A stretch of 45,580 bases of DNA, from positions 1-45,580 of the forward strand of contig JAFPWN010000007.1 in NCBI GenBank assembly GCA_017412765.1, read 5' to 3'. Shown here in pieces: positions 1-45,580 of this stretch; the first letter of the stretch is position 1, and each line of letters begins with the position of its first letter. Both the position numbers and the translations under genes were made by a program. This stretch comes from Oscillospiraceae bacterium (GTDB lineage Bacteria; Bacillota; Clostridia; Oscillospirales; Oscillospiraceae). The notes under the pieces are model-generated. The model was not told the DNA's origin and ran no database searches. It was given only the letters and a program-made list of their open reading frames with translations.

Positions 1-86
1 ACCGGCTTTCCGCTGGACCTGCATTCAGCTATTCGTCTTTGCCATACCTCAAGTTTTGCTGCGTGCTTTATCTCGTTAACCTGCAT
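1..86 (-). CDS. IS66-family accessory protein TnpA, N-terminal part (cut by window edge)
   Basis: A reading frame starts at an ATG at 86-84 on the minus strand and runs off the left edge. It is preceded by AGGAGG (complement of 92-98) at ideal spacing. The 28 visible residues begin MQVNEIKHAAKLEVWQ and contain an ECRSSGKPV segment, which resembles the start of IS66 TnpA proteins, small DNA-binding accessory proteins encoded upstream of tnpB and the tnpC transposase. Only the N-terminus is visible, so the assignment rests on this short match and on the IS-end-like sequence up to about 223. Confidence 0.55.
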   Translation of the reverse strand, partial: MQVNEIKHAAKLEVWQRRIAECRSSGKP

Positions 87-132
87 CGTCTGCCTCCTGT
101 GTATTATTCTGTCCTTAAATTTCCGGAACGTT

Positions 133-146
133 TCGGAACGTTCCGA
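133..146. promoter_or_regulatory. 14-bp perfect palindrome in the IS upstream region (possible operator)
   Basis: TCGGAACGTTCCGA is a perfect dyad. A second, partial copy (CCGGAACG) lies at 123-130, so GGAACGTT occurs twice ten bases apart. The position is about 50 bp upstream of the TnpA-like start. It could be an operator for IS expression or a transposase binding repeat; nothing more can be said from sequence. Confidence 0.35.
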
Positions 147-225
147 GCCTTTCCAGAACACTTTGCACACATTTTAGACGATGATGCCGCTTTTGCATAG
201 GGTACCACTTATTTAGCGATTACCG

Positions 226-534
226 ATGAAAGGCCAAGTAGTAAAGGTAGTATTAAATCCTCAGCGTGCGGATGAACAGCGAATCGTTGAGTATTTGTTA
301 AGCTGCGGAAAATCCAAAAGCAAAATACTGAAAACCGCTATGCTGTCGTATATCGACCGAGAAGCGCAGCTCAGCGAAGAAAATCGCTTACTTCGGAAGG
401 TTAGAGAGATAATCCGGGAGGAGCTAAGCTCTATAAAAATCTATGGTAGTAACGATACGGCGCCTAAAGAAGATGAAGGCAGCGAAAATATAGATATGGT
501 GCTGGATTTTCTGGAGGATATGGGATGCCTATGA
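226..534 (+). CDS. ParR-like segregation adaptor (possibly truncated at its start)
   Basis: This is a 102-residue protein. Its N-terminal part (about residues 5-45) reads as a beta strand followed by helices, with VKVVLNPQRADEQRIVEYL and SKSKILKTAMLSYI. That pattern recalls ParR-type ribbon-helix-helix proteins, which bind a centromere repeat and couple plasmids or integrative elements to a ParM filament. The acidic, low-complexity C-terminus (residues 75-102) also fits. There is no Shine-Dalgarno sequence upstream and the start lies three bases from the putative IS66 end, so the original start region and any upstream parM gene may have been lost. A generic RHH regulator is the alternative. 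Confidence 0.5.
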   Translation: MKGQVVKVVLNPQRADEQRIVEYLLSCGKSKSKILKTAMLSYIDREAQLSEENRLLRKVREIIREELSSIKIYGSNDTAPKEDEGSENIDMVLDFLEDMGCL

Positions 535-804
535 CCATCTTTCCTAGGATAAATGGGCATTCAGGCAAATGAAAATAGTAGATAATGAATTATGGTCTGC
601 TTTTTCTCAAAAGCCGGCCATTTTCTATGTCCAATAATGCCGGAAGAAGAAATGCTGGCCAATAATCTTCAAATTATCGGTAAATAGTCTTCTTCCACCC
701 GCAATTTAATTGATGAGAGTAAACAAGCTTTTTCGACTTGAGTTGCCCCTTTTTTGCGAAAGAGGGCCGCTCATTCACATCAACACAAAAAAAGGAGGAT
801 GATA

Positions 805-1356
805 ATGTTCGGATTAAAAAAGAGAAAAGCAAAAGAAAAGCCGCGTAAAGCTGTTCCGACGGCGACGGATGCACAGACCAATTCCGTCGAGACTAATGTG
901 CATGGTCACACTCTGACAAGCAACGCCTGCGGGGGTACAAATCAGGATTTGCCCCCACAGACAGCTTTCAGGGAGGCCCCTGAGACCCCGACACCGGCTG
1001 AGAATGTGCCGGTCCGCAATAATCGAGATAAGCGCCTCCGCATACGGCTTACGCAAAAAGAAATGGATATGGTCAAGCGCTGGGCGAAGGAAGCCGGGAC
1101 GGACTGTTCCAAGTATGTTCGCAGAGAACTCAGCGCTGCCGAGCTGATCCATACGCCACAGCCGGACTGTGACGCGCTTCGTATAATGCTCAATCGTCCG
1201 GGTCGCCGCCTTGATGATATTCTCGCCCGAGCATATAAAACGGGCTTTATTGACATTCCGGAGCTGGAGAAGGCTCTCTATGAGCTGCGGGAGTGTTACC
1301 GTGAGATCGAAGCTTTCTACGGAGGGGTGGATGACAATGAGAAAACGGCAATGTGA
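805..1356 (+). CDS. MobC-like mobilisation (relaxosome) protein 1
   Basis: This 183-residue protein starts at ATG 805, six bases after AAAGGAGG (791-798); a longer frame from 754 lacks such a site. The first 75 residues are basic then low-complexity. A ribbon-helix-helix-type segment follows (KRLRIRLTQKEMDMVKRW), then a C-terminal region with spacing like MobC (LRIMLNRPGRRLDDIL). MobC proteins bind oriT next to the relaxase and help open the DNA for conjugative mobilisation. It overlaps the next gene, a shorter MobC-like protein, by 26 bp, so the two are translationally coupled. About 270 bp upstream (535-804) hold no recognisable gene. Confidence 0.6.
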   Translation: MFGLKKRKAKEKPRKAVPTATDAQTNSVETNVHGHTLTSNACGGTNQDLPPQTAFREAPETPTPAENVPVRNNRDKRLRIRLTQKEMDMVKRWAKEAGTDCSKYVRRELSAAELIHTPQPDCDALRIMLNRPGRRLDDILARAYKTGFIDIPELEKALYELRECYREIEAFYGGVDDNEKTAM

Positions 1357-1669
1357 GCTGACAGTTCGATTGACGGGAGAGGAGCTGCGCAGCCTCAATG
1401 AAAAGGTAAAGCGGACAATCTTCAAAAGGGAAGAATTTTGCCGGCGCGTCCTTGCCGGCAAGACAACCAGAGAAATCTTTCCGCCGGGATTTCCGATCCT
1501 GATCCGGGATTATCGTAGACTGTGCAATGTGATGCATCAGCTTTTGAAGAAAGCATCTGGCACGAGCTCTAAAGCTGTAGAGATGCTCTCTGCCGCGCTG
1601 GACGAAGCGCATTTATGGAATGAAAAGATGGTAATTGTTTATATCCAGGACGAGTATAGGAGGTCATAA
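1331..1669 (+). CDS. MobC-like mobilisation (relaxosome) protein 2
   Basis: This 112-residue protein has an N-terminal RHH-like strand-helix (CELTVRLTGEELRSLNEKV) and the MobC-type C-terminal signature region (FPILIRDYRRLCNVMHQLLKK). The start at 1331 is five bases after GGAGG (1321-1325) inside the preceding gene; an in-frame ATG at 1337 is equally possible. It lies between a longer MobC-like gene and a ParB-like gene, with the ParB-like start directly after its stop codon. Two adjacent divergent MobC-like proteins suggest a heteromeric oriT-binding complex. No relaxase gene is visible, so it must lie elsewhere on the element or be supplied in trans. Confidence 0.6.
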   Translation: MTMRKRQCELTVRLTGEELRSLNEKVKRTIFKREEFCRRVLAGKTTREIFPPGFPILIRDYRRLCNVMHQLLKKASGTSSKAVEMLSAALDEAHLWNEKMVIVYIQDEYRRS

Positions 1670-2536
1670 ATGGATAACCAACGGAATGCGAATAACAATA
1701 ATCAGATAACAGAAAAACCGATCAACAAGCTCCGCCCGTTTCAGGGTCACCCCTACAAGGTGGAGGACAACGAAGAAATGGAAGCTCTCACCGAGAGTAT
1801 CCGCGAGAATGGAATAATGACGCCGCTTATCATAAGACCGATCTATTGTACCGATGAGTATGAGGTTATCTCCGGACATCGGAGACTGTACGCGGCAAAG
1901 AAGGCAGGAATCACCGAGGTTCCTGCCTTTGTGCATAACATAGACCGCGATGCGGCGGCGATAGAGCTTGTGGATTGCAACCTGCATCGCGAGCATCTTC
2001 TTCCGAGTGAGAAGGCTTTTGCGTATAAGCTGAAGCTCGAAGCCATAAAACATCAAGGCGTTGCTTCCCGACAAGTTGTCGGGAAGTCGGAAAGCGCCGA
2101 TATGATATCTGACACCGAGAGCGGCAGAACGGTTCAGAGATATATCCGTCTCACGCACCTTATACGTCCGCTTCTTGACCTGATGGACGAGGGAAAAATG
2201 GCGCTGTCCGTCGGCGTTGAGCTGTCGTATCTCGACGAAAATTCACAGCGGCACATTGCAGAGATCGCAAAGCGTGATGAAATAACACCGTCCTATTCTC
2301 AGGCGGTAAGACTTCACCGTGATAGCAACGACGGCCTATTTATTCTTTCGGCTGCGTTTATAGAATCCGTCCTCTCAGAGCCAAAGCCGAACCAGCGGGA
2401 AACTGTAAGAATACGGGCAGACCGGCTGAGAGAGGTATTGCCATCGAGCGTTGAAACAGACAGAGCCGAGGACTTCATTCTAAAAGCCTGTGAGCACTAC
2501 CGCAAATATCTTGAGCGTCAGCGTGATGCGAGGTAA
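1670..2536 (+). CDS. ParB/Noc-like partition-type DNA-binding protein
   Basis: This 288-residue protein has a ParB N-terminal nuclease-fold/CTP-binding domain (about residues 18-110). Diagnostic segments are MEALTESIRENGIMTPLIIR, EVISGHRRLYAAKKAG and the ELVDCNLHREHLLPSEKAFAY motif. A central helix-turn-helix follows (about 110-190). Family members load on parS-like sites for segregation or act as regulators of mobile elements. The AGGAGG at 1658-1663 is perfectly spaced, and the start abuts the stop of the MobC-like gene. No ParA gene is adjacent, so the role may be regulatory or in element maintenance rather than classical partition. Confidence 0.85.
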   Translation: MDNQRNANNNNQITEKPINKLRPFQGHPYKVEDNEEMEALTESIRENGIMTPLIIRPIYCTDEYEVISGHRRLYAAKKAGITEVPAFVHNIDRDAAAIELVDCNLHREHLLPSEKAFAYKLKLEAIKHQGVASRQVVGKSESADMISDTESGRTVQRYIRLTHLIRPLLDLMDEGKMALSVGVELSYLDENSQRHIAEIAKRDEITPSYSQAVRLHRDSNDGLFILSAAFIESVLSEPKPNQRETVRIRADRLREVLPSSVETDRAEDFILKACEHYRKYLERQRDAR

Positions 2537-2539
2537 TAT

Positions 2540-2731
2540 ATGGCTCAAATTCCGGCAGATCACAATACAAAATACTACAATATTGAAGGTTGCAAGGTTT
2601 CCGTCTCGTTTTCTGATAAACCCAACCCTTTTCTTTTTGACTATGTGCGCGAGATTCTCGTCACAGATTCGCACATTTGTCGGAAACGCCGCGTGGGTGA
2701 TACCATAAAGAAAACGAAAAAGGAGGGCTGA
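2540..2731 (+). CDS. TnpW-like small protein next to the recombinase
   Basis: This is a 63-residue ORF in the 200-bp gap between the ParB-like gene and the serine recombinase, starting three bases after the upstream stop. The segment NIEGCKVSVSFSDKPNP followed by a helix (YVREILV) resembles the TnpW-type small proteins that accompany large serine recombinases on Clostridia elements. These have a short beta-hairpin, an SF-x-E/D stretch and a terminal helix. Their function is not established. The lysine-rich tail is consistent with nucleic-acid or recombinase contact. The assignment relies on position and weak similarity. Confidence 0.5.
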   Translation: MAQIPADHNTKYYNIEGCKVSVSFSDKPNPFLFDYVREILVTDSHICRKRRVGDTIKKTKKEG

Positions 2732-2733
2732 GC

Positions 2734-4356
2734 ATGGAACATAGCCGCGTCTGCTGCCTGTATCGCGTTTCGACAGACAAGCAGGTAGACTACGACAGCA
2801 ATCACGAGGCGGATATCCCGATGCAAAGGAAAGCGTGTCACCGTTTTGCAGAAAAGATGGGCTGGAACATTCTCTACGAGGAACAGGAGGACGGCGTTTC
2901 CGGTCACAAGGTGCGTGCGGCTGACAGAGATAAAATTCAAATCATCAAGGAGCTTGCTCGCAAAAAAGCTTTTGATATTCTCCTCGTATTCATGTTCGAC
3001 CGCATTGGCCGCATAGCCGACGAAACTCCGTTTGTTGTCGAGTGGTTTGTCAAAAACGGCATACAGGTCTGGAGTACGCAGGAGGGTGAGCAGCGCTTTG
3101 ACAACCATATTGATAAGCTTCTCAACTATATCCGCTTCTGGCAGGCGGATGGCGAAAGCGAAAAGACTTCTATACGCACAAGAACGAGCCTCGGGCAGAT
3201 GGTTGAAGGCGGTCACTTCAAGGGCGGTTCCCCTGCCGTCGGTTACGAACTTGTTAAAAGCGGACGCTTGAATAAAAAGCGCCACGAGCTTTACGATCTA
3301 AAGGTCAAAGAGAGCGATGCTGAGATTGTCCGCATAATATTCAGAAAGTACGTTTACGAGGGCTACGGTGTCCAGAAAATAGCGGACTATCTCAATGAGC
3401 ACGGGTATCCTCACCCGCGAGAGAGCCGCTGGTCGCGCAATACCATCCGGAACATTTTGCAGAACGAAACATACGTCGGTATTCTGCGCAGCGGTGACAG
3501 CCGCTCACCTGTAATTCCAGAGCTTCAAATCATTCCGCAGGAACTCTTTGACCGGGCGCAGGAAATTCGCCATCAGCGAGCAGCGGCAAAAGAAAACGAG
3601 CCTCGAGTTCCCCTCAATATGCGAGGACATTGTCTTCTGTCCGGCAATATTTTCTGCGGTCATTGCGGCTCAAGGCTTCACCTCACGACCTCAAATCGGT
3701 ACTATTACCCCAAGAACGCTGACTCAGTTACTACCACAAAGCGCATACGCTATGTTTGCTACAAAAAGGTGCGCAAGCTATCCGACTGTTGCGGACAGTC
3801 CGGCTATTCAGCAGCAAAGCTGGATTCTGTGGTCGAGGCTGTGATCCGTGATGTTTTCAGCAGAATAAAGGCTGTCCCGAAGTCCGAGTTTGTTTCAGCC
3901 CGGTTTGAAAAGGAACTGGAAAGCCGAAAAAGCAATCTCGCCGCACTGCGTTCTGAGCTTTTAAAGGAGCAGGATAAATCCCGTAAGCTCCGTGAGGAGG
4001 TCATTCGAGCCATTCAAGGCGAAAGCGCATTTTCAAAGGAAATGCTGTCCGAGCTTGTGAACGAATGCGAAGAAAAAGTGCGCAGCCTTTCTGAAAGCTG
4101 TGCACAGGTCACTGATGAAATTGAGTCAAAGGAGCAAATGGTGCTGGAGCTGAGCCGCAGCTATGACGAGTTAATCTCCTGGTCTGAGCTTTTCGACAGC
4201 GCTTCGCTTGAAGCAAAGAAGATGATCGTTAACGCAATGTGCAAGCGAATCGAAGTGAGCCGTGGTTATAATATTCACATCGAGTTTAACTTCAATCTTC
4301 GCCAGTTCTTTTTGGGGCTTGAAAACGGTCCAGATCCAGAGCAAAAGACGGCGTAA
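2734..4356 (+). CDS. Large serine recombinase (site-specific integrase/excisionase)
   Basis: This 540-residue protein has the full large-serine-recombinase layout. There is an N-terminal resolvase domain with nucleophile Ser13 (YRVSTDKQ) and the FDRIGR motif around Arg90. A recombinase domain contains IADYLNEHGYP and WSRNTIRNILQNETYVG. A zinc ribbon begins with CGHCG at residues 308-312, and a long coiled coil (about 390-490) follows. Such enzymes integrate and excise mobile elements at short att sites by paired double-strand cuts. AGGAGG at 2721-2726 precedes the start. It is the last gene of the mobile region, 85 bp from the tRNA-Ala gene, so an element end probably lies in 4357-4440, but no att pair can be proved here. 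Confidence 0.93.
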   Translation: MEHSRVCCLYRVSTDKQVDYDSNHEADIPMQRKACHRFAEKMGWNILYEEQEDGVSGHKVRAADRDKIQIIKELARKKAFDILLVFMFDRIGRIADETPFVVEWFVKNGIQVWSTQEGEQRFDNHIDKLLNYIRFWQADGESEKTSIRTRTSLGQMVEGGHFKGGSPAVGYELVKSGRLNKKRHELYDLKVKESDAEIVRIIFRKYVYEGYGVQKIADYLNEHGYPHPRESRWSRNTIRNILQNETYVGILRSGDSRSPVIPELQIIPQELFDRAQEIRHQRAAAKENEPRVPLNMRGHCLLSGNIFCGHCGSRLHLTTSNRYYYPKNADSVTTTKRIRYVCYKKVRKLSDCCGQSGYSAAKLDSVVEAVIRDVFSRIKAVPKSEFVSARFEKELESRKSNLAALRSELLKEQDKSRKLREEVIRAIQGESAFSKEMLSELVNECEEKVRSLSESCAQVTDEIESKEQMVLELSRSYDELISWSELFDSASLEAKKMIVNAMCKRIEVSRGYNIHIEFNFNLRQFFLGLENGPDPEQKTA

Positions 4357-4410
4357 ATAAGCAGATGGCTCTTTATCTAAATGAAGTGTTATTCTAAAAT
4401 AGTTACAAGA

Positions 4411-4440
4411 AACACCGTATTTCTTGCGAAATACGGTGTT
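4411..4440. terminator. Bidirectional terminator-like hairpin between recombinase and tRNA
   Basis: The 12-bp arms AACACCGTATTT and AAATACGGTGTT enclose a 6-nt loop. T-rich sequence follows on both strands (GTTTTGG on plus, GTTTCTT on minus). It lies just 3' of the minus-strand tRNA and 55 bp after the recombinase stop, so it can end both transcripts. Confidence 0.7.
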
Positions 4441-4441
4441 T

Positions 4442-4517
4442 TGGTGGACCCAAAGGGATTCGAACCCTCGACCTCTCGGATGCGAACCGAACGCTCTCCC
4501 AACTGAGCTATGGGCCC
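4442..4517 (-). tRNA. tRNA-Ala (anticodon CGC), CCA encoded
   Basis: The minus strand folds as a canonical 73-nt tRNA plus encoded CCA. The acceptor stem is GGGCCCA paired with TGGGTCC. It has a D arm GCTC/GAGC, an anticodon stem TTCGG/CCGAG with loop TTCGCAT, and a T arm with GTTCGAATC. The loop gives anticodon CGC, which reads GCG. The acceptor stem contains the G3:U70 wobble pair and A73, the alanine identity elements. It lies downstream of a strong promoter at 4594-4621 and a half-tRNA remnant. Confidence 0.95.
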
Positions 4518-4558
4518 TCGGTGCTATAATTTTTTGTGGCGTGTAACTGCCTGTCTTG

Positions 4559-4582
4559 GGCTCCCAACTGAGCTACAAGCCC
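4559..4582 (-). pseudogene. 5' half-tRNA remnant
   Basis: On the minus strand this begins GGGCTTGTAGCTCAGTTGGG, a tRNA acceptor 5' arm plus D arm. It then leaves the tRNA pattern; no anticodon or T arm follows. It shares the 15 bases of 4561-4575 with the intact tRNA-Ala at 4496-4510. It sits immediately after the promoter, where a first tRNA of a tandem pair would be expected. It is probably a deletion or recombination scar, perhaps linked to insertion of the neighbouring element. Confidence 0.6.
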
Positions 4583-4593
4583 GTAGCTTTAAC

Positions 4594-4621
4594 ATTATAG
4601 CATAGATTTTCGATTTGTAAA
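4594..4621 (-). promoter_or_regulatory. Strong sigma-A-type promoter for the tRNA
   Basis: Read on the minus strand, the -35 is TTTACA (4621-4616), the spacer is 16 bp and the -10 is TATAAT (4599-4594). It directs transcription into the half-tRNA remnant and the intact tRNA-Ala. Confidence 0.75.
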
Positions 4622-4638
4622 GAGATATTTTTAATAAT

Positions 4639-4669
4639 TTTGCCGCCGCGGTTTTCCCACGGCGGCAAA
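4639..4669. terminator. GC-rich hairpin 3' of the small ORF
   Basis: The 10-bp arms TTTGCCGCCG and CGGCGGCAAA enclose an 11-nt loop. The hairpin is 19 bp past the stop of the 50-codon minus-strand ORF. The following sequence (AATTATTAAAAATA) is AT-rich but has no real U tract, so termination would be weak or factor-assisted. Confidence 0.5.
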
Positions 4670-4688
4670 CGCGTCTATATTCAATTTA

Positions 4689-4841
4689 TCAGCCGATCAC
4701 GATCTGCTTCCTGCGGCCTGACTTTTCCGTGCGGTTGTGATTCTTTCCGGCGAAAAGGCTCGGACGAAGCATGGATACTTTCTTGGGTTCTACCGGCAGC
4801 GTATTGGATTTATAACGCATCATATAGGTGAGTCCGAACAT
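4689..4841 (-). CDS. Small basic protein, 50 residues, unknown
   Basis: An ATG at 4841 on the minus strand follows a good AAAGGAG (complement of 4850-4856) with an 8-base spacer. The product starts MFGLTYMMRYKSNTLPVEPK and ends in a basic stretch (KSGRRKQIVIG). No signal peptide or membrane segment is visible. A strong hairpin follows the stop. A longer frame from 5051 has no ribosome binding site and an AT-rich, phenylalanine-rich extension, so the short start is preferred. I do not recognise the family; the start signals make it more than a random ORF. Confidence 0.5.
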   Translation of the reverse strand: MFGLTYMMRYKSNTLPVEPKKVSMLRPSLFAGKNHNRTEKSGRRKQIVIG

Positions 4842-5149
4842 TTTTGCAGCTCCTTTCAATTTGATAAAACCGGGTCTGCCTCGGTTTTCGGCTATTTTAG
4901 CACCGCTTTTCGGGAATGTGTGAACAAAATGTGAACAAAGCTGCTCTGAGAGCGCTTTTTGGAGAAGTGAAGAGAAAAACGCGAAAGCCAACGCAATGAT
5001 TTCGGCAAAATAACGGAGTAAATATGAACAAATAATTAAAAATATGAACAATAACGGACGATAAATTGAGAAAAATCTAAATAATAAGCGCTAATCCATA
5101 CTATTTTAGTATGTCAATATAACGATAAAAATTTAACGCAGCTTTACCC
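4842..5149. other. AT-rich intergenic region, no gene seen
   Basis: About 300 bp between the small minus-strand ORF and the promoter of the phage-like module. It is clearly AT-richer than the flanks, with repeated ATATGAACAA/TGTGAACAAA motifs (about 4916-5051). I see no convincing ORF, RNA gene or mobile-element end in it. Confidence 0.5.
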
Positions 5150-5178
5150 TTGATTTTATCTCAAAATTATGATATAAT
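5150..5178 (+). promoter_or_regulatory. Promoter of the phage head module
   Basis: TTGATT (5150-5155), a 17-bp spacer and TATAAT (5173-5178). It is the only strong promoter seen before the nine co-directional genes at 5267-12897, which suggests one long transcript. Confidence 0.7.
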
Positions 5179-5210
5179 TCAGCCATAATTCGATAGTGGA
5201 AATCTCAGAA

Positions 5211-5249
5211 AGCTGTGCCCTTGACGGGTACAGCTCATTTTTCGTTTTC
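5211..5249 (+). terminator. Terminator-like leader hairpin before the phage head module
   Basis: The 10-bp arms AGCTGTGCCC and GGGTACAGCT (one G-U pair) surround a TTGAC loop. CATTTTTCGTTTT follows, the shape of an intrinsic terminator. It lies between the promoter at 5150-5178 and the TTG start at 5267, so it would attenuate the whole cassette unless antitermination occurs. Confidence 0.6.
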
Positions 5250-5266
5250 GGAAAGGGGGAGATCGA

Positions 5267-5620
5267 TTGAAAAACATCTCGGGAGCAGAGCTGGAAAGGC
5301 TCATAGACGGGCTTATCCGCTACTGCGACGAGGAAAACGAGCCGCCGGCGGCGTTCATAGTTCGCAAGAAACTCGGTCTTAGCGAGGATGAGCTTGATAT
5401 CCTTCGCTCAGGCGAGCGAGGAAAGCCTCTGAGAGAAGCGGTACTGAGGCTCGACGAGTACCGCACGTACTTCTGGATCAAAAAGGGACTGGGTGACCCG
5501 AAGTGGGCGACCTTTTCGACCTTCAATATCAAGGAGCTGCGCGGTGAGGGCGAGGACGGACACAAGACGACCACGCTGCGGGTCGTGCTTGACGGAGTAG
5601 GGAGTGACGCCTTTGACTGA
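5267..5620 (+). CDS. Terminase small subunit-like protein
   Basis: This 117-residue protein starts at TTG 5267 after GGAAAGGGGGAG (5250-5261). It overlaps the large terminase gene by 17 bp, the standard place for TerS, which recognises phage DNA and activates TerL. The sequence is helical and charged, with a likely HTH-like N-terminal part (residues 5-60) and a C-terminal tail that could contact TerL. Sequence alone does not show a diagnostic TerS motif, so the call depends mainly on gene order. Confidence 0.6.
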   Translation: MKNISGAELERLIDGLIRYCDEENEPPAAFIVRKKLGLSEDELDILRSGERGKPLREAVLRLDEYRTYFWIKKGLGDPKWATFSTFNIKELRGEGEDGHKTTTLRVVLDGVGSDAFD

Positions 5621-6917
5621 CGTAACGTGGGATCCCGGCGCTGCGAACCCGAAGCAGAGGGAGTTTTTCCGATCGAGAGCGCTCTACACCGCCTACGGCG
5701 GAGCGAAGGGCGGCGGAAAGACGTGGGCGGTGAGGGTGAAGGCTGTGGGCGGCGCGCTGAGATACCCGGGTATCCGCATACTCGTCATGAGAAAGACCTA
5801 TCCCGAGCTGACGGAAAACCACATCCGTCCGACGCTTGCCATGCTTCCGAAAGAGGCGGCAAAGTACAACTCCGCCGGTCACTACCTCGAATTTCTGAAC
5901 GGGAGTTATCTGAAATTCGGGCACTGGCAGGGCGAGATAAGCGAGCGGGAGTATCAGGGTCAGGAGTTTGACTGGATATTCATCGACGAGGCGACGCAGT
6001 TTTCCGAGCGCGCGTTCAACTATCTCGGCGGGTGTCTGCGAGGCGTCAGCCGGGTGCCGAGGCGGATGTATCTCACCTGCAACCCCGGCGGGATCGGTCA
6101 CGCATGGGTAAAAAGGCTCTTTATCGACCGCGAGTACCGCGACGGCGAGCGCGATGAGGACTACAAGTTCATTCCGGCGACCGTTGAGGACAACACATAT
6201 CTCATGGAGTCGAGTCCGGGGTATCTGAGACTCCTTGAGGCTATGCCGGAGGACTTGCGGCGCGCCTATCGCTACGGCGACTGGAACGCGCTCGGCGGCA
6301 ACTATTTTTCGGAGCTTCGGGAGAACCTTCACAGGGTCGAGGATTTCCCGATTCCGGAGCACTGGACGCGATACCGCGCCATCGACTACGGGCTGGATAT
6401 GCTCGCCTGCCTGTGGGCGGCGGTGGACGAGTATGGACACAGCTACGTTTACAGGGAGCTTAAAATGCCGGGGCTTATAGTATCCGAGGCGGCGAGGGAG
6501 ATCCGCCGGCGCACGCCGGAGGGCGAGCGCATTACAGCGACCTTTGCTCCGCCGGATCTGTGGAGCCGGCAGAAGGACTCCGGCAGGACGATGGAGGAGC
6601 TTTTCGCCATCGGAGGCGTTCCGCTCACGAAGGCGGACAACGACCGCGTCGCGGGTCACATCATGGTCAAGGACGCGCTGAGCCTTGACGGGAGCGGCGA
6701 GCCGAAGCTGAGGTTTTTCCGCTCCTGCGGACAGTTCTATGCCGACCTTGACGCTATTCAGGCGGACGCGGACAACCCATCCGACTGCGCAAAGGAGCCG
6801 CACGGCGTTACCCACGCCGTTGACGCCTTGAGATACTACTGCATTTCGCGCCACCTCGCGGCGGAGAGCTTTGCTGAGCCGGAGAGGGACGAGTACATGG
6901 ATTTTTTACTGCACTGA
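5604..6917 (+). CDS. terL: Phage terminase large subunit
   Basis: This 437-residue protein is the packaging motor ATPase and nuclease that cuts and pumps DNA into proheads. Walker A is GGAKGGGKT (residues 32-40) and Walker B is FDWIFIDEAT with Asp128-Glu129. A coupling-type CNPGG follows at 159-163. The C-terminal RNase H-like nuclease begins at AIDYGLD (Asp261) and ends with HAVDALRYY (Asp407). All expected catalytic acids are present and the length is normal, so the gene looks functional. The start is a GTG overlapping the small subunit gene. Its base composition matches the downstream host genes. Confidence 0.93.
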   Translation: MTPLTDVTWDPGAANPKQREFFRSRALYTAYGGAKGGGKTWAVRVKAVGGALRYPGIRILVMRKTYPELTENHIRPTLAMLPKEAAKYNSAGHYLEFLNGSYLKFGHWQGEISEREYQGQEFDWIFIDEATQFSERAFNYLGGCLRGVSRVPRRMYLTCNPGGIGHAWVKRLFIDREYRDGERDEDYKFIPATVEDNTYLMESSPGYLRLLEAMPEDLRRAYRYGDWNALGGNYFSELRENLHRVEDFPIPEHWTRYRAIDYGLDMLACLWAAVDEYGHSYVYRELKMPGLIVSEAAREIRRRTPEGERITATFAPPDLWSRQKDSGRTMEELFAIGGVPLTKADNDRVAGHIMVKDALSLDGSGEPKLRFFRSCGQFYADLDAIQADADNPSDCAKEPHGVTHAVDALRYYCISRHLAAESFAEPERDEYMDFLLH

Positions 6918-6928
6918 AAGGAGAGAAA

Positions 6929-7120
6929 ATGATTTATTTTTGGATTGCTCTTGCGCTTCTCGCTCTCGGCGAGGCTTTTCTCGCTGTTCGCCTTTCGCGG
7001 CTTGAAAAAGCGCGCGGCGAGGAAGCGAGCGAGGAGAAGCTCGAGAGATTTTCGCAGGCCGTTGCCGAGATACTCAGCTATGACCTCGAGCGGGCGAAGG
7101 AGGCGATGAAGAATGAGTAA
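6929..7120 (+). CDS. Small membrane-anchored phage-module protein, unknown
   Basis: This is a 63-residue protein with a hydrophobic N-terminal segment (IYFWIALALLALGEAFLAV, residues 2-20) followed by a charged coiled-coil-like helix (about 22-63). GAAAGGAG precedes the ATG, and the gene overlaps the portal start by 8 bp. One membrane helix plus a coiled coil is compatible with a spanin- or holin-like accessory or an assembly anchor, but the position between terL and portal is unusual for a holin. Function unknown. Confidence 0.6.
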   Translation: MIYFWIALALLALGEAFLAVRLSRLEKARGEEASEEKLERFSQAVAEILSYDLERAKEAMKNE

Positions 7121-8597
7121 CGCGGGCTTTACGCCGACGCCGGAGAGAGTTCTGAAGCTCTGGAAGAAGGGGCGCGATTATAACGACTCCGTTAACCTTG
7201 CCGGTACGGTCGGCACGAACGAAAGCTTCTTCATCGGCAGACAGTGGGAGGGAGTCAAGGCAAACGGACTTCCGACCCCGGTGTTCAACATTCTCAAGCG
7301 CGATGTGCTGTTCGTGGTTTCAAGTATAACCTCCGACGCGCTCGGTGTGATGGCATCGCCGGTTTCCGGCTCCGCCGAGAACGAAGAAACGCGCCTTGAA
7401 GCGAAGGTGCTGAACGGCGAGCTGAACGCTCTTGCCGAGGTCAACGAGCTTCCGACCATCGCGCGGGCTATCGCGCGGGACGCGGCGGTGCGCGGCGACG
7501 GCTGCCTTTACAGCTGGTGGGATCCGGCGATCTCGCTGGGCGACGGCAGAATGGGCGCCGTGCGAACGGAGCTTATCGAAAATACGCGCGTTTACTTCGG
7601 AAATCCCAATGACGGCGAGGTCGAATCGCAGCCCTATATCATTATAGAGAGCCGCGAGAGCCCTGAGAAGGTGCGCGAAAGGGCAGCGCTATACGGCAAT
7701 GAGCGCGCGGAGGATATAGCTCCGGAGCGCAACGACGACAAATGCACCGTTCTTCTGACGCTCTGGAGAGCTGATGACGGCGGCATACACGGCTTTGAGA
7801 GCTGCGGCGAGCAGACGGTCAGACCGGAATTCGATCTCGGGATACGCCGCTATCCGATAACCTGGCTCCAGTGGGACAAGGTCACGGATTCCTACCACGG
7901 CGAGGCGATGATCTCGGGGCTGATACCGAATCAGATATTCATAAACAAGGCGTGGGCAATGAGCGCGCTGAGCCTTATGACGACCGCATACCCGAAGGTC
8001 ATTTACGACAAGACGCGCATCCAGAAGTGGGATAACCGCGTAGGCGCGGCGATAGGAGTGCAGGGCGGAGATATGAACAGCGTTGCGCGGATTATGGATC
8101 CCGCGCAGGTCAGCCCGCAGATTGCGCAGTTTCTCGAGATGGCGATCGAGCAGACGAACCGCTCGCTCGGCGCGTCCTCCGCGGCTCTCGGAGACGTAAA
8201 GCCCGAGAACACCTCCGCGATCATCGCGCTCCAGCGCGCCGCGGCGACGCCGAACGAGATCACAAAGCAGAATCTGCGCCGCGCGCTCGAGAGCCTTATG
8301 CGAGTGTATCTCGAGTTCATCGTGAGCTGTTACGGCGTGAGAAAGGTCTGGGACGGCGAGGAGGAGCGCCTCTTTGATTTCGGAGCGCTCAGGGAAAGAC
8401 CGTGGAGCGTAAAGATCGAGGTCGGCGCAAGCACTTACTTCTCCGAGATAGCGGGGATCCAGACCCTCGATAAGCTGCTCGCAGACGGTCACATAACGCT
8501 CGCGCAGTATCTGAGGCGCATACCGGAGGGCTATATTCCGGATAAGCGCGGACTTATGAACGAGATAAGAGGAGGTGATGAGCATGGAGGAAATTAA
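7113..8597 (+). CDS. Phage portal protein
   Basis: This 494-residue protein lies directly after terL and before the capsid genes. The N-terminal NESFFIGRQWEGV and VFNILKRDVLFVVSSI segments and the central SGLIPNQIFINKAWAMSALS helix match portal proteins of short-tailed phages of Firmicutes. The dodecameric portal forms the DNA channel at one capsid vertex and docks the terminase. AAGGAGG lies 9 bases upstream of the ATG. The frame is full length with no interruption. Confidence 0.85.
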   Translation: MSNAGFTPTPERVLKLWKKGRDYNDSVNLAGTVGTNESFFIGRQWEGVKANGLPTPVFNILKRDVLFVVSSITSDALGVMASPVSGSAENEETRLEAKVLNGELNALAEVNELPTIARAIARDAAVRGDGCLYSWWDPAISLGDGRMGAVRTELIENTRVYFGNPNDGEVESQPYIIIESRESPEKVRERAALYGNERAEDIAPERNDDKCTVLLTLWRADDGGIHGFESCGEQTVRPEFDLGIRRYPITWLQWDKVTDSYHGEAMISGLIPNQIFINKAWAMSALSLMTTAYPKVIYDKTRIQKWDNRVGAAIGVQGGDMNSVARIMDPAQVSPQIAQFLEMAIEQTNRSLGASSAALGDVKPENTSAIIALQRAAATPNEITKQNLRRALESLMRVYLEFIVSCYGVRKVWDGEEERLFDFGALRERPWSVKIEVGASTYFSEIAGIQTLDKLLADGHITLAQYLRRIPEGYIPDKRGLMNEIRGGDEHGGN

Positions 8598-8805
8598 GGA
8601 GGCTGCCGCAGAGAAAGCCGCCGAGGAGAAGGTTGAGGAAGCAAAGCCGGACGAGCTTGAAGCGGTGCGCCGGGAAAACGAGGAGCTGAGAATGAAGCTC
8701 CGCATCATGGAGCAGAACGAGCTGAACCGCTCCCGCAGCGCCGGAACGCGCCATACGGAATCGCAGCAGAAGCCGTACGATCCCTTCGACGAGGCGTGGC
8801 TTTAA
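8584..8805 (+). CDS. Scaffold-like small coiled-coil protein
   Basis: This 73-residue, highly charged, alanine/glutamate-rich helical protein (EEIKEAAAEKAAEEKVEEAK) sits between portal and major capsid, where scaffolding proteins are encoded. The ATG at 8584 is 8 bases after AGAGGAGG (8568-8575) and is preferred over the GTG at 8575 and the ATG at 8578. It overlaps the portal gene by 14 bp. It is shorter than typical scaffolds, so it may be a minimal scaffold or a portal-capsid adaptor. Confidence 0.55.
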   Translation: MEEIKEAAAEKAAEEKVEEAKPDELEAVRRENEELRMKLRIMEQNELNRSRSAGTRHTESQQKPYDPFDEAWL

Positions 8806-8878
8806 GGGGCACTTGAGCCCAAAATTCCACCTTTACGGTGTTTACATATATATATCTAATTAAGAAAGGAAAAATCAA

Positions 8879-9730
8879 ATGAGCATAAATCTTGCAACCA
8901 AAGCATCCGACAAGGTAGTCGAGAAATTCCACAAGGACAGCTGCACCGAGGGCCTCTTCAACGAGCGCTACAACTGGACGGGCGTCAAGACCCTACAGAT
9001 CTACACCGTTCAGAGCCCCGATCTCAACAACTACAACGCCTCCGCCGCGGCAGGCGTAAACCGCTTCGGCCCCATGACCGAGCTTGGCGACACCATGCAG
9101 GAGATGAGCGTAGCCGACGACAAGGCGTTCAACGCCACCATCGACAAGGGCAACAACACGAGCCAGATGATGATCAAGAGCGCCTCCGCCATCCTCAAGC
9201 AGACCACCGAGGAAAAGATCATCCCCTACGTCGATAAGTACCGCCTCGCAAAGCTCGCCGCGGGCGCCGGCGGAAAGAAGTATTCCGTCACCATCACCGA
9301 CGCGAATATCGTCTCCGAGATCTTCGCCGCGGGAGTGGCGATGTCAAACGCCGGCGTTCCCAAATCCGGCAGAGTTCTCTTTATCGGAGAGACGAACGCC
9401 ATGAAGCTCAAGCTCGCCGGCGTTCTCTACAACTCCGACAGCGCTGCCCACGAAGCGATCGTAAACGGCGCCGTCGGCGTGATCGACGGCACCCAGCTCC
9501 GCGTAGTTCCCGACGACTATCTTCCCGCCGGCGTGAACTTTATGATAGTCCGCAAGGGCTGCGCCGTTGCGCCCGTAAAGGTCGAGACCTACCGCGTTAT
9601 CGAGGACGACGCTACCGTTGACGGCAGTATCGTTCAGGGACGCATTCTCCACGACTGCTTCGTTATCGACGCGCTGAAAAACGGCATCTACGCCGTCTAT
9701 TCCACCGCACAGCCCTCAGGTAACGACTGA
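8879..9730 (+). CDS. Major capsid protein
   Basis: This 283-residue protein has the composition and layout of a HK97-fold coat protein. It has an N-terminal arm, a mixed core with TEEKIIPYVDKYRLAKLA, and a C-terminal beta-rich part (GTQLRVVPDDYLPAGVNFM, then the repeated short strands typical of the A domain). AAGAAAGGAAAAA lies upstream of the ATG, and the gap of 73 bp before it is the largest in the module. The codon choice here is strongly biased to C-ending codons, more than in the neighbours, consistent with selection for high expression. Confidence 0.85.
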   Translation: MSINLATKASDKVVEKFHKDSCTEGLFNERYNWTGVKTLQIYTVQSPDLNNYNASAAAGVNRFGPMTELGDTMQEMSVADDKAFNATIDKGNNTSQMMIKSASAILKQTTEEKIIPYVDKYRLAKLAAGAGGKKYSVTITDANIVSEIFAAGVAMSNAGVPKSGRVLFIGETNAMKLKLAGVLYNSDSAAHEAIVNGAVGVIDGTQLRVVPDDYLPAGVNFMIVRKGCAVAPVKVETYRVIEDDATVDGSIVQGRILHDCFVIDALKNGIYAVYSTAQPSGND

Positions 9731-10122
9731 TGATCACGGCGGGGGAGATTTTTGAGTGCGCTATGGCACTCATAGATGAGCTTGATGAGGAGGGCAGAGC
9801 GTATTCGGCTGAAACCGAGACTTACGCCCGCCGCTCTCCGGCGATCATATCTTCCCTCGCCGAGGAAGCGCGGAGGATCCTGGGTAAGAGAGGCGATTAC
9901 GGCATTCTCGACGACCTCGAGGACATAGTCGAGGACGTGAGCGACAGCTACGCCGTGGGGATACTTCCCTACGGCCTTGCCGCGGCTCTTCTCAATGATG
10001 AAAATCCTGCCTCCGCGTCATTTCTCCAGGCGAGATATGAGGAGATGAGAGACTGGTACGCCGAGCATACTCCTGCCGAGGAGGAAGAGATCGAGGATAT
10101 TTACGGAGTTTACGAGTGGTGA
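9730..10122 (+). CDS. Head-tail connector/adaptor-like protein
   Basis: This 130-residue mostly helical protein follows the capsid gene with a one-base stop/start overlap (TGATG). Its size, helical character, acidic C-terminus (EEEEIEDIYGVY) and place in the order portal-scaffold-capsid-connector match gp6-like adaptors that sit under the portal. No specific motif is visible, so the identification is by context. Confidence 0.6.
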   Translation: MITAGEIFECAMALIDELDEEGRAYSAETETYARRSPAIISSLAEEARRILGKRGDYGILDDLEDIVEDVSDSYAVGILPYGLAAALLNDENPASASFLQARYEEMRDWYAEHTPAEEEEIEDIYGVYEW

Positions 10123-10126
10123 GAAG

Positions 10127-12310
10127 ATGGCGAAGATCACTGAAAACAAGCGCGAGAGTATCCTCTCAATAAAAAAATGGCTCGGAATTAACGAAACCGG
10201 CTCCGCGCTCAGAGAGGGCGAGGGTGAGAGATGCGAGAACTTCCGCGTTACCGACGGCGGACTTCTTCAGAAGCGCCCCGGAAGCCGCAGCGCCGCGCTT
10301 CTCACTCAGAGCTTCAAGCCGGTCGTAACGGAAACCGAGACCATAGTAAAGTCGTGGGGCGAGCCGTCAAAAACGCTCAGGCTCTACCCGAGAGTCGAGG
10401 CGACCGGCGCGGAAACGCTCGCGCTTAAGGGTGCGCGCTTCGACGCGGACTTCGGGCATAGCGCGAACCACACGGGCTGGTATCTTGACACCGTTGACAA
10501 CGTCGTGACCGGCATAGCCGATCTCTTCCCGGTCTCGCAGCTTTACAGCGCGACCGTTTCGGAGAGAGAAAGGACGGAGACGAAGGAGGCACGCTATTCC
10601 GGTCAGCCAAAGAGCGAATGGAGCGGTGAGATGGAGGATTACATCTACGCCTGGTTCATCTTATACGACTCTCTTAAGTGGAACGGATACGAGTACGTCG
10701 GAGAAAATCCGCAGATAGTCAATAACGGCGACTTCAGCGCGTTCGACGGCACGAGGTTTACCGTTCTGACGTCGGACAACCGCCCGGTGAGCTTTTTCCG
10801 GAAGCCGGCTCAGAAGCCGACGGAGGCGGATTATTTAGCGGAGGCGACGAAAGCCGGATATATCGGCAAGCCGAAGCTGAACAGCAGCCACGATAACTAT
10901 ATGTCGGTTACGGACACGCCTCTCTGGAGCCTTTGGCTCAAGGTTGACGTTCTGAAGGAGACCGAGTATATATGGACTCTCAGAAGCCTTGCCGTCGAGC
11001 CGAATCCCGCGGAGGATATTGCCGTAAAGGCGCTGTGGACGGGTATAGTCGGCGGCAGCGAGAGAATAGTCGCGGCCTGCAGCGGCGCGCTCTGGTCGCT
11101 CTCCGGCTCGGGCGCGAGCCTTGAAAGGGTGCAGCTCGGAACTGTCGATACCTCCGGCGCCGTCACGCTTTTCGGCTTTGAGGATAAGCTTTATATTCTC
11201 GCGGCGGGGCAGTACAAGGTATGGGACGGCGAGGCTGTCCTGCCGGTCAGGGCTTATCCGCCTTACGTTCCGCCCTCAGACCCGGAAGAGGAGGCTTCGC
11301 CGGACTATATAACAGACGGCTCCGCGGCGAAAATGCGCTGCGCCGAGATATTCTCCGGAGCAAAGGGCGCGAGGGTGATGCTCTGCGGCGACGGAACGAA
11401 CAGGATCATATATTCCGGCTTTGACGAGGGCGGCAGGGCGCGCGCGGACTCCTTTCCGGCGGGCAATGAGCTGCTTGTCGGCGACGCGAACACACCGGTA
11501 ACGGCGCTTATACGCCACTATGACAGGCTGCTCTGTTTTAAAAAAGGCTCCGCTTGGGTCATCACGCCCGACGGAAACGGCTTTTCCGTCTCTCCGATGA
11601 ACCGCGCCGTAGGCTGCGACGCCATGGGCGAGGCAATGATCGTCAACAACCGCCCGCGCACGCCGGACGGCGGCTCGATCATGGAGTGGACAAACGCCGC
11701 CCTCACCGGCTCCTACCGCAACGCAAAGAGCATATCAGACAGAGTGAAGGTCACGCTCTCGTCTTTCCCGATGGAAGAAGTCCGCACATTTTACGACAAA
11801 TATTCCGGCGAATACTACGTAATATCGCCGGACTGCCGCGCGCTCGTCCATAACACCGTCATAGATGCCTGGTATCTCTACACGCGCTTTGACGCGGCCG
11901 AGCTCATAAGCTTCCACGGACTTGTCTACTTCGGAACGCGTGACGGACACGTGCGCCTTCTAAGCAGGGAGTTCTGCGACGATGAGGGCGAGGCGATCGC
12001 CTGCCGCTGGGAATCAGGCGCTGCCGGACTCGGCAGCGAATACGCGTTCAAGCGCGCGCTCGGGCTCTGGCTTGCTCTTGACGCCGGTGAAAAGGCAGCG
12101 GTGAGCGTTTCCGTTATAACAAACGCCGGGGAGACAAAGCCCGTGAGGGTGGAAGCCGACGCTCTCGCGCTCCCGCGCACCAGACTAGTTCGGATCAAGA
12201 CCGGGAAAGCGAGCCACTTCAAGCTCGCCGTAACCTCCGAGAGCGCGAATGAAAGCGCTACGGTGCAGTTTATCGACCTCAGGGCGATCAGGGGAGGCTA
12301 TGCGCGATGA
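10127..12310 (+). CDS. Neck/stopper-like large structural protein (podovirus type)
   Basis: This 727-residue beta-rich protein begins with a short helix and the phrase ENFRVTDGGLLQKRPGSR. That phrase is common in large neck or tail-hub proteins of short-tailed phages, where a multi-bladed beta-propeller closes the portal channel. Repeated blade-like strands are visible, such as RIIYSGFDEGG, RLLCFKKGSAWVI and GEYYVISPDCRAL. It follows the connector by 4 bp and overlaps the CHAP-like gene (ATGA). No tail tape measure or tail tube gene is present, so this is probably the last virion protein encoded. Confidence 0.65.
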   Translation: MAKITENKRESILSIKKWLGINETGSALREGEGERCENFRVTDGGLLQKRPGSRSAALLTQSFKPVVTETETIVKSWGEPSKTLRLYPRVEATGAETLALKGARFDADFGHSANHTGWYLDTVDNVVTGIADLFPVSQLYSATVSERERTETKEARYSGQPKSEWSGEMEDYIYAWFILYDSLKWNGYEYVGENPQIVNNGDFSAFDGTRFTVLTSDNRPVSFFRKPAQKPTEADYLAEATKAGYIGKPKLNSSHDNYMSVTDTPLWSLWLKVDVLKETEYIWTLRSLAVEPNPAEDIAVKALWTGIVGGSERIVAACSGALWSLSGSGASLERVQLGTVDTSGAVTLFGFEDKLYILAAGQYKVWDGEAVLPVRAYPPYVPPSDPEEEASPDYITDGSAAKMRCAEIFSGAKGARVMLCGDGTNRIIYSGFDEGGRARADSFPAGNELLVGDANTPVTALIRHYDRLLCFKKGSAWVITPDGNGFSVSPMNRAVGCDAMGEAMIVNNRPRTPDGGSIMEWTNAALTGSYRNAKSISDRVKVTLSSFPMEEVRTFYDKYSGEYYVISPDCRALVHNTVIDAWYLYTRFDAAELISFHGLVYFGTRDGHVRLLSREFCDDEGEAIACRWESGAAGLGSEYAFKRALGLWLALDAGEKAAVSVSVITNAGETKPVRVEADALALPRTRLVRIKTGKASHFKLAVTSESANESATVQFIDLRAIRGGYAR

Positions 12311-12897
12311 CGGCTCTGGAGATTGCAAGAGGCGAGATAGGCGTCTGTGAATCGCCGCCCGGCTCGAATGAAGTCAAGTACAACGACTGGTACTACTCGC
12401 GCCGAGTTTCCGGCGAGGCTTATCCGTGGAGCATGGCGTTCGTTCAGTGGTGCTTTTATATGAGCGGCGAGCCGCTTCCGTATAAGACGGCGTCCTGCTC
12501 CGCGCTGCTGCGCTGGTTTCGCAGAAACGCGCCGCAGAGGGTAAACTCATCTCCCGCGCCGGGGGATATTGCGATATTCTCCTGCGGTCGCGCCGGCATC
12601 GTAGAGAGCTTCACTCAGTACACGCTTACCTGCATTGAGGGCGGCGCTTCACCGGGAAACGTGGCTGACGGCGGCGAGGTCATGCGCGCGACGCGCAGGA
12701 TATCGGACGTGACCGCGTTTATAAGATGGGAGGAGATATTGACCGGCGAAGAGATTTATAAAAGGCTTTCCGAATACCTCGGCTCAAGGTCCGCGCCGGG
12801 CAGGGCAAAGAGCCTCGGAATACCCTGCGGCGCCGGAAATGCCCTTGACACGCACGAGGGCGAAGAAGAAAGCATAAAATATGGGACGGGTCACTGA
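12307..12897 (+). CDS. CHAP-like phage lysin homologue with lost active-site residues
   Basis: This 196-residue protein resembles phage CHAP amidases: SNEVKYNDWYY, YPWSMAFVQWCF, TASCSALLRW, GDIAIF, GIVES and IEGGAS all fit the family frame. In active members the motif reads PWC, with the Cys as nucleophile; a His precedes GIVE and an Asn follows IEG. Here these positions are Ser42, Arg95 and Gly113, so peptidoglycan hydrolysis is unlikely. The C-terminal region after residue 145 begins like the family's cell-wall-binding tail (EEIYKRLSEYL) but ends abruptly. GGGGAGG is well spaced upstream. It may be a decayed lysin or a re-used structural protein. Confidence 0.7.
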   Translation: MTALEIARGEIGVCESPPGSNEVKYNDWYYSRRVSGEAYPWSMAFVQWCFYMSGEPLPYKTASCSALLRWFRRNAPQRVNSSPAPGDIAIFSCGRAGIVESFTQYTLTCIEGGASPGNVADGGEVMRATRRISDVTAFIRWEEILTGEEIYKRLSEYLGSRSAPGRAKSLGIPCGAGNALDTHEGEEESIKYGTGH

Positions 12898-12906
12898 CCC
12901 GTCCCA
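12882..12906. terminator. Bidirectional terminator at the end of the phage module
   Basis: A 12-bp perfect inverted repeat (TGGGACGGGTCA and its complement) with a one-base centre contains the stop codon of the CHAP-like gene. T-rich sequence flanks it on both strands. It separates the module from the convergent kinase-like gene at 12924-13541. Confidence 0.8.
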
Positions 12907-12923
12907 CAGAGCTTTATGTATTT

Positions 12924-13541
12924 TTACAGCCTTTTCGCGCTTTTGAGAAATGCGATCACCGTGCGTACAGCGCCATCCACGCCGGTCATTGAGGTGTTTA
13001 TGCACAGATCGTGGTTATACACGTCGCCCCAGGTTTCGCCGGTGAAGCTGCGGTAGAAATTCGACCTGCCCTTGTCCATCTTCTTTAGGCGCTTTTCCGC
13101 GTCCTTGCGCCCAAGCCCGTAGCGCTCCATAATACGGTTTATGCGGCTCTCATCCTCGGCGCGCAGGAATATCTTTACGCAGTCGGGGTCATCGCGCAGA
13201 ACGTACTCGGCGCATCTGCCGACTATTATGCAGCTGCCCTGAGAGGCGAGCTCCTTTATGACCGTAGCCTGCGCGGCGTATGCCGAGAAGGACACGGGAA
13301 TGTCATACTGCGGAACGAGCGAGCCGGGAGAGTGGGTGGATACGAGGTTAAAGAGAAACGAGCGCGACGAGGTCTCCTCGAGGGAGTCGATGTATTCGGG
13401 GCTGAGACCCGCCTTGTCCGCGGCAAGCTCGATGAGCTGGCGCTCGTAGACCGGAATGCCCAGCTCGCGGCCAAGAGCCTTCGCTACGCTTGCGCCTCCG
13501 GACCCGTACTGGCGGCTGATTGCTATTACGATTCGCTTCAT
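12924..13541 (-). CDS. Cytidylate kinase-like (P-loop) family protein
   Basis: This 205-residue protein starts with KRIVIAISRQYGSGGASVAK, the modified P-loop (GSGG) of the cytidylate-kinase-like family common in Clostridia. The internal ETSSRSFLFNL, GRCAEYVL and EDESRINRIMERYGL segments match the lid and LID-adjacent helices. True CMP kinases phosphorylate CMP/dCMP; the substrate of this subfamily is uncertain. The ATG at 13541 follows AAAAGGGGG; an upstream in-frame extension lacks a ribosome binding site. It is transcribed divergently from the DUF1015 gene. Confidence 0.8.
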   Translation of the reverse strand: MKRIVIAISRQYGSGGASVAKALGRELGIPVYERQLIELAADKAGLSPEYIDSLEETSSRSFLFNLVSTHSPGSLVPQYDIPVSFSAYAAQATVIKELASQGSCIIVGRCAEYVLRDDPDCVKIFLRAEDESRINRIMERYGLGRKDAEKRLKKMDKGRSNFYRSFTGETWGDVYNHDLCINTSMTGVDGAVRTVIAFLKSAKRL

Positions 13542-13566
13542 AAAAATGCCCCCTTTTCTACGATAT

Positions 13567-13595
13567 ATTATACCATTTCGGCGTCCGCTCCGCAA
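13567..13595 (-). promoter_or_regulatory. Promoter of the kinase-like gene
   Basis: On the minus strand: -35 TTGCGG (13595-13590), 17-bp spacer, -10 TATAAT (13572-13567), 26 bp before the start codon. Confidence 0.55.
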
Positions 13596-13604
13596 GGGCG
13601 AGAA

Positions 13605-13633
13605 TTGACAAAATCACGCAATACTGTTAAAAT
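13605..13633 (+). promoter_or_regulatory. Promoter of the DUF1015 gene
   Basis: TTGACA (13605-13610), 17-bp spacer, TAAAAT (13628-13633), 27 bp before the ATG. It is back-to-back with the kinase-like gene's promoter. Confidence 0.7.
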
Positions 13634-13659
13634 AATTGAAATGAAACGAGGTCGATACT

Positions 13660-14871
13660 ATGGAAAATTCGATTTTCAGACCGGCTGACATTCTGATACC
13701 TAAGGCTGCGGATATGCGCGCGTGGAGCGTGATCGCCTGCGACCAGTTCACCTCAGAGCGTGAGTACTGGGACAGAGTGCGCTCTCTCGTCGGAGATAGC
13801 CCGAGCACGCTGAATATGATCGTTCCGGAGGCGCATCTGAGCGACGAGCCTGCGCTCGACGCCGCGCGGAGAGCGAGCGCCGCGATGGAGGAGTACCTCG
13901 CGGGCGATATTTTCACGCTCTTCCGCGATTCGTATATCTACGTCGAGCGAACGGTGACCGGAGGAGTGCGAAAAGGCGTAGTCGGAATGATCGACCTTGA
14001 AAAATACAATTTCCAGTACGATGCGAAAACGCCTGTCCGCTCATCAGAGCGCACCGTTGCCGAGCGCCTGCCCGCGAGAATGCTCATCCGCGACTGCGCG
14101 GCGCTGGAGCTTCCGCACTCGCTTCTGCTCATTAACGATAAGGAGAAGAGCGTTATCGAGCCGTTTGGGGAAAAACGCGCCTCACTTCCCGTCGTATATG
14201 ACTTCGACCTCATGGAGGGCGGAGGCCACATCACCGGCAGACTTATCGAGGGAGAGGCGGCAAGAGAGCTTTCAGAGCGCTTCGATTCTCTGCCCGGCGA
14301 CCTGAAATTCATAGTCGGGGACGGCAACCACTCGCTCGCCGCGGCAAAGGAGCTGTGGAACAAGCTCAGAGCGGGACTCAGTCCGGAGGAGATAGAAAAT
14401 CACCCCGCGCGCTTCGCTCTCTGCGAGGTAAACAACGTCTACGACAACGGGATCCGCTTCGAGCCTATCCACCGCATAATGTTCGGTATAGACCCGTGGA
14501 AGCTATATGATGAGATGCGCGAAAAGCTCGAAAGCCCTGACGGACGCGAGGTTACCGTGGTCATCGGCGGCGAGAGAGTCGGCAAAGTCAGGCTGAAGGG
14601 CAGAAGCTTCGGCAAAATGGTTGACATAATGCAGGAGGTGCTCGAGGAGTACGAGTCGGTCTACGAGGGCACGCTCGACTATATCCACGATGAGGAGAGC
14701 CTGATCGCGCTGACCGAAGCCGAGGAGAGCCTCGGGATACTGATGCCGACGATCGAAAAGCGCGATCTCTTCGAGACAGTCTCGCGCGACGGGGTTTTCC
14801 CGAAAAAGAGCTTCTCGATAGGTCACGCGCGGGATAAGCGCTACTATCTCGAGTGCAGAAAAATAAGATAA
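13660..14871 (+). CDS. DUF1015 family protein
   Basis: This 403-residue protein has the family's hallmarks: an opening FRPADILIPK, then WSVIACDQFTSEREYW, and the central GDGNHSLAAAKELW motif (about residue 228). DUF1015 proteins are widespread in Clostridia and are often near serine biosynthesis genes. A catalytic role has been proposed for relatives but is not settled. Here the next gene on the same strand is homoserine dehydrogenase, separated by a terminator and a new promoter, so the two are neighbours but not an operon. Length is normal for the family. Confidence 0.85.
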   Translation: MENSIFRPADILIPKAADMRAWSVIACDQFTSEREYWDRVRSLVGDSPSTLNMIVPEAHLSDEPALDAARRASAAMEEYLAGDIFTLFRDSYIYVERTVTGGVRKGVVGMIDLEKYNFQYDAKTPVRSSERTVAERLPARMLIRDCAALELPHSLLLINDKEKSVIEPFGEKRASLPVVYDFDLMEGGGHITGRLIEGEAARELSERFDSLPGDLKFIVGDGNHSLAAAKELWNKLRAGLSPEEIENHPARFALCEVNNVYDNGIRFEPIHRIMFGIDPWKLYDEMREKLESPDGREVTVVIGGERVGKVRLKGRSFGKMVDIMQEVLEEYESVYEGTLDYIHDEESLIALTEAEESLGILMPTIEKRDLFETVSRDGVFPKKSFSIGHARDKRYYLECRKIR

Positions 14872-14876
14872 TACAA

Positions 14877-14905
14877 GGGGCGGAGCGCTTCCGCCCCATT
14901 ATTTT
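14877..14905 (+). terminator. Terminator after the DUF1015 gene
   Basis: GGGGCGGA pairs with TCCGCCCC around a GCGCT loop, followed by ATTATTTTGC. It begins six bases after the stop codon. Confidence 0.8.
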
Positions 14906-14926
14906 GCAATTTAATTAATAAAAGTG

Positions 14927-14956
14927 TTGAAATTCAGACCGTAAATATGGTATCAT
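14927..14956 (+). promoter_or_regulatory. Promoter of hom-lysC
   Basis: TTGAAA (14927-14932), 18-bp spacer, TATCAT (14951-14956), 34 bp before the start of hom. The leader is too short for a lysine riboswitch or T-box. Confidence 0.6.
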
Positions 14957-14990
14957 ATTACGCGACAAATTCTTATATAGGGTGATACTG

Positions 14991-16214
14991 ATGATAAAGA
15001 TAGCAATTCTCGGCTTCGGCACTGTCGGAAGCGGCGTTTATGAGGTGCTCAACAAGAACTGCATAGAGATCGCGCACAACGCGGCGGAGGAGATCGAGGT
15101 CAAATATATCGTAGATATCCGCGATTTCTCCGGTACAGAGGTTGAGAGCCTCGTTACAAAGGATTTTTCCGCTGTTGAGTCCGATCCGGAGGTGCAGATA
15201 GTCGTCGAGACCATCGGCGGCGCGAAGATCGCATACGATTATACTAAGCGCGCTCTGCTCGCCGGCAAGAGCGTCATCACCTCCAACAAGGAGCTTGTTG
15301 CGGCGCACGGGCTTGAGCTTATCTCCATCGCGCGCGAGCGCAACTTAAACTACCTCTTTGAAGCGTCCGTCGGCGGCGGGATCCCCATTATCAGCCCGAT
15401 CACCCAGTGCCTCACGGGAAACGAGCTCGATGAGATCTACGGTATTCTGAACGGCACTACGAATTTCATACTCACGAGCATGGTGCAGGACGGGGCGTCC
15501 TTTGAGGACGCGCTCCGCGAGGCGCAGAAGCGCGGCTACGCCGAGCTTGACCCGACGGCGGACGTCGAGGGCATAGACGCCGCGAGAAAGATCTGCATAC
15601 TCGCTGACCTGTGCTTCGGCAAGAACGTAAATCCCGACTCCGTCGGCAGAAAGGGCATCAGCTCCGTAACGCTCGCGGACGTCGAATACGCAAGGCGCCT
15701 CGGCTACAAGATAAAGCTGCTCGGCAGGGCATACAAAATGCCGCTCGGCAGGATAGCCGCCTACGTCGCGCCGCACCTCATTTCAAAGACGAGCCTTCTC
15801 TCCAATGTCGACGGCGTTATGAACGGCATCGTAGTCCACGGCAACGCCATCGGCGAATGTATGTTCTACGGCGCGGGAGCCGGCAAGCTTCCGACAGCGA
15901 GCGCGGTAGTCGCTGATATAATCGACGCAGTCAAGCACATGAAGAGCCGCAAATATCTCGGCTGGGACGAGGCGGAGGAGGGTTACGTCGTGCCCGCGAG
16001 CGAGCTTGTGAGCCGCTGGTACGTGCGCACAGGCTCCGGCCTCAGGGCGATCGGCGAGGCGTTCGGAGACCTCAGACTTATCTCCTACCCGGGCGAATAC
16101 CCCGGCGCCGGTCCCGACGAGTACGCCTTCGCAACTCCCGCCATGAGCGAGAACGAGCTTGATGAAAAGCTCTCGGGAATGGACGTCAGATCGAAGTTCC
16201 GAATCCTCGACTGA
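14991..16214 (+). CDS. hom: Homoserine dehydrogenase
   Basis: This enzyme reduces aspartate semialdehyde to homoserine for threonine and methionine synthesis. The 407-residue protein has the N-terminal dinucleotide fold (ILGFGTVGSGVYEVL, residues 5-19), the VITSNKELVAAHG segment and the central GILNGTTNFILTSM and AYAELDPTADVEG-type signature. The C-terminal ACT-like region (after about residue 335) is short and lacks the usual D-x-P-G turn, so feedback control by threonine may be altered. The start at 14991 follows AGGGTG; a GTG at 14982 is possible. Aspartate kinase follows 49 bp later. Confidence 0.93.
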   Translation: MIKIAILGFGTVGSGVYEVLNKNCIEIAHNAAEEIEVKYIVDIRDFSGTEVESLVTKDFSAVESDPEVQIVVETIGGAKIAYDYTKRALLAGKSVITSNKELVAAHGLELISIARERNLNYLFEASVGGGIPIISPITQCLTGNELDEIYGILNGTTNFILTSMVQDGASFEDALREAQKRGYAELDPTADVEGIDAARKICILADLCFGKNVNPDSVGRKGISSVTLADVEYARRLGYKIKLLGRAYKMPLGRIAAYVAPHLISKTSLLSNVDGVMNGIVVHGNAIGECMFYGAGAGKLPTASAVVADIIDAVKHMKSRKYLGWDEAEEGYVVPASELVSRWYVRTGSGLRAIGEAFGDLRLISYPGEYPGAGPDEYAFATPAMSENELDEKLSGMDVRSKFRILD

Positions 16215-16263
16215 GGAATATAATATAGAGATCAGATACAGTTTTTAAGGCAGGTAGATTTTT

Positions 16264-17469
16264 ATGGCATTTATAGTTCAGAAATTCGGAGGCTCGTCCG
16301 TTGCCGATCCGGAGAAAATGCGCCGTGTCGCCGGGATAATCGCCGATGCTTACAGAGCGGGCAACGACGTCGTCGCCGTTCTGTCGGCGCAGGGCAAGAC
16401 GACGGACGGTCTTATCGCAAAGGCTAAGGAATATTCCCCGAACCCGTCAAAGCGCGAGATGGATATGCTCCTCTCGACCGGAGAGCAGCAGTCGGTCGCG
16501 CTTTGCGCGATGGTTCTGCAGAGTATGGGCGTTCCGGCGATCAGCCTTGCGGCATGGCAGATTGACTTCAAGACAAACTCAAACTACTCGAACGCCGCTA
16601 TCAAGTCGGTCGGCGCGGAGAGGATCCGCCGCGAGCTCGATCAGCGCAAGGTCGTGCTCGTAACGGGCTTCCAGGGCGTAAACAAGTTTGACGACGTGAC
16701 CACTCTCGGGCGCGGCGGCTCGGACACCTCCGCGGTTGCGATCGCGGCGGCGCTCCACGCGGATCTCTGCCAGATCTATACGGACGTAGACGGCGTATAT
16801 ACAGCCGATCCGAACAAGGTCAGAGGCGCGAAAAAGCTCGATGAGATCACCTTTGACGAGATGCTGGAGCTTGCCAGCATGGGCGCGAAGGTACTGCACA
16901 ACCGCTCCGTCGAGATGGCGAAGCGCTACAACGTGGATTTAGAGGTGCTCTCAAGCTATGAGAGAAAACCCGGAACAAAAGTCAGGAGGGCAAATAAAGT
17001 GGAGCAGGCAGAAGTAAGCGGCGTCGCAAAGGACGCAAACGTAGCGAGGATCACGCTCATCGGGATCGAGGATAAGCCGGGCATGGCATTCAACGTATTC
17101 CGTATTCTCGCGCAGGAGAAGATAAACATCGACATTATCCTTCAGAACCTCGGCAGAAACGGCGTTCAGAACATAACCTTTACCGTATCACGCCCGGACG
17201 CGCAGAAGGCGATCGAGGTGCTCGAGAGCCACATCGACGAGCTCGGCTTCGCCGCGATAGACCTCGACGATAAGGTCGCAAAGGTGTCCATAGTCGGCGC
17301 CGGCATGATGCTCACGAGCGGCATCGCCGCCAAGATGTTCGACGCGCTCGCCTCCAAGAAGATCAACATCGATATGATCTCAACGAGCGAGATAAAGGTC
17401 TCCGTTCTCGTCCGCGAGGAGGACGCAGACAAGGCGGTTCAGGCGATACACGACAAGTTCTTCGATTGA
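16264..17469 (+). CDS. lysC: Aspartate kinase
   Basis: It phosphorylates aspartate, the first step to lysine, threonine and methionine. The 401-residue monofunctional enzyme has the N-terminal kinase motif VQKFGGSSVADPEKM, the catalytic-domain segment TTLGRGGSDTSAVAIAAAL, the YTDVDGVYTADP signature and two C-terminal ACT domains (about 265-330 and 340-401) for allosteric control. It is co-transcribed with hom, which gives the branch-point enzyme next to the entry enzyme. A terminator follows eight bases past the stop codon. Confidence 0.95.
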   Translation: MAFIVQKFGGSSVADPEKMRRVAGIIADAYRAGNDVVAVLSAQGKTTDGLIAKAKEYSPNPSKREMDMLLSTGEQQSVALCAMVLQSMGVPAISLAAWQIDFKTNSNYSNAAIKSVGAERIRRELDQRKVVLVTGFQGVNKFDDVTTLGRGGSDTSAVAIAAALHADLCQIYTDVDGVYTADPNKVRGAKKLDEITFDEMLELASMGAKVLHNRSVEMAKRYNVDLEVLSSYERKPGTKVRRANKVEQAEVSGVAKDANVARITLIGIEDKPGMAFNVFRILAQEKINIDIILQNLGRNGVQNITFTVSRPDAQKAIEVLESHIDELGFAAIDLDDKVAKVSIVGAGMMLTSGIAAKMFDALASKKINIDMISTSEIKVSVLVREEDADKAVQAIHDKFFD

Positions 17470-17476
17470 GAATAAC

Positions 17477-17510
17477 AAAGCCCGGTTCAATGCGAACCGG
17501 GCTTTATTAT
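17477..17510. terminator. Terminator between lysC and the HExxH gene
   Basis: The 12-bp stem AAAGCCCGGTTC/GAACCGGGCTTT has a 5-nt loop and is followed by ATTATAT. The convergent minus-strand gene ends two bases beyond the stem, so it can serve both directions. Confidence 0.8.
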
Positions 17511-17800
17511 ATAAAGTTTTCCCGCAGATCCTCAAGCGAGGAGTAGATTTTCGGCGCTGTTGCTTCCGGCTCCGGAAGCTCGACTCCGTCAGCCTCCAGC
17601 TCGAGCTTCCAGACGGGCTTGTCGGAGTAGAGATGCCCCGCCTCGATGTGCCTCAGCTCGTGCTCGATGGTCCGGCGCCATTCCTCGGCGGTGTCGAGAG
17701 AATTGAGATAGACGGAATAAGTTCCGTCGTCATTCAGGCGCACCGAGCCGTGTACGGTGGCAGGCAGCGGGAGATAGTAGACAAAAAACTCCGGCGTCAT
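17507..17800 (-). CDS. HExxH peptidase-like protein paired with a repressor (ImmA-like role)
   Basis: This 97-residue protein contains HELRH (His47-Glu48, His51) followed by EAGH, the zinc-binding motif of gluzincin-type peptidases. It is shorter than typical ImmA/IrrE proteins but has the same partner: it overlaps the upstream XRE repressor gene by four bases (ATGA). ImmA-type peptidases cleave their partner repressor to switch on mobile elements. By analogy this protein may inactivate the repressor; the real substrate is unknown. The C-terminal part (60-97) is acidic and unmatched. Confidence 0.6.
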   Translation of the reverse strand: MTPEFFVYYLPLPATVHGSVRLNDDGTYSVYLNSLDTAEEWRRTIEHELRHIEAGHLYSDKPVWKLELEADGVELPEPEATAPKIYSSLEDLRENFI

Positions 17801-18162
17801 TTTCTGCTGCGATTGACGAGCGAGTCAATGAGATTTGAGGCGATCTCAATGTCCTCCTTCGTCGCGTTCTTTGACGCGCGGAAGAGTGTACGCATCTCGC
17901 TTCTCGACGCCATAAGCTGCAAAAATTCCTGCATCTCGCTGTCGAGCGGGATCTCATCCTTGTCCGAGCCGCAGATGAGATAGTCCACGGTAACGCCGAA
18001 AAAGCGAGAGAGCCTGTCGAGCGTTTCCGCCTTCGGCAATGTGCCGTTTTTCCACACCGTCACCGAGCCGTTGGAAATGCCGAGAAGGTCGGTCGTCGCG
18101 CGGCTGTGCGGCTTCATGTTGCGCCCGCGGCACAGCTCACAGTATCTGTCGTAGAAGGTCAT
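17797..18162 (-). CDS. XRE-family repressor
   Basis: This 121-residue protein has an N-terminal lambda-repressor-like HTH (about residues 5-62: TDLLGISNGSVTVWKNGTLP, then AETLDRLSRFFGVTVDYLI) and a helical C-terminal dimerisation or cleavage region. It is co-transcribed with the HExxH gene. The gene is divergent from a 53-residue Cys-rich protein, with face-to-face promoters and a dyad operator between them. This is the arrangement of a phage- or ICE-type switch, although no phage genes other than the head module 5 kb away are visible nearby. Confidence 0.85.
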   Translation of the reverse strand: MTFYDRYCELCRGRNMKPHSRATTDLLGISNGSVTVWKNGTLPKAETLDRLSRFFGVTVDYLICGSDKDEIPLDSEMQEFLQLMASRSEMRTLFRASKNATKEDIEIASNLIDSLVNRSRK

Positions 18163-18209
18163 GTCCTCGCCCTCCTTAAAATATTTCTCAGAAAAATAAG
18201 ATACATACC

Positions 18210-18239
18210 TTGACTAATATATCAACAATATGATATAAT
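18210..18239 (+). promoter_or_regulatory. Rightward promoter of the switch region
   Basis: TTGACT (18210-18215), 18-bp spacer, TATAAT (18234-18239). The predicted transcription start falls within or next to the dyad at 18249-18267. Confidence 0.65.
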
Positions 18240-18248
18240 CTCAGACAG

Positions 18249-18267
18249 TTGGTATAATTCTTACCAA
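18249..18267. promoter_or_regulatory. Putative repressor operator (TTGGTA-N7-TACCAA)
   Basis: A 19-bp dyad sits exactly between the converging rightward and leftward promoters, overlapping both predicted start points. A single bound repressor dimer could shut both. No second full copy was found. Confidence 0.55.
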
Positions 18268-18268
18268 A

Positions 18269-18297
18269 ATCTTATCACATTATTCAATCTTTGTCAA
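18269..18297 (-). promoter_or_regulatory. Leftward promoter of the repressor/peptidase pair
   Basis: On the minus strand: TTGACA (18297-18292), 17-bp spacer, TAAGAT (18274-18269). It faces the rightward promoter, so the two transcripts overlap. Confidence 0.65.
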
Positions 18298-18313
18298 TAA
18301 AGGGGAGGGCAAA

Positions 18314-18475
18314 ATGAAGAAAATTCTTAAAAAACGTCGAAAAAACCGTGAATACCGTGAATGCCCGCACTCACCGAGCTGCTTTAAGTGCCCCAAACCC
18401 GACTGCGTGGAGGACGGAAAGTTCGGATACAACGAAATTCTGTCCGATGATTTCTTCGATATTTTTTTAAGTTGA
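18314..18475 (+). CDS. Small Cys-rich (zinc-ribbon-like) protein, 53 residues
   Basis: The ATG at 18314 follows AAGGGGAGGG closely. The product has a very basic start (KKILKKRRKNREYRE), then CPHSPSCFKCPKPDC, with four cysteines (17, 23, 26, 31) and His19 that could bind zinc, then an acidic tail. Short proteins of this pattern occur on Clostridia phages and mobile elements. It lies opposite the XRE repressor and would be under the same operator, so it is the likely regulated target or an anti-repressor. Its stop codon overlaps the -35 of the next gene's promoter. Confidence 0.65.
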   Translation: MKKILKKRRKNREYRECPHSPSCFKCPKPDCVEDGKFGYNEILSDDFFDIFLS

Positions 18476-18500
18476 TATTCTCGTCCCCGTCTGCTACAAT
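18472..18500 (+). promoter_or_regulatory. Promoter of the flavodiiron protein gene
   Basis: TTGATA (18472-18477), 17-bp spacer, TACAAT (18495-18500), 30 bp before the ATG. Confidence 0.65.
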
Positions 18501-18530
18501 ATAAATATATATTGAATAAGGAGTACCGAT

Positions 18531-19721
18531 ATGCAGACAGTACGCAAAATATCCGACGCAATAATCTACGTCGGCGGCGATGACCGCCGCACGGCGCTTT
18601 TCGAGGGAGTTTATCCCATTCCGGACGGCGTGACATACAACTCTTATCTCATCGTCGATGAAAAGACATGCCTTATGGACACCGTGGACAAGTCGATCGT
18701 GGAGCTGTGGCTCGAGAATCTTGAGTACGCTCTCGGCGGCAGGGCGCTTGACTACGTCGTAGTCCACCACATGGAGCCGGATCACAGCTATTCGCTTATG
18801 CGCCTTCTTGAGAAGTATCCCGACACTAAGATCGTCACAAATAAAAAAGCGCTCGACATGATAGCGCAGTTTTTTAACGCGGACGTATCCGCAAGAGCCG
18901 TCGTAGTCGCGGAGGGCGGAACGCTGCCGCTCGGCGCGCACGAGCTTACGTTTACTATGGCGCCTATGGTACACTGGCCCGAGGTCATGATGAGCTATGA
19001 GAAGACCGAGAAGGTCATGTTCACCGCCGACGCATTCGGAACCTTCGGCGCGCTCGGCGGCGCGATCTTTGCCGACGAGGTCGATTTCGAGCGCGATTAC
19101 CTCGACGAGGCGAGAAGATATTACGCGAATATCGTCGGAAAATACGGCGTGCAGGTAAAATCCGTTCTCGCAAAGGCGGCGAAGCTCGATATTGCGATGC
19201 TCTGCCCGCTTCACGGTCCAGTGTGGAGAGAAAACCTCGGCCTTATCCTCGATAAGTACGCGAAGTGGGCCTCCTACGAGCCGGAGGAGAAAGGCGTCTG
19301 CATCATCTACGGCTCGATCTACGGCCACACCGAGAATATGGCGATGGCGCTTGCGGTCAAGCTCCGCGAGAGGGGCGTAAAGACGAGAGTTATCGACTCA
19401 TCGACCTCTCACGTCAGCGAGATCGTTGCCGCGGCGTTCAGATATGACCGCCTCGTTTTCGCCTCCGCGAGCTATAACGGCGGCGCGTTTGTCAAGATGG
19501 AGGACGCGCTTCACGATCTCATGGCGCACGCGTTCCAGAACCGCCGCGTCGCTATCATGCAGAACGGCTCATGGGCGCCCTCTGCCGCGAATACCCTCAA
19601 GAAGATCCTTGAGGGCGCGAAGAACGTGGAGCTTATAGAGAGCGTAGTCACCGCGAAGAGCGCGCTGAAGCCGGAGCAGGAGCCCGAGCTTGACGCTCTC
19701 GCCGACGAGCTTGCGAAGTAA
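18531..19721 (+). CDS. fprA: A-type flavodiiron protein (oxygen/NO reductase)
   Basis: This 396-residue protein reduces O2 (and sometimes NO) to protect anaerobes. The N-terminal metallo-beta-lactamase-like domain carries the diiron ligands in HMEPDH (His80, Glu82, Asp84, His85), a later VHWPEVM His, the TADAFG Asp and the CPLHGP His. The C-terminal flavodoxin domain starts near residue 250 with GSIYGHTENMA, the FMN phosphate-binding loop. No rubredoxin domain is fused. AAGGAG precedes the ATG. Its own promoter and terminator make it monocistronic. Confidence 0.93.
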   Translation: MQTVRKISDAIIYVGGDDRRTALFEGVYPIPDGVTYNSYLIVDEKTCLMDTVDKSIVELWLENLEYALGGRALDYVVVHHMEPDHSYSLMRLLEKYPDTKIVTNKKALDMIAQFFNADVSARAVVVAEGGTLPLGAHELTFTMAPMVHWPEVMMSYEKTEKVMFTADAFGTFGALGGAIFADEVDFERDYLDEARRYYANIVGKYGVQVKSVLAKAAKLDIAMLCPLHGPVWRENLGLILDKYAKWASYEPEEKGVCIIYGSIYGHTENMAMALAVKLRERGVKTRVIDSSTSHVSEIVAAAFRYDRLVFASASYNGGAFVKMEDALHDLMAHAFQNRRVAIMQNGSWAPSAANTLKKILEGAKNVELIESVVTAKSALKPEQEPELDALADELAK

Positions 19722-19730
19722 ATAATTGAC

Positions 19731-19765
19731 AAATAATCCGCCTCAGTAACGAGGCGGATTATTTT
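19731..19765 (+). terminator. Terminator of fprA
   Basis: A 14-bp perfect stem (AAATAATCCGCCTC and complement) with a 6-nt loop and a T tract, ten bases after the stop. The same stem recurs at 19929-19962. Confidence 0.85.
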
Positions 19766-19962
19766 GATGCGTCGACAAAGTCTCCGCATCGAACATATTT
19801 TGCGCTCTCGGAGCGCAAAATATGACGCCTGCGGGCGGATTATGCGACGTGAAGGGGCCTCTTGGCCGGCCCCTTCACAGATCCCCGCCTCCTTTATCCA
19901 ACGCTTTTTCCGTTTTGTCTACAGTCTGAAATAATCCGCCTCGTCACTGAGGCGGATTATTT
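19731..19962. repeat. Hairpin cluster bounded by an inverted pair of near-identical hairpins
   Basis: Between fprA and udp lie four stems. A is at 19731-19764. B is a 14-bp perfect stem at 19794-19824 (CATATTTTGCGCTC). C is an 11-bp stem at 19849-19878 (GTGAAGGGGCC). A' is at 19929-19962. A' is the reverse complement of A with one loop difference, so A and A' form terminal inverted repeats. A short GATGCG/CGCATC pair lies at 19766-19790 and a partial copy of the A arm (GGCGGATTAT) near 19834. The A hairpins act as terminators of the convergent genes, but B and C are not explained by that. Confidence 0.65.
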
Positions 19963-19963
19963 T
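19929..19963 (-). terminator. Terminator of udp
   Basis: The same 14-bp stem as at 19731-19764 with loop GTCACT. It overlaps the last bases of the udp stop codon on the minus strand and gives a T run in that direction. Confidence 0.75.
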
Positions 19964-20708
19964 ACCCTCTTATCATTCTCTTGATCGCTTCGACGGCGCA
20001 TTTTATCGCGCCGGTGGTATCGTGGCACTCCGGGTCGTCGATGCCGAGGCTTTTGCGCTCCTGATTCCAGACGACCTGGAAAACGCTCCCGCACCGCACG
20101 CCTCTCGCGGCGGCAACGCAGAAGAGCGCGGCAGACTCCATCTCACTGCACATGACGCCGAGCCGCTTCCAGCTCTCCCACTTATTGAGAAGCTCGTAGA
20201 AAACCGGGCTTTTTTCCGGCGCGTGCTGACCGTAGAAGCTGTCCTTGCACTGGGCAACGCCGGTGTGATAGGCAAGTCCGAGACTCTTCGCCGCCTCGAC
20301 AAGCTCCTGCGTTACGCCGAAATCCGGCACGGCGGGGTACTCGATAGGCGCGTACTCGCGGCTTGTACCCTCCATTCTGACGGCTCCGGTGGCGATGACG
20401 ATATCTCCGGCGACGACCTTTGTATTTATGCCGCCGCAGGTGCCGACGCGCAGAAAGGTGTCCGCGCCGACGTTACACAGCTCCTCCATGGCGATCGAGG
20501 CCGAAGCGCCGCCGATGCCGGTGGAGCAGACGCTGACCTTCTCGCCGAGAAGCGTTCCGGTGTAGGTGACGTACTCGCGGTTTTGCATTATGAACTTGGC
20601 GTTGTCGAAATACTGAGCTATCTTTTCACAGCGACCGGGGTCGCCGGGGAGAATGACGTAACGCCCGACGTCGCCGGGATTAAGCCTGATATGGTACTGT
20701 TCGCTCAT
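19962..20708 (-). CDS. udp: Uridine phosphorylase
   Basis: It splits uridine with phosphate into uracil and ribose 1-phosphate. The 248-residue protein matches Udp of the nucleoside phosphorylase family: [18 protein letters not shown] (phosphate loop) near the start, [28 protein letters not shown], the [13 protein letters not shown] segment and the [10 protein letters not shown] nucleoside-binding motif near 175. Family members that use purines differ in the latter segments, so uridine is the better guess. It shares a mirror-symmetric promoter region with the GTPase-nuclease gene. Confidence 0.88.
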
Positions 20709-20729
20709 TATACTGCCCCCTTTTTTCTT

Positions 20730-20759
20730 ATTGTACCACTTTCAAAAGTATGTTACAAT
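20730..20759. promoter_or_regulatory. Mirror-symmetric bidirectional promoter
   Basis: Plus strand: TTGTAC (20731-20736), 17 bp, TACAAT (20754-20759). Minus strand: TTGTAA (20758-20753), 17 bp, TACAAT (20735-20730). The -35 of each direction is the -10 of the other. Beyond it both genes have matching leaders ending in an AAAAAGGGGGC ribosome binding region, so the whole intergenic stretch is an imperfect dyad. Confidence 0.65.
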
Positions 20760-20789
20760 AATAATAATGAATAAAAAGGGGGCAAAGCG

Positions 20790-23381
20790 GTGAAAAAGCT
20801 CGTATGCGGGATAGTAGCGCACGTTGACGCGGGCAAGACGACGCTGTCCGAGGCGATGCTGTACGCCGCCGGCGCGATACGCAGGCTTGGCAGAGTCGAT
20901 CACGGCGACGCCTACCTTGATAATAACGCGATGGAGCGCGAGCGCGGAATTACGATCTTCTCCAAGATGGCGCGGCTCAGCTTCGGTGAAACGGAGCTTA
21001 CGCTCCTCGACACCCCCGGTCACGCAGACTTTTCCGGTGAAACGGAGAGAGTTTTTTCAGTGCTCGATATGGCTGTCCTCGTTCTCAGCGGAACTGACGG
21101 AGTTCAGGGCCACACGCGCACGATCTGGGAGCTGCTTAAAAAGTACCGCGTGCCGGTTTTCGTGTTCGTAAACAAGACCGACCTCGCCGGCTTTGACCGC
21201 GAGCGGGTCATGGCTTCTCTCGCTGCGCTCGATGAGGGTTTTGTTACGCTCGACGGCGACTGGGCTGAGGCTGTCGCGGAAAAAAGCGAGGGCGCGCTTG
21301 AGGAGTATCTCGCTACCGGCGCAGTTTCGGACTATAATCTGCGCCTTGCGATTGAAAACCTCGAGGTCTATCCGGTGCTGTTCGGCTCCGCGCTCAGAAG
21401 CGAGGGCGTGGAGGAGCTTTTAGAGGCTATAGACCGCTTTGCGCCGATCATTTCGCGCTCGTCCAATCTCGGGGCGCGGGTTTTTAAAATAATGCGCGAC
21501 AAAATGGGCGCGCGAATGACGTTTATGAAGCTCACCGGCGGCGAAATTCGGGTAAAGGATATCCTCGGCGGCGAGAAAATCGACCAGATACGCCTCTATT
21601 CAGGCGAGAAATACACGCTGGCAGATTCCGCCGAGGCGGGCGACGTCGTCGCGGTGACGGGGCTTAATTCGAGCTTTATCGGCGAGGGCTTCGGCGTTGA
21701 GAATAACGCCGAGGAGCCGTATCTCGAGCCGGTCATGAGCTTTGACGCGATACTGCCTGAGGGCGTCGGCGCGGCGTCGGCTCTGCCGAAATTCCGCATT
21801 CTCGAGGAGGAGGACCCGCTTCTGCACGTCGGCTATTCCGAGGAAACGGGGCGCATAAGCCTGCGCCTTATGGGAAAGGTGCAGACGGAGGTTGTGGCGC
21901 GTTCGCTGCGCGACCGCTTCGGGCTGGAGGTACAGTTCGGAGAGGGCGGCATAATCTACCGCGAAACCGTAAAAAACACGGTCGAGGGCGTTGGACACTA
22001 CGAACCGCTGAGGCACTACGCCGAGGCGCATATCATAATCTCGCCGCTGCCGCGCGGCAGCGGGATCGAGATCGGTTCCGTCGTGCCGGAGGACGAGCTT
22101 GACCGAAACTGGCAGAGGCTCATTCTCACGCATCTTGCGGAAAAGCAGCATCTCGGCGTGCTGACCGGCTCGCCGATAACGGACGTTCGGCTGACGCTCG
22201 CGGCGGGCAGAGCGCACCTCAAGCACACCGAGGGCGGCGACTTCCGCGAGGCGACCTATCGCGCCGTGCGCGAGGGGCTTATGGAGGCGGAGAGCCTGCT
22301 CCTCGAGCCGTGGTACGACTTTACGCTCACTCTGCCGGTGCAGAATATGGGCAGGGCGATGACAGACCTCGACCTCATGGGCGGTGAGTACGGCTCGCCG
22401 GAAGCTGCGGGCGATACCTGCGTGCTGACCGGCTCGGCGCCGGTCTCGGCGCTGTCCGGCTACGCCGCCTCCGTGACCGAGTACACGCGCGGTCTCGGGC
22501 GCCTGAGCCTCGCCTACGGCGGCTACCGCGAGTGCAAAAACGCGCAGAAGGTGATCGAGGATATCGGCTACGACCCGGAGCGCGATACGGCAAATCCCGC
22601 GGGCAGCGTCTTCTGCGCTCACGGAGCGGGGTACCTCGTGCCGTGGAACGAGGTAAAGGCGAATATGCACCTGGAGAGCGCGCTTAAGGCTGAAAAGGAG
22701 CCTGAAAGGGCGCCGGAGATTCGGAGAAGCGCCGCGCCCGCCGGCGATAAGGAGCTTATGAGCATCTTCGAGCGCACTTACGGCGAGGTGCGCCGCCGCG
22801 ACTTTCTTCCGAAGGAGGAGCGGAGAAAATATGAGGGCAGAACATCGCTCGACGATAAGAAGGTCGAGATAAAGACCCGCTTTACCGGCGCGGAGTATCT
22901 GCTCGTTGACGGCTACAACGTCATCTTCGCGTGGGACGAGCTGAAAAAGGTCAGCGCGGAGTCGCTTGACGCGGCGAGAAAGATGCTTATGGACGCGCTT
23001 TCAAACTTCCGCGGAGTCAAAAAGAACGAAATTATCCTCGTTTTCGACGCCTACAAGGTAAAGGACGGGGTCGAGAAGGTCGAGACCTACAACGGTATTT
23101 CCGTCGTTTACACCAAGGAGGCGGAGACTGCCGACACATATATCGAGCGCACGGCGCACAGGCTCTCAAAGACCCACAAGGTCTACGTCGCCACCTCGGA
23201 CGGCCCGGAGCAGATGATAATCCTCGGATCCGGCGCGCTGAGAATCACGGCGCCGGAGCTTAAGGGCGAGATAGAGCTTGCAAAGGGCGACATCGCGGAC
23301 TTCATACGCCGCAATAATCTCGCCGCCCGCACGCGCCCGATGGAGGAGGCGTTCAGAAAGGCACAACCGAAAGATGAGTAA
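20790..23381 (+). CDS. Tet(M)/EF-G-like translational GTPase fused to a Rae1/YacP-type NYN ribonuclease domain
   Basis: This is an 863-residue two-part protein. Residues 1 to about 640 follow ribosomal-protection GTPases of the Tet(M) group: G1 AHVDAGKTT, switch RERGIT, G3 DTPGHADF, G4 NKTD, then EF-G-like domains II-V. After a charged linker (about 640-700), residues 700-845 match Rae1 (YacP), an endoribonuclease that cuts mRNA in the ribosomal A site. They have YLLVDGYNVIFAW (Asp707), LVFDAYKV (Asp753), KEAETADTYIE (Glu779, Asp782) and ATSDGPEQ (Asp804). Tet(M) is about 640 residues, so the nuclease is an addition. The GTG start follows AAAAAGGGGG. Tetracycline resistance is not implied. 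Confidence 0.88.
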   Translation: MKKLVCGIVAHVDAGKTTLSEAMLYAAGAIRRLGRVDHGDAYLDNNAMERERGITIFSKMARLSFGETELTLLDTPGHADFSGETERVFSVLDMAVLVLSGTDGVQGHTRTIWELLKKYRVPVFVFVNKTDLAGFDRERVMASLAALDEGFVTLDGDWAEAVAEKSEGALEEYLATGAVSDYNLRLAIENLEVYPVLFGSALRSEGVEELLEAIDRFAPIISRSSNLGARVFKIMRDKMGARMTFMKLTGGEIRVKDILGGEKIDQIRLYSGEKYTLADSAEAGDVVAVTGLNSSFIGEGFGVENNAEEPYLEPVMSFDAILPEGVGAASALPKFRILEEEDPLLHVGYSEETGRISLRLMGKVQTEVVARSLRDRFGLEVQFGEGGIIYRETVKNTVEGVGHYEPLRHYAEAHIIISPLPRGSGIEIGSVVPEDELDRNWQRLILTHLAEKQHLGVLTGSPITDVRLTLAAGRAHLKHTEGGDFREATYRAVREGLMEAESLLLEPWYDFTLTLPVQNMGRAMTDLDLMGGEYGSPEAAGDTCVLTGSAPVSALSGYAASVTEYTRGLGRLSLAYGGYRECKNAQKVIEDIGYDPERDTANPAGSVFCAHGAGYLVPWNEVKANMHLESALKAEKEPERAPEIRRSAAPAGDKELMSIFERTYGEVRRRDFLPKEERRKYEGRTSLDDKKVEIKTRFTGAEYLLVDGYNVIFAWDELKKVSAESLDAARKMLMDALSNFRGVKKNEIILVFDAYKVKDGVEKVETYNGISVVYTKEAETADTYIERTAHRLSKTHKVYVATSDGPEQMIILGSGALRITAPELKGEIELAKGDIADFIRRNNLAARTRPMEEAFRKAQPKDE

Positions 23382-23385
23382 AACT

Positions 23386-23417
23386 AAAGAGCCGGTCGCT
23401 TTATACCGGCTCTTTTT
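23386..23417 (+). terminator. Terminator after the GTPase-nuclease gene
   Basis: The 11-bp stem AAAGAGCCGGT/ACCGGCTCTTT has an 8-nt loop and ends in five T residues. Confidence 0.85.
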
Positions 23418-23451
23418 CGGTGTAGGATAGCCGTGAAAGGAGATGAAGCGC

Positions 23452-24474
23452 ATGGAAAACATGGGCAAAAAGATAAAGGAGCTGCGCCTGCGGCACAATC
23501 TCACGCAGGAGGCGCTCGCCGAGGCAGTCGGAGTGACTGCGCAGGCGGTATCGAAGTGGGAAACGGGGGCGGGTTATCCCGACATAACGGCTCTGCCGGT
23601 GCTGTCCGAGACTCTCGGCGTTACGCTCGACGAGCTGTTCGATCTGACCGAAGAGCGCCACCTCGCGCGAATCGAAACGATGCTCGACGAGGGCGCTGAT
23701 ATGTCGGACGAAAACTATGCATACGCAAGAAGAGTGCTGACGGAGGGGCTTCAGAAGCCGGAAACGCGCGGCCGCTGCCTTACGATGCTGTCTGACCTTA
23801 TGCTGGCGCGCGGCGATAAATATTACGCAGAGGCGGAGAGGTACGCAAAAGAGGCGCTGGAGGTTGAGCCGGAGAAGAAGGACAACCACTCGTGCTACAA
23901 CATGGCGGTGAAGGGCCACGTCTGGGACTGGTGCGAGTCAAATCACGCGGAGTATATAGACTTCTATAAAGCTTTCATCGGGAAAAATCCGAACTACGCG
24001 CCGGGTTATCTCTGGCTTCTCGACAAGCTCATCGTAGACGGCAGGCTCGCGGAGGCGCGGGAGTATCTTGCGAGGATGAAACGAGTACGCGACAGTTACC
24101 ACGTCGAGCTCTACGCCGGGTGGATCGAGGAAAAGGCGGGAAACCGCGAGAAGGCGGACGAGCTTTGGGATAAAATGGCTGAGAAGTACCCGGATATATG
24201 GTTCGTATTCTCCGCGCGCGGCGATAACTTCGCTAAGCGCGCCGAATGGGATAAGGCGATAGCCGAGTACAAGCGCGCCTTCGAGCTTCAGACCGAAAAG
24301 CCGCGCTACACCGATAATCTTCTCAGCATAGCCCAGATCTATGAGATAAAGGGCTGCAGGACTGCGGCGATCGAGGCATACAAGGCGACCATCGACCTTC
24401 TGGCTGAGGACTGGCAGCTCACCGAGGGGTTTGAGGTGAGAAGAATAAAAGAGAAAATAAAGGCGCTTAGCTGA
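23452..24474 (+). CDS. XRE-family regulator with TPR-like C-terminal repeats
   Basis: This 340-residue protein has an N-terminal HTH (about 1-62: IKELRLRHNLTQEALAEAVG, then TAQAVSKWETGAGYPD). A long helical region follows with repeated A/W-rich helix pairs resembling tetratricopeptide repeats (for example AEYKRAFELQTEKPRYTDN). This arrangement is common in Firmicutes cytoplasmic regulators, some controlled by peptides. The ATG at 23452 is nine bases after AAAGGAG; an ATG at 23443 touches the ribosome binding site and is less likely. Another XRE protein follows after a terminator-like hairpin. Confidence 0.85.
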   Translation: MENMGKKIKELRLRHNLTQEALAEAVGVTAQAVSKWETGAGYPDITALPVLSETLGVTLDELFDLTEERHLARIETMLDEGADMSDENYAYARRVLTEGLQKPETRGRCLTMLSDLMLARGDKYYAEAERYAKEALEVEPEKKDNHSCYNMAVKGHVWDWCESNHAEYIDFYKAFIGKNPNYAPGYLWLLDKLIVDGRLAEAREYLARMKRVRDSYHVELYAGWIEEKAGNREKADELWDKMAEKYPDIWFVFSARGDNFAKRAEWDKAIAEYKRAFELQTEKPRYTDNLLSIAQIYEIKGCRTAAIEAYKATIDLLAEDWQLTEGFEVRRIKEKIKALS

Positions 24475-24499
24475 CTCCACGCAGCGTGGGTAGCTTTTT
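24469..24499 (+). terminator. Terminator-like hairpin overlapping the XRE-TPR stop codon
   Basis: AGCT and CCAC pair with GTGG and AGCT in an interrupted stem, followed by TTTTT. Confidence 0.6.
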
Positions 24500-24540
24500 A
24501 ACAGATGACGTGTTATTCTCAGACAAAAGGAGCTGATTTT

Positions 24541-25125
24541 ATGGATAATTACGTCACGGGCGCGGCGATCCGCAGAAAGCGCGAGGAAAAGGGGATGACG
24601 CAGGAGGAGCTTGCAAACAGACTCTCCGTCAGCGGAAAGGCCGTTTCAAAGTGGGAGACAGGCCAGGGCTTTCCCGACGTGAGCCTTCTCGAGCCGATCG
24701 CCGGCGCGCTCGGAATATCGGTGATCGAGCTCATTTCCGGCGAGGATATCCGCAACCGCAACCGCGCTTTCAATATGGCAAGGTGCCGGTTTTACGTCTG
24801 CCCGGTGTGCGGAAACGTGATAACCGCCGCGGGCGAGGCGCTCATATCCTGCTGCGGAGTGACGCTGCCGCCGCTCGAGCCCGAGGAGATTGACGGAGAG
24901 CACTGTATCTCTGCTGAAGCCGTCGAGGACGAATACTACGTCACGCTCAACCACCCGATGGAGCGGGAGCATTACGTTTCGTTCCTTGCGGCGGTGACGG
25001 ATAACGGCGTCAGCATAGTGAAGCTCTACCCCGAGGGCGGGTGCGGGGCGCGGTTCAAAATGAGCCGCGTGCAGAGGCTCTTTGCATACTGCAACCGCCA
25101 CGGTCTGTTCTGCGTGAAGGTATAA
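24541..25125 (+). CDS. XRE HTH fused to a complete desulfoferrodoxin (superoxide reductase) domain
   Basis: This is a 194-residue protein. Residues 1-62 form an XRE HTH (IRRKREEKGMTQEELANRLS, KAVSKWETGQGFPD). Residues 82-106 carry the Fe(Cys)4 desulforedoxin pattern, CPVC (87, 90) and CC (104, 105). Residues 115-194 match the superoxide reductase domain with all five iron ligands: His121, His138 and His144 (NHPMEREHY), Cys184 and His187 (AYCNRHGLF). Superoxide reductase turns superoxide into peroxide. Fusion to an HTH suggests either an oxidant-sensing regulator or a DNA-tethered enzyme. AAAAGGAGC precedes the ATG. The MITE-like repeat begins at its stop codon. Confidence 0.88.
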   Translation: MDNYVTGAAIRRKREEKGMTQEELANRLSVSGKAVSKWETGQGFPDVSLLEPIAGALGISVIELISGEDIRNRNRAFNMARCRFYVCPVCGNVITAAGEALISCCGVTLPPLEPEEIDGEHCISAEAVEDEYYVTLNHPMEREHYVSFLAAVTDNGVSIVKLYPEGGCGARFKMSRVQRLFAYCNRHGLFCVKV

Positions 25126-25290
25126 TACTAAACCTTAATAGAAACCTGACAGTCCTTCTGGCAGAAATTGCGCCATACTGCGTTAGCCCCCTTGACCATA
25201 TATATCCATTATGCTCTGCTTTTCTGCCTTGTCCGGCACAATTTCTGCTCAGAATTACAAGTCAGTTTTATATCAAGGATTAGTATAATA
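25121..25290. mobile_element. MITE-like element with about 50-bp imperfect terminal inverted repeats
   Basis: The left arm (25121-25175) and the reverse complement of the right arm (25236-25290) align along their whole length with a few mismatches. Shared blocks are TACTAA-CCTT-ATA, the CTGAC block and GCAGAAATTG-GCC. The roughly 60-bp centre has no ORF. The element begins inside the stop codon region of the XRE-desulfoferrodoxin gene and ends next to the kdgK terminator. No transposase is present, so it would be non-autonomous. Target duplication cannot be confirmed. Confidence 0.65.
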
Positions 25291-25291
25291 A

Positions 25292-25315
25292 AATCCCCCG
25301 ATTCCTCGGGGGATT
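25292..25315 (-). terminator. Terminator of the kdgK transcript
   Basis: AATCCCCCGA/TCGGGGGATT stem of 10 bp with a 4-nt loop, followed on the minus strand by TTTATT. Confidence 0.8.
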
Positions 25316-25331
25316 AAAAATTTTAAATACC

Positions 25332-26417
25332 TTATCTCTTTATATCGTAGTTCATGTTCATGATGCTGCGGATCTGGTCTGCGGAGTCGGTGATGTTCGC
25401 GTCGCCGCGGATGGTGTGCTTGATGACCGACGAAGCGACGGCGAAGTTTACCATATCTTCAGGACTGTAGTTGTTCATCATGGCGTAGATAAGACCGGAG
25501 GCAAAGGCGTCGCCGCCGCCGACGCGGTCGAGGATGTTGAAGGTGAAGAGCTTCGACTCCCAAGTTCTGCCCTCGTACCACATATAAGCCATGAGGCTGT
25601 TCTCGGAGCCGGAGTGAGCGTAGCGGACGTGGCGCGCGATGCACTTGATGTTCGGATAGCGCTTCACAAACTCGCGGAAAATGTTATCCTGCTCGCCGAA
25701 GCGCGGCTGGAGCGGAACGCCGTCCTTGACGTCACCCTTGGAGTGGTCGTTTTCATCGACCCAGAGGTGATACGGCTCGATACCGAGAAGAACGTCGACG
25801 TAGGGGAGCACCTGAGTGCAGTAATCTCTCGCTTCCTCCCAGGTCCAGAGACGGGAGCGGAAGTTGCCGTCGAAGGAAACGGTGAGCCCGAGCTCCTTTG
25901 CCTTCTTCGCGCACGCGAGAATGAAATCGGCGCAGGAGGGGCTGAGCGCCGGAGTGATGCCGGAGAGATGCAGCCAGTCGAAGTCCTTGAGAAGCGCATC
26001 GAGATCGACCTTTGTCAGATCGTACTCGGTGATGGCGCTGTGCTTGCGGTCGTAGGTCACCTTAGAGGCGCGGATCCCGTAGCCGGTCTCGAGGTAGTAG
26101 GTGCCGAGACGGTGGGTCGGAGTCTCCTCGGGGGTCGAGAGAATGACCGGCGTGCAGTGAACGTCGTTTGAGCGGAGCATACGGATGGCGCTCTTTCCGA
26201 TGGAGTTGTTCGGCACTACGGAGAAGAAGGTGGAATCAATGCCGAGGTTTGCGAGCGCGAGGGCGATATTCGCCTCAGAACCGCCGTAGCTTGCCTCAAA
26301 GGAGTTCGCCGCGCGGATCTTGTCATAGTTCGGCGGGGTCAGACGAAGCATTATCTCACCGATAGTGATGAAGCGGTTATTACCGTCAGAGTGCAGGAGC
26401 GGGTTTTTGTGTTCCAT
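25332..26417 (-). CDS. kdgK: 2-keto-3-deoxygluconate kinase (PfkB family)
   Basis: It phosphorylates 2-keto-3-deoxygluconate, the step before Eda in uronate catabolism. The 361-residue PfkB protein has the N-terminal SYGGSEANIALALANLG motif, a FDGNFRSRLW substrate segment and the C-terminal GGGDAFASGLIYAM signature with the catalytic Asp. It is slightly longer than typical KdgK because of an insertion around residues 215-250. It follows the pectin methylesterase gene by one base on the same strand, so they form one minus-strand operon divergent from the transporter. Confidence 0.9.
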   Translation of the reverse strand: MEHKNPLLHSDGNNRFITIGEIMLRLTPPNYDKIRAANSFEASYGGSEANIALALANLGIDSTFFSVVPNNSIGKSAIRMLRSNDVHCTPVILSTPEETPTHRLGTYYLETGYGIRASKVTYDRKHSAITEYDLTKVDLDALLKDFDWLHLSGITPALSPSCADFILACAKKAKELGLTVSFDGNFRSRLWTWEEARDYCTQVLPYVDVLLGIEPYHLWVDENDHSKGDVKDGVPLQPRFGEQDNIFREFVKRYPNIKCIARHVRYAHSGSENSLMAYMWYEGRTWESKLFTFNILDRVGGGDAFASGLIYAMMNNYSPEDMVNFAVASSVIKHTIRGDANITDSADQIRSIMNMNYDIKR

Positions 26418-26418
26418 T

Positions 26419-27297
26419 TTATAATTCCTCCTTCTTATTTATCCATGATACTCGTGTATTTATAATAGGTGTTTCATAAAATCTTGCGGTTTTGTCGCGC
26501 TCGGTGTCGTTCCACTTGTCAAAGCCCTCCGGCGCTATGTGACTGCCGTACTCGCAGTCGGTAAACCTTGCGATGCCGTAGTCGCGCCATGGCCTTGCAA
26601 GATAGATGCCGGAAACGCCGTCCTCCGCGGTAAAGCGGCAGCGGCGAAACTCCATGCCGGTCGTGTTCTCAAGCCCGTGAGCCGGCGCGCAGACGTAGCC
26701 GACGCCGCGCTTATCCCACAGAGAGCGGATCTCGCAGTCCTCAAACACCGCGTCGCCGCAGCCGAAGATGAAATCGACCGTTCCCTCGATAAGGCACCTT
26801 TTAAATACCTGCTTCATCGGCTCGTAGCGCCGCAACTCCGGCGGGAGCATATCGACGTAGCGCTGCGTGAGATCGTAGGGCAGAGGTCCGCAGAAGAGAG
26901 TGTCCTGCGTCGAGGTGAGGCGGCAGTCCGTCATCTCGAAGCCGCCGCCGTAGACGGTCAGCGCGACCTCCTGACCGAGCACCTCCGGATAGCGCGAGTA
27001 GTTTTTTACGGTCAATCCGGTCATTCTGACGTTATCGCCCGTAACGGCGAGGGTAAACGTGCGGAACGTGTTGAACTCGCGCCCGTCCGGGTGCGGCTTT
27101 CTGGCGTAATCGCCGAATTCGAGCACCGTTTTATCCATTCCGGCGCCGATTATCGTCACGTTTGAGGCGCTGAGAACGAATTTTCCGCGGTAGATTCCCT
27201 CAGAAAGATGTACAATACAGTCATTTTGCAAATTTGTTAAAATTGTATTAAGAGAATCTGAGGGCGAAATATATATATTCTGCGGCATATTTTCCAT
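26419..27297 (-). CDS. Pectin methylesterase (CE8), cytoplasmic
   Basis: It removes methyl groups from galacturonan. The 292-residue right-handed beta-helix protein carries every expected active-site residue: Gln109, Gln131-Asp132 (STQDTLF), Asp175 (GTVDFIFG), Arg235 and Trp237 (LARPWRDYG). About 20 extra residues lie between the two Asp motifs. The N-terminus (MENMPQNIYISPSD) is polar with no signal peptide, so it would act inside the cell on imported, still-methylated oligomers. It is the first gene of the minus-strand pair with kdgK. Confidence 0.92.
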   Translation of the reverse strand: MENMPQNIYISPSDSLNTILTNLQNDCIVHLSEGIYRGKFVLSASNVTIIGAGMDKTVLEFGDYARKPHPDGREFNTFRTFTLAVTGDNVRMTGLTVKNYSRYPEVLGQEVALTVYGGGFEMTDCRLTSTQDTLFCGPLPYDLTQRYVDMLPPELRRYEPMKQVFKRCLIEGTVDFIFGCGDAVFEDCEIRSLWDKRGVGYVCAPAHGLENTTGMEFRRCRFTAEDGVSGIYLARPWRDYGIARFTDCEYGSHIAPEGFDKWNDTERDKTARFYETPIINTRVSWINKKEEL

Positions 27298-27487
27298 TTT
27301 TTCACCCCTATTTAGCAGTAATTTGACTAAGACGTATTATAGCATAATGTCAAAATAATAAAAATGGCACAAGCCAAAGATGTCTTTTTTGTGCATAAAG
27401 TAAATCGTTTTTGATATGTACAATTAAGATGTCAAAATTCTATAATAAATGAGCAATAAATTCCGTCATAATCGCTATAGGTGTGAG
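27298..27487. promoter_or_regulatory. Divergent control region of the pectin locus
   Basis: AT-rich 190 bp between the esterase-kdgK operon and the transporter operon. It has a TATAAT-like -10 for the minus strand (27341-27336), a second TATAAT at 27441-27446 on the plus strand, the direct repeat ATGTCAAAAT at 27347-27356 and 27429-27438, and inverted TTTGAC/GTCAAA at 27322-27327 and 27349-27354. Direct repeats 82 bp apart would suit an AraC-type regulator. No clear -35 for the plus-strand -10 is seen, which fits an activated promoter. Confidence 0.45.
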
Positions 27488-28075
27488 ATGCAGAAACAGA
27501 GATCATTTTCCGAATACAGAAACATAGATCTGGTGCTGTTTGCGGTAATGCTTGCCGTTTCCGAAACGCTCATCGTCAATGCTTCGGTCAGATGGTTCCC
27601 GATGGAGGCCTACACGGTTTCCGTCGTCGGCGCCATAACGAGCATCGTGATGATGCGCTGGGGATTCTGGGCGGGCATGCACGCATTCTTCGGCGGCATT
27701 GTTTACTGCTTTGCCTCCGGAGCGGGCCCCCGGCACTATATCGTGTACTGCGTCGGCAATCTCTTCTCTCTTATAGCTATGGCGATGGTAAAGCTTCTCG
27801 GTAAAGAGGCGATACGGGATTCGGCGGCAAAGAGCGTGATCTTCGCTCTTATCGTAACGGTTCTCATGCAGCTCGGGCGCGGACTGACGTCAATGCTCTT
27901 CGGCTCTGACGTTCTTGATGCGTTCGGCTTCGTTACGACCGACGCGCTTTCACTGGTCTTTTCAGCGGTGATCGTGTGGATAGCGCGGCGGCTGGACGGA
28001 ATCTTTGAGGACCAAAAACATTATCTTCTCCGCCTCAAGGAGGCTGAGAGGAAAGAAAAGGGAGGAACCCAATGA
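27488..28075 (+). CDS. Small integral membrane protein, ECF S-component-like, first gene of transporter operon
   Basis: This 195-residue protein has about five or six predicted membrane helices (roughly 13-34, 43-60, 64-82, 84-103, 117-138, 143-166). Its small size and the RNIDLVLFAVMLAVSETLIV start recall substrate-binding S components of ECF transporters, but no ECF module genes are nearby. It overlaps the first permease by four bases, so a role with the sugar ABC importer is likely. The ATG at 27488 is chosen because AGGTG precedes it; the earlier ATG at 27449 has no ribosome binding site. Confidence 0.5.
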   Translation: MQKQRSFSEYRNIDLVLFAVMLAVSETLIVNASVRWFPMEAYTVSVVGAITSIVMMRWGFWAGMHAFFGGIVYCFASGAGPRHYIVYCVGNLFSLIAMAMVKLLGKEAIRDSAAKSVIFALIVTVLMQLGRGLTSMLFGSDVLDAFGFVTTDALSLVFSAVIVWIARRLDGIFEDQKHYLLRLKEAERKEKGGTQ

Positions 28076-29124
28076 AGAACAAGGCAGCTGACTTCCTTAT
28101 CCTGGATAAGGAGACGGGGAAATACCGGGAAAACCCCGAACAACTTGTCCGCGATGACGTCGAAAAGCACTATTGGCGTCATGTCGGGCTCACGGTTCTG
28201 AAGGACTGGCGCCTTTATTTGATGCTCGTCCCGATGATCCTCGTTTTCCTTTTCTGGCGTTACTTCCCGATGTACGAGCTCCTCGGCTCGTTCAAGGTAT
28301 CGGACGACGTCAAACCTGTTGCGGAGCAGTTCTTCTCCGGCTTTTCGTATTTTAAGCGCCTTCTCGTAGGCGGCGACAGTATGTCAACCGAGTTCTGGAG
28401 AGCGATGAGAAACACCTTCCTTCTCTCGTTCTACGGTCTCTGCTTCGGCTTCCCGATGCCGATCATTCTGGCGCTGTTCTTCAACGAGGTGCGCTCCAAT
28501 GCCGCGAGAAGCGTATATCAGGTGCTCACCTACCTGCCTAAGTTCATGTCCACCGTCGTTATGACCTCTCTCGTGACCATGCTTGTAAAGCAGGGCTCCC
28601 TCACGAGCGGAATGGGCATCGTTTCTCAGGCACTTGCCGGACTCGGACTGGTCAGTCAGGAGACGGCGAACGCGGGTCTTCTGAATAACCCGCAATTCTT
28701 CCGCGCGATCTACCAGATCTCCGGTATCTGGGAGGGCGCTGGCTACGACTCCATCGTATTCTTCGCTGCTATCATCGCGATCAGCCCCACCTCCTACGAG
28801 GCTGCTCAGATCGACGGCGCGAACAAGTGGGCTCAGATGAGATACGTGGTGCTTCCGAGCATACTCTCCACTATCGTCATCATGCTCATCACGAGAATCG
28901 GCTCGCTTCTCAACATCGGTTATGAGAAGGTCCTCCTTCTTTATAACCCCAACACCTACGTTACCGCTGATGTCGTTTCGACCTTCGCGCAGCGCTACGG
29001 TCTTGCCGGAGCTGCAAAGGGCATAGCTTCCGCCGCTGAAATGATGAATAACGTCATAGGAATGCTGCTCGTTATCGGCGCTAACACCATCGCACGCAAG
29101 GCGTCCGATGTTTCGCTCTACTAA
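28072..29124 (+). CDS. Sugar ABC transporter permease 1 (LplB-like)
   Basis: This 350-residue inner-membrane permease has a soluble, charged N-terminal 45 residues, then six hydrophobic helices. The EAA loop SYEAAQIDGANKWAQMRYV, near residue 240, docks the ATPase. It matches the LplB/YteP type used for complex oligosaccharides in Firmicutes. It is co-transcribed with permease 2 and the binding protein. The long N-terminal extension is usual for this subgroup. Confidence 0.9.
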   Translation: MKNKAADFLILDKETGKYRENPEQLVRDDVEKHYWRHVGLTVLKDWRLYLMLVPMILVFLFWRYFPMYELLGSFKVSDDVKPVAEQFFSGFSYFKRLLVGGDSMSTEFWRAMRNTFLLSFYGLCFGFPMPIILALFFNEVRSNAARSVYQVLTYLPKFMSTVVMTSLVTMLVKQGSLTSGMGIVSQALAGLGLVSQETANAGLLNNPQFFRAIYQISGIWEGAGYDSIVFFAAIIAISPTSYEAAQIDGANKWAQMRYVVLPSILSTIVIMLITRIGSLLNIGYEKVLLLYNPNTYVTADVVSTFAQRYGLAGAAKGIASAAEMMNNVIGMLLVIGANTIARKASDVSLY

Positions 29125-29142
29125 TTATTAGGAGGTTTCACC

Positions 29143-30033
29143 ATGAAAAGAAAACTTGAGATCTCCGAGCTTATCTTCAAGATCATAAGCTATACTTTAC
29201 TTACAGTATTTGCTCTGGCTTGCCTCTATCCGTTCGTTTACGCGGTTTCCGCCGCTGTATCCGGAAGAAGCGCGGTCGAGTACGGAAGCATAATCCTCTT
29301 CCCGAAGGACATACAGTTTGACGCCTTCAAGAGAATGTTCAGCGACAATATGTTCTGGAACTCCTATTCAAACACTCTGTTCCTCACTCTCTACGGCACC
29401 ATCTGGGCTCTCGGATATTCTATCCTCGGAGCTTACGCCCTCTCCAAGAGAAGACTTCTCTTCCGTAAGTTCTTCAACTTCTTCCTCGTCTTCACGATGT
29501 GGTTCTCCGCAGGTCTTGTACCTCAGTACCTGAACTACCTGCAGACGAAGGCTGTTTTCAACAGCGTCGGCATCATGGACGATAAGTGGCTCGTCGTTAT
29601 CGCGATGGGCATGGCCGCCATGAACATCATCCTCCTCCGCAATGCCTTCGAGGGCGTTCCGAGCGAGATCGAGGAGGCCGCCATCGTAGACGGCGCCACC
29701 GAGATGCAGGTTCTGAGCCAGGTCTATCTTCCGATGTCCAAGTCAACGATCGCAACCGTCGCGCTGTTCTTCGCGATCAGCCGCTGGAACGGATACTTCT
29801 GGGCACGCCAGATGATCTCCAACTCCAACGAGCATCCGCTTCAGGTTTTCATCCGTCTGAAGCTCGAGCAGTACACCGACCCCGAAGCGATGGCAGGCTG
29901 GAACGAGATCTACGCTTCCGACTCCGTCATCTACGCGCTCATCGTTTGCTCCATCGTACCTATCCTTATCATCTATCCCTTCATCCAGAAGTACTTCGCC
30001 AAGGGCACCAACGTCGGCGGCGTGAAGGAATAA
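29143..30033 (+). CDS. Sugar ABC transporter permease 2 (LplC-like)
   Basis: This 296-residue permease has six membrane helices and the EAA loop EIEEAAIVDGATEMQVLSQV around residue 185. It is the partner of permease 1 and matches LplC/YtcP-type proteins. AGGAGG lies upstream, and the spacing of 18 bp to permease 1 supports one transcript. An intergenic hairpin separates it from the binding protein gene, which probably needs higher expression. Confidence 0.9.
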   Translation: MKRKLEISELIFKIISYTLLTVFALACLYPFVYAVSAAVSGRSAVEYGSIILFPKDIQFDAFKRMFSDNMFWNSYSNTLFLTLYGTIWALGYSILGAYALSKRRLLFRKFFNFFLVFTMWFSAGLVPQYLNYLQTKAVFNSVGIMDDKWLVVIAMGMAAMNIILLRNAFEGVPSEIEEAAIVDGATEMQVLSQVYLPMSKSTIATVALFFAISRWNGYFWARQMISNSNEHPLQVFIRLKLEQYTDPEAMAGWNEIYASDSVIYALIVCSIVPILIIYPFIQKYFAKGTNVGGVKE

Positions 30034-30039
30034 GAGAGT

Positions 30040-30063
30040 TTTTTACCGGCTCGCCGGTGAAAA
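30040..30063 (+). other. Intergenic mRNA hairpin between permease 2 and binding protein
   Basis: A stem with ACCGG/CCGGT at its core, extended by T/A pairs on both sides, has a CTCG loop and no U tract after it. It may be a processing or stability element; a TATAAT at 30088-30093 could also give an internal promoter for the binding-protein gene. Confidence 0.4.
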
Positions 30064-30116
30064 TAAAAAGCCTGTCTTTAATATGCGTATAATCGCAACA
30101 TTTTAAGGAGGAAATT

Positions 30117-32342
30117 ATGAAGAAAACATCCAAGATTCTTGCGATACTTCTTGCAGTATCCATGATCGCTGTTCTGTTTGCCGGCTGCGCGCCCGCAATC
30201 GACGTCCCCGTGACCACCACCCCGTCCACCGGCAATGACACTCCGTCCACCACCCCGTCCACCGGCAATGACACTCCGTCCACCACCCCGTCCACCGGCG
30301 ACGACACCCAGCCGGCCGTTACCGTTGAGCCCCTTACCTATGCTGACGGCACCGTCCTCCGCATGGCTACCGGCTACAACAGCACCAAGACCGGTCTCAG
30401 CTTCGACGCTGAGGTTGCAGGCGAGGGCCTTACCCTTGCAGACGGCAACACCTATCACGCAGGCGACCTCAAGCCGACCTGGGTTGAGATGCAGAAGCGC
30501 CTCAACATCGTGATCGAGGATAAGTATCAGGGCAACTCCGCTGCCAAGGAATATGAGTACTGGCAGGAGCGCCTCGGCGACGTTGATATCGTTTCCGGTA
30601 CCTCCACGAAGCTTACCGAGGCTGGCGAGGCCGGCTCTCTCGTAAACATCGGCGATTATCGCGATCGTATGCCCAACTTCAAGGCTTACCTCGACGCCAA
30701 CCCCATCATCCGCCTCTCCATCACCGGCAACACCTCCACCGGCGCTATCTACTTCAGCCCGTACTTCGACGGTGTCGCCGATATCGAGCGTATGCCCCTT
30801 ATGAGAGCTGACTGGGTTCAGAAGCTCCTTAACGGCGAGGGCGAGTTCACCGCCGCTGCTTCCGGCACCACCGCTGCTCCCGTATATCAGCCCTATATGC
30901 CCACCTCCGGCAAGGTCACCGTGGACGTCGTCAAGGCTGACGGAAGCGGCGTTGAGACCGTAACGAAGGACTATGACGCTGCCGGCAACATCGTTGCAGC
31001 TATGAACGCCAAGGGCGCCATGAGCGGCGTTGAGGCAGTCAACATGCTCCGCAACTACATCGACACTGCTTATGCAGGATACTACGGCACCAACCGTGCT
31101 GACCTCTTCATCGGCCAGAACGCTGCCTGGGACGCTGACGAAATGGTCGCTCTCCTCCGCTGCGTAGTAGCCAATGCTCAGACCCTCAACGGCACTGATT
31201 CCATCCAGGGCCTCTTCTCCCGTGAGGATGATAACACCGCCCGCCGCGCTGATATGGTTCGCTTTGCCGGTCACCTCTTCGGCGTCCGCGGCCTCGAGTC
31301 CCGCAAGGATTACCTCTATGTCGGCGCTGACAACGAGCTCCACGATGCACGTCAGGAGACCGACGCTTACGTCGCTCTTGAGCGTATGCACGCTATGGCT
31401 GAAGAGGGTCTCTTATCCAAGTCCTTCCTCGACTCCTCCAAGGAGTCCAGCTCCACCATGCTCGAGAACGACATGGGCTTCATGAGCTACGACTACAACC
31501 AGACCCAGACCCTTCTTAACGTAACCAAGCTCCAGAACGACGACGGCGAGCTCTACATGGCTGTTATGGTTCCTGTTGCCCGCTGGTTCGACGGCACCGA
31601 TCCTAACGGCGTTTACATGCGCTTTACCGAGTCCTGGCGTTCTGTCAAGACCGACGGTTGGGGACTCTCCAAGGCCGGTATCGGCGATGACGTCAACAAG
31701 CTCAACGCTGCGCTTAGCCTCATCGACTATGCTTACACCGACGAGGGCATGATCCTTCTTACCTATGGTCCTGACGCATGGATCAAGACCAACGCTGACG
31801 GCTCCTTCGTCACCTACGACTTCAACGGCAAGCAGATGCCCCAGATCGCTGATGCTACCTGGGATGAGCTCTGGACATACGGCAAGGGCAACTACACCAA
31901 CTATGCCCGTCAGTACCTCGGCTCCACCCTTTCCTTCGTAAAGCTCCAGTCCTTCGAGTACGCCTGCACCACCGAGGTCGGTAAGATCGGCGCCGGCTAT
32001 ATCTCCAAGGCTATCGCTCTCGGCGTTATCAAGCATCCTGAGCTTGCTCTTGCTGACAACGCATGGTACACCTCCGTCCCGACCATCCTCCCGAACACCA
32101 AGGTTGAGAACGATGAGATCGCAACCTATACTCAGTTCACCTCCAAGGGCAAGTTCTCCACCTCCAAGGGCGATGAGAACATCCTTGTAAACCAGATCGT
32201 CTCCGGCTATGCTGAAGAGGGTATGGCAAATGCTGAGCAGTCTGTAGCAAAGGTCTCCGGCGAGTGGGGCGGCGTCAACGTCCTCGAGCTCCAGAACGAC
32301 GCATGGCATCGTCTCCAGAGCTACTATGATGTCATAAAGTAA
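30117..32342 (+). CDS. Large lipoprotein solute-binding protein (LplA-like)
   Basis: This is a 741-residue extracellular binding protein for the importer. The signal peptide (KKTSKILAILLAVSMIAVLF) ends in lipobox LFAGC with Cys24 as the lipidation site. Residues 34-66 are three copies of an 11-residue Thr/Pro/Ser-rich linker, then comes the mature domain. At more than 500 residues it matches the large LplA/YtcQ type that binds long oligosaccharides; an insertion around residues 260-330 adds length. AAGGAGG precedes the ATG. It is probably the most highly expressed gene of the operon; codons are strongly C-ending. Confidence 0.9.
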   Translation: MKKTSKILAILLAVSMIAVLFAGCAPAIDVPVTTTPSTGNDTPSTTPSTGNDTPSTTPSTGDDTQPAVTVEPLTYADGTVLRMATGYNSTKTGLSFDAEVAGEGLTLADGNTYHAGDLKPTWVEMQKRLNIVIEDKYQGNSAAKEYEYWQERLGDVDIVSGTSTKLTEAGEAGSLVNIGDYRDRMPNFKAYLDANPIIRLSITGNTSTGAIYFSPYFDGVADIERMPLMRADWVQKLLNGEGEFTAAASGTTAAPVYQPYMPTSGKVTVDVVKADGSGVETVTKDYDAAGNIVAAMNAKGAMSGVEAVNMLRNYIDTAYAGYYGTNRADLFIGQNAAWDADEMVALLRCVVANAQTLNGTDSIQGLFSREDDNTARRADMVRFAGHLFGVRGLESRKDYLYVGADNELHDARQETDAYVALERMHAMAEEGLLSKSFLDSSKESSSTMLENDMGFMSYDYNQTQTLLNVTKLQNDDGELYMAVMVPVARWFDGTDPNGVYMRFTESWRSVKTDGWGLSKAGIGDDVNKLNAALSLIDYAYTDEGMILLTYGPDAWIKTNADGSFVTYDFNGKQMPQIADATWDELWTYGKGNYTNYARQYLGSTLSFVKLQSFEYACTTEVGKIGAGYISKAIALGVIKHPELALADNAWYTSVPTILPNTKVENDEIATYTQFTSKGKFSTSKGDENILVNQIVSGYAEEGMANAEQSVAKVSGEWGGVNVLELQNDAWHRLQSYYDVIK
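30216..30314 (+). repeat. Three 33-bp tandem repeats coding the lipoprotein linker
   Basis: The unit encodes TTPSTGNDTPS. The first two copies are identical in protein and almost so in DNA; the third reads TTPSTGDDTQP. Such in-frame repeats can change number by slippage and alter the distance of the binding protein from the membrane. Confidence 0.85.
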
Positions 32343-32371
32343 TCAAAAGAGCGAATTCCTATCTAAAATAA

Positions 32372-32397
32372 CTCCTCCCGGTGAAAACCGGGAGGGG
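32372..32397 (+). other. Stable hairpin after the binding-protein gene
   Basis: The 10-bp stem CTCCTCCCGG/CCGGGAGGGG has loop TGAAAA and no U tract. It could protect the upstream message 3' end. Its left arm is also complementary to the AAGGAGG of the next gene (32408-32414), so alternative pairing could lower translation of the membrane proteins. Confidence 0.5.
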
Positions 32398-32421
32398 GAA
32401 CCCCTTTAAGGAGGTTTGTAC

Positions 32422-33018
32422 ATGTACAAAAAGGAACTGCTATTTCAGAAAATCGTATGCATCGTCATGATCCTGGCGAGCGCACTGGTCTTCATTTACG
32501 CTCTCGGCTTTATGACTGACCTTTACGATTGCTTCTATTACACGATGAGGAACCCCGATAACCTCCTTGAGACTAAGGTACCCGGTTCTATAATTTATTA
32601 TGACGCGCAGGGCTTCAACTCCACGCTTCTTAAGCTTAGCATCGGCCTTATTCTCGTTTCCTGCCTGCTTTTCATCACGAACACCAACGTTCGCAGAAAG
32701 TATTACATCGGAAACTACGTTGCTATCGGTATTTCCGTCGTAGCAAACTTCGGCGTCTTTTTCTGGGCGCACAGCTGGATCGAGTACTTCAAGGGCAGAT
32801 TCCTCACCACCGTAGATTTCGAGGCACTTGAGAAGTATGCAGAGAACCGCAGTAACGTTCTCTACACCAGAAGCACCTTCTGGTTCGATATCCACTGGCT
32901 CGTCTTCGGCGTCCTCCTCTGCGCGACCGTTCTTCTCGTCGTCAACATGGTCTGGAAGCTGAAGCTCATGAAGGAAGAAAAGGCTCTTATCGAAGAGGGA
33001 AAGGGGGCTAAGGCATGA
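32422..33018 (+). CDS. Membrane protein of the transporter operon (A), unknown
   Basis: This 198-residue protein has four predicted helices (about 11-31, 69-86, 97-116, 157-178), an extracytoplasmic loop between helices 1 and 2 and a basic/acidic C-terminal tail. The ATG is seven bases after AAGGAGG. It overlaps membrane protein B by four bases. I do not recognise the family. Its place between the binding protein and ATPase genes suggests an accessory subunit or regulator of the importer. Confidence 0.7.
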   Translation: MYKKELLFQKIVCIVMILASALVFIYALGFMTDLYDCFYYTMRNPDNLLETKVPGSIIYYDAQGFNSTLLKLSIGLILVSCLLFITNTNVRRKYYIGNYVAIGISVVANFGVFFWAHSWIEYFKGRFLTTVDFEALEKYAENRSNVLYTRSTFWFDIHWLVFGVLLCATVLLVVNMVWKLKLMKEEKALIEEGKGAKA

Positions 33019-33509
33019 ACCGCGAAGAGGAAAAACTTATCCAGCGCGACAGAATGCGCTTCACGAAGAACAGCCTTTCATCGACTCTTGTCTATATAGC
33101 CATTCTTTTCGACGTTTTTTTCTTTGTCAGCATATATAAGTCCGACGTCGGCTCCTGGTATTATAACATCCTCATAGGCGCGTCCATTCTCTATAACCTT
33201 ATTTTCATGCTGGCGTCCTTCCTCGCGTCAGAGGGAATCAAGAACTACAAGTTCTCCTTCTCCATAGTGCTGTTTGTACTCGGCGCTATTCAGATTTGCC
33301 GCATATTCATCTATCCGATGATGGCTCACAGCGCAACCGTTGACCTCCAGGGCGAGGCGGTTACCGTTATGGGTGACGGTCAGTTTTTCCGCTGCGTCAT
33401 CTATCTTGTCTGCTCTGCAGCCTGCCTCATCGCTTCTGCGGTGATCGGCGCCATCAGAAGCCGCACTCTCGCAGCTCACATGGCTACCATCACTGAGAAA
33501 GCCGCATAA
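33015..33509 (+). CDS. Membrane protein of the transporter operon (B), unknown
   Basis: This 164-residue protein has four predicted helices (about 22-41, 48-71, 79-101, 124-146) and charged, cytoplasmic-looking ends. It overlaps protein A (ATGA), so the two are translationally coupled and may form a pair. No known motif is visible. The ATPase gene follows after 12 bp. Confidence 0.7.
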   Translation: MNREEEKLIQRDRMRFTKNSLSSTLVYIAILFDVFFFVSIYKSDVGSWYYNILIGASILYNLIFMLASFLASEGIKNYKFSFSIVLFVLGAIQICRIFIYPMMAHSATVDLQGEAVTVMGDGQFFRCVIYLVCSAACLIASAVIGAIRSRTLAAHMATITEKAA

Positions 33510-33521
33510 GGAGGGAAGAAA

Positions 33522-34607
33522 ATGGCAGAAATAAGCGTACAGCACATAGATAAAATCTATGATAATAACGTTCAGGCGGTCTTTGACTTCAACCTCGACG
33601 TTAAGGACGGCGAGCTTATCGTTCTCGTCGGACCCTCCGGCTGCGGAAAGAGTACCACTCTCCGTATGATTGCCGGACTTGAGGATATCTCCGCCGGTAA
33701 GCTTTTACTCGACGGCAAGGATATTACCAAGACCCCCGCGAAGGACCGCGATATGGCCATGGTCTTCCAGTCCTACGCTCTCTACGGTCATATGACCATC
33801 TACGAAAACATGGCTTTCTCCCTTACTCTTCGTAAGGAGAACCCCAACGTTATCCACAAGAAGGTTCTTGCCGCGGCTGAGATCCTCGGTCTTACCTCCC
33901 AGCTCAACAAGAAGCCCTCTCAGCTCTCCGGCGGTCAGCGCCAGCGCGTCGCCATGGGCCGTTCCATCGTCCGCAACCCGAAGGTCTTCCTTTTCGACGA
34001 GCCGCTCTCCAACCTCGACGCCAAGCTCCGCGGAGCTACTAGACGCGAGATCCTGCTCCTCCACAAGAGACTCGGAGCGACGATGCTCTACGTTACCCAC
34101 GACCAGACCGAGGCTCTTACTCTTGCGGACAGGATCGTCTGCATGTCCATGGGTCACGTTCAGCAGGTCGGAACTCCGCTCGAGCTGTACGACAGCCCGG
34201 CGAACATATTCGTAGCAAGCTTTATCGGCCTGCCTCCGATGAACTTCTTTGACGTCAAGGTAAACGGCAAGGAGCTCGTCGGCGATGGCTTCAAGGTACC
34301 CCTCAGTGACGAGGAAGCCGACGTCATAAAGAATTACCAGGGCAAGGAGATCACCCTCGGCGTTCGTCCTGAGGACGTCGTCGATAACGGCGATATCAAG
34401 CTCCGCGTAGTTATGAACGAGAACCTCGGCATGAACACCCTTGTCCACGGTCATATCGGCTCCGCCGATACCGCCGCCCTCAAGCTTACCGCGAAGCTCC
34501 GCGGCTGGGCTGAGTACAAGAACGGCGACACCGTCGGTGTTTCCTTCGGCCGCAAGCATTTCTTCGACAAGGAGACTACCAACGCTATCAGAAAGGGGGC
34601 AAAGTAA
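33522..34607 (+). CDS. ABC transporter ATPase 1 (UgpC/MsmX type)
   Basis: This 361-residue ATPase powers sugar import. Walker A is GPSGCGKSTT, the signature is LSGGQRQRVAMGR, and Walker B is VFLFDEPLSNLDA followed by the switch His (VTHDQTEA). A C-terminal regulatory OB/TOBE region starts near residue 240 (GLPPMNFFDV, then GVRPEDV). Here the ATPase is encoded inside the operon, whereas in many Firmicutes one shared MsmX serves several importers. GGAGGG precedes the ATG. A paralogue is encoded at 40873-41949. Confidence 0.93.
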   Translation: MAEISVQHIDKIYDNNVQAVFDFNLDVKDGELIVLVGPSGCGKSTTLRMIAGLEDISAGKLLLDGKDITKTPAKDRDMAMVFQSYALYGHMTIYENMAFSLTLRKENPNVIHKKVLAAAEILGLTSQLNKKPSQLSGGQRQRVAMGRSIVRNPKVFLFDEPLSNLDAKLRGATRREILLLHKRLGATMLYVTHDQTEALTLADRIVCMSMGHVQQVGTPLELYDSPANIFVASFIGLPPMNFFDVKVNGKELVGDGFKVPLSDEEADVIKNYQGKEITLGVRPEDVVDNGDIKLRVVMNENLGMNTLVHGHIGSADTAALKLTAKLRGWAEYKNGDTVGVSFGRKHFFDKETTNAIRKGAK

Positions 34608-34610
34608 ACT

Positions 34611-35177
34611 ATGGATAAGAAGCCTACATTCGGACAGAGAGTCAAGGAAGCTTGCCGTAAGTTTCTTGTAGCCCTCAAGCGTAAGCCCAACATTATCCCT
34701 ATGGTTGTTTTCGTTATCGCGTTCCTTTTCTACTCTCTGAACCTTGCGAATATCTCCGATACCACCGCTAAGATCCAGGGCGCCGGAATGGGCCTCGTCG
34801 GATTCATCACCATGCTCTTCTCAATGCTCTCTATGGTCTGCTACATGAACGCTTTCCCGCACAGAAAGCCAGTCGTGTGGCCGATGCTCTGCCTCCATAT
34901 AGCGATGGATGGCGTGCTGATATTCTGCGATATCTACTATCGCGGACGTATCCTCGCCGCGCTCACAAGAGCGGAGAGCCCCATCGAGATCACCGCTTCC
35001 ACGGCTTACATTGCCAAGGCCTACAATATGCTCAATACCCATATGGTCATTGTCATCGTCGGCCTCGTGCTCCTCGCTCTGCTTCCGCTCTACTCCAAGC
35101 TCATTCGCAGCATCAAGACCTCTATCGAGGTCGAGGGCAGCGGCAACCTTGGCGAGATCGATATTTCCGCAGAGTAA
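34611..35177 (+). CDS. Membrane protein of the transporter operon (C), unknown
   Basis: This 188-residue protein has a basic N-terminus and four predicted helices (about 27-45, 57-80, 90-108, 142-162), then a polar C-terminal tail ending in acidic residues. It begins three bases after the ATPase stop codon, indicating tight coupling. No family was recognised. Together with A, B and D it forms a group of small four-helix proteins in this operon. Confidence 0.7.
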   Translation: MDKKPTFGQRVKEACRKFLVALKRKPNIIPMVVFVIAFLFYSLNLANISDTTAKIQGAGMGLVGFITMLFSMLSMVCYMNAFPHRKPVVWPMLCLHIAMDGVLIFCDIYYRGRILAALTRAESPIEITASTAYIAKAYNMLNTHMVIVIVGLVLLALLPLYSKLIRSIKTSIEVEGSGNLGEIDISAE

Positions 35178-35195
35178 TTGCGAATACTTAGAGAT

Positions 35196-35219
35196 TGGGA
35201 GGCTCCAACCGGCCTCCCA
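35196..35219 (+). other. Hairpin between membrane proteins C and D
   Basis: An 8-bp stem TGGGAGGC/GCCTCCCA with an 8-nt loop is followed by TTCTTTG. A weak terminator or processing site may reduce expression of the downstream genes. Confidence 0.55.
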
Positions 35220-35261
35220 TTCTTTGAGATAGCGACAATAACAGCTAAAAGGACAATTTTT

Positions 35262-35921
35262 ATGGCTCCCAAGAAGGATTTCGGCATTCACGACACAAAA
35301 GAGCTCCGCGAGACCGCGGACTACTATAAGCTGAACACTAAGGCGGTCAAGGATCTCGCCGAGGCAAATGAGGAAAACAGCCCCGAGGTAAGCGAGCAGG
35401 AGCTGAGAAAGTATCGCTCCGGTCTCAAGATCAAGGTCGCTGACTGGGTTAAAATAATCCTCATAAAGTTCTGGTTTTACGGCGCTGTCTGCTTTTTCTT
35501 CTTCTGGGGACTCGGAAATTATATCACTGCAAACCTTGATATGATGGTGGTGCTGGGATTTGCCATGGGCGCGATCACAGACCTGCTCATCAACAACGTG
35601 ATACGGTTTATCGAAAGCACTCCGGGCGGCTATGACCGCTTTATGATGTTTCCGAAACGCAGGTATTGGACCATTTTTACGAATATCATCTATATGTTTT
35701 TTGTTCTTGCATTCGTAGTCACGACCTATAATGTTCTGAACATAGCGATTCTCGCCGTAATGGGCGGCTCCAGTGACGGAAGCATCCCGGTCGGCGTAGG
35801 CCCGATACTCTTCGGAGTTTTTTCGACAGCGTATGACTCGCTGTTCATCGGAATGAAACGACTCTTCAAAAAAATAATTAAAGACGCTAAAAATGGCGCG
35901 AAAGGCAGCAAAAATGTTTAA
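35262..35921 (+). CDS. Membrane protein of the transporter operon (D), unknown
   Basis: This 219-residue protein has a charged, soluble N-terminal region (1-60) and three or four helices (about 65-88, 92-112, 139-160, possibly 165-190). The ATG at 35262 follows AAAGGAC; the longer frame from 35178 would be translated through the hairpin and is rejected. Its stop overlaps the GH28 start. The final stretch is lysine-rich (KRLFKKIIKDAKNG). Unknown function; context links it to pectin-oligomer uptake. Confidence 0.65.
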   Translation: MAPKKDFGIHDTKELRETADYYKLNTKAVKDLAEANEENSPEVSEQELRKYRSGLKIKVADWVKIILIKFWFYGAVCFFFFWGLGNYITANLDMMVVLGFAMGAITDLLINNVIRFIESTPGGYDRFMMFPKRRYWTIFTNIIYMFFVLAFVVTTYNVLNIAILAVMGGSSDGSIPVGVGPILFGVFSTAYDSLFIGMKRLFKKIIKDAKNGAKGSKNV

Positions 35922-37467
35922 GTTACTCTATTGCAGCTCCACTTCCGCGTGCTTTGAGCTTGAGAACGACGCGCCCTTTTACGCACCGGAAAAGTTCGAG
36001 CTTAAGCTGAACGGCACCACAGCCGGCACCTTTGATTCTAACGTCTTCTCCGCGTTTTCACTCAAACCCGACACCGAATACATAGCCGAGGTCGGCGGCG
36101 ATAAGCTCGCCTTCCGCACAAAAGCCGAAACAGCCGCGATCTCAGTCAAGGACTTCGGCGCGGCCGGCGACGGCGTCACGGAGGATACGGTCGCTATTCA
36201 GACCGCTATCAACTTTATGCCGACGGGCGGCAGACTTTACTTCCCTGAGGGCACCTATCTCACGCTTCCTCTTGCGCTTAAGAGCCATATTACAATAGAG
36301 CTCAGCGAAAAAGCCGTTATCCTCGGCTCCACAGACCGCTCCCGTTATCCGGTAATTCCCGGCAAGGCGCTTGACATCGTTACCGGCGAGGACAGGGAGT
36401 TCGGCATCTTCGAGGGTCAGGTTATGGATATGTACCAGGCGCTTTTCCACGCCGAGTATTGCGACGACATAACCGTTATCGGTCCCGGCGCTCTCGACGG
36501 CAACGCGCAGAACGGCGACTGGTGGGAGGTCTACAAAACCGTCAAGATAGCGCGTCCGCGCGTGCTCTTCACTAACCGCTGCACGAATATCCGCTTCCAC
36601 GGCGTTCAGGTCAGAAACTCTGCCGCCTGGCAGATACACCCGTTCTTCTCGGATGATCTCGGTTTCTACGACGTATCCGTTTCCGCGCCGAAGATCAGCC
36701 CGAATACCGACGCTCTCGACCCCGAAAGCTGCGACAGAGTTGAGATAATCGGCTGCCGCTTCTCCGTGGGCGATGACTGCGTGGCGATAAAGTCCGGCAA
36801 GATCGACCTCGGCAAGAAATACAAAAAGCCCGCCGATCACACAACGATCCGCAACTGCCTCATGGCATACGGTCACGGTTCGGTCGTTATCGGAAGCGAG
36901 ATCGGCGCCGGAATAAATAATCTCAGCGTCAGCCAGTGCTACTTCAAGGCGACAGACCGCGGTCTGCGCATCAAGACCCGCCGCGGAAGAGGCGAGGATT
37001 GCAGGATAACCGGCATCGCATTCGACAACATCGTTATGGAGGACGTTCTCACGCCGATCGTAGTCAACTCCTGGTATAACTGCTGCGACGTCGATAGATT
37101 TTCGGAGTATAATTTCACCCGCAAGGCTCTGCCCGTGGATTACAGAACGCCGCATCTCGGCACATTCGCCTTCCGCAACATGAAATGCACCGGAGCTGAG
37201 GTCGCCGCCTGCTACGTTGACGGACTTCCCGAGGCTCCGATTGAGGAGGTCGCGTTCGAGAACGTGTCCATCAGCTTCAGCCCAGACGCAAAGCCCGGAG
37301 AATGCGCGATGGAGTGCTTCCTCGGCTTTATGAAGAAGGTCGGTCTGCATCTCGAGAACGTTGAGAGAGTGATCCTCAGAAACGTAGACCTCGACGGTGT
37401 TGAGGGCGAGGGACTTATCGCCGTGAACACCGGCAATATAGTAGAGGAGAATTTCAATGTACGATAA
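35914..37467 (+). CDS. GH28 polygalacturonase, cytoplasmic
   Basis: It hydrolyses alpha-1,4 galacturonan linkages. This 517-residue protein has an N-terminal fibronectin-III-like domain (about 1-70) and the GH28 beta-helix with all catalytic motifs: NTDALDP (Asp266), GDDCVAIKSG (Asp287, Asp288), YGHGSVVIGSE (His321) and RGLRIKT (Arg352, Lys354). There is no signal peptide, so it probably acts on imported oligomers, as bacterial exo-type GH28 enzymes do. The start at 35914 follows AAAGG; 35893 is an alternative. It overlaps the GH105 gene by 11 bp. Confidence 0.93.
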   Translation: MFKLLYCSSTSACFELENDAPFYAPEKFELKLNGTTAGTFDSNVFSAFSLKPDTEYIAEVGGDKLAFRTKAETAAISVKDFGAAGDGVTEDTVAIQTAINFMPTGGRLYFPEGTYLTLPLALKSHITIELSEKAVILGSTDRSRYPVIPGKALDIVTGEDREFGIFEGQVMDMYQALFHAEYCDDITVIGPGALDGNAQNGDWWEVYKTVKIARPRVLFTNRCTNIRFHGVQVRNSAAWQIHPFFSDDLGFYDVSVSAPKISPNTDALDPESCDRVEIIGCRFSVGDDCVAIKSGKIDLGKKYKKPADHTTIRNCLMAYGHGSVVIGSEIGAGINNLSVSQCYFKATDRGLRIKTRRGRGEDCRITGIAFDNIVMEDVLTPIVVNSWYNCCDVDRFSEYNFTRKALPVDYRTPHLGTFAFRNMKCTGAEVAACYVDGLPEAPIEEVAFENVSISFSPDAKPGECAMECFLGFMKKVGLHLENVERVILRNVDLDGVEGEGLIAVNTGNIVEENFNVR

Positions 37468-38584
37468 AATCGACGCCTATATTCTCAGACTTATAAACGA
37501 ATCCACCCCCGAGCGCACCATCTGGAACATCGAGAAGATACGCCAGGGCGCCCCCGCGAGCTGGAACTACATTGACGGCTGCATGATCACCGCCCTCATG
37601 GCGATCGCAAATATCACCGGCGATAAGCGCTACTTTGATTTTGCCGAGAACTTTATCTCGAGCTTCGTTTCCGAGGACAGTACCATACGCACCTTCGAGC
37701 CGGAGAAATACACGCTTGACGACGTGAACGAGGGCAGAGTGCTCTTCGAGCTTTATGAAAAGACCGGCAAGGAGAAATACCGTCTCGCGGCCGATAAGAT
37801 ACGCGATATGCTCCTGCATCAGCCGCGCACCTACGAATATTCATATTGGCACAAGCTCATCTACCCCAATCAGGTGTGGCTTGACGGCCTTTATATGGCG
37901 CAGCCATTTATGGCGCTTTACGAAAAAAACTTCGGCGACAAGGATTATACCGACGTCGTCCGCCAGATCGAGACAGTCCGTACCCGGATGTTCGACGAGG
38001 ATAAGCGCCTCTACTACCACGGCTACGACGCCTCGAAGATGGCGTTCTGGGCCGATAAAAAGACCGGACTCAGCCGCAGCTTCTGGCTGAGGGCGATCGG
38101 CTGGTTCTCCGTCGCTCTTGCCGACATAGTCGAGATACTGCCCGAGGGCGAGGAGCGCGACAGCGTTGTTTCCATCTTCCAGGAGGCGATGGAGGGCGTT
38201 GTGATGTATCAGGATCACGATACCGGTCTCTATTGGCAGGTAGTCGATCAGCCCGGCAGAGAGGGCAACTATCTCGAAACGAGCGGCTCCTCGATGCTCG
38301 CTTACGCGATGCTCAAGGGCGCGAGACTCGGAGTTCTCGCAAATGAATATGCCGCCAAAGGTCAAAAGACCTTCAACGGCATTGTCGATAAGTATTTAAG
38401 CTTTACTGACGGAGAGCTGAACCTTGACGGTATCTGCCTCGTAGCCGGTCTCGGCCCCGAGAACAACCGCCGCAGGGACGGCAGCTTCGAGTATTACATC
38501 TCAGAGCCGATCGTCAAGAACGACGCGAAGGGCGTCGCGCCCTTCATTCTCGTCTACACCGAGATAAAGCGGCTCAATCAATAA
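37457..38584 (+). CDS. GH105 unsaturated rhamnogalacturonyl/galacturonyl hydrolase
   Basis: It removes the 4,5-unsaturated uronic acid left by lyases from oligosaccharide ends. This 375-residue (alpha/alpha)6 barrel protein has the catalytic Asp143 in QVWLDGLYMAQPF, matching YteR, plus the SFWLRAIGWFSVAL and GNYLETSGSSMLAYAM segments. There is no signal peptide, so it is cytoplasmic like YteR. Its product is taken up by the KduI pathway encoded nearby. It overlaps GH28 and is convergent with the AraC gene, ending 11 bp inside it. Confidence 0.92.
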   Translation: MYDKIDAYILRLINESTPERTIWNIEKIRQGAPASWNYIDGCMITALMAIANITGDKRYFDFAENFISSFVSEDSTIRTFEPEKYTLDDVNEGRVLFELYEKTGKEKYRLAADKIRDMLLHQPRTYEYSYWHKLIYPNQVWLDGLYMAQPFMALYEKNFGDKDYTDVVRQIETVRTRMFDEDKRLYYHGYDASKMAFWADKKTGLSRSFWLRAIGWFSVALADIVEILPEGEERDSVVSIFQEAMEGVVMYQDHDTGLYWQVVDQPGREGNYLETSGSSMLAYAMLKGARLGVLANEYAAKGQKTFNGIVDKYLSFTDGELNLDGICLVAGLGPENNRRRDGSFEYYISEPIVKNDAKGVAPFILVYTEIKRLNQ

Positions 38585-39362
38585 GGATCTTTACGTTGTC
38601 AATCACCTCTTCGCTGATCCTCGCAGCGCCTCGCGCGATATAGTTTCTCGGCGCCACGCCGTACTTTTTCTTGAACATTCTTGAGAAGTACAGCGGCTCG
38701 CGGAATCCGCACTGGCGCGCGATCTCAGCGATGTTGTAGCCGTCGTTGCAGCTTGAGGAGAGACTTTCGGCCGCGATCTGAAGGCGCTTGTCATTGAGGT
38801 ATTTGTGCGGCGTGACTCCGATCTCCTTTTTGAAGAGCTTGCGAAGATAATCGTAGGAGAAGGGGAAGGAGCGGAGATAGATGTCCAGCTCAAAATTCGG
38901 ATCCGCGTAGTTGCGTATGATGTTGTTTTCAATCTCGTCAACAACGTGAGAATGAGGCTGGGAGGTCTGATAGGCGGTCAGATAGGTCGAAAGCAGATTG
39001 CCGTAGTTCGAGAGAAACGCAGTTTTCTCCGGGCGATTCGTGTAGAAGTGGAAGAAAGACGCTTCGAAAATGGCGAGAATGAACTGATTGCTGTCGTCCT
39101 TTATGATCGTAGGGCTTTTGATAGTGAGCGTAGGATCAAGCATATTTATATGTATGTTCGTAAAGCCTTCGCTTGAGATATTTGAATGAGGTATCATTGG
39201 CGGTATAACGGCAATATCTCCTTTTGAATAGGGAACCGTAAGACCCTCGAAAACGAGTTCGCCCGTTCCGCCGGTACAATAGATAAATTCCCAGCTCGAG
39301 TGGCAGTGCCTGTCAACCGAGCGTATGAGCGGATGCTTGCCTGCGTAAATTATGTCGTTCAT
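38574..39362 (-). CDS. AraC-family transcriptional regulator
   Basis: This 262-residue protein has an N-terminal cupin-like ligand domain (about 1-125: HCHSSWEFIYCTGGTGELVF, then GDIAVIPPMIPH). The C-terminal double HTH (about 155-262) has YLRKLFKKEIGVTPHKYL and FREPLYFSRMFKKKYGVAP. Lying between the GH28-GH105 genes and the divergent GH4 operon, it is the obvious candidate activator of the pectin locus, probably sensing a uronate or oligomer. It has its own promoter. Confidence 0.93.
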   Translation of the reverse strand: MNDIIYAGKHPLIRSVDRHCHSSWEFIYCTGGTGELVFEGLTVPYSKGDIAVIPPMIPHSNISSEGFTNIHINMLDPTLTIKSPTIIKDDSNQFILAIFEASFFHFYTNRPEKTAFLSNYGNLLSTYLTAYQTSQPHSHVVDEIENNIIRNYADPNFELDIYLRSFPFSYDYLRKLFKKEIGVTPHKYLNDKRLQIAAESLSSSCNDGYNIAEIARQCGFREPLYFSRMFKKKYGVAPRNYIARGAARISEEVIDNVKILID

Positions 39363-39397
39363 TTATTCTCTCCTTTTACAAAAAAGGTTATGAAAGG

Positions 39398-39426
39398 ATA
39401 ATAGCAGAGAAAATCCGTTTTGTCTA
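39398..39426 (-). promoter_or_regulatory. Promoter of the AraC regulator gene
   Basis: On the minus strand: TAGACA (39426-39421), 17-bp spacer, TATTAT (39403-39398), with GGAGAG before the start codon. Confidence 0.6.
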
Positions 39427-39436
39427 TATTTTTATA

Positions 39437-39458
39437 GCAAAAAATCTTGATTTTTTGC
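39437..39458. promoter_or_regulatory. 22-bp palindrome upstream of the GH4 operon
   Basis: The arms GCAAAAAATC and GATTTTTTGC enclose TT, 23 bp before the TTG start of the GH4 gene and upstream of the AraC promoter. It is a candidate operator, more like a LacI/GntR-type dyad than an AraC direct repeat; it could also form a leader hairpin. Confidence 0.5.
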
Positions 39459-39481
39459 GATGATCGGCAGGTGGTAGTTCT

Positions 39482-40873
39482 TTGAAACACATAAAGCTTG
39501 CCTATATCGGGGGCGGCAGCAAGGCATGGGCGCGCGTTTTTATGAACGATCTCGCGCTTGCCGAGGGGTTGTCGGGAGAGATCGCGCTCTACGATATAGA
39601 CCTTAGCGCGGCGGAACGCAACCGGAGGATAGGCGAGAGAATAAATGCCGCTCCGGAAACTGTATCAAAATGGGATTACGTCGTTTACGAGTCCTTGGAG
39701 AGCGCGCTTACCGGCGCCGACTTCGTAGCGATTTCAATTCTTCCCGGAACCTTCGATGAGATGGAATCCGACGTTCACGCGCCGGAGAAATACGGGATCT
39801 TTCAATCTGTTGGCGACACCGTCGGGCCCGGCGGAGTGCTCAGAGCGATGAGGACCGTTCCGATCTATGAGGAGTTTGCCCGGGCGATACGAAAATGCTG
39901 CCCGGAGGCGTGGGTGATCAACCTCACAAATCCGATGACGGCATGCTGCAAGACTCTGTTCGACGTATTTCCGGCAATCAAAGCCTTCGGCTGCTGTCAC
40001 GAGGTATTCCACGCTGAGGAATTCCTCGCCTGTGTCGCCGCCGAGGAGCTCGGAGTGCCGAAGCCCGACAGGCGATCCATTACCGTGGACGCCTCGGGCG
40101 TCAATCACTTCACGTGGATAACGGAGGCGAATTTCGAGGGGCATGACCTTCTGAAGCTGCTTCCGAAATCTATTGATAAGTGGTATGATGAGGGTCACTA
40201 CGAATACGGCGACCCGCTGGACTTCCGCTCAGATCCCTTCCGCTACGGCAACAAGGTCAAGATGGATCTCTTCCGGCGATACGGAGTGCTTGCCGCCGCG
40301 GGTGACCGCCACCTTGTAGAGTTCATGAAGAAGAGCCGCTACCTGCGGGATAAAAACTCGCCGGATGAATGGCTGTTCCACCTCACAAGCGTGGACTATC
40401 GGCGCGCCGACCAGCGGCGCAAGATTGAGGAGAGCGAGCTGATCGCCTCCGGGAAAAAGCCGATAAAGCCGGAAAAGAGCAGCGAGGAGCTTATTGAGCT
40501 TATGAAGGCGCTCCTCGGCTTCGGAAAAATCGTATCAAACGCGAATACCGTAAACCGCGGCCAGGTGGCGGGGCTTCCAATCGGCAGCGTAGTTGAGGTA
40601 AACCACGTTTTTGATAAGAACAGCGTAAAACCGATCGTCACGAATCCTTTGCCCGGCCCGGTGCTTCAGATGGTCGCGGAGAACGCGATGAACATCGAAA
40701 ACACCTATTACGGCATAAAGGAGCGCGACCTTGAAAAGATCTTCGCCGCTTTTATGGCGCAGCCACTATGCTGCGAGCTGTCCTGGAGCGAGGGCGAGGA
40801 GCTTTTCAGAACAATGATCCGCAATACAAAACAGTATTTAAGCCCGTATTACGATTTAAGGGGGATATTATAA
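39482..40873 (+). CDS. GH4 family glycosidase, probable alpha-galacturonidase (LplD-like)
   Basis: This 463-residue NAD- and metal-dependent glycosidase has the dinucleotide motif AYIGGGSKAW at the start, NLTNPM, GCCHEVFH (metal-binding Cys and His) and GVNHFTWI, all typical of GH4. Given the pectin locus and an Lpl-like transporter, alpha-galacturonidase is the best guess; alpha-glucosidase or alpha-galactosidase are possible by family. The start is TTG after AGGTGG. It overlaps the ATPase gene start (TAATG) and begins the catabolic operon. Confidence 0.85.
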   Translation: MKHIKLAYIGGGSKAWARVFMNDLALAEGLSGEIALYDIDLSAAERNRRIGERINAAPETVSKWDYVVYESLESALTGADFVAISILPGTFDEMESDVHAPEKYGIFQSVGDTVGPGGVLRAMRTVPIYEEFARAIRKCCPEAWVINLTNPMTACCKTLFDVFPAIKAFGCCHEVFHAEEFLACVAAEELGVPKPDRRSITVDASGVNHFTWITEANFEGHDLLKLLPKSIDKWYDEGHYEYGDPLDFRSDPFRYGNKVKMDLFRRYGVLAAAGDRHLVEFMKKSRYLRDKNSPDEWLFHLTSVDYRRADQRRKIEESELIASGKKPIKPEKSSEELIELMKALLGFGKIVSNANTVNRGQVAGLPIGSVVEVNHVFDKNSVKPIVTNPLPGPVLQMVAENAMNIENTYYGIKERDLEKIFAAFMAQPLCCELSWSEGEELFRTMIRNTKQYLSPYYDLRGIL

Positions 40874-41949
40874 TGGCATATTTAACTCTGAAAAACATCA
40901 ACAAAATCTATCCGAACGGCTTCCATGCAGTCCACGATTTCAATCTGGAGATCGAAAAGGGCGAGTTCATCGTTTTCGTCGGCTCCTCAGGCTGCGGCAA
41001 GTCCACCACTCTCCGCATGATCGCGGGACTTGAGGACATCTCCAACGGCGATTTCCTTATAAACGGCAAGCGCGCCAACGAGCTCGGACCGCGTGAGCGC
41101 GAGGTCGCAATGGTGTTCCAGAGCTATGCTCTTTATCCCCAGATGACCGTTTATGACAACATCGCCTTCGGTCTTACCCTTCAGGGCGTTGATGAGGACG
41201 TCATTGAGGAGAAGGTAAAGAACACCGCCCGCATCCTCGGACTTACCGATTATCTCGACCGTCTGCCGAGAGCTCTCTCCGGAGGTCAGCGCCAGCGTGT
41301 CGCGATCGGCCGCGCCATCATCCGCAAGGTCGGTATCTTCCTCATGGACGAGCCGCTCTCCAACCTCGACGCAAAGCAGCGCGTCACCATGCGTTCCGAG
41401 ATCGCGCAGATCCACCGCGAGACCGGCGCCACCACCATTTACGTTACCCACGACCAGACCGAGGCTATGACCCTTGCAGACCGCATCGTCTGCATGAAGG
41501 ATGGCTACATCCAGCAGGTCGGCACCCCGAAGCAGCTCTATTTCGAGCCGGCTAACGTATTCGTCGCGGGCTTCATCGGCGAGCCTCCGATGAACTTTGC
41601 CCGCGCCACCCTCAAGGGCGGCAGGATCACCGTCGGCGGCATTGAGTTTGACCTCACGAAGCTCGGCAAGGATCTCAAAAAGTATGAGGGCAAGGAGATC
41701 GTATTCGGCTTCCGTCCCGAGCACGCTAAGCTCGGCAAGGTCGCAAACGCTTACGAGGTCCCGACCACCGTTGAGCTTACCGAGATGCTCGGCGACAACA
41801 CCAACGTGTACATCAACATCGGCGAGATTCCCGCGATCCTCAAGATCGATCCGCACGACACTCCCGAGGTTGACAGCAAGATCACGTTCTCCATTCCTTA
41901 TGAGAGCGTATATCTCTTCGACGGAGAGACCGAATTAGTCATTAAATAA
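40873..41949 (+). CDS. ABC transporter ATPase 2 (UgpC/MsmX type)
   Basis: This 358-residue paralogue of the ATPase at 33522 has Walker A (GSSGCGKSTT), signature LSGGQRQRVAIGR, Walker B (IFLMDEPLSNLDA), VTHDQTEA and a C-terminal regulatory OB region (GFRPEHAKLG). It lies inside the GH4-kduI-eda operon with no permease genes. It may therefore energise another importer or replace the first under different conditions, in the manner of shared MsmX. AAGGGGG lies upstream. Confidence 0.93.
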   Translation: MAYLTLKNINKIYPNGFHAVHDFNLEIEKGEFIVFVGSSGCGKSTTLRMIAGLEDISNGDFLINGKRANELGPREREVAMVFQSYALYPQMTVYDNIAFGLTLQGVDEDVIEEKVKNTARILGLTDYLDRLPRALSGGQRQRVAIGRAIIRKVGIFLMDEPLSNLDAKQRVTMRSEIAQIHRETGATTIYVTHDQTEAMTLADRIVCMKDGYIQQVGTPKQLYFEPANVFVAGFIGEPPMNFARATLKGGRITVGGIEFDLTKLGKDLKKYEGKEIVFGFRPEHAKLGKVANAYEVPTTVELTEMLGDNTNVYINIGEIPAILKIDPHDTPEVDSKITFSIPYESVYLFDGETELVIK

Positions 41950-41959
41950 GGAGATTTTT

Positions 41960-42802
41960 ATGGATATTCGCTATTCCGCGCATCCGAAGGACGTTGCGAG
42001 ATACACAACCGAAGAGCTTCGCAGCGAGTTCCTTATAACAGATCTTTACGTAGCAGACACCGTCAAGGCGACATACTCCCACGTTGACCGCATGGTCATT
42101 ATGGGTATAATGCCCGTAAACGAGGTCGTTCCTATCGACAAGGGCATCGACGTCTGGCACAACTTCGGCACTGAGTACTTCCTCGAGCGCCGCGAGGCCG
42201 GAGTTTTCAACCTCGGCGGCAAGGGCTTCATCGAGGCTGACGGCGAGCGCTTTGAGCTTGGCTATGAGGACTGCCTCTACATCACAAAGGGCACGAAGGA
42301 GGTCAGATTCGGCTCCTTCGACAAGGAGAAGCCCGCTATGTTCTACCTCGCCTCCACGCCCGCGCACTGCGCTTACAAGACCACCTTCCTCTCCATGGAG
42401 AAGGCAAATCACCGTCCGACAGGCTCTGAGGCAAACTCGAATAAGCGCGTCATTAACCAGTTTATCCATCCCGACGTGCTCCCGACCTGCCAGCTCTCGA
42501 TGGGTCTTACCCAGCTCGCCCCCGGCTCCGTATGGAACAGCATGCCCTGCCATACCCACGAGCGCCGCATGGAGGTCTATACCTACTTCGAGCTTCCCGA
42601 GAACGACATCGTAATGCACTTCATGGGTCGCCCGACCGAGACGAAGAACATCGTTATGAAGAATTTTGACGCCGTTATCAGCCCTTCGTGGTCGATCCAC
42701 TGCGGCTGCGGCACCTCAAATTACACCTTCATCTGGGCGATGGGCGGCGAGAACCAGGCGTTCGACGATATGGATAACCTCGTTCCCACCGAGCTTAAAT
42801 AA
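41960..42802 (+). CDS. kduI: 5-keto-4-deoxyuronate isomerase
   Basis: It converts 4-deoxy-L-threo-5-hexosulose uronate to 3-deoxy-D-glycero-2,5-hexodiulosonate. This 280-residue double cupin has the metal site CHTHERRMEVYTYF and IHCGCGT, and the KduI start (DIRYSAHPKDVARYTTEELR). AAGGAG precedes the ATG. It links the unsaturated uronates released by GH105 to the reductase-kinase-aldolase sequence encoded around it. Confidence 0.95.
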   Translation: MDIRYSAHPKDVARYTTEELRSEFLITDLYVADTVKATYSHVDRMVIMGIMPVNEVVPIDKGIDVWHNFGTEYFLERREAGVFNLGGKGFIEADGERFELGYEDCLYITKGTKEVRFGSFDKEKPAMFYLASTPAHCAYKTTFLSMEKANHRPTGSEANSNKRVINQFIHPDVLPTCQLSMGLTQLAPGSVWNSMPCHTHERRMEVYTYFELPENDIVMHFMGRPTETKNIVMKNFDAVISPSWSIHCGCGTSNYTFIWAMGGENQAFDDMDNLVPTELK

Positions 42803-42822
42803 ATAATTAGGAGTGTTCTAAA

Positions 42823-43776
42823 ATGACTGCACTTGAAAGATTTCAGCGCGCCGGAATCGTACCGGTAGTCGTTCTCGAATCCGCAGATAACGCCGTTCCC
42901 TGCGCGGAGGCTATGCTCAAGGGCGGCATCGACGCTATGGAGATCACCTTCCGTACCGCCGCCGCTGCCGACGCTATAAAGGCTGTTGCCGATAATTGCC
43001 CCGATATGCTCGTCGGTGCAGGAACGGTTCTCAATCTCGATCAGGCGAAGCTCGCCGTCAAGATGGGCGCAAAGTTCATCGTCGCTCCCGGCTATGACGA
43101 GGAGACCGTTGCATGGTGCTGCGAGAATGATATTCCCGTTTGCCCCGGCTGCGTTACCCCGACCGAGATCATGATGGCTCTCAAGCACGGCCTCAAGGTC
43201 GTAAAGTTCTTCCCCGCGAACGTCTACGGCGGACTTAAGGCTCTTAAGAGCCTCTCCGCTCCGTTCGTCGGTCTGAAGTTCATGCCCACCGGCGGCGTAG
43301 CTCAGGATAACGTCGGTGAGTTTATCGCCGCGCCGTTTATCCATGCTGTCGGCGGAAGCTGGATCTGCCCGAAGGCTGACATCGACGCCGGCAACTGGGA
43401 CAAGATCACCAAGCTCTGCCTCGACGCAAGAGCCGCTGCTCTCGGCTTCGAGCTTGCCCACATCGGCATCAACGAGCCAGACCGCGACGCCTCCGTTGAG
43501 GTCGCGGAGAAGTTCAACGCCGCATTTGATTTCGGCGTCAAGGAGGGCAACTCCTCCACCTTCTCCGGTCCGATCGAGGTCATGAAGACCAATTATCTCG
43601 GCAAGAACGGCCACATTGCCGTCCGCACCAACTCCATACCGATGGCTATGATGGAGCTTGAGAAGCGCGGTTTTGTTGTCGATATGGAGACCGCCAAGTA
43701 CAAGGGAACCCGCCTTAACGCCATCTATCTCAAGGATGAGTTCGGCGGCTTTGCAGTACATCTTTTGCAGAAATAA
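42823..43776 (+). CDS. eda: KDPG/KHG aldolase with a C-terminal VOC-like domain
   Basis: This is a 317-residue protein. Residues 1-205 form the KDPG aldolase (MEITFRT with Glu40, GAGTVL, the Schiff-base lysine Lys128 in VKFFPAN, and FMPTGGV). It splits KDPG to pyruvate and glyceraldehyde 3-phosphate. Residues 208-317 form an extra domain (ELAHIGINEPDRDASVEVAE through GGFAVHLLQK) resembling the vicinal-oxygen-chelate fold. Classical Eda is about 213 residues. The fusion is known in Firmicutes but its purpose is unclear. It follows kduI by 20 bp. Confidence 0.92.
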   Translation: MTALERFQRAGIVPVVVLESADNAVPCAEAMLKGGIDAMEITFRTAAAADAIKAVADNCPDMLVGAGTVLNLDQAKLAVKMGAKFIVAPGYDEETVAWCCENDIPVCPGCVTPTEIMMALKHGLKVVKFFPANVYGGLKALKSLSAPFVGLKFMPTGGVAQDNVGEFIAAPFIHAVGGSWICPKADIDAGNWDKITKLCLDARAAALGFELAHIGINEPDRDASVEVAEKFNAAFDFGVKEGNSSTFSGPIEVMKTNYLGKNGHIAVRTNSIPMAMMELEKRGFVVDMETAKYKGTRLNAIYLKDEFGGFAVHLLQK

Positions 43777-43795
43777 TCGAAAAGGAGAAAACAGA

Positions 43796-44590
43796 ATGGA
43801 CGTTTCCTTCCACCTTGATGGTAAAGTTGCGCTCGTTACCGGCGCAGCGTACGGTATAGGATTTGCTATGGCTGAGGCGCTTGCAGGCGCCGGCGCCAAG
43901 ATAGTTTTCAACTGCCGCAGTCAGGAGAACATGGACAAGGCTATGGCGGCATATAAGGAGAAGGGCATCGAGGCTTACGGCTATATCTGCGACGTGACCA
44001 AGGAGGACGAGGTCAACGCCCTCGTCGCCAAAATCGAGGAGGATCTCGGCGGAGTCGATATCCTCGTCAACAACGCGGGTATAATCAAGCGCATACCGAT
44101 GACCGAAATGAGCACCGATGACTTCAAGCAGGTCGTAGATATCGACCTTATTGGCCCGTTTATCTGCGCAAAGGCAGTTATACCCGGAATGCTCAAGAAG
44201 GGTCACGGCAAGATAATCAACGTCTGCTCCATGATGAGCGAGCTTGGCCGCGAGACTGTCAGCGCCTACGCCGCCGCGAAGGGCGGACTCAAGATGCTCA
44301 CAAAGAACATCTGCTCTGAGTACGGCGAGTTCAACATTCAGTGCAACGGCATCGGTCCCGGCTACATTGCAACTCCGCAGACCGCACCGCTTCGTGAGCG
44401 TCAGCCGGACGGCAGCCGCCATCCGTTCGATCAGTTCATCGTCGCCAAGACTCCGGCAGCACGCTGGGGCGAGCCTGAGGATCTTGCAGGCCCTGTTGTG
44501 TTCCTTGCTTCTGAGGCAAGTAACTTCGTAAACGGCCACATCCTCTACGTTGACGGCGGTATCCTTGCCTATATCGGCAAGCAGCCGTAA
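43796..44590 (+). CDS. SDR reductase, gluconate 5-dehydrogenase/KduD-type
   Basis: This 264-residue short-chain dehydrogenase has the cofactor motif TGAAYGIG, NNAG, and the YAAAK catalytic Tyr-Lys preceded by ELGRETVSA. The C-terminal FVNGHILYVDGGILAYIG matches the gluconate 5-dehydrogenase group found in pectin loci, where it reduces the KduI product to 2-keto-3-deoxygluconate. KduD is the functional equivalent; the exact substrate is not proved. AAAGGAG precedes the ATG at 43796. It ends the operon before a hairpin. Confidence 0.9.
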   Translation: MDVSFHLDGKVALVTGAAYGIGFAMAEALAGAGAKIVFNCRSQENMDKAMAAYKEKGIEAYGYICDVTKEDEVNALVAKIEEDLGGVDILVNNAGIIKRIPMTEMSTDDFKQVVDIDLIGPFICAKAVIPGMLKKGHGKIINVCSMMSELGRETVSAYAAAKGGLKMLTKNICSEYGEFNIQCNGIGPGYIATPQTAPLRERQPDGSRHPFDQFIVAKTPAARWGEPEDLAGPVVFLASEASNFVNGHILYVDGGILAYIGKQP

Positions 44591-44607
44591 TCATACGAAC
44601 AGCATTG

Positions 44608-44632
44608 ACGGGCGGTCTATTTGACCGCCCGT
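44608..44632 (+). terminator. Terminator of the GH4-to-reductase operon
   Basis: The 10-bp stem ACGGGCGGTC/GACCGCCCGT has a TATTT loop and is followed by ATTCATAT, a modest T tract. Confidence 0.7.
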
Positions 44633-44657
44633 ATTCATATCAAAAGAGGCAAAAACT

Positions 44658-45437
44658 ATGAATATTGAGCATTTTTCAGCACTTGGAGCCGACGTTAAGT
44701 GTTATATCCGCGAGGACTATCCGACGCAGACAGAGCATAAGTTCCGCCCCGCGATCGTGATATGCGCCGGCGGCGCGTATCGCTGGAAGAGCCCGAGAGA
44801 GAAGGACGCGCCTGTGCTCGAATTTCTCTCGGAGGGGTATAACGTCTTTCTCATCGATTACTCCGTAGGCGAGCACGCGAAGGACTATCAGCCGCTCAGA
44901 GAGCTGGGAGAGTGCGTGAAGATCATAAGAGAGCGGGCGGAGGAGCTTTTTGTTGATCCGGCGAGGATCGCGGTGCTCGGCTTTTCCGCGGGAGATCACC
45001 TCGCGGCGTCGCTCGGCGCGAAGTGGAACGATGAGGCGGTCGGACTCGGAGAAAAATCGCGCCCGGACGCGCTCGTTCTGTGCTATCCGGTGCTTTCGAC
45101 CGGCGAATTTCGCCATGCGGAGAGCATAGAGTGGGTCACGGGCGGCGATGAGAGTATGCGAAGCGCCTTGGACATACCGAACAACGTGACGGCTGACTTT
45201 CCGCCGACTTTTATCTGGCACGCGAGGGAGGACGAGAGCGTGCCGGTGGAAAATACGCTTCTGCTTGTCACCGAGCTGCAGAAGAGGAGAATACCCTATG
45301 AGTGCCACATCTTTGACGGCGGCAAGCACGGCATCTCCACCTGCACAGTTGACGTGCAGACCCCGTATCCAGCGATAGCGCCGTGGGTAGGGCTTTGCAA
45401 GACATGGCTCGATAATCAATTTAAGTTCGAGAAATAA
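44658..45437 (+). CDS. Alpha/beta hydrolase, acetyl-esterase-like
   Basis: This 259-residue cytoplasmic hydrolase has an early oxyanion-type CAGGAYRW, the nucleophile elbow GFSAGDH, Asp in WHAREDESVPVENT and His in GGKHGIS, the order of the family catalytic triad. Relatives deacetylate xylan or pectin oligomers, so removal of acetyl groups from imported pectin fragments is likely. Most relatives read GFSAGGH; here an Asp follows. A weak AAAGAGG precedes the ATG. It lies after a terminator, so it may depend on read-through or an unseen promoter. Confidence 0.85.
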   Translation: MNIEHFSALGADVKCYIREDYPTQTEHKFRPAIVICAGGAYRWKSPREKDAPVLEFLSEGYNVFLIDYSVGEHAKDYQPLRELGECVKIIRERAEELFVDPARIAVLGFSAGDHLAASLGAKWNDEAVGLGEKSRPDALVLCYPVLSTGEFRHAESIEWVTGGDESMRSALDIPNNVTADFPPTFIWHAREDESVPVENTLLLVTELQKRRIPYECHIFDGGKHGISTCTVDVQTPYPAIAPWVGLCKTWLDNQFKFEK

Positions 45438-45439
45438 CA

Positions 45440-45468
45440 AAATCTCCGGCTTTTTCAGCCGGAGATTT
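45440..45468 (+). terminator. Terminator after the esterase gene
   Basis: The 12-bp stem AAATCTCCGGCT/AGCCGGAGATTT has a 5-nt loop and is followed by ATTATG. It can also stop the convergent partial gene. Confidence 0.8.
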
Positions 45469-45497
45469 ATTATGCGGTTATTTTGCGGTTCCTCAAA

Positions 45498-45580
45498 TTA
45501 AAGGCAGGTCTTGTAGGCAGCGACGGCGCCTTCCTCGCGGATGAGCTTGAGGTTAGCTACGGTAGCCGCTTCGAAGCCGG
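45498..45580 (-). CDS. C-terminal end of an unidentified protein (cut by window edge)
   Basis: On the minus strand an open frame enters from the right edge and ends at TAA 45500-45498. The visible end reads FEAATVANLKLIREEG then AVAAYKTCL. It is convergent with the esterase gene and followed by its terminator. The short helical piece is not enough to name a family; by location it might belong to uronate metabolism, but that is only a guess. Confidence 0.5.
   Translation of the reverse strand, partial: GFEAATVANLKLIREEGAVAAYKTCL

Follow-up and report, generated by a model that had tools for sequence, protein, structure and literature searches.

A translational GTPase fused to a Rae1-type nuclease domain in Clostridia: a candidate ribosome-targeted mRNA endonuclease

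The window analysed in this work, a stretch of 45,580 nucleotides from an Oscillospiraceae bacterium, contains a gene whose product combines an EF-G-like translational GTPase with a nuclease domain of the Rae1/YacP type (Table 1). An original prediction, made from the sequence alone, had described such a fusion at 20790..23381, and this observation is confirmed. The closest named relative (L148), encoded on an Oscillospiraceae MAG contig from roe-deer rumen, is 93% identical over the protein, and relatives of this kind point to Clostridia as the window's class. Upstream, the fusion gene and udp diverge from a gap of 81 bp, in which both strands show weak promoter-like matches; downstream, a terminator-like hairpin follows the stop codon, and the fusion gene is therefore probably transcribed as a single gene. 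The idea that it is expressed from a promoter shared with udp found no support, and udp was rejected as a partner, since it adjoins the fusion gene only in L148 among the 106 loci searched.

Table 1. Features of the fusion gene and its immediate surroundings (positions in the window)
Feature	Position	Strand	Basis or remark
udp (uridine phosphorylase), divergent neighbour	19962..20708	-	
Divergent promoter-like match, facing udp	20758-20730	-	consensus match only
Weak promoter-like match (9/12), 5' of the fusion gene	20741..20768	+	consensus match only
Shine-Dalgarno-like AAGGGGG	20776..20782	+	7 nt 5' of GTG; read from sequence
GTPase-NYN fusion gene, 863 aa, GTG start	20790..23381	+	exact ORF
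GTPase (G) domain, residues 5-219	20802..21446	+	AHVDAGKTT, RGIT, DTPGH and NKTD motifs
EF-G domain II, residues 229-298	21474..21683	+	profile, 24.6 bits, below the cut-off of 27
EF-G domain III, residues 320-384	21747..21941	+	profile match
EF-G domain IV, residues 388-500	21951..22289	+	profile match
Domain IV tip loop K478-H-T-E-G-G-D484, aligned with Ser508-Pro509-Val510 of Tet(M)	22221..22241	+	alignment
EF-G domain V, residues 504-585	22299..22544	+	profile match
Family C-terminal extension, residues 586-626, SVFC-HGAG-V-W-MH	22545..22667	+	alignment
Linker, residues 627-701	22668..22892	+	residues 635-651 and 667-696 with pLDDT <50
Conserved linker element, residues 652-665 (helix 652-664, ends IFERTYG)	22743..22784	+	model and alignment
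NYN_YacP (Rae1-type) nuclease domain, residues 702-849	22893..23336	+	profile, fold and alignment
Terminator-like hairpin, directly 3' of the stop codon	23415-23386	-	consensus match only
Shorter terminator-like match, 3' of the fusion gene	23394-23411	+	consensus match only

The gene neighbourhoods of the family were compared at 88 of 103 fused loci and at all 17 unfused loci, among which no conserved neighbour and no conserved operon pointing to translation was found; an earlier scan of 20 of 26 fused loci had likewise returned no conserved neighbour. The widest recurring neighbour group, an ABC-transporter-like set named by eye, occurs at 8 loci. One recurring group resembles, by eye, an antisense frame. 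In the window, an antisense open frame of 356 aa lies within the GTPase half (21600-22670, minus strand) and is probably a by-product of base composition. Directly downstream of the fusion gene, two tandem helix-turn-helix-like proteins were recognized by eye (23443-24474 and 24505-25125), the first of them weakly RstR-like, and the pair is found in the same order in L148. A gene at 26419-27297 on the minus strand, pectinesterase-like by eye, has a 53% match at L069, a fusion locus in a genome of the same genus.

Pfam profiles identify the EF-G domain order at residues 5-585 of the fusion protein and NYN_YacP at 704-849. The motifs AHVDAGKT, RGIT, DTPGH and NKxD are conserved, the GTPase residues D13, K16 and H78 are kept in all 69 near rows of the alignment, the top fold matches of this half are EF-G and EF-G2, and the genome holds, by sequence match, an EF-G and an EF-G2-like copy besides the fusion. 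With EF-G and EF-G2 the family shares the domain order and the GTPase motifs, but it differs from them in the tip loop of domain IV and in the C-terminal extension. With Tet(M), Tet(O) and TetB(P) it has in common the five-domain EF-G-like organization and the DFR residues after the tip loop, whereas the fusion is only 28-32% identical to these proteins, lacks Pro509, carries its own C-terminal extension and falls into a separate clade. The extension is common to fused and unfused members of the family and absent from the Tet(M), Tet(O), Tet(36)-like, Otr(A)-like and EF-G rows.

In a tree of 50 GTPase rows, built without Tet(Q), Tet(W) and Tet(T) and without the long Tet(36)-like and L145 rows, the 43 family rows, fused and unfused, form one clade with support of 100/100, and Tet(M), Tet(O), TetB(P) and the Otr(A)-like protein form a separate clade, also at 100/100, with long branches flagged for the Otr(A)-like and EF-G2 rows. 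When EF-G is the root, the family is the sister of the resistance clade. A quick tree that included the Tet(36)-like and L145 rows and omitted TetB(P) gave SH-aLRT values of 98 and 99 for the two clades. The window GTPase is 31.7% identical to TetB(P); to the unfused members compared, its identity is 39.9% for one from a clostridium and 43.3% for the one from L. salivarius. What stands of the initial label "Tet(M)/ribosomal-protection-type" are the EF-G-like domains I-V; membership of that group is not supported, given the separate clade and an identity of 28.5% to Tet(M) against 27.7% to the EF-G of the same genome. One fused homologue (L145:5013-7535, genome G254) has an altered P-loop, which reads ASADTGKTT instead of AHVDAGKTT, as well as VDAYN instead of VDGYN, and keeps the core nuclease acids and the HTEGGDF loop.

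According to a report on the Tet(M) structure, Pro509 lies at the tip of domain IV and overlaps the tetracycline site (PMC7456112). The comparison with Tet(M) domain IV loops, which the original prediction had named as a check on its reading, turned out against a Tet(M)-like tip: the Pro509 column, occupied by Pro in all four RPP references of the tree (Tet(M), Tet(O), TetB(P) and Otr(A)-like), contains Lys in 42 of 43 family rows, including K478 of the window, and Val in the remaining one. His479 and Thr480 are present in 43 of 43 family rows and every one of the 69 near rows has the entire KHTEGGD loop; L145, which is not among the 43 rows, reads RHTEGGDF by eye, with Arg at the Pro509 place. 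By homology, a tip loop that is both distinctive and invariant suggests that this family touches the decoding centre in a manner of its own that is under strong constraint. As judged from the aligned proteins, the tip loop and the C-terminal extension are evidence against membership in the resistance family, and no proof that resistance is absent.

The architecture as such is not new, since Atkinson 2015 (PMC4342817) reported "Tet proteins" with a YacP-like NYN domain from ten clostridial species. The fusion is real and widespread and belongs to this published family, with which it shares the combination of a Tet-like trGTPase and a YacP-like NYN domain in Clostridiales; the difference is that the GTPase is here placed outside the clade of the compared resistance proteins and that its tip loop is distinct. 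New in the present comparison of sequences are the placement of the GTPase outside the RPP clade, the KHT-GGD tip, the fusion-specific linker motif, the missing Rae1 tail and the lack of conserved neighbours, udp included, and the interest of the family accordingly lies in its reinterpretation, not in the discovery of the fusion. Atkinson 2015 filed the fusions under Tet and proposed that the RNase adds to resistance, i.e. that a tetracycline ribosomal protection protein has gained an RNase domain. The RPP-like five-domain GTPase, the sister relationship to the resistance clade under an EF-G root and the fact that tet_protect is the best NCBIfam model of the fusion protein (381.5 bits) agree with this proposal, as does the annotation of an Agathobacter rectalis fusion and of many unfused L. 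salivarius members as TetM/TetW/TetO/TetS family, although a Monoglobus fusion and one L. salivarius copy are annotated as 'translation factor GTPase family protein'. The proposal is weakened by the score, which does not reach the tet_protect cut-off of 775, by the replacement of Pro509, by an identity to Tet(M) hardly above that to EF-G, and by the wide occurrence of the family in the class with no conserved resistance neighbours at the loci examined, and it now appears improbable.

The two halves are connected by approximately 75 residues that are mostly disordered in the predicted model and include one helix with the motif D-EL--IFERTYG. In the 41 of 69 homologues in which the linker could be measured by script, its length is 71-88 residues (median 78). 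With a pTM of 0.67 for the whole-protein model and a disordered linker, no use was made of how the model positions the halves against each other. All 69 near rows keep E661, T663, Y664 and G665 unchanged, and a strict pattern of the motif matches 22 of the 26 diverse fused proteins and none of 25 proteins that lack the nuclease (17 clostridial unfused members, one from L. salivarius and seven RPP/EF-G references). Among the four fused proteins missed by the pattern, L085 and L087 carry a variant of the motif by eye. Across these aligned proteins, the linker motif is fusion-specific.

The nuclease half was folded separately because Foldseek/VIA runs on the whole model in effect tested residues 1-621 only. 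Its model has a fold match to the Rae1 type, bearing out the structural assignment of the C-terminal domain, and the NYN_YacP profile recognizes it. Bacillus subtilis Rae1/YacP (PDB 5mq8, 5mq9) has the same nuclease fold and core acids, its D7, D53, D81, E85 and D104 corresponding to D707, D753, D782, E786 and D804 of the fusion and its E78 to E779, in a numbering counted by hand from alignments. The five core residues are invariant in 69/69 near, 26/26 diverse fused and 34/34 stand-alone rows. Among the acids first proposed for the active site, D707, D753, D782 and D804 are thus kept across homologues, and E779 is variable, being Glu or Gln in fused and stand-alone forms alike.

The characterized enzyme differs from the fusion at its C-terminus. 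Rae1 stands alone, in close relatives as frames of 170 aa, whereas the fused form has the GTPase and the linker motif and lacks the tail LE-(W/I/L)R. In its strict form this tail is found in 30 of 34 stand-alone rows (two more have Met variants and two have no tail) and in 0 of 26 diverse fused rows; the pattern occurs in one of the 69 near rows, in an internal stretch, and is read there as chance. Of 25 fused rows, 8 retain a longer tail that does not match LE-(W/I/L)R, and all eight have Gln in the E779 column. The alignment places R166 of B. subtilis Rae1 within the C-terminal tail, and PMC6613710 reports that R166P causes loss of function. The loss of the stand-alone tail, taken together with the position of this mutation, suggests that the GTPase has taken over the delivery of the nuclease to the ribosome. 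The missing tail may also mean that the nuclease no longer works like Rae1. To treat the tail as a defining trait of the Rae1 family is a judgement, given its absence from two stand-alone rows.

An NYN_YacP match is present in 192 of 293 genomes from the window's class, as a single match in 188 of them, and absent from the other 101. A genome was counted as fused if its NYN frame reached 700 aa or if, besides an NYN match, it had a GTPase-clade frame of 780 aa or more, the joining in this second kind being checked in fetched loci only (L156, L223 and L227 each have one long frame). By this definition, the survey of Clostridia envisaged in the original prediction yields 99 genomes with long fused frames and 5 with fragments in the 293. 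Among the matches listed, stand-alone copies of 169-216 aa occur in 59 genomes, one of which (G339) also has the fusion; 30 further genomes have an NYN match outside those listed and no GTPase-clade match, and three (G177, G230 and G264) combine the fusion with a second NYN match, likewise outside those listed. The fusion mostly replaces stand-alone Rae1, and the two forms are close to mutually exclusive. This exclusion is partly due to shared ancestry. Fused and stand-alone forms occur in different genomes of the same family in four families (f42, f43, f48 and f67). Sampling across the phylum gave GTPase-clade matches at 1e-100 or better in 21 of 299 genomes. With the separate clade, the absence of Pro509, the lack of conserved neighbours at the loci examined and the replacement of most stand-alone Rae1, translation stress remains a better inference than drug resistance, as had been suspected.

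The same counts bear on an older proposal for YacP-like NYN proteins, made by Anantharaman and Aravind and quoted in PMC4342817, by which the GTPase would bring the nuclease to ribosomes or their precursors for rRNA or tRNA maturation. Both domains fit work on the ribosome, but Rae1, the characterized YacP relative, is described in PMC6613710 and PMC12320835 as an A-site mRNA endonuclease, and the lack of any NYN_YacP match in 101 of 293 class genomes would be unexpected for core rRNA processing. There is little chance that maturation is the function of the fusion.

The two halves might also be independent, the GTPase being an EF-G-like paralogue with its own job (e.g. rescue by translocation) and the nuclease being tethered for co-expression only. 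Of the 17 genomes with an unfused GTPase, 11 have a stand-alone Rae1 among the matches listed and 6 have no NYN match at all; the latter favour independence, as does the placement of the unfused L. salivarius member, with weak support, inside the fused clade. Rosetta-stone support from the co-occurrence of unfused GTPase and stand-alone Rae1 was dropped, as the Fisher test, with the 30 NYN matches outside those listed counted as stand-alone, gave p 0.13; the two halves therefore need not share one pathway. On the other side, the four invariant linker residues and the missing stand-alone tail in fused forms suggest that the two halves are mutually dependent, and a purely incidental tether is unlikely.

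The preferred reading, to which a probability of roughly 0.6 is given, is that the fusion serves Clostridia as an mRNA endonuclease targeted to the ribosome, its translational GTPase bringing the Rae1-type nuclease to stalled ribosomes. It draws on three facts, namely the EF-G-like body, the changed tip at the decoding centre and the Rae1 active site on a long tether. Judged from its homologues EF-G and Tet(M), the GTP-bound GTPase half would enter the factor site of ribosomes with an empty or blocked A site, and the domain IV tip, KHT-GGD compared with SPVST in Tet(M), would probe or clear the decoding centre. Domain IV and Rae1 would need the same A site, so they would have to act in turn or on neighbouring ribosomes: GTP hydrolysis may free domain IV, after which the nuclease could move in on its linker or act on a neighbouring ribosome, the order of the two actions being a guess. 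The NYN domain, with the activity of Rae1 by homology, would then cut the mRNA in the A site and leave a truncated message as a substrate of tmRNA, the gene for which is present in the genome (166.9 bits, above the gathering score). Against this reading stand the altered P-loop of L145, the lack of conservation of E779, the absence of a translation-linked operon at the loci examined and the missing tail. In the literature searched, no functional test of the fusion and no link between the fusion and A-site cleavage by Rae1 was found, the main Rae1 papers (Leroy 2017, Condon 2018) lying outside that search.

More tentatively, the entire GTPase clade, partly labelled as tetracycline resistance, could represent a ribosome-rescue family of Clostridia and some Bacilli, whose KHT-GGD tip would recognize an empty or damaged A site and which in many Clostridia would carry its own Rae1-type nuclease. 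A single GTP-driven chain would thereby inspect the stalled ribosome and cut the mRNA for rescue by tmRNA, as a bacterial one-chain counterpart of the GTPase-led no-go decay of eukaryotes. If so, a family partly annotated as tetracycline resistance would be a translation quality-control factor, resistance-gene counts in gut metagenomes would be corrected, and a bacterial route to GTPase control of an A-site mRNA nuclease would be at hand. How Rae1-type enzymes select the right ribosomes would then become directly testable, by comparison of the fused with the stand-alone form.

Several further possibilities for the spread and role of the family were considered and rejected. None of 167 pattern matches in viral contigs encodes a relative, which speaks against phage carriage; two plasmid records, large Monoglobus and Agathobacter replicons, cover at least 80% of the query; and the window protein is without a PADLOC match that would point to anti-phage defence. 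The unfused members on L. salivarius plasmids (L121 and similar records) are mostly annotated as TetM/TetW/TetO/TetS resistance. A single origin of the fusion is shown by neither the GTPase nor the NYN tree. In the former, L121 lies inside the fused clade with weak support and may therefore have lost its nuclease, and a tree that unites the fused rows and leaves the L. salivarius member outside them is not rejected (p-AU 0.302). The NYN tree contains three changes of label, with the stand-alone L048 among the fused domains, and one clade of the fused domains is not rejected (p-AU 0.273). L048 (genome G265) is a stand-alone YacP-type nuclease, weakly grouped with the fused domains, and its genome also encodes an unfused GTPase.
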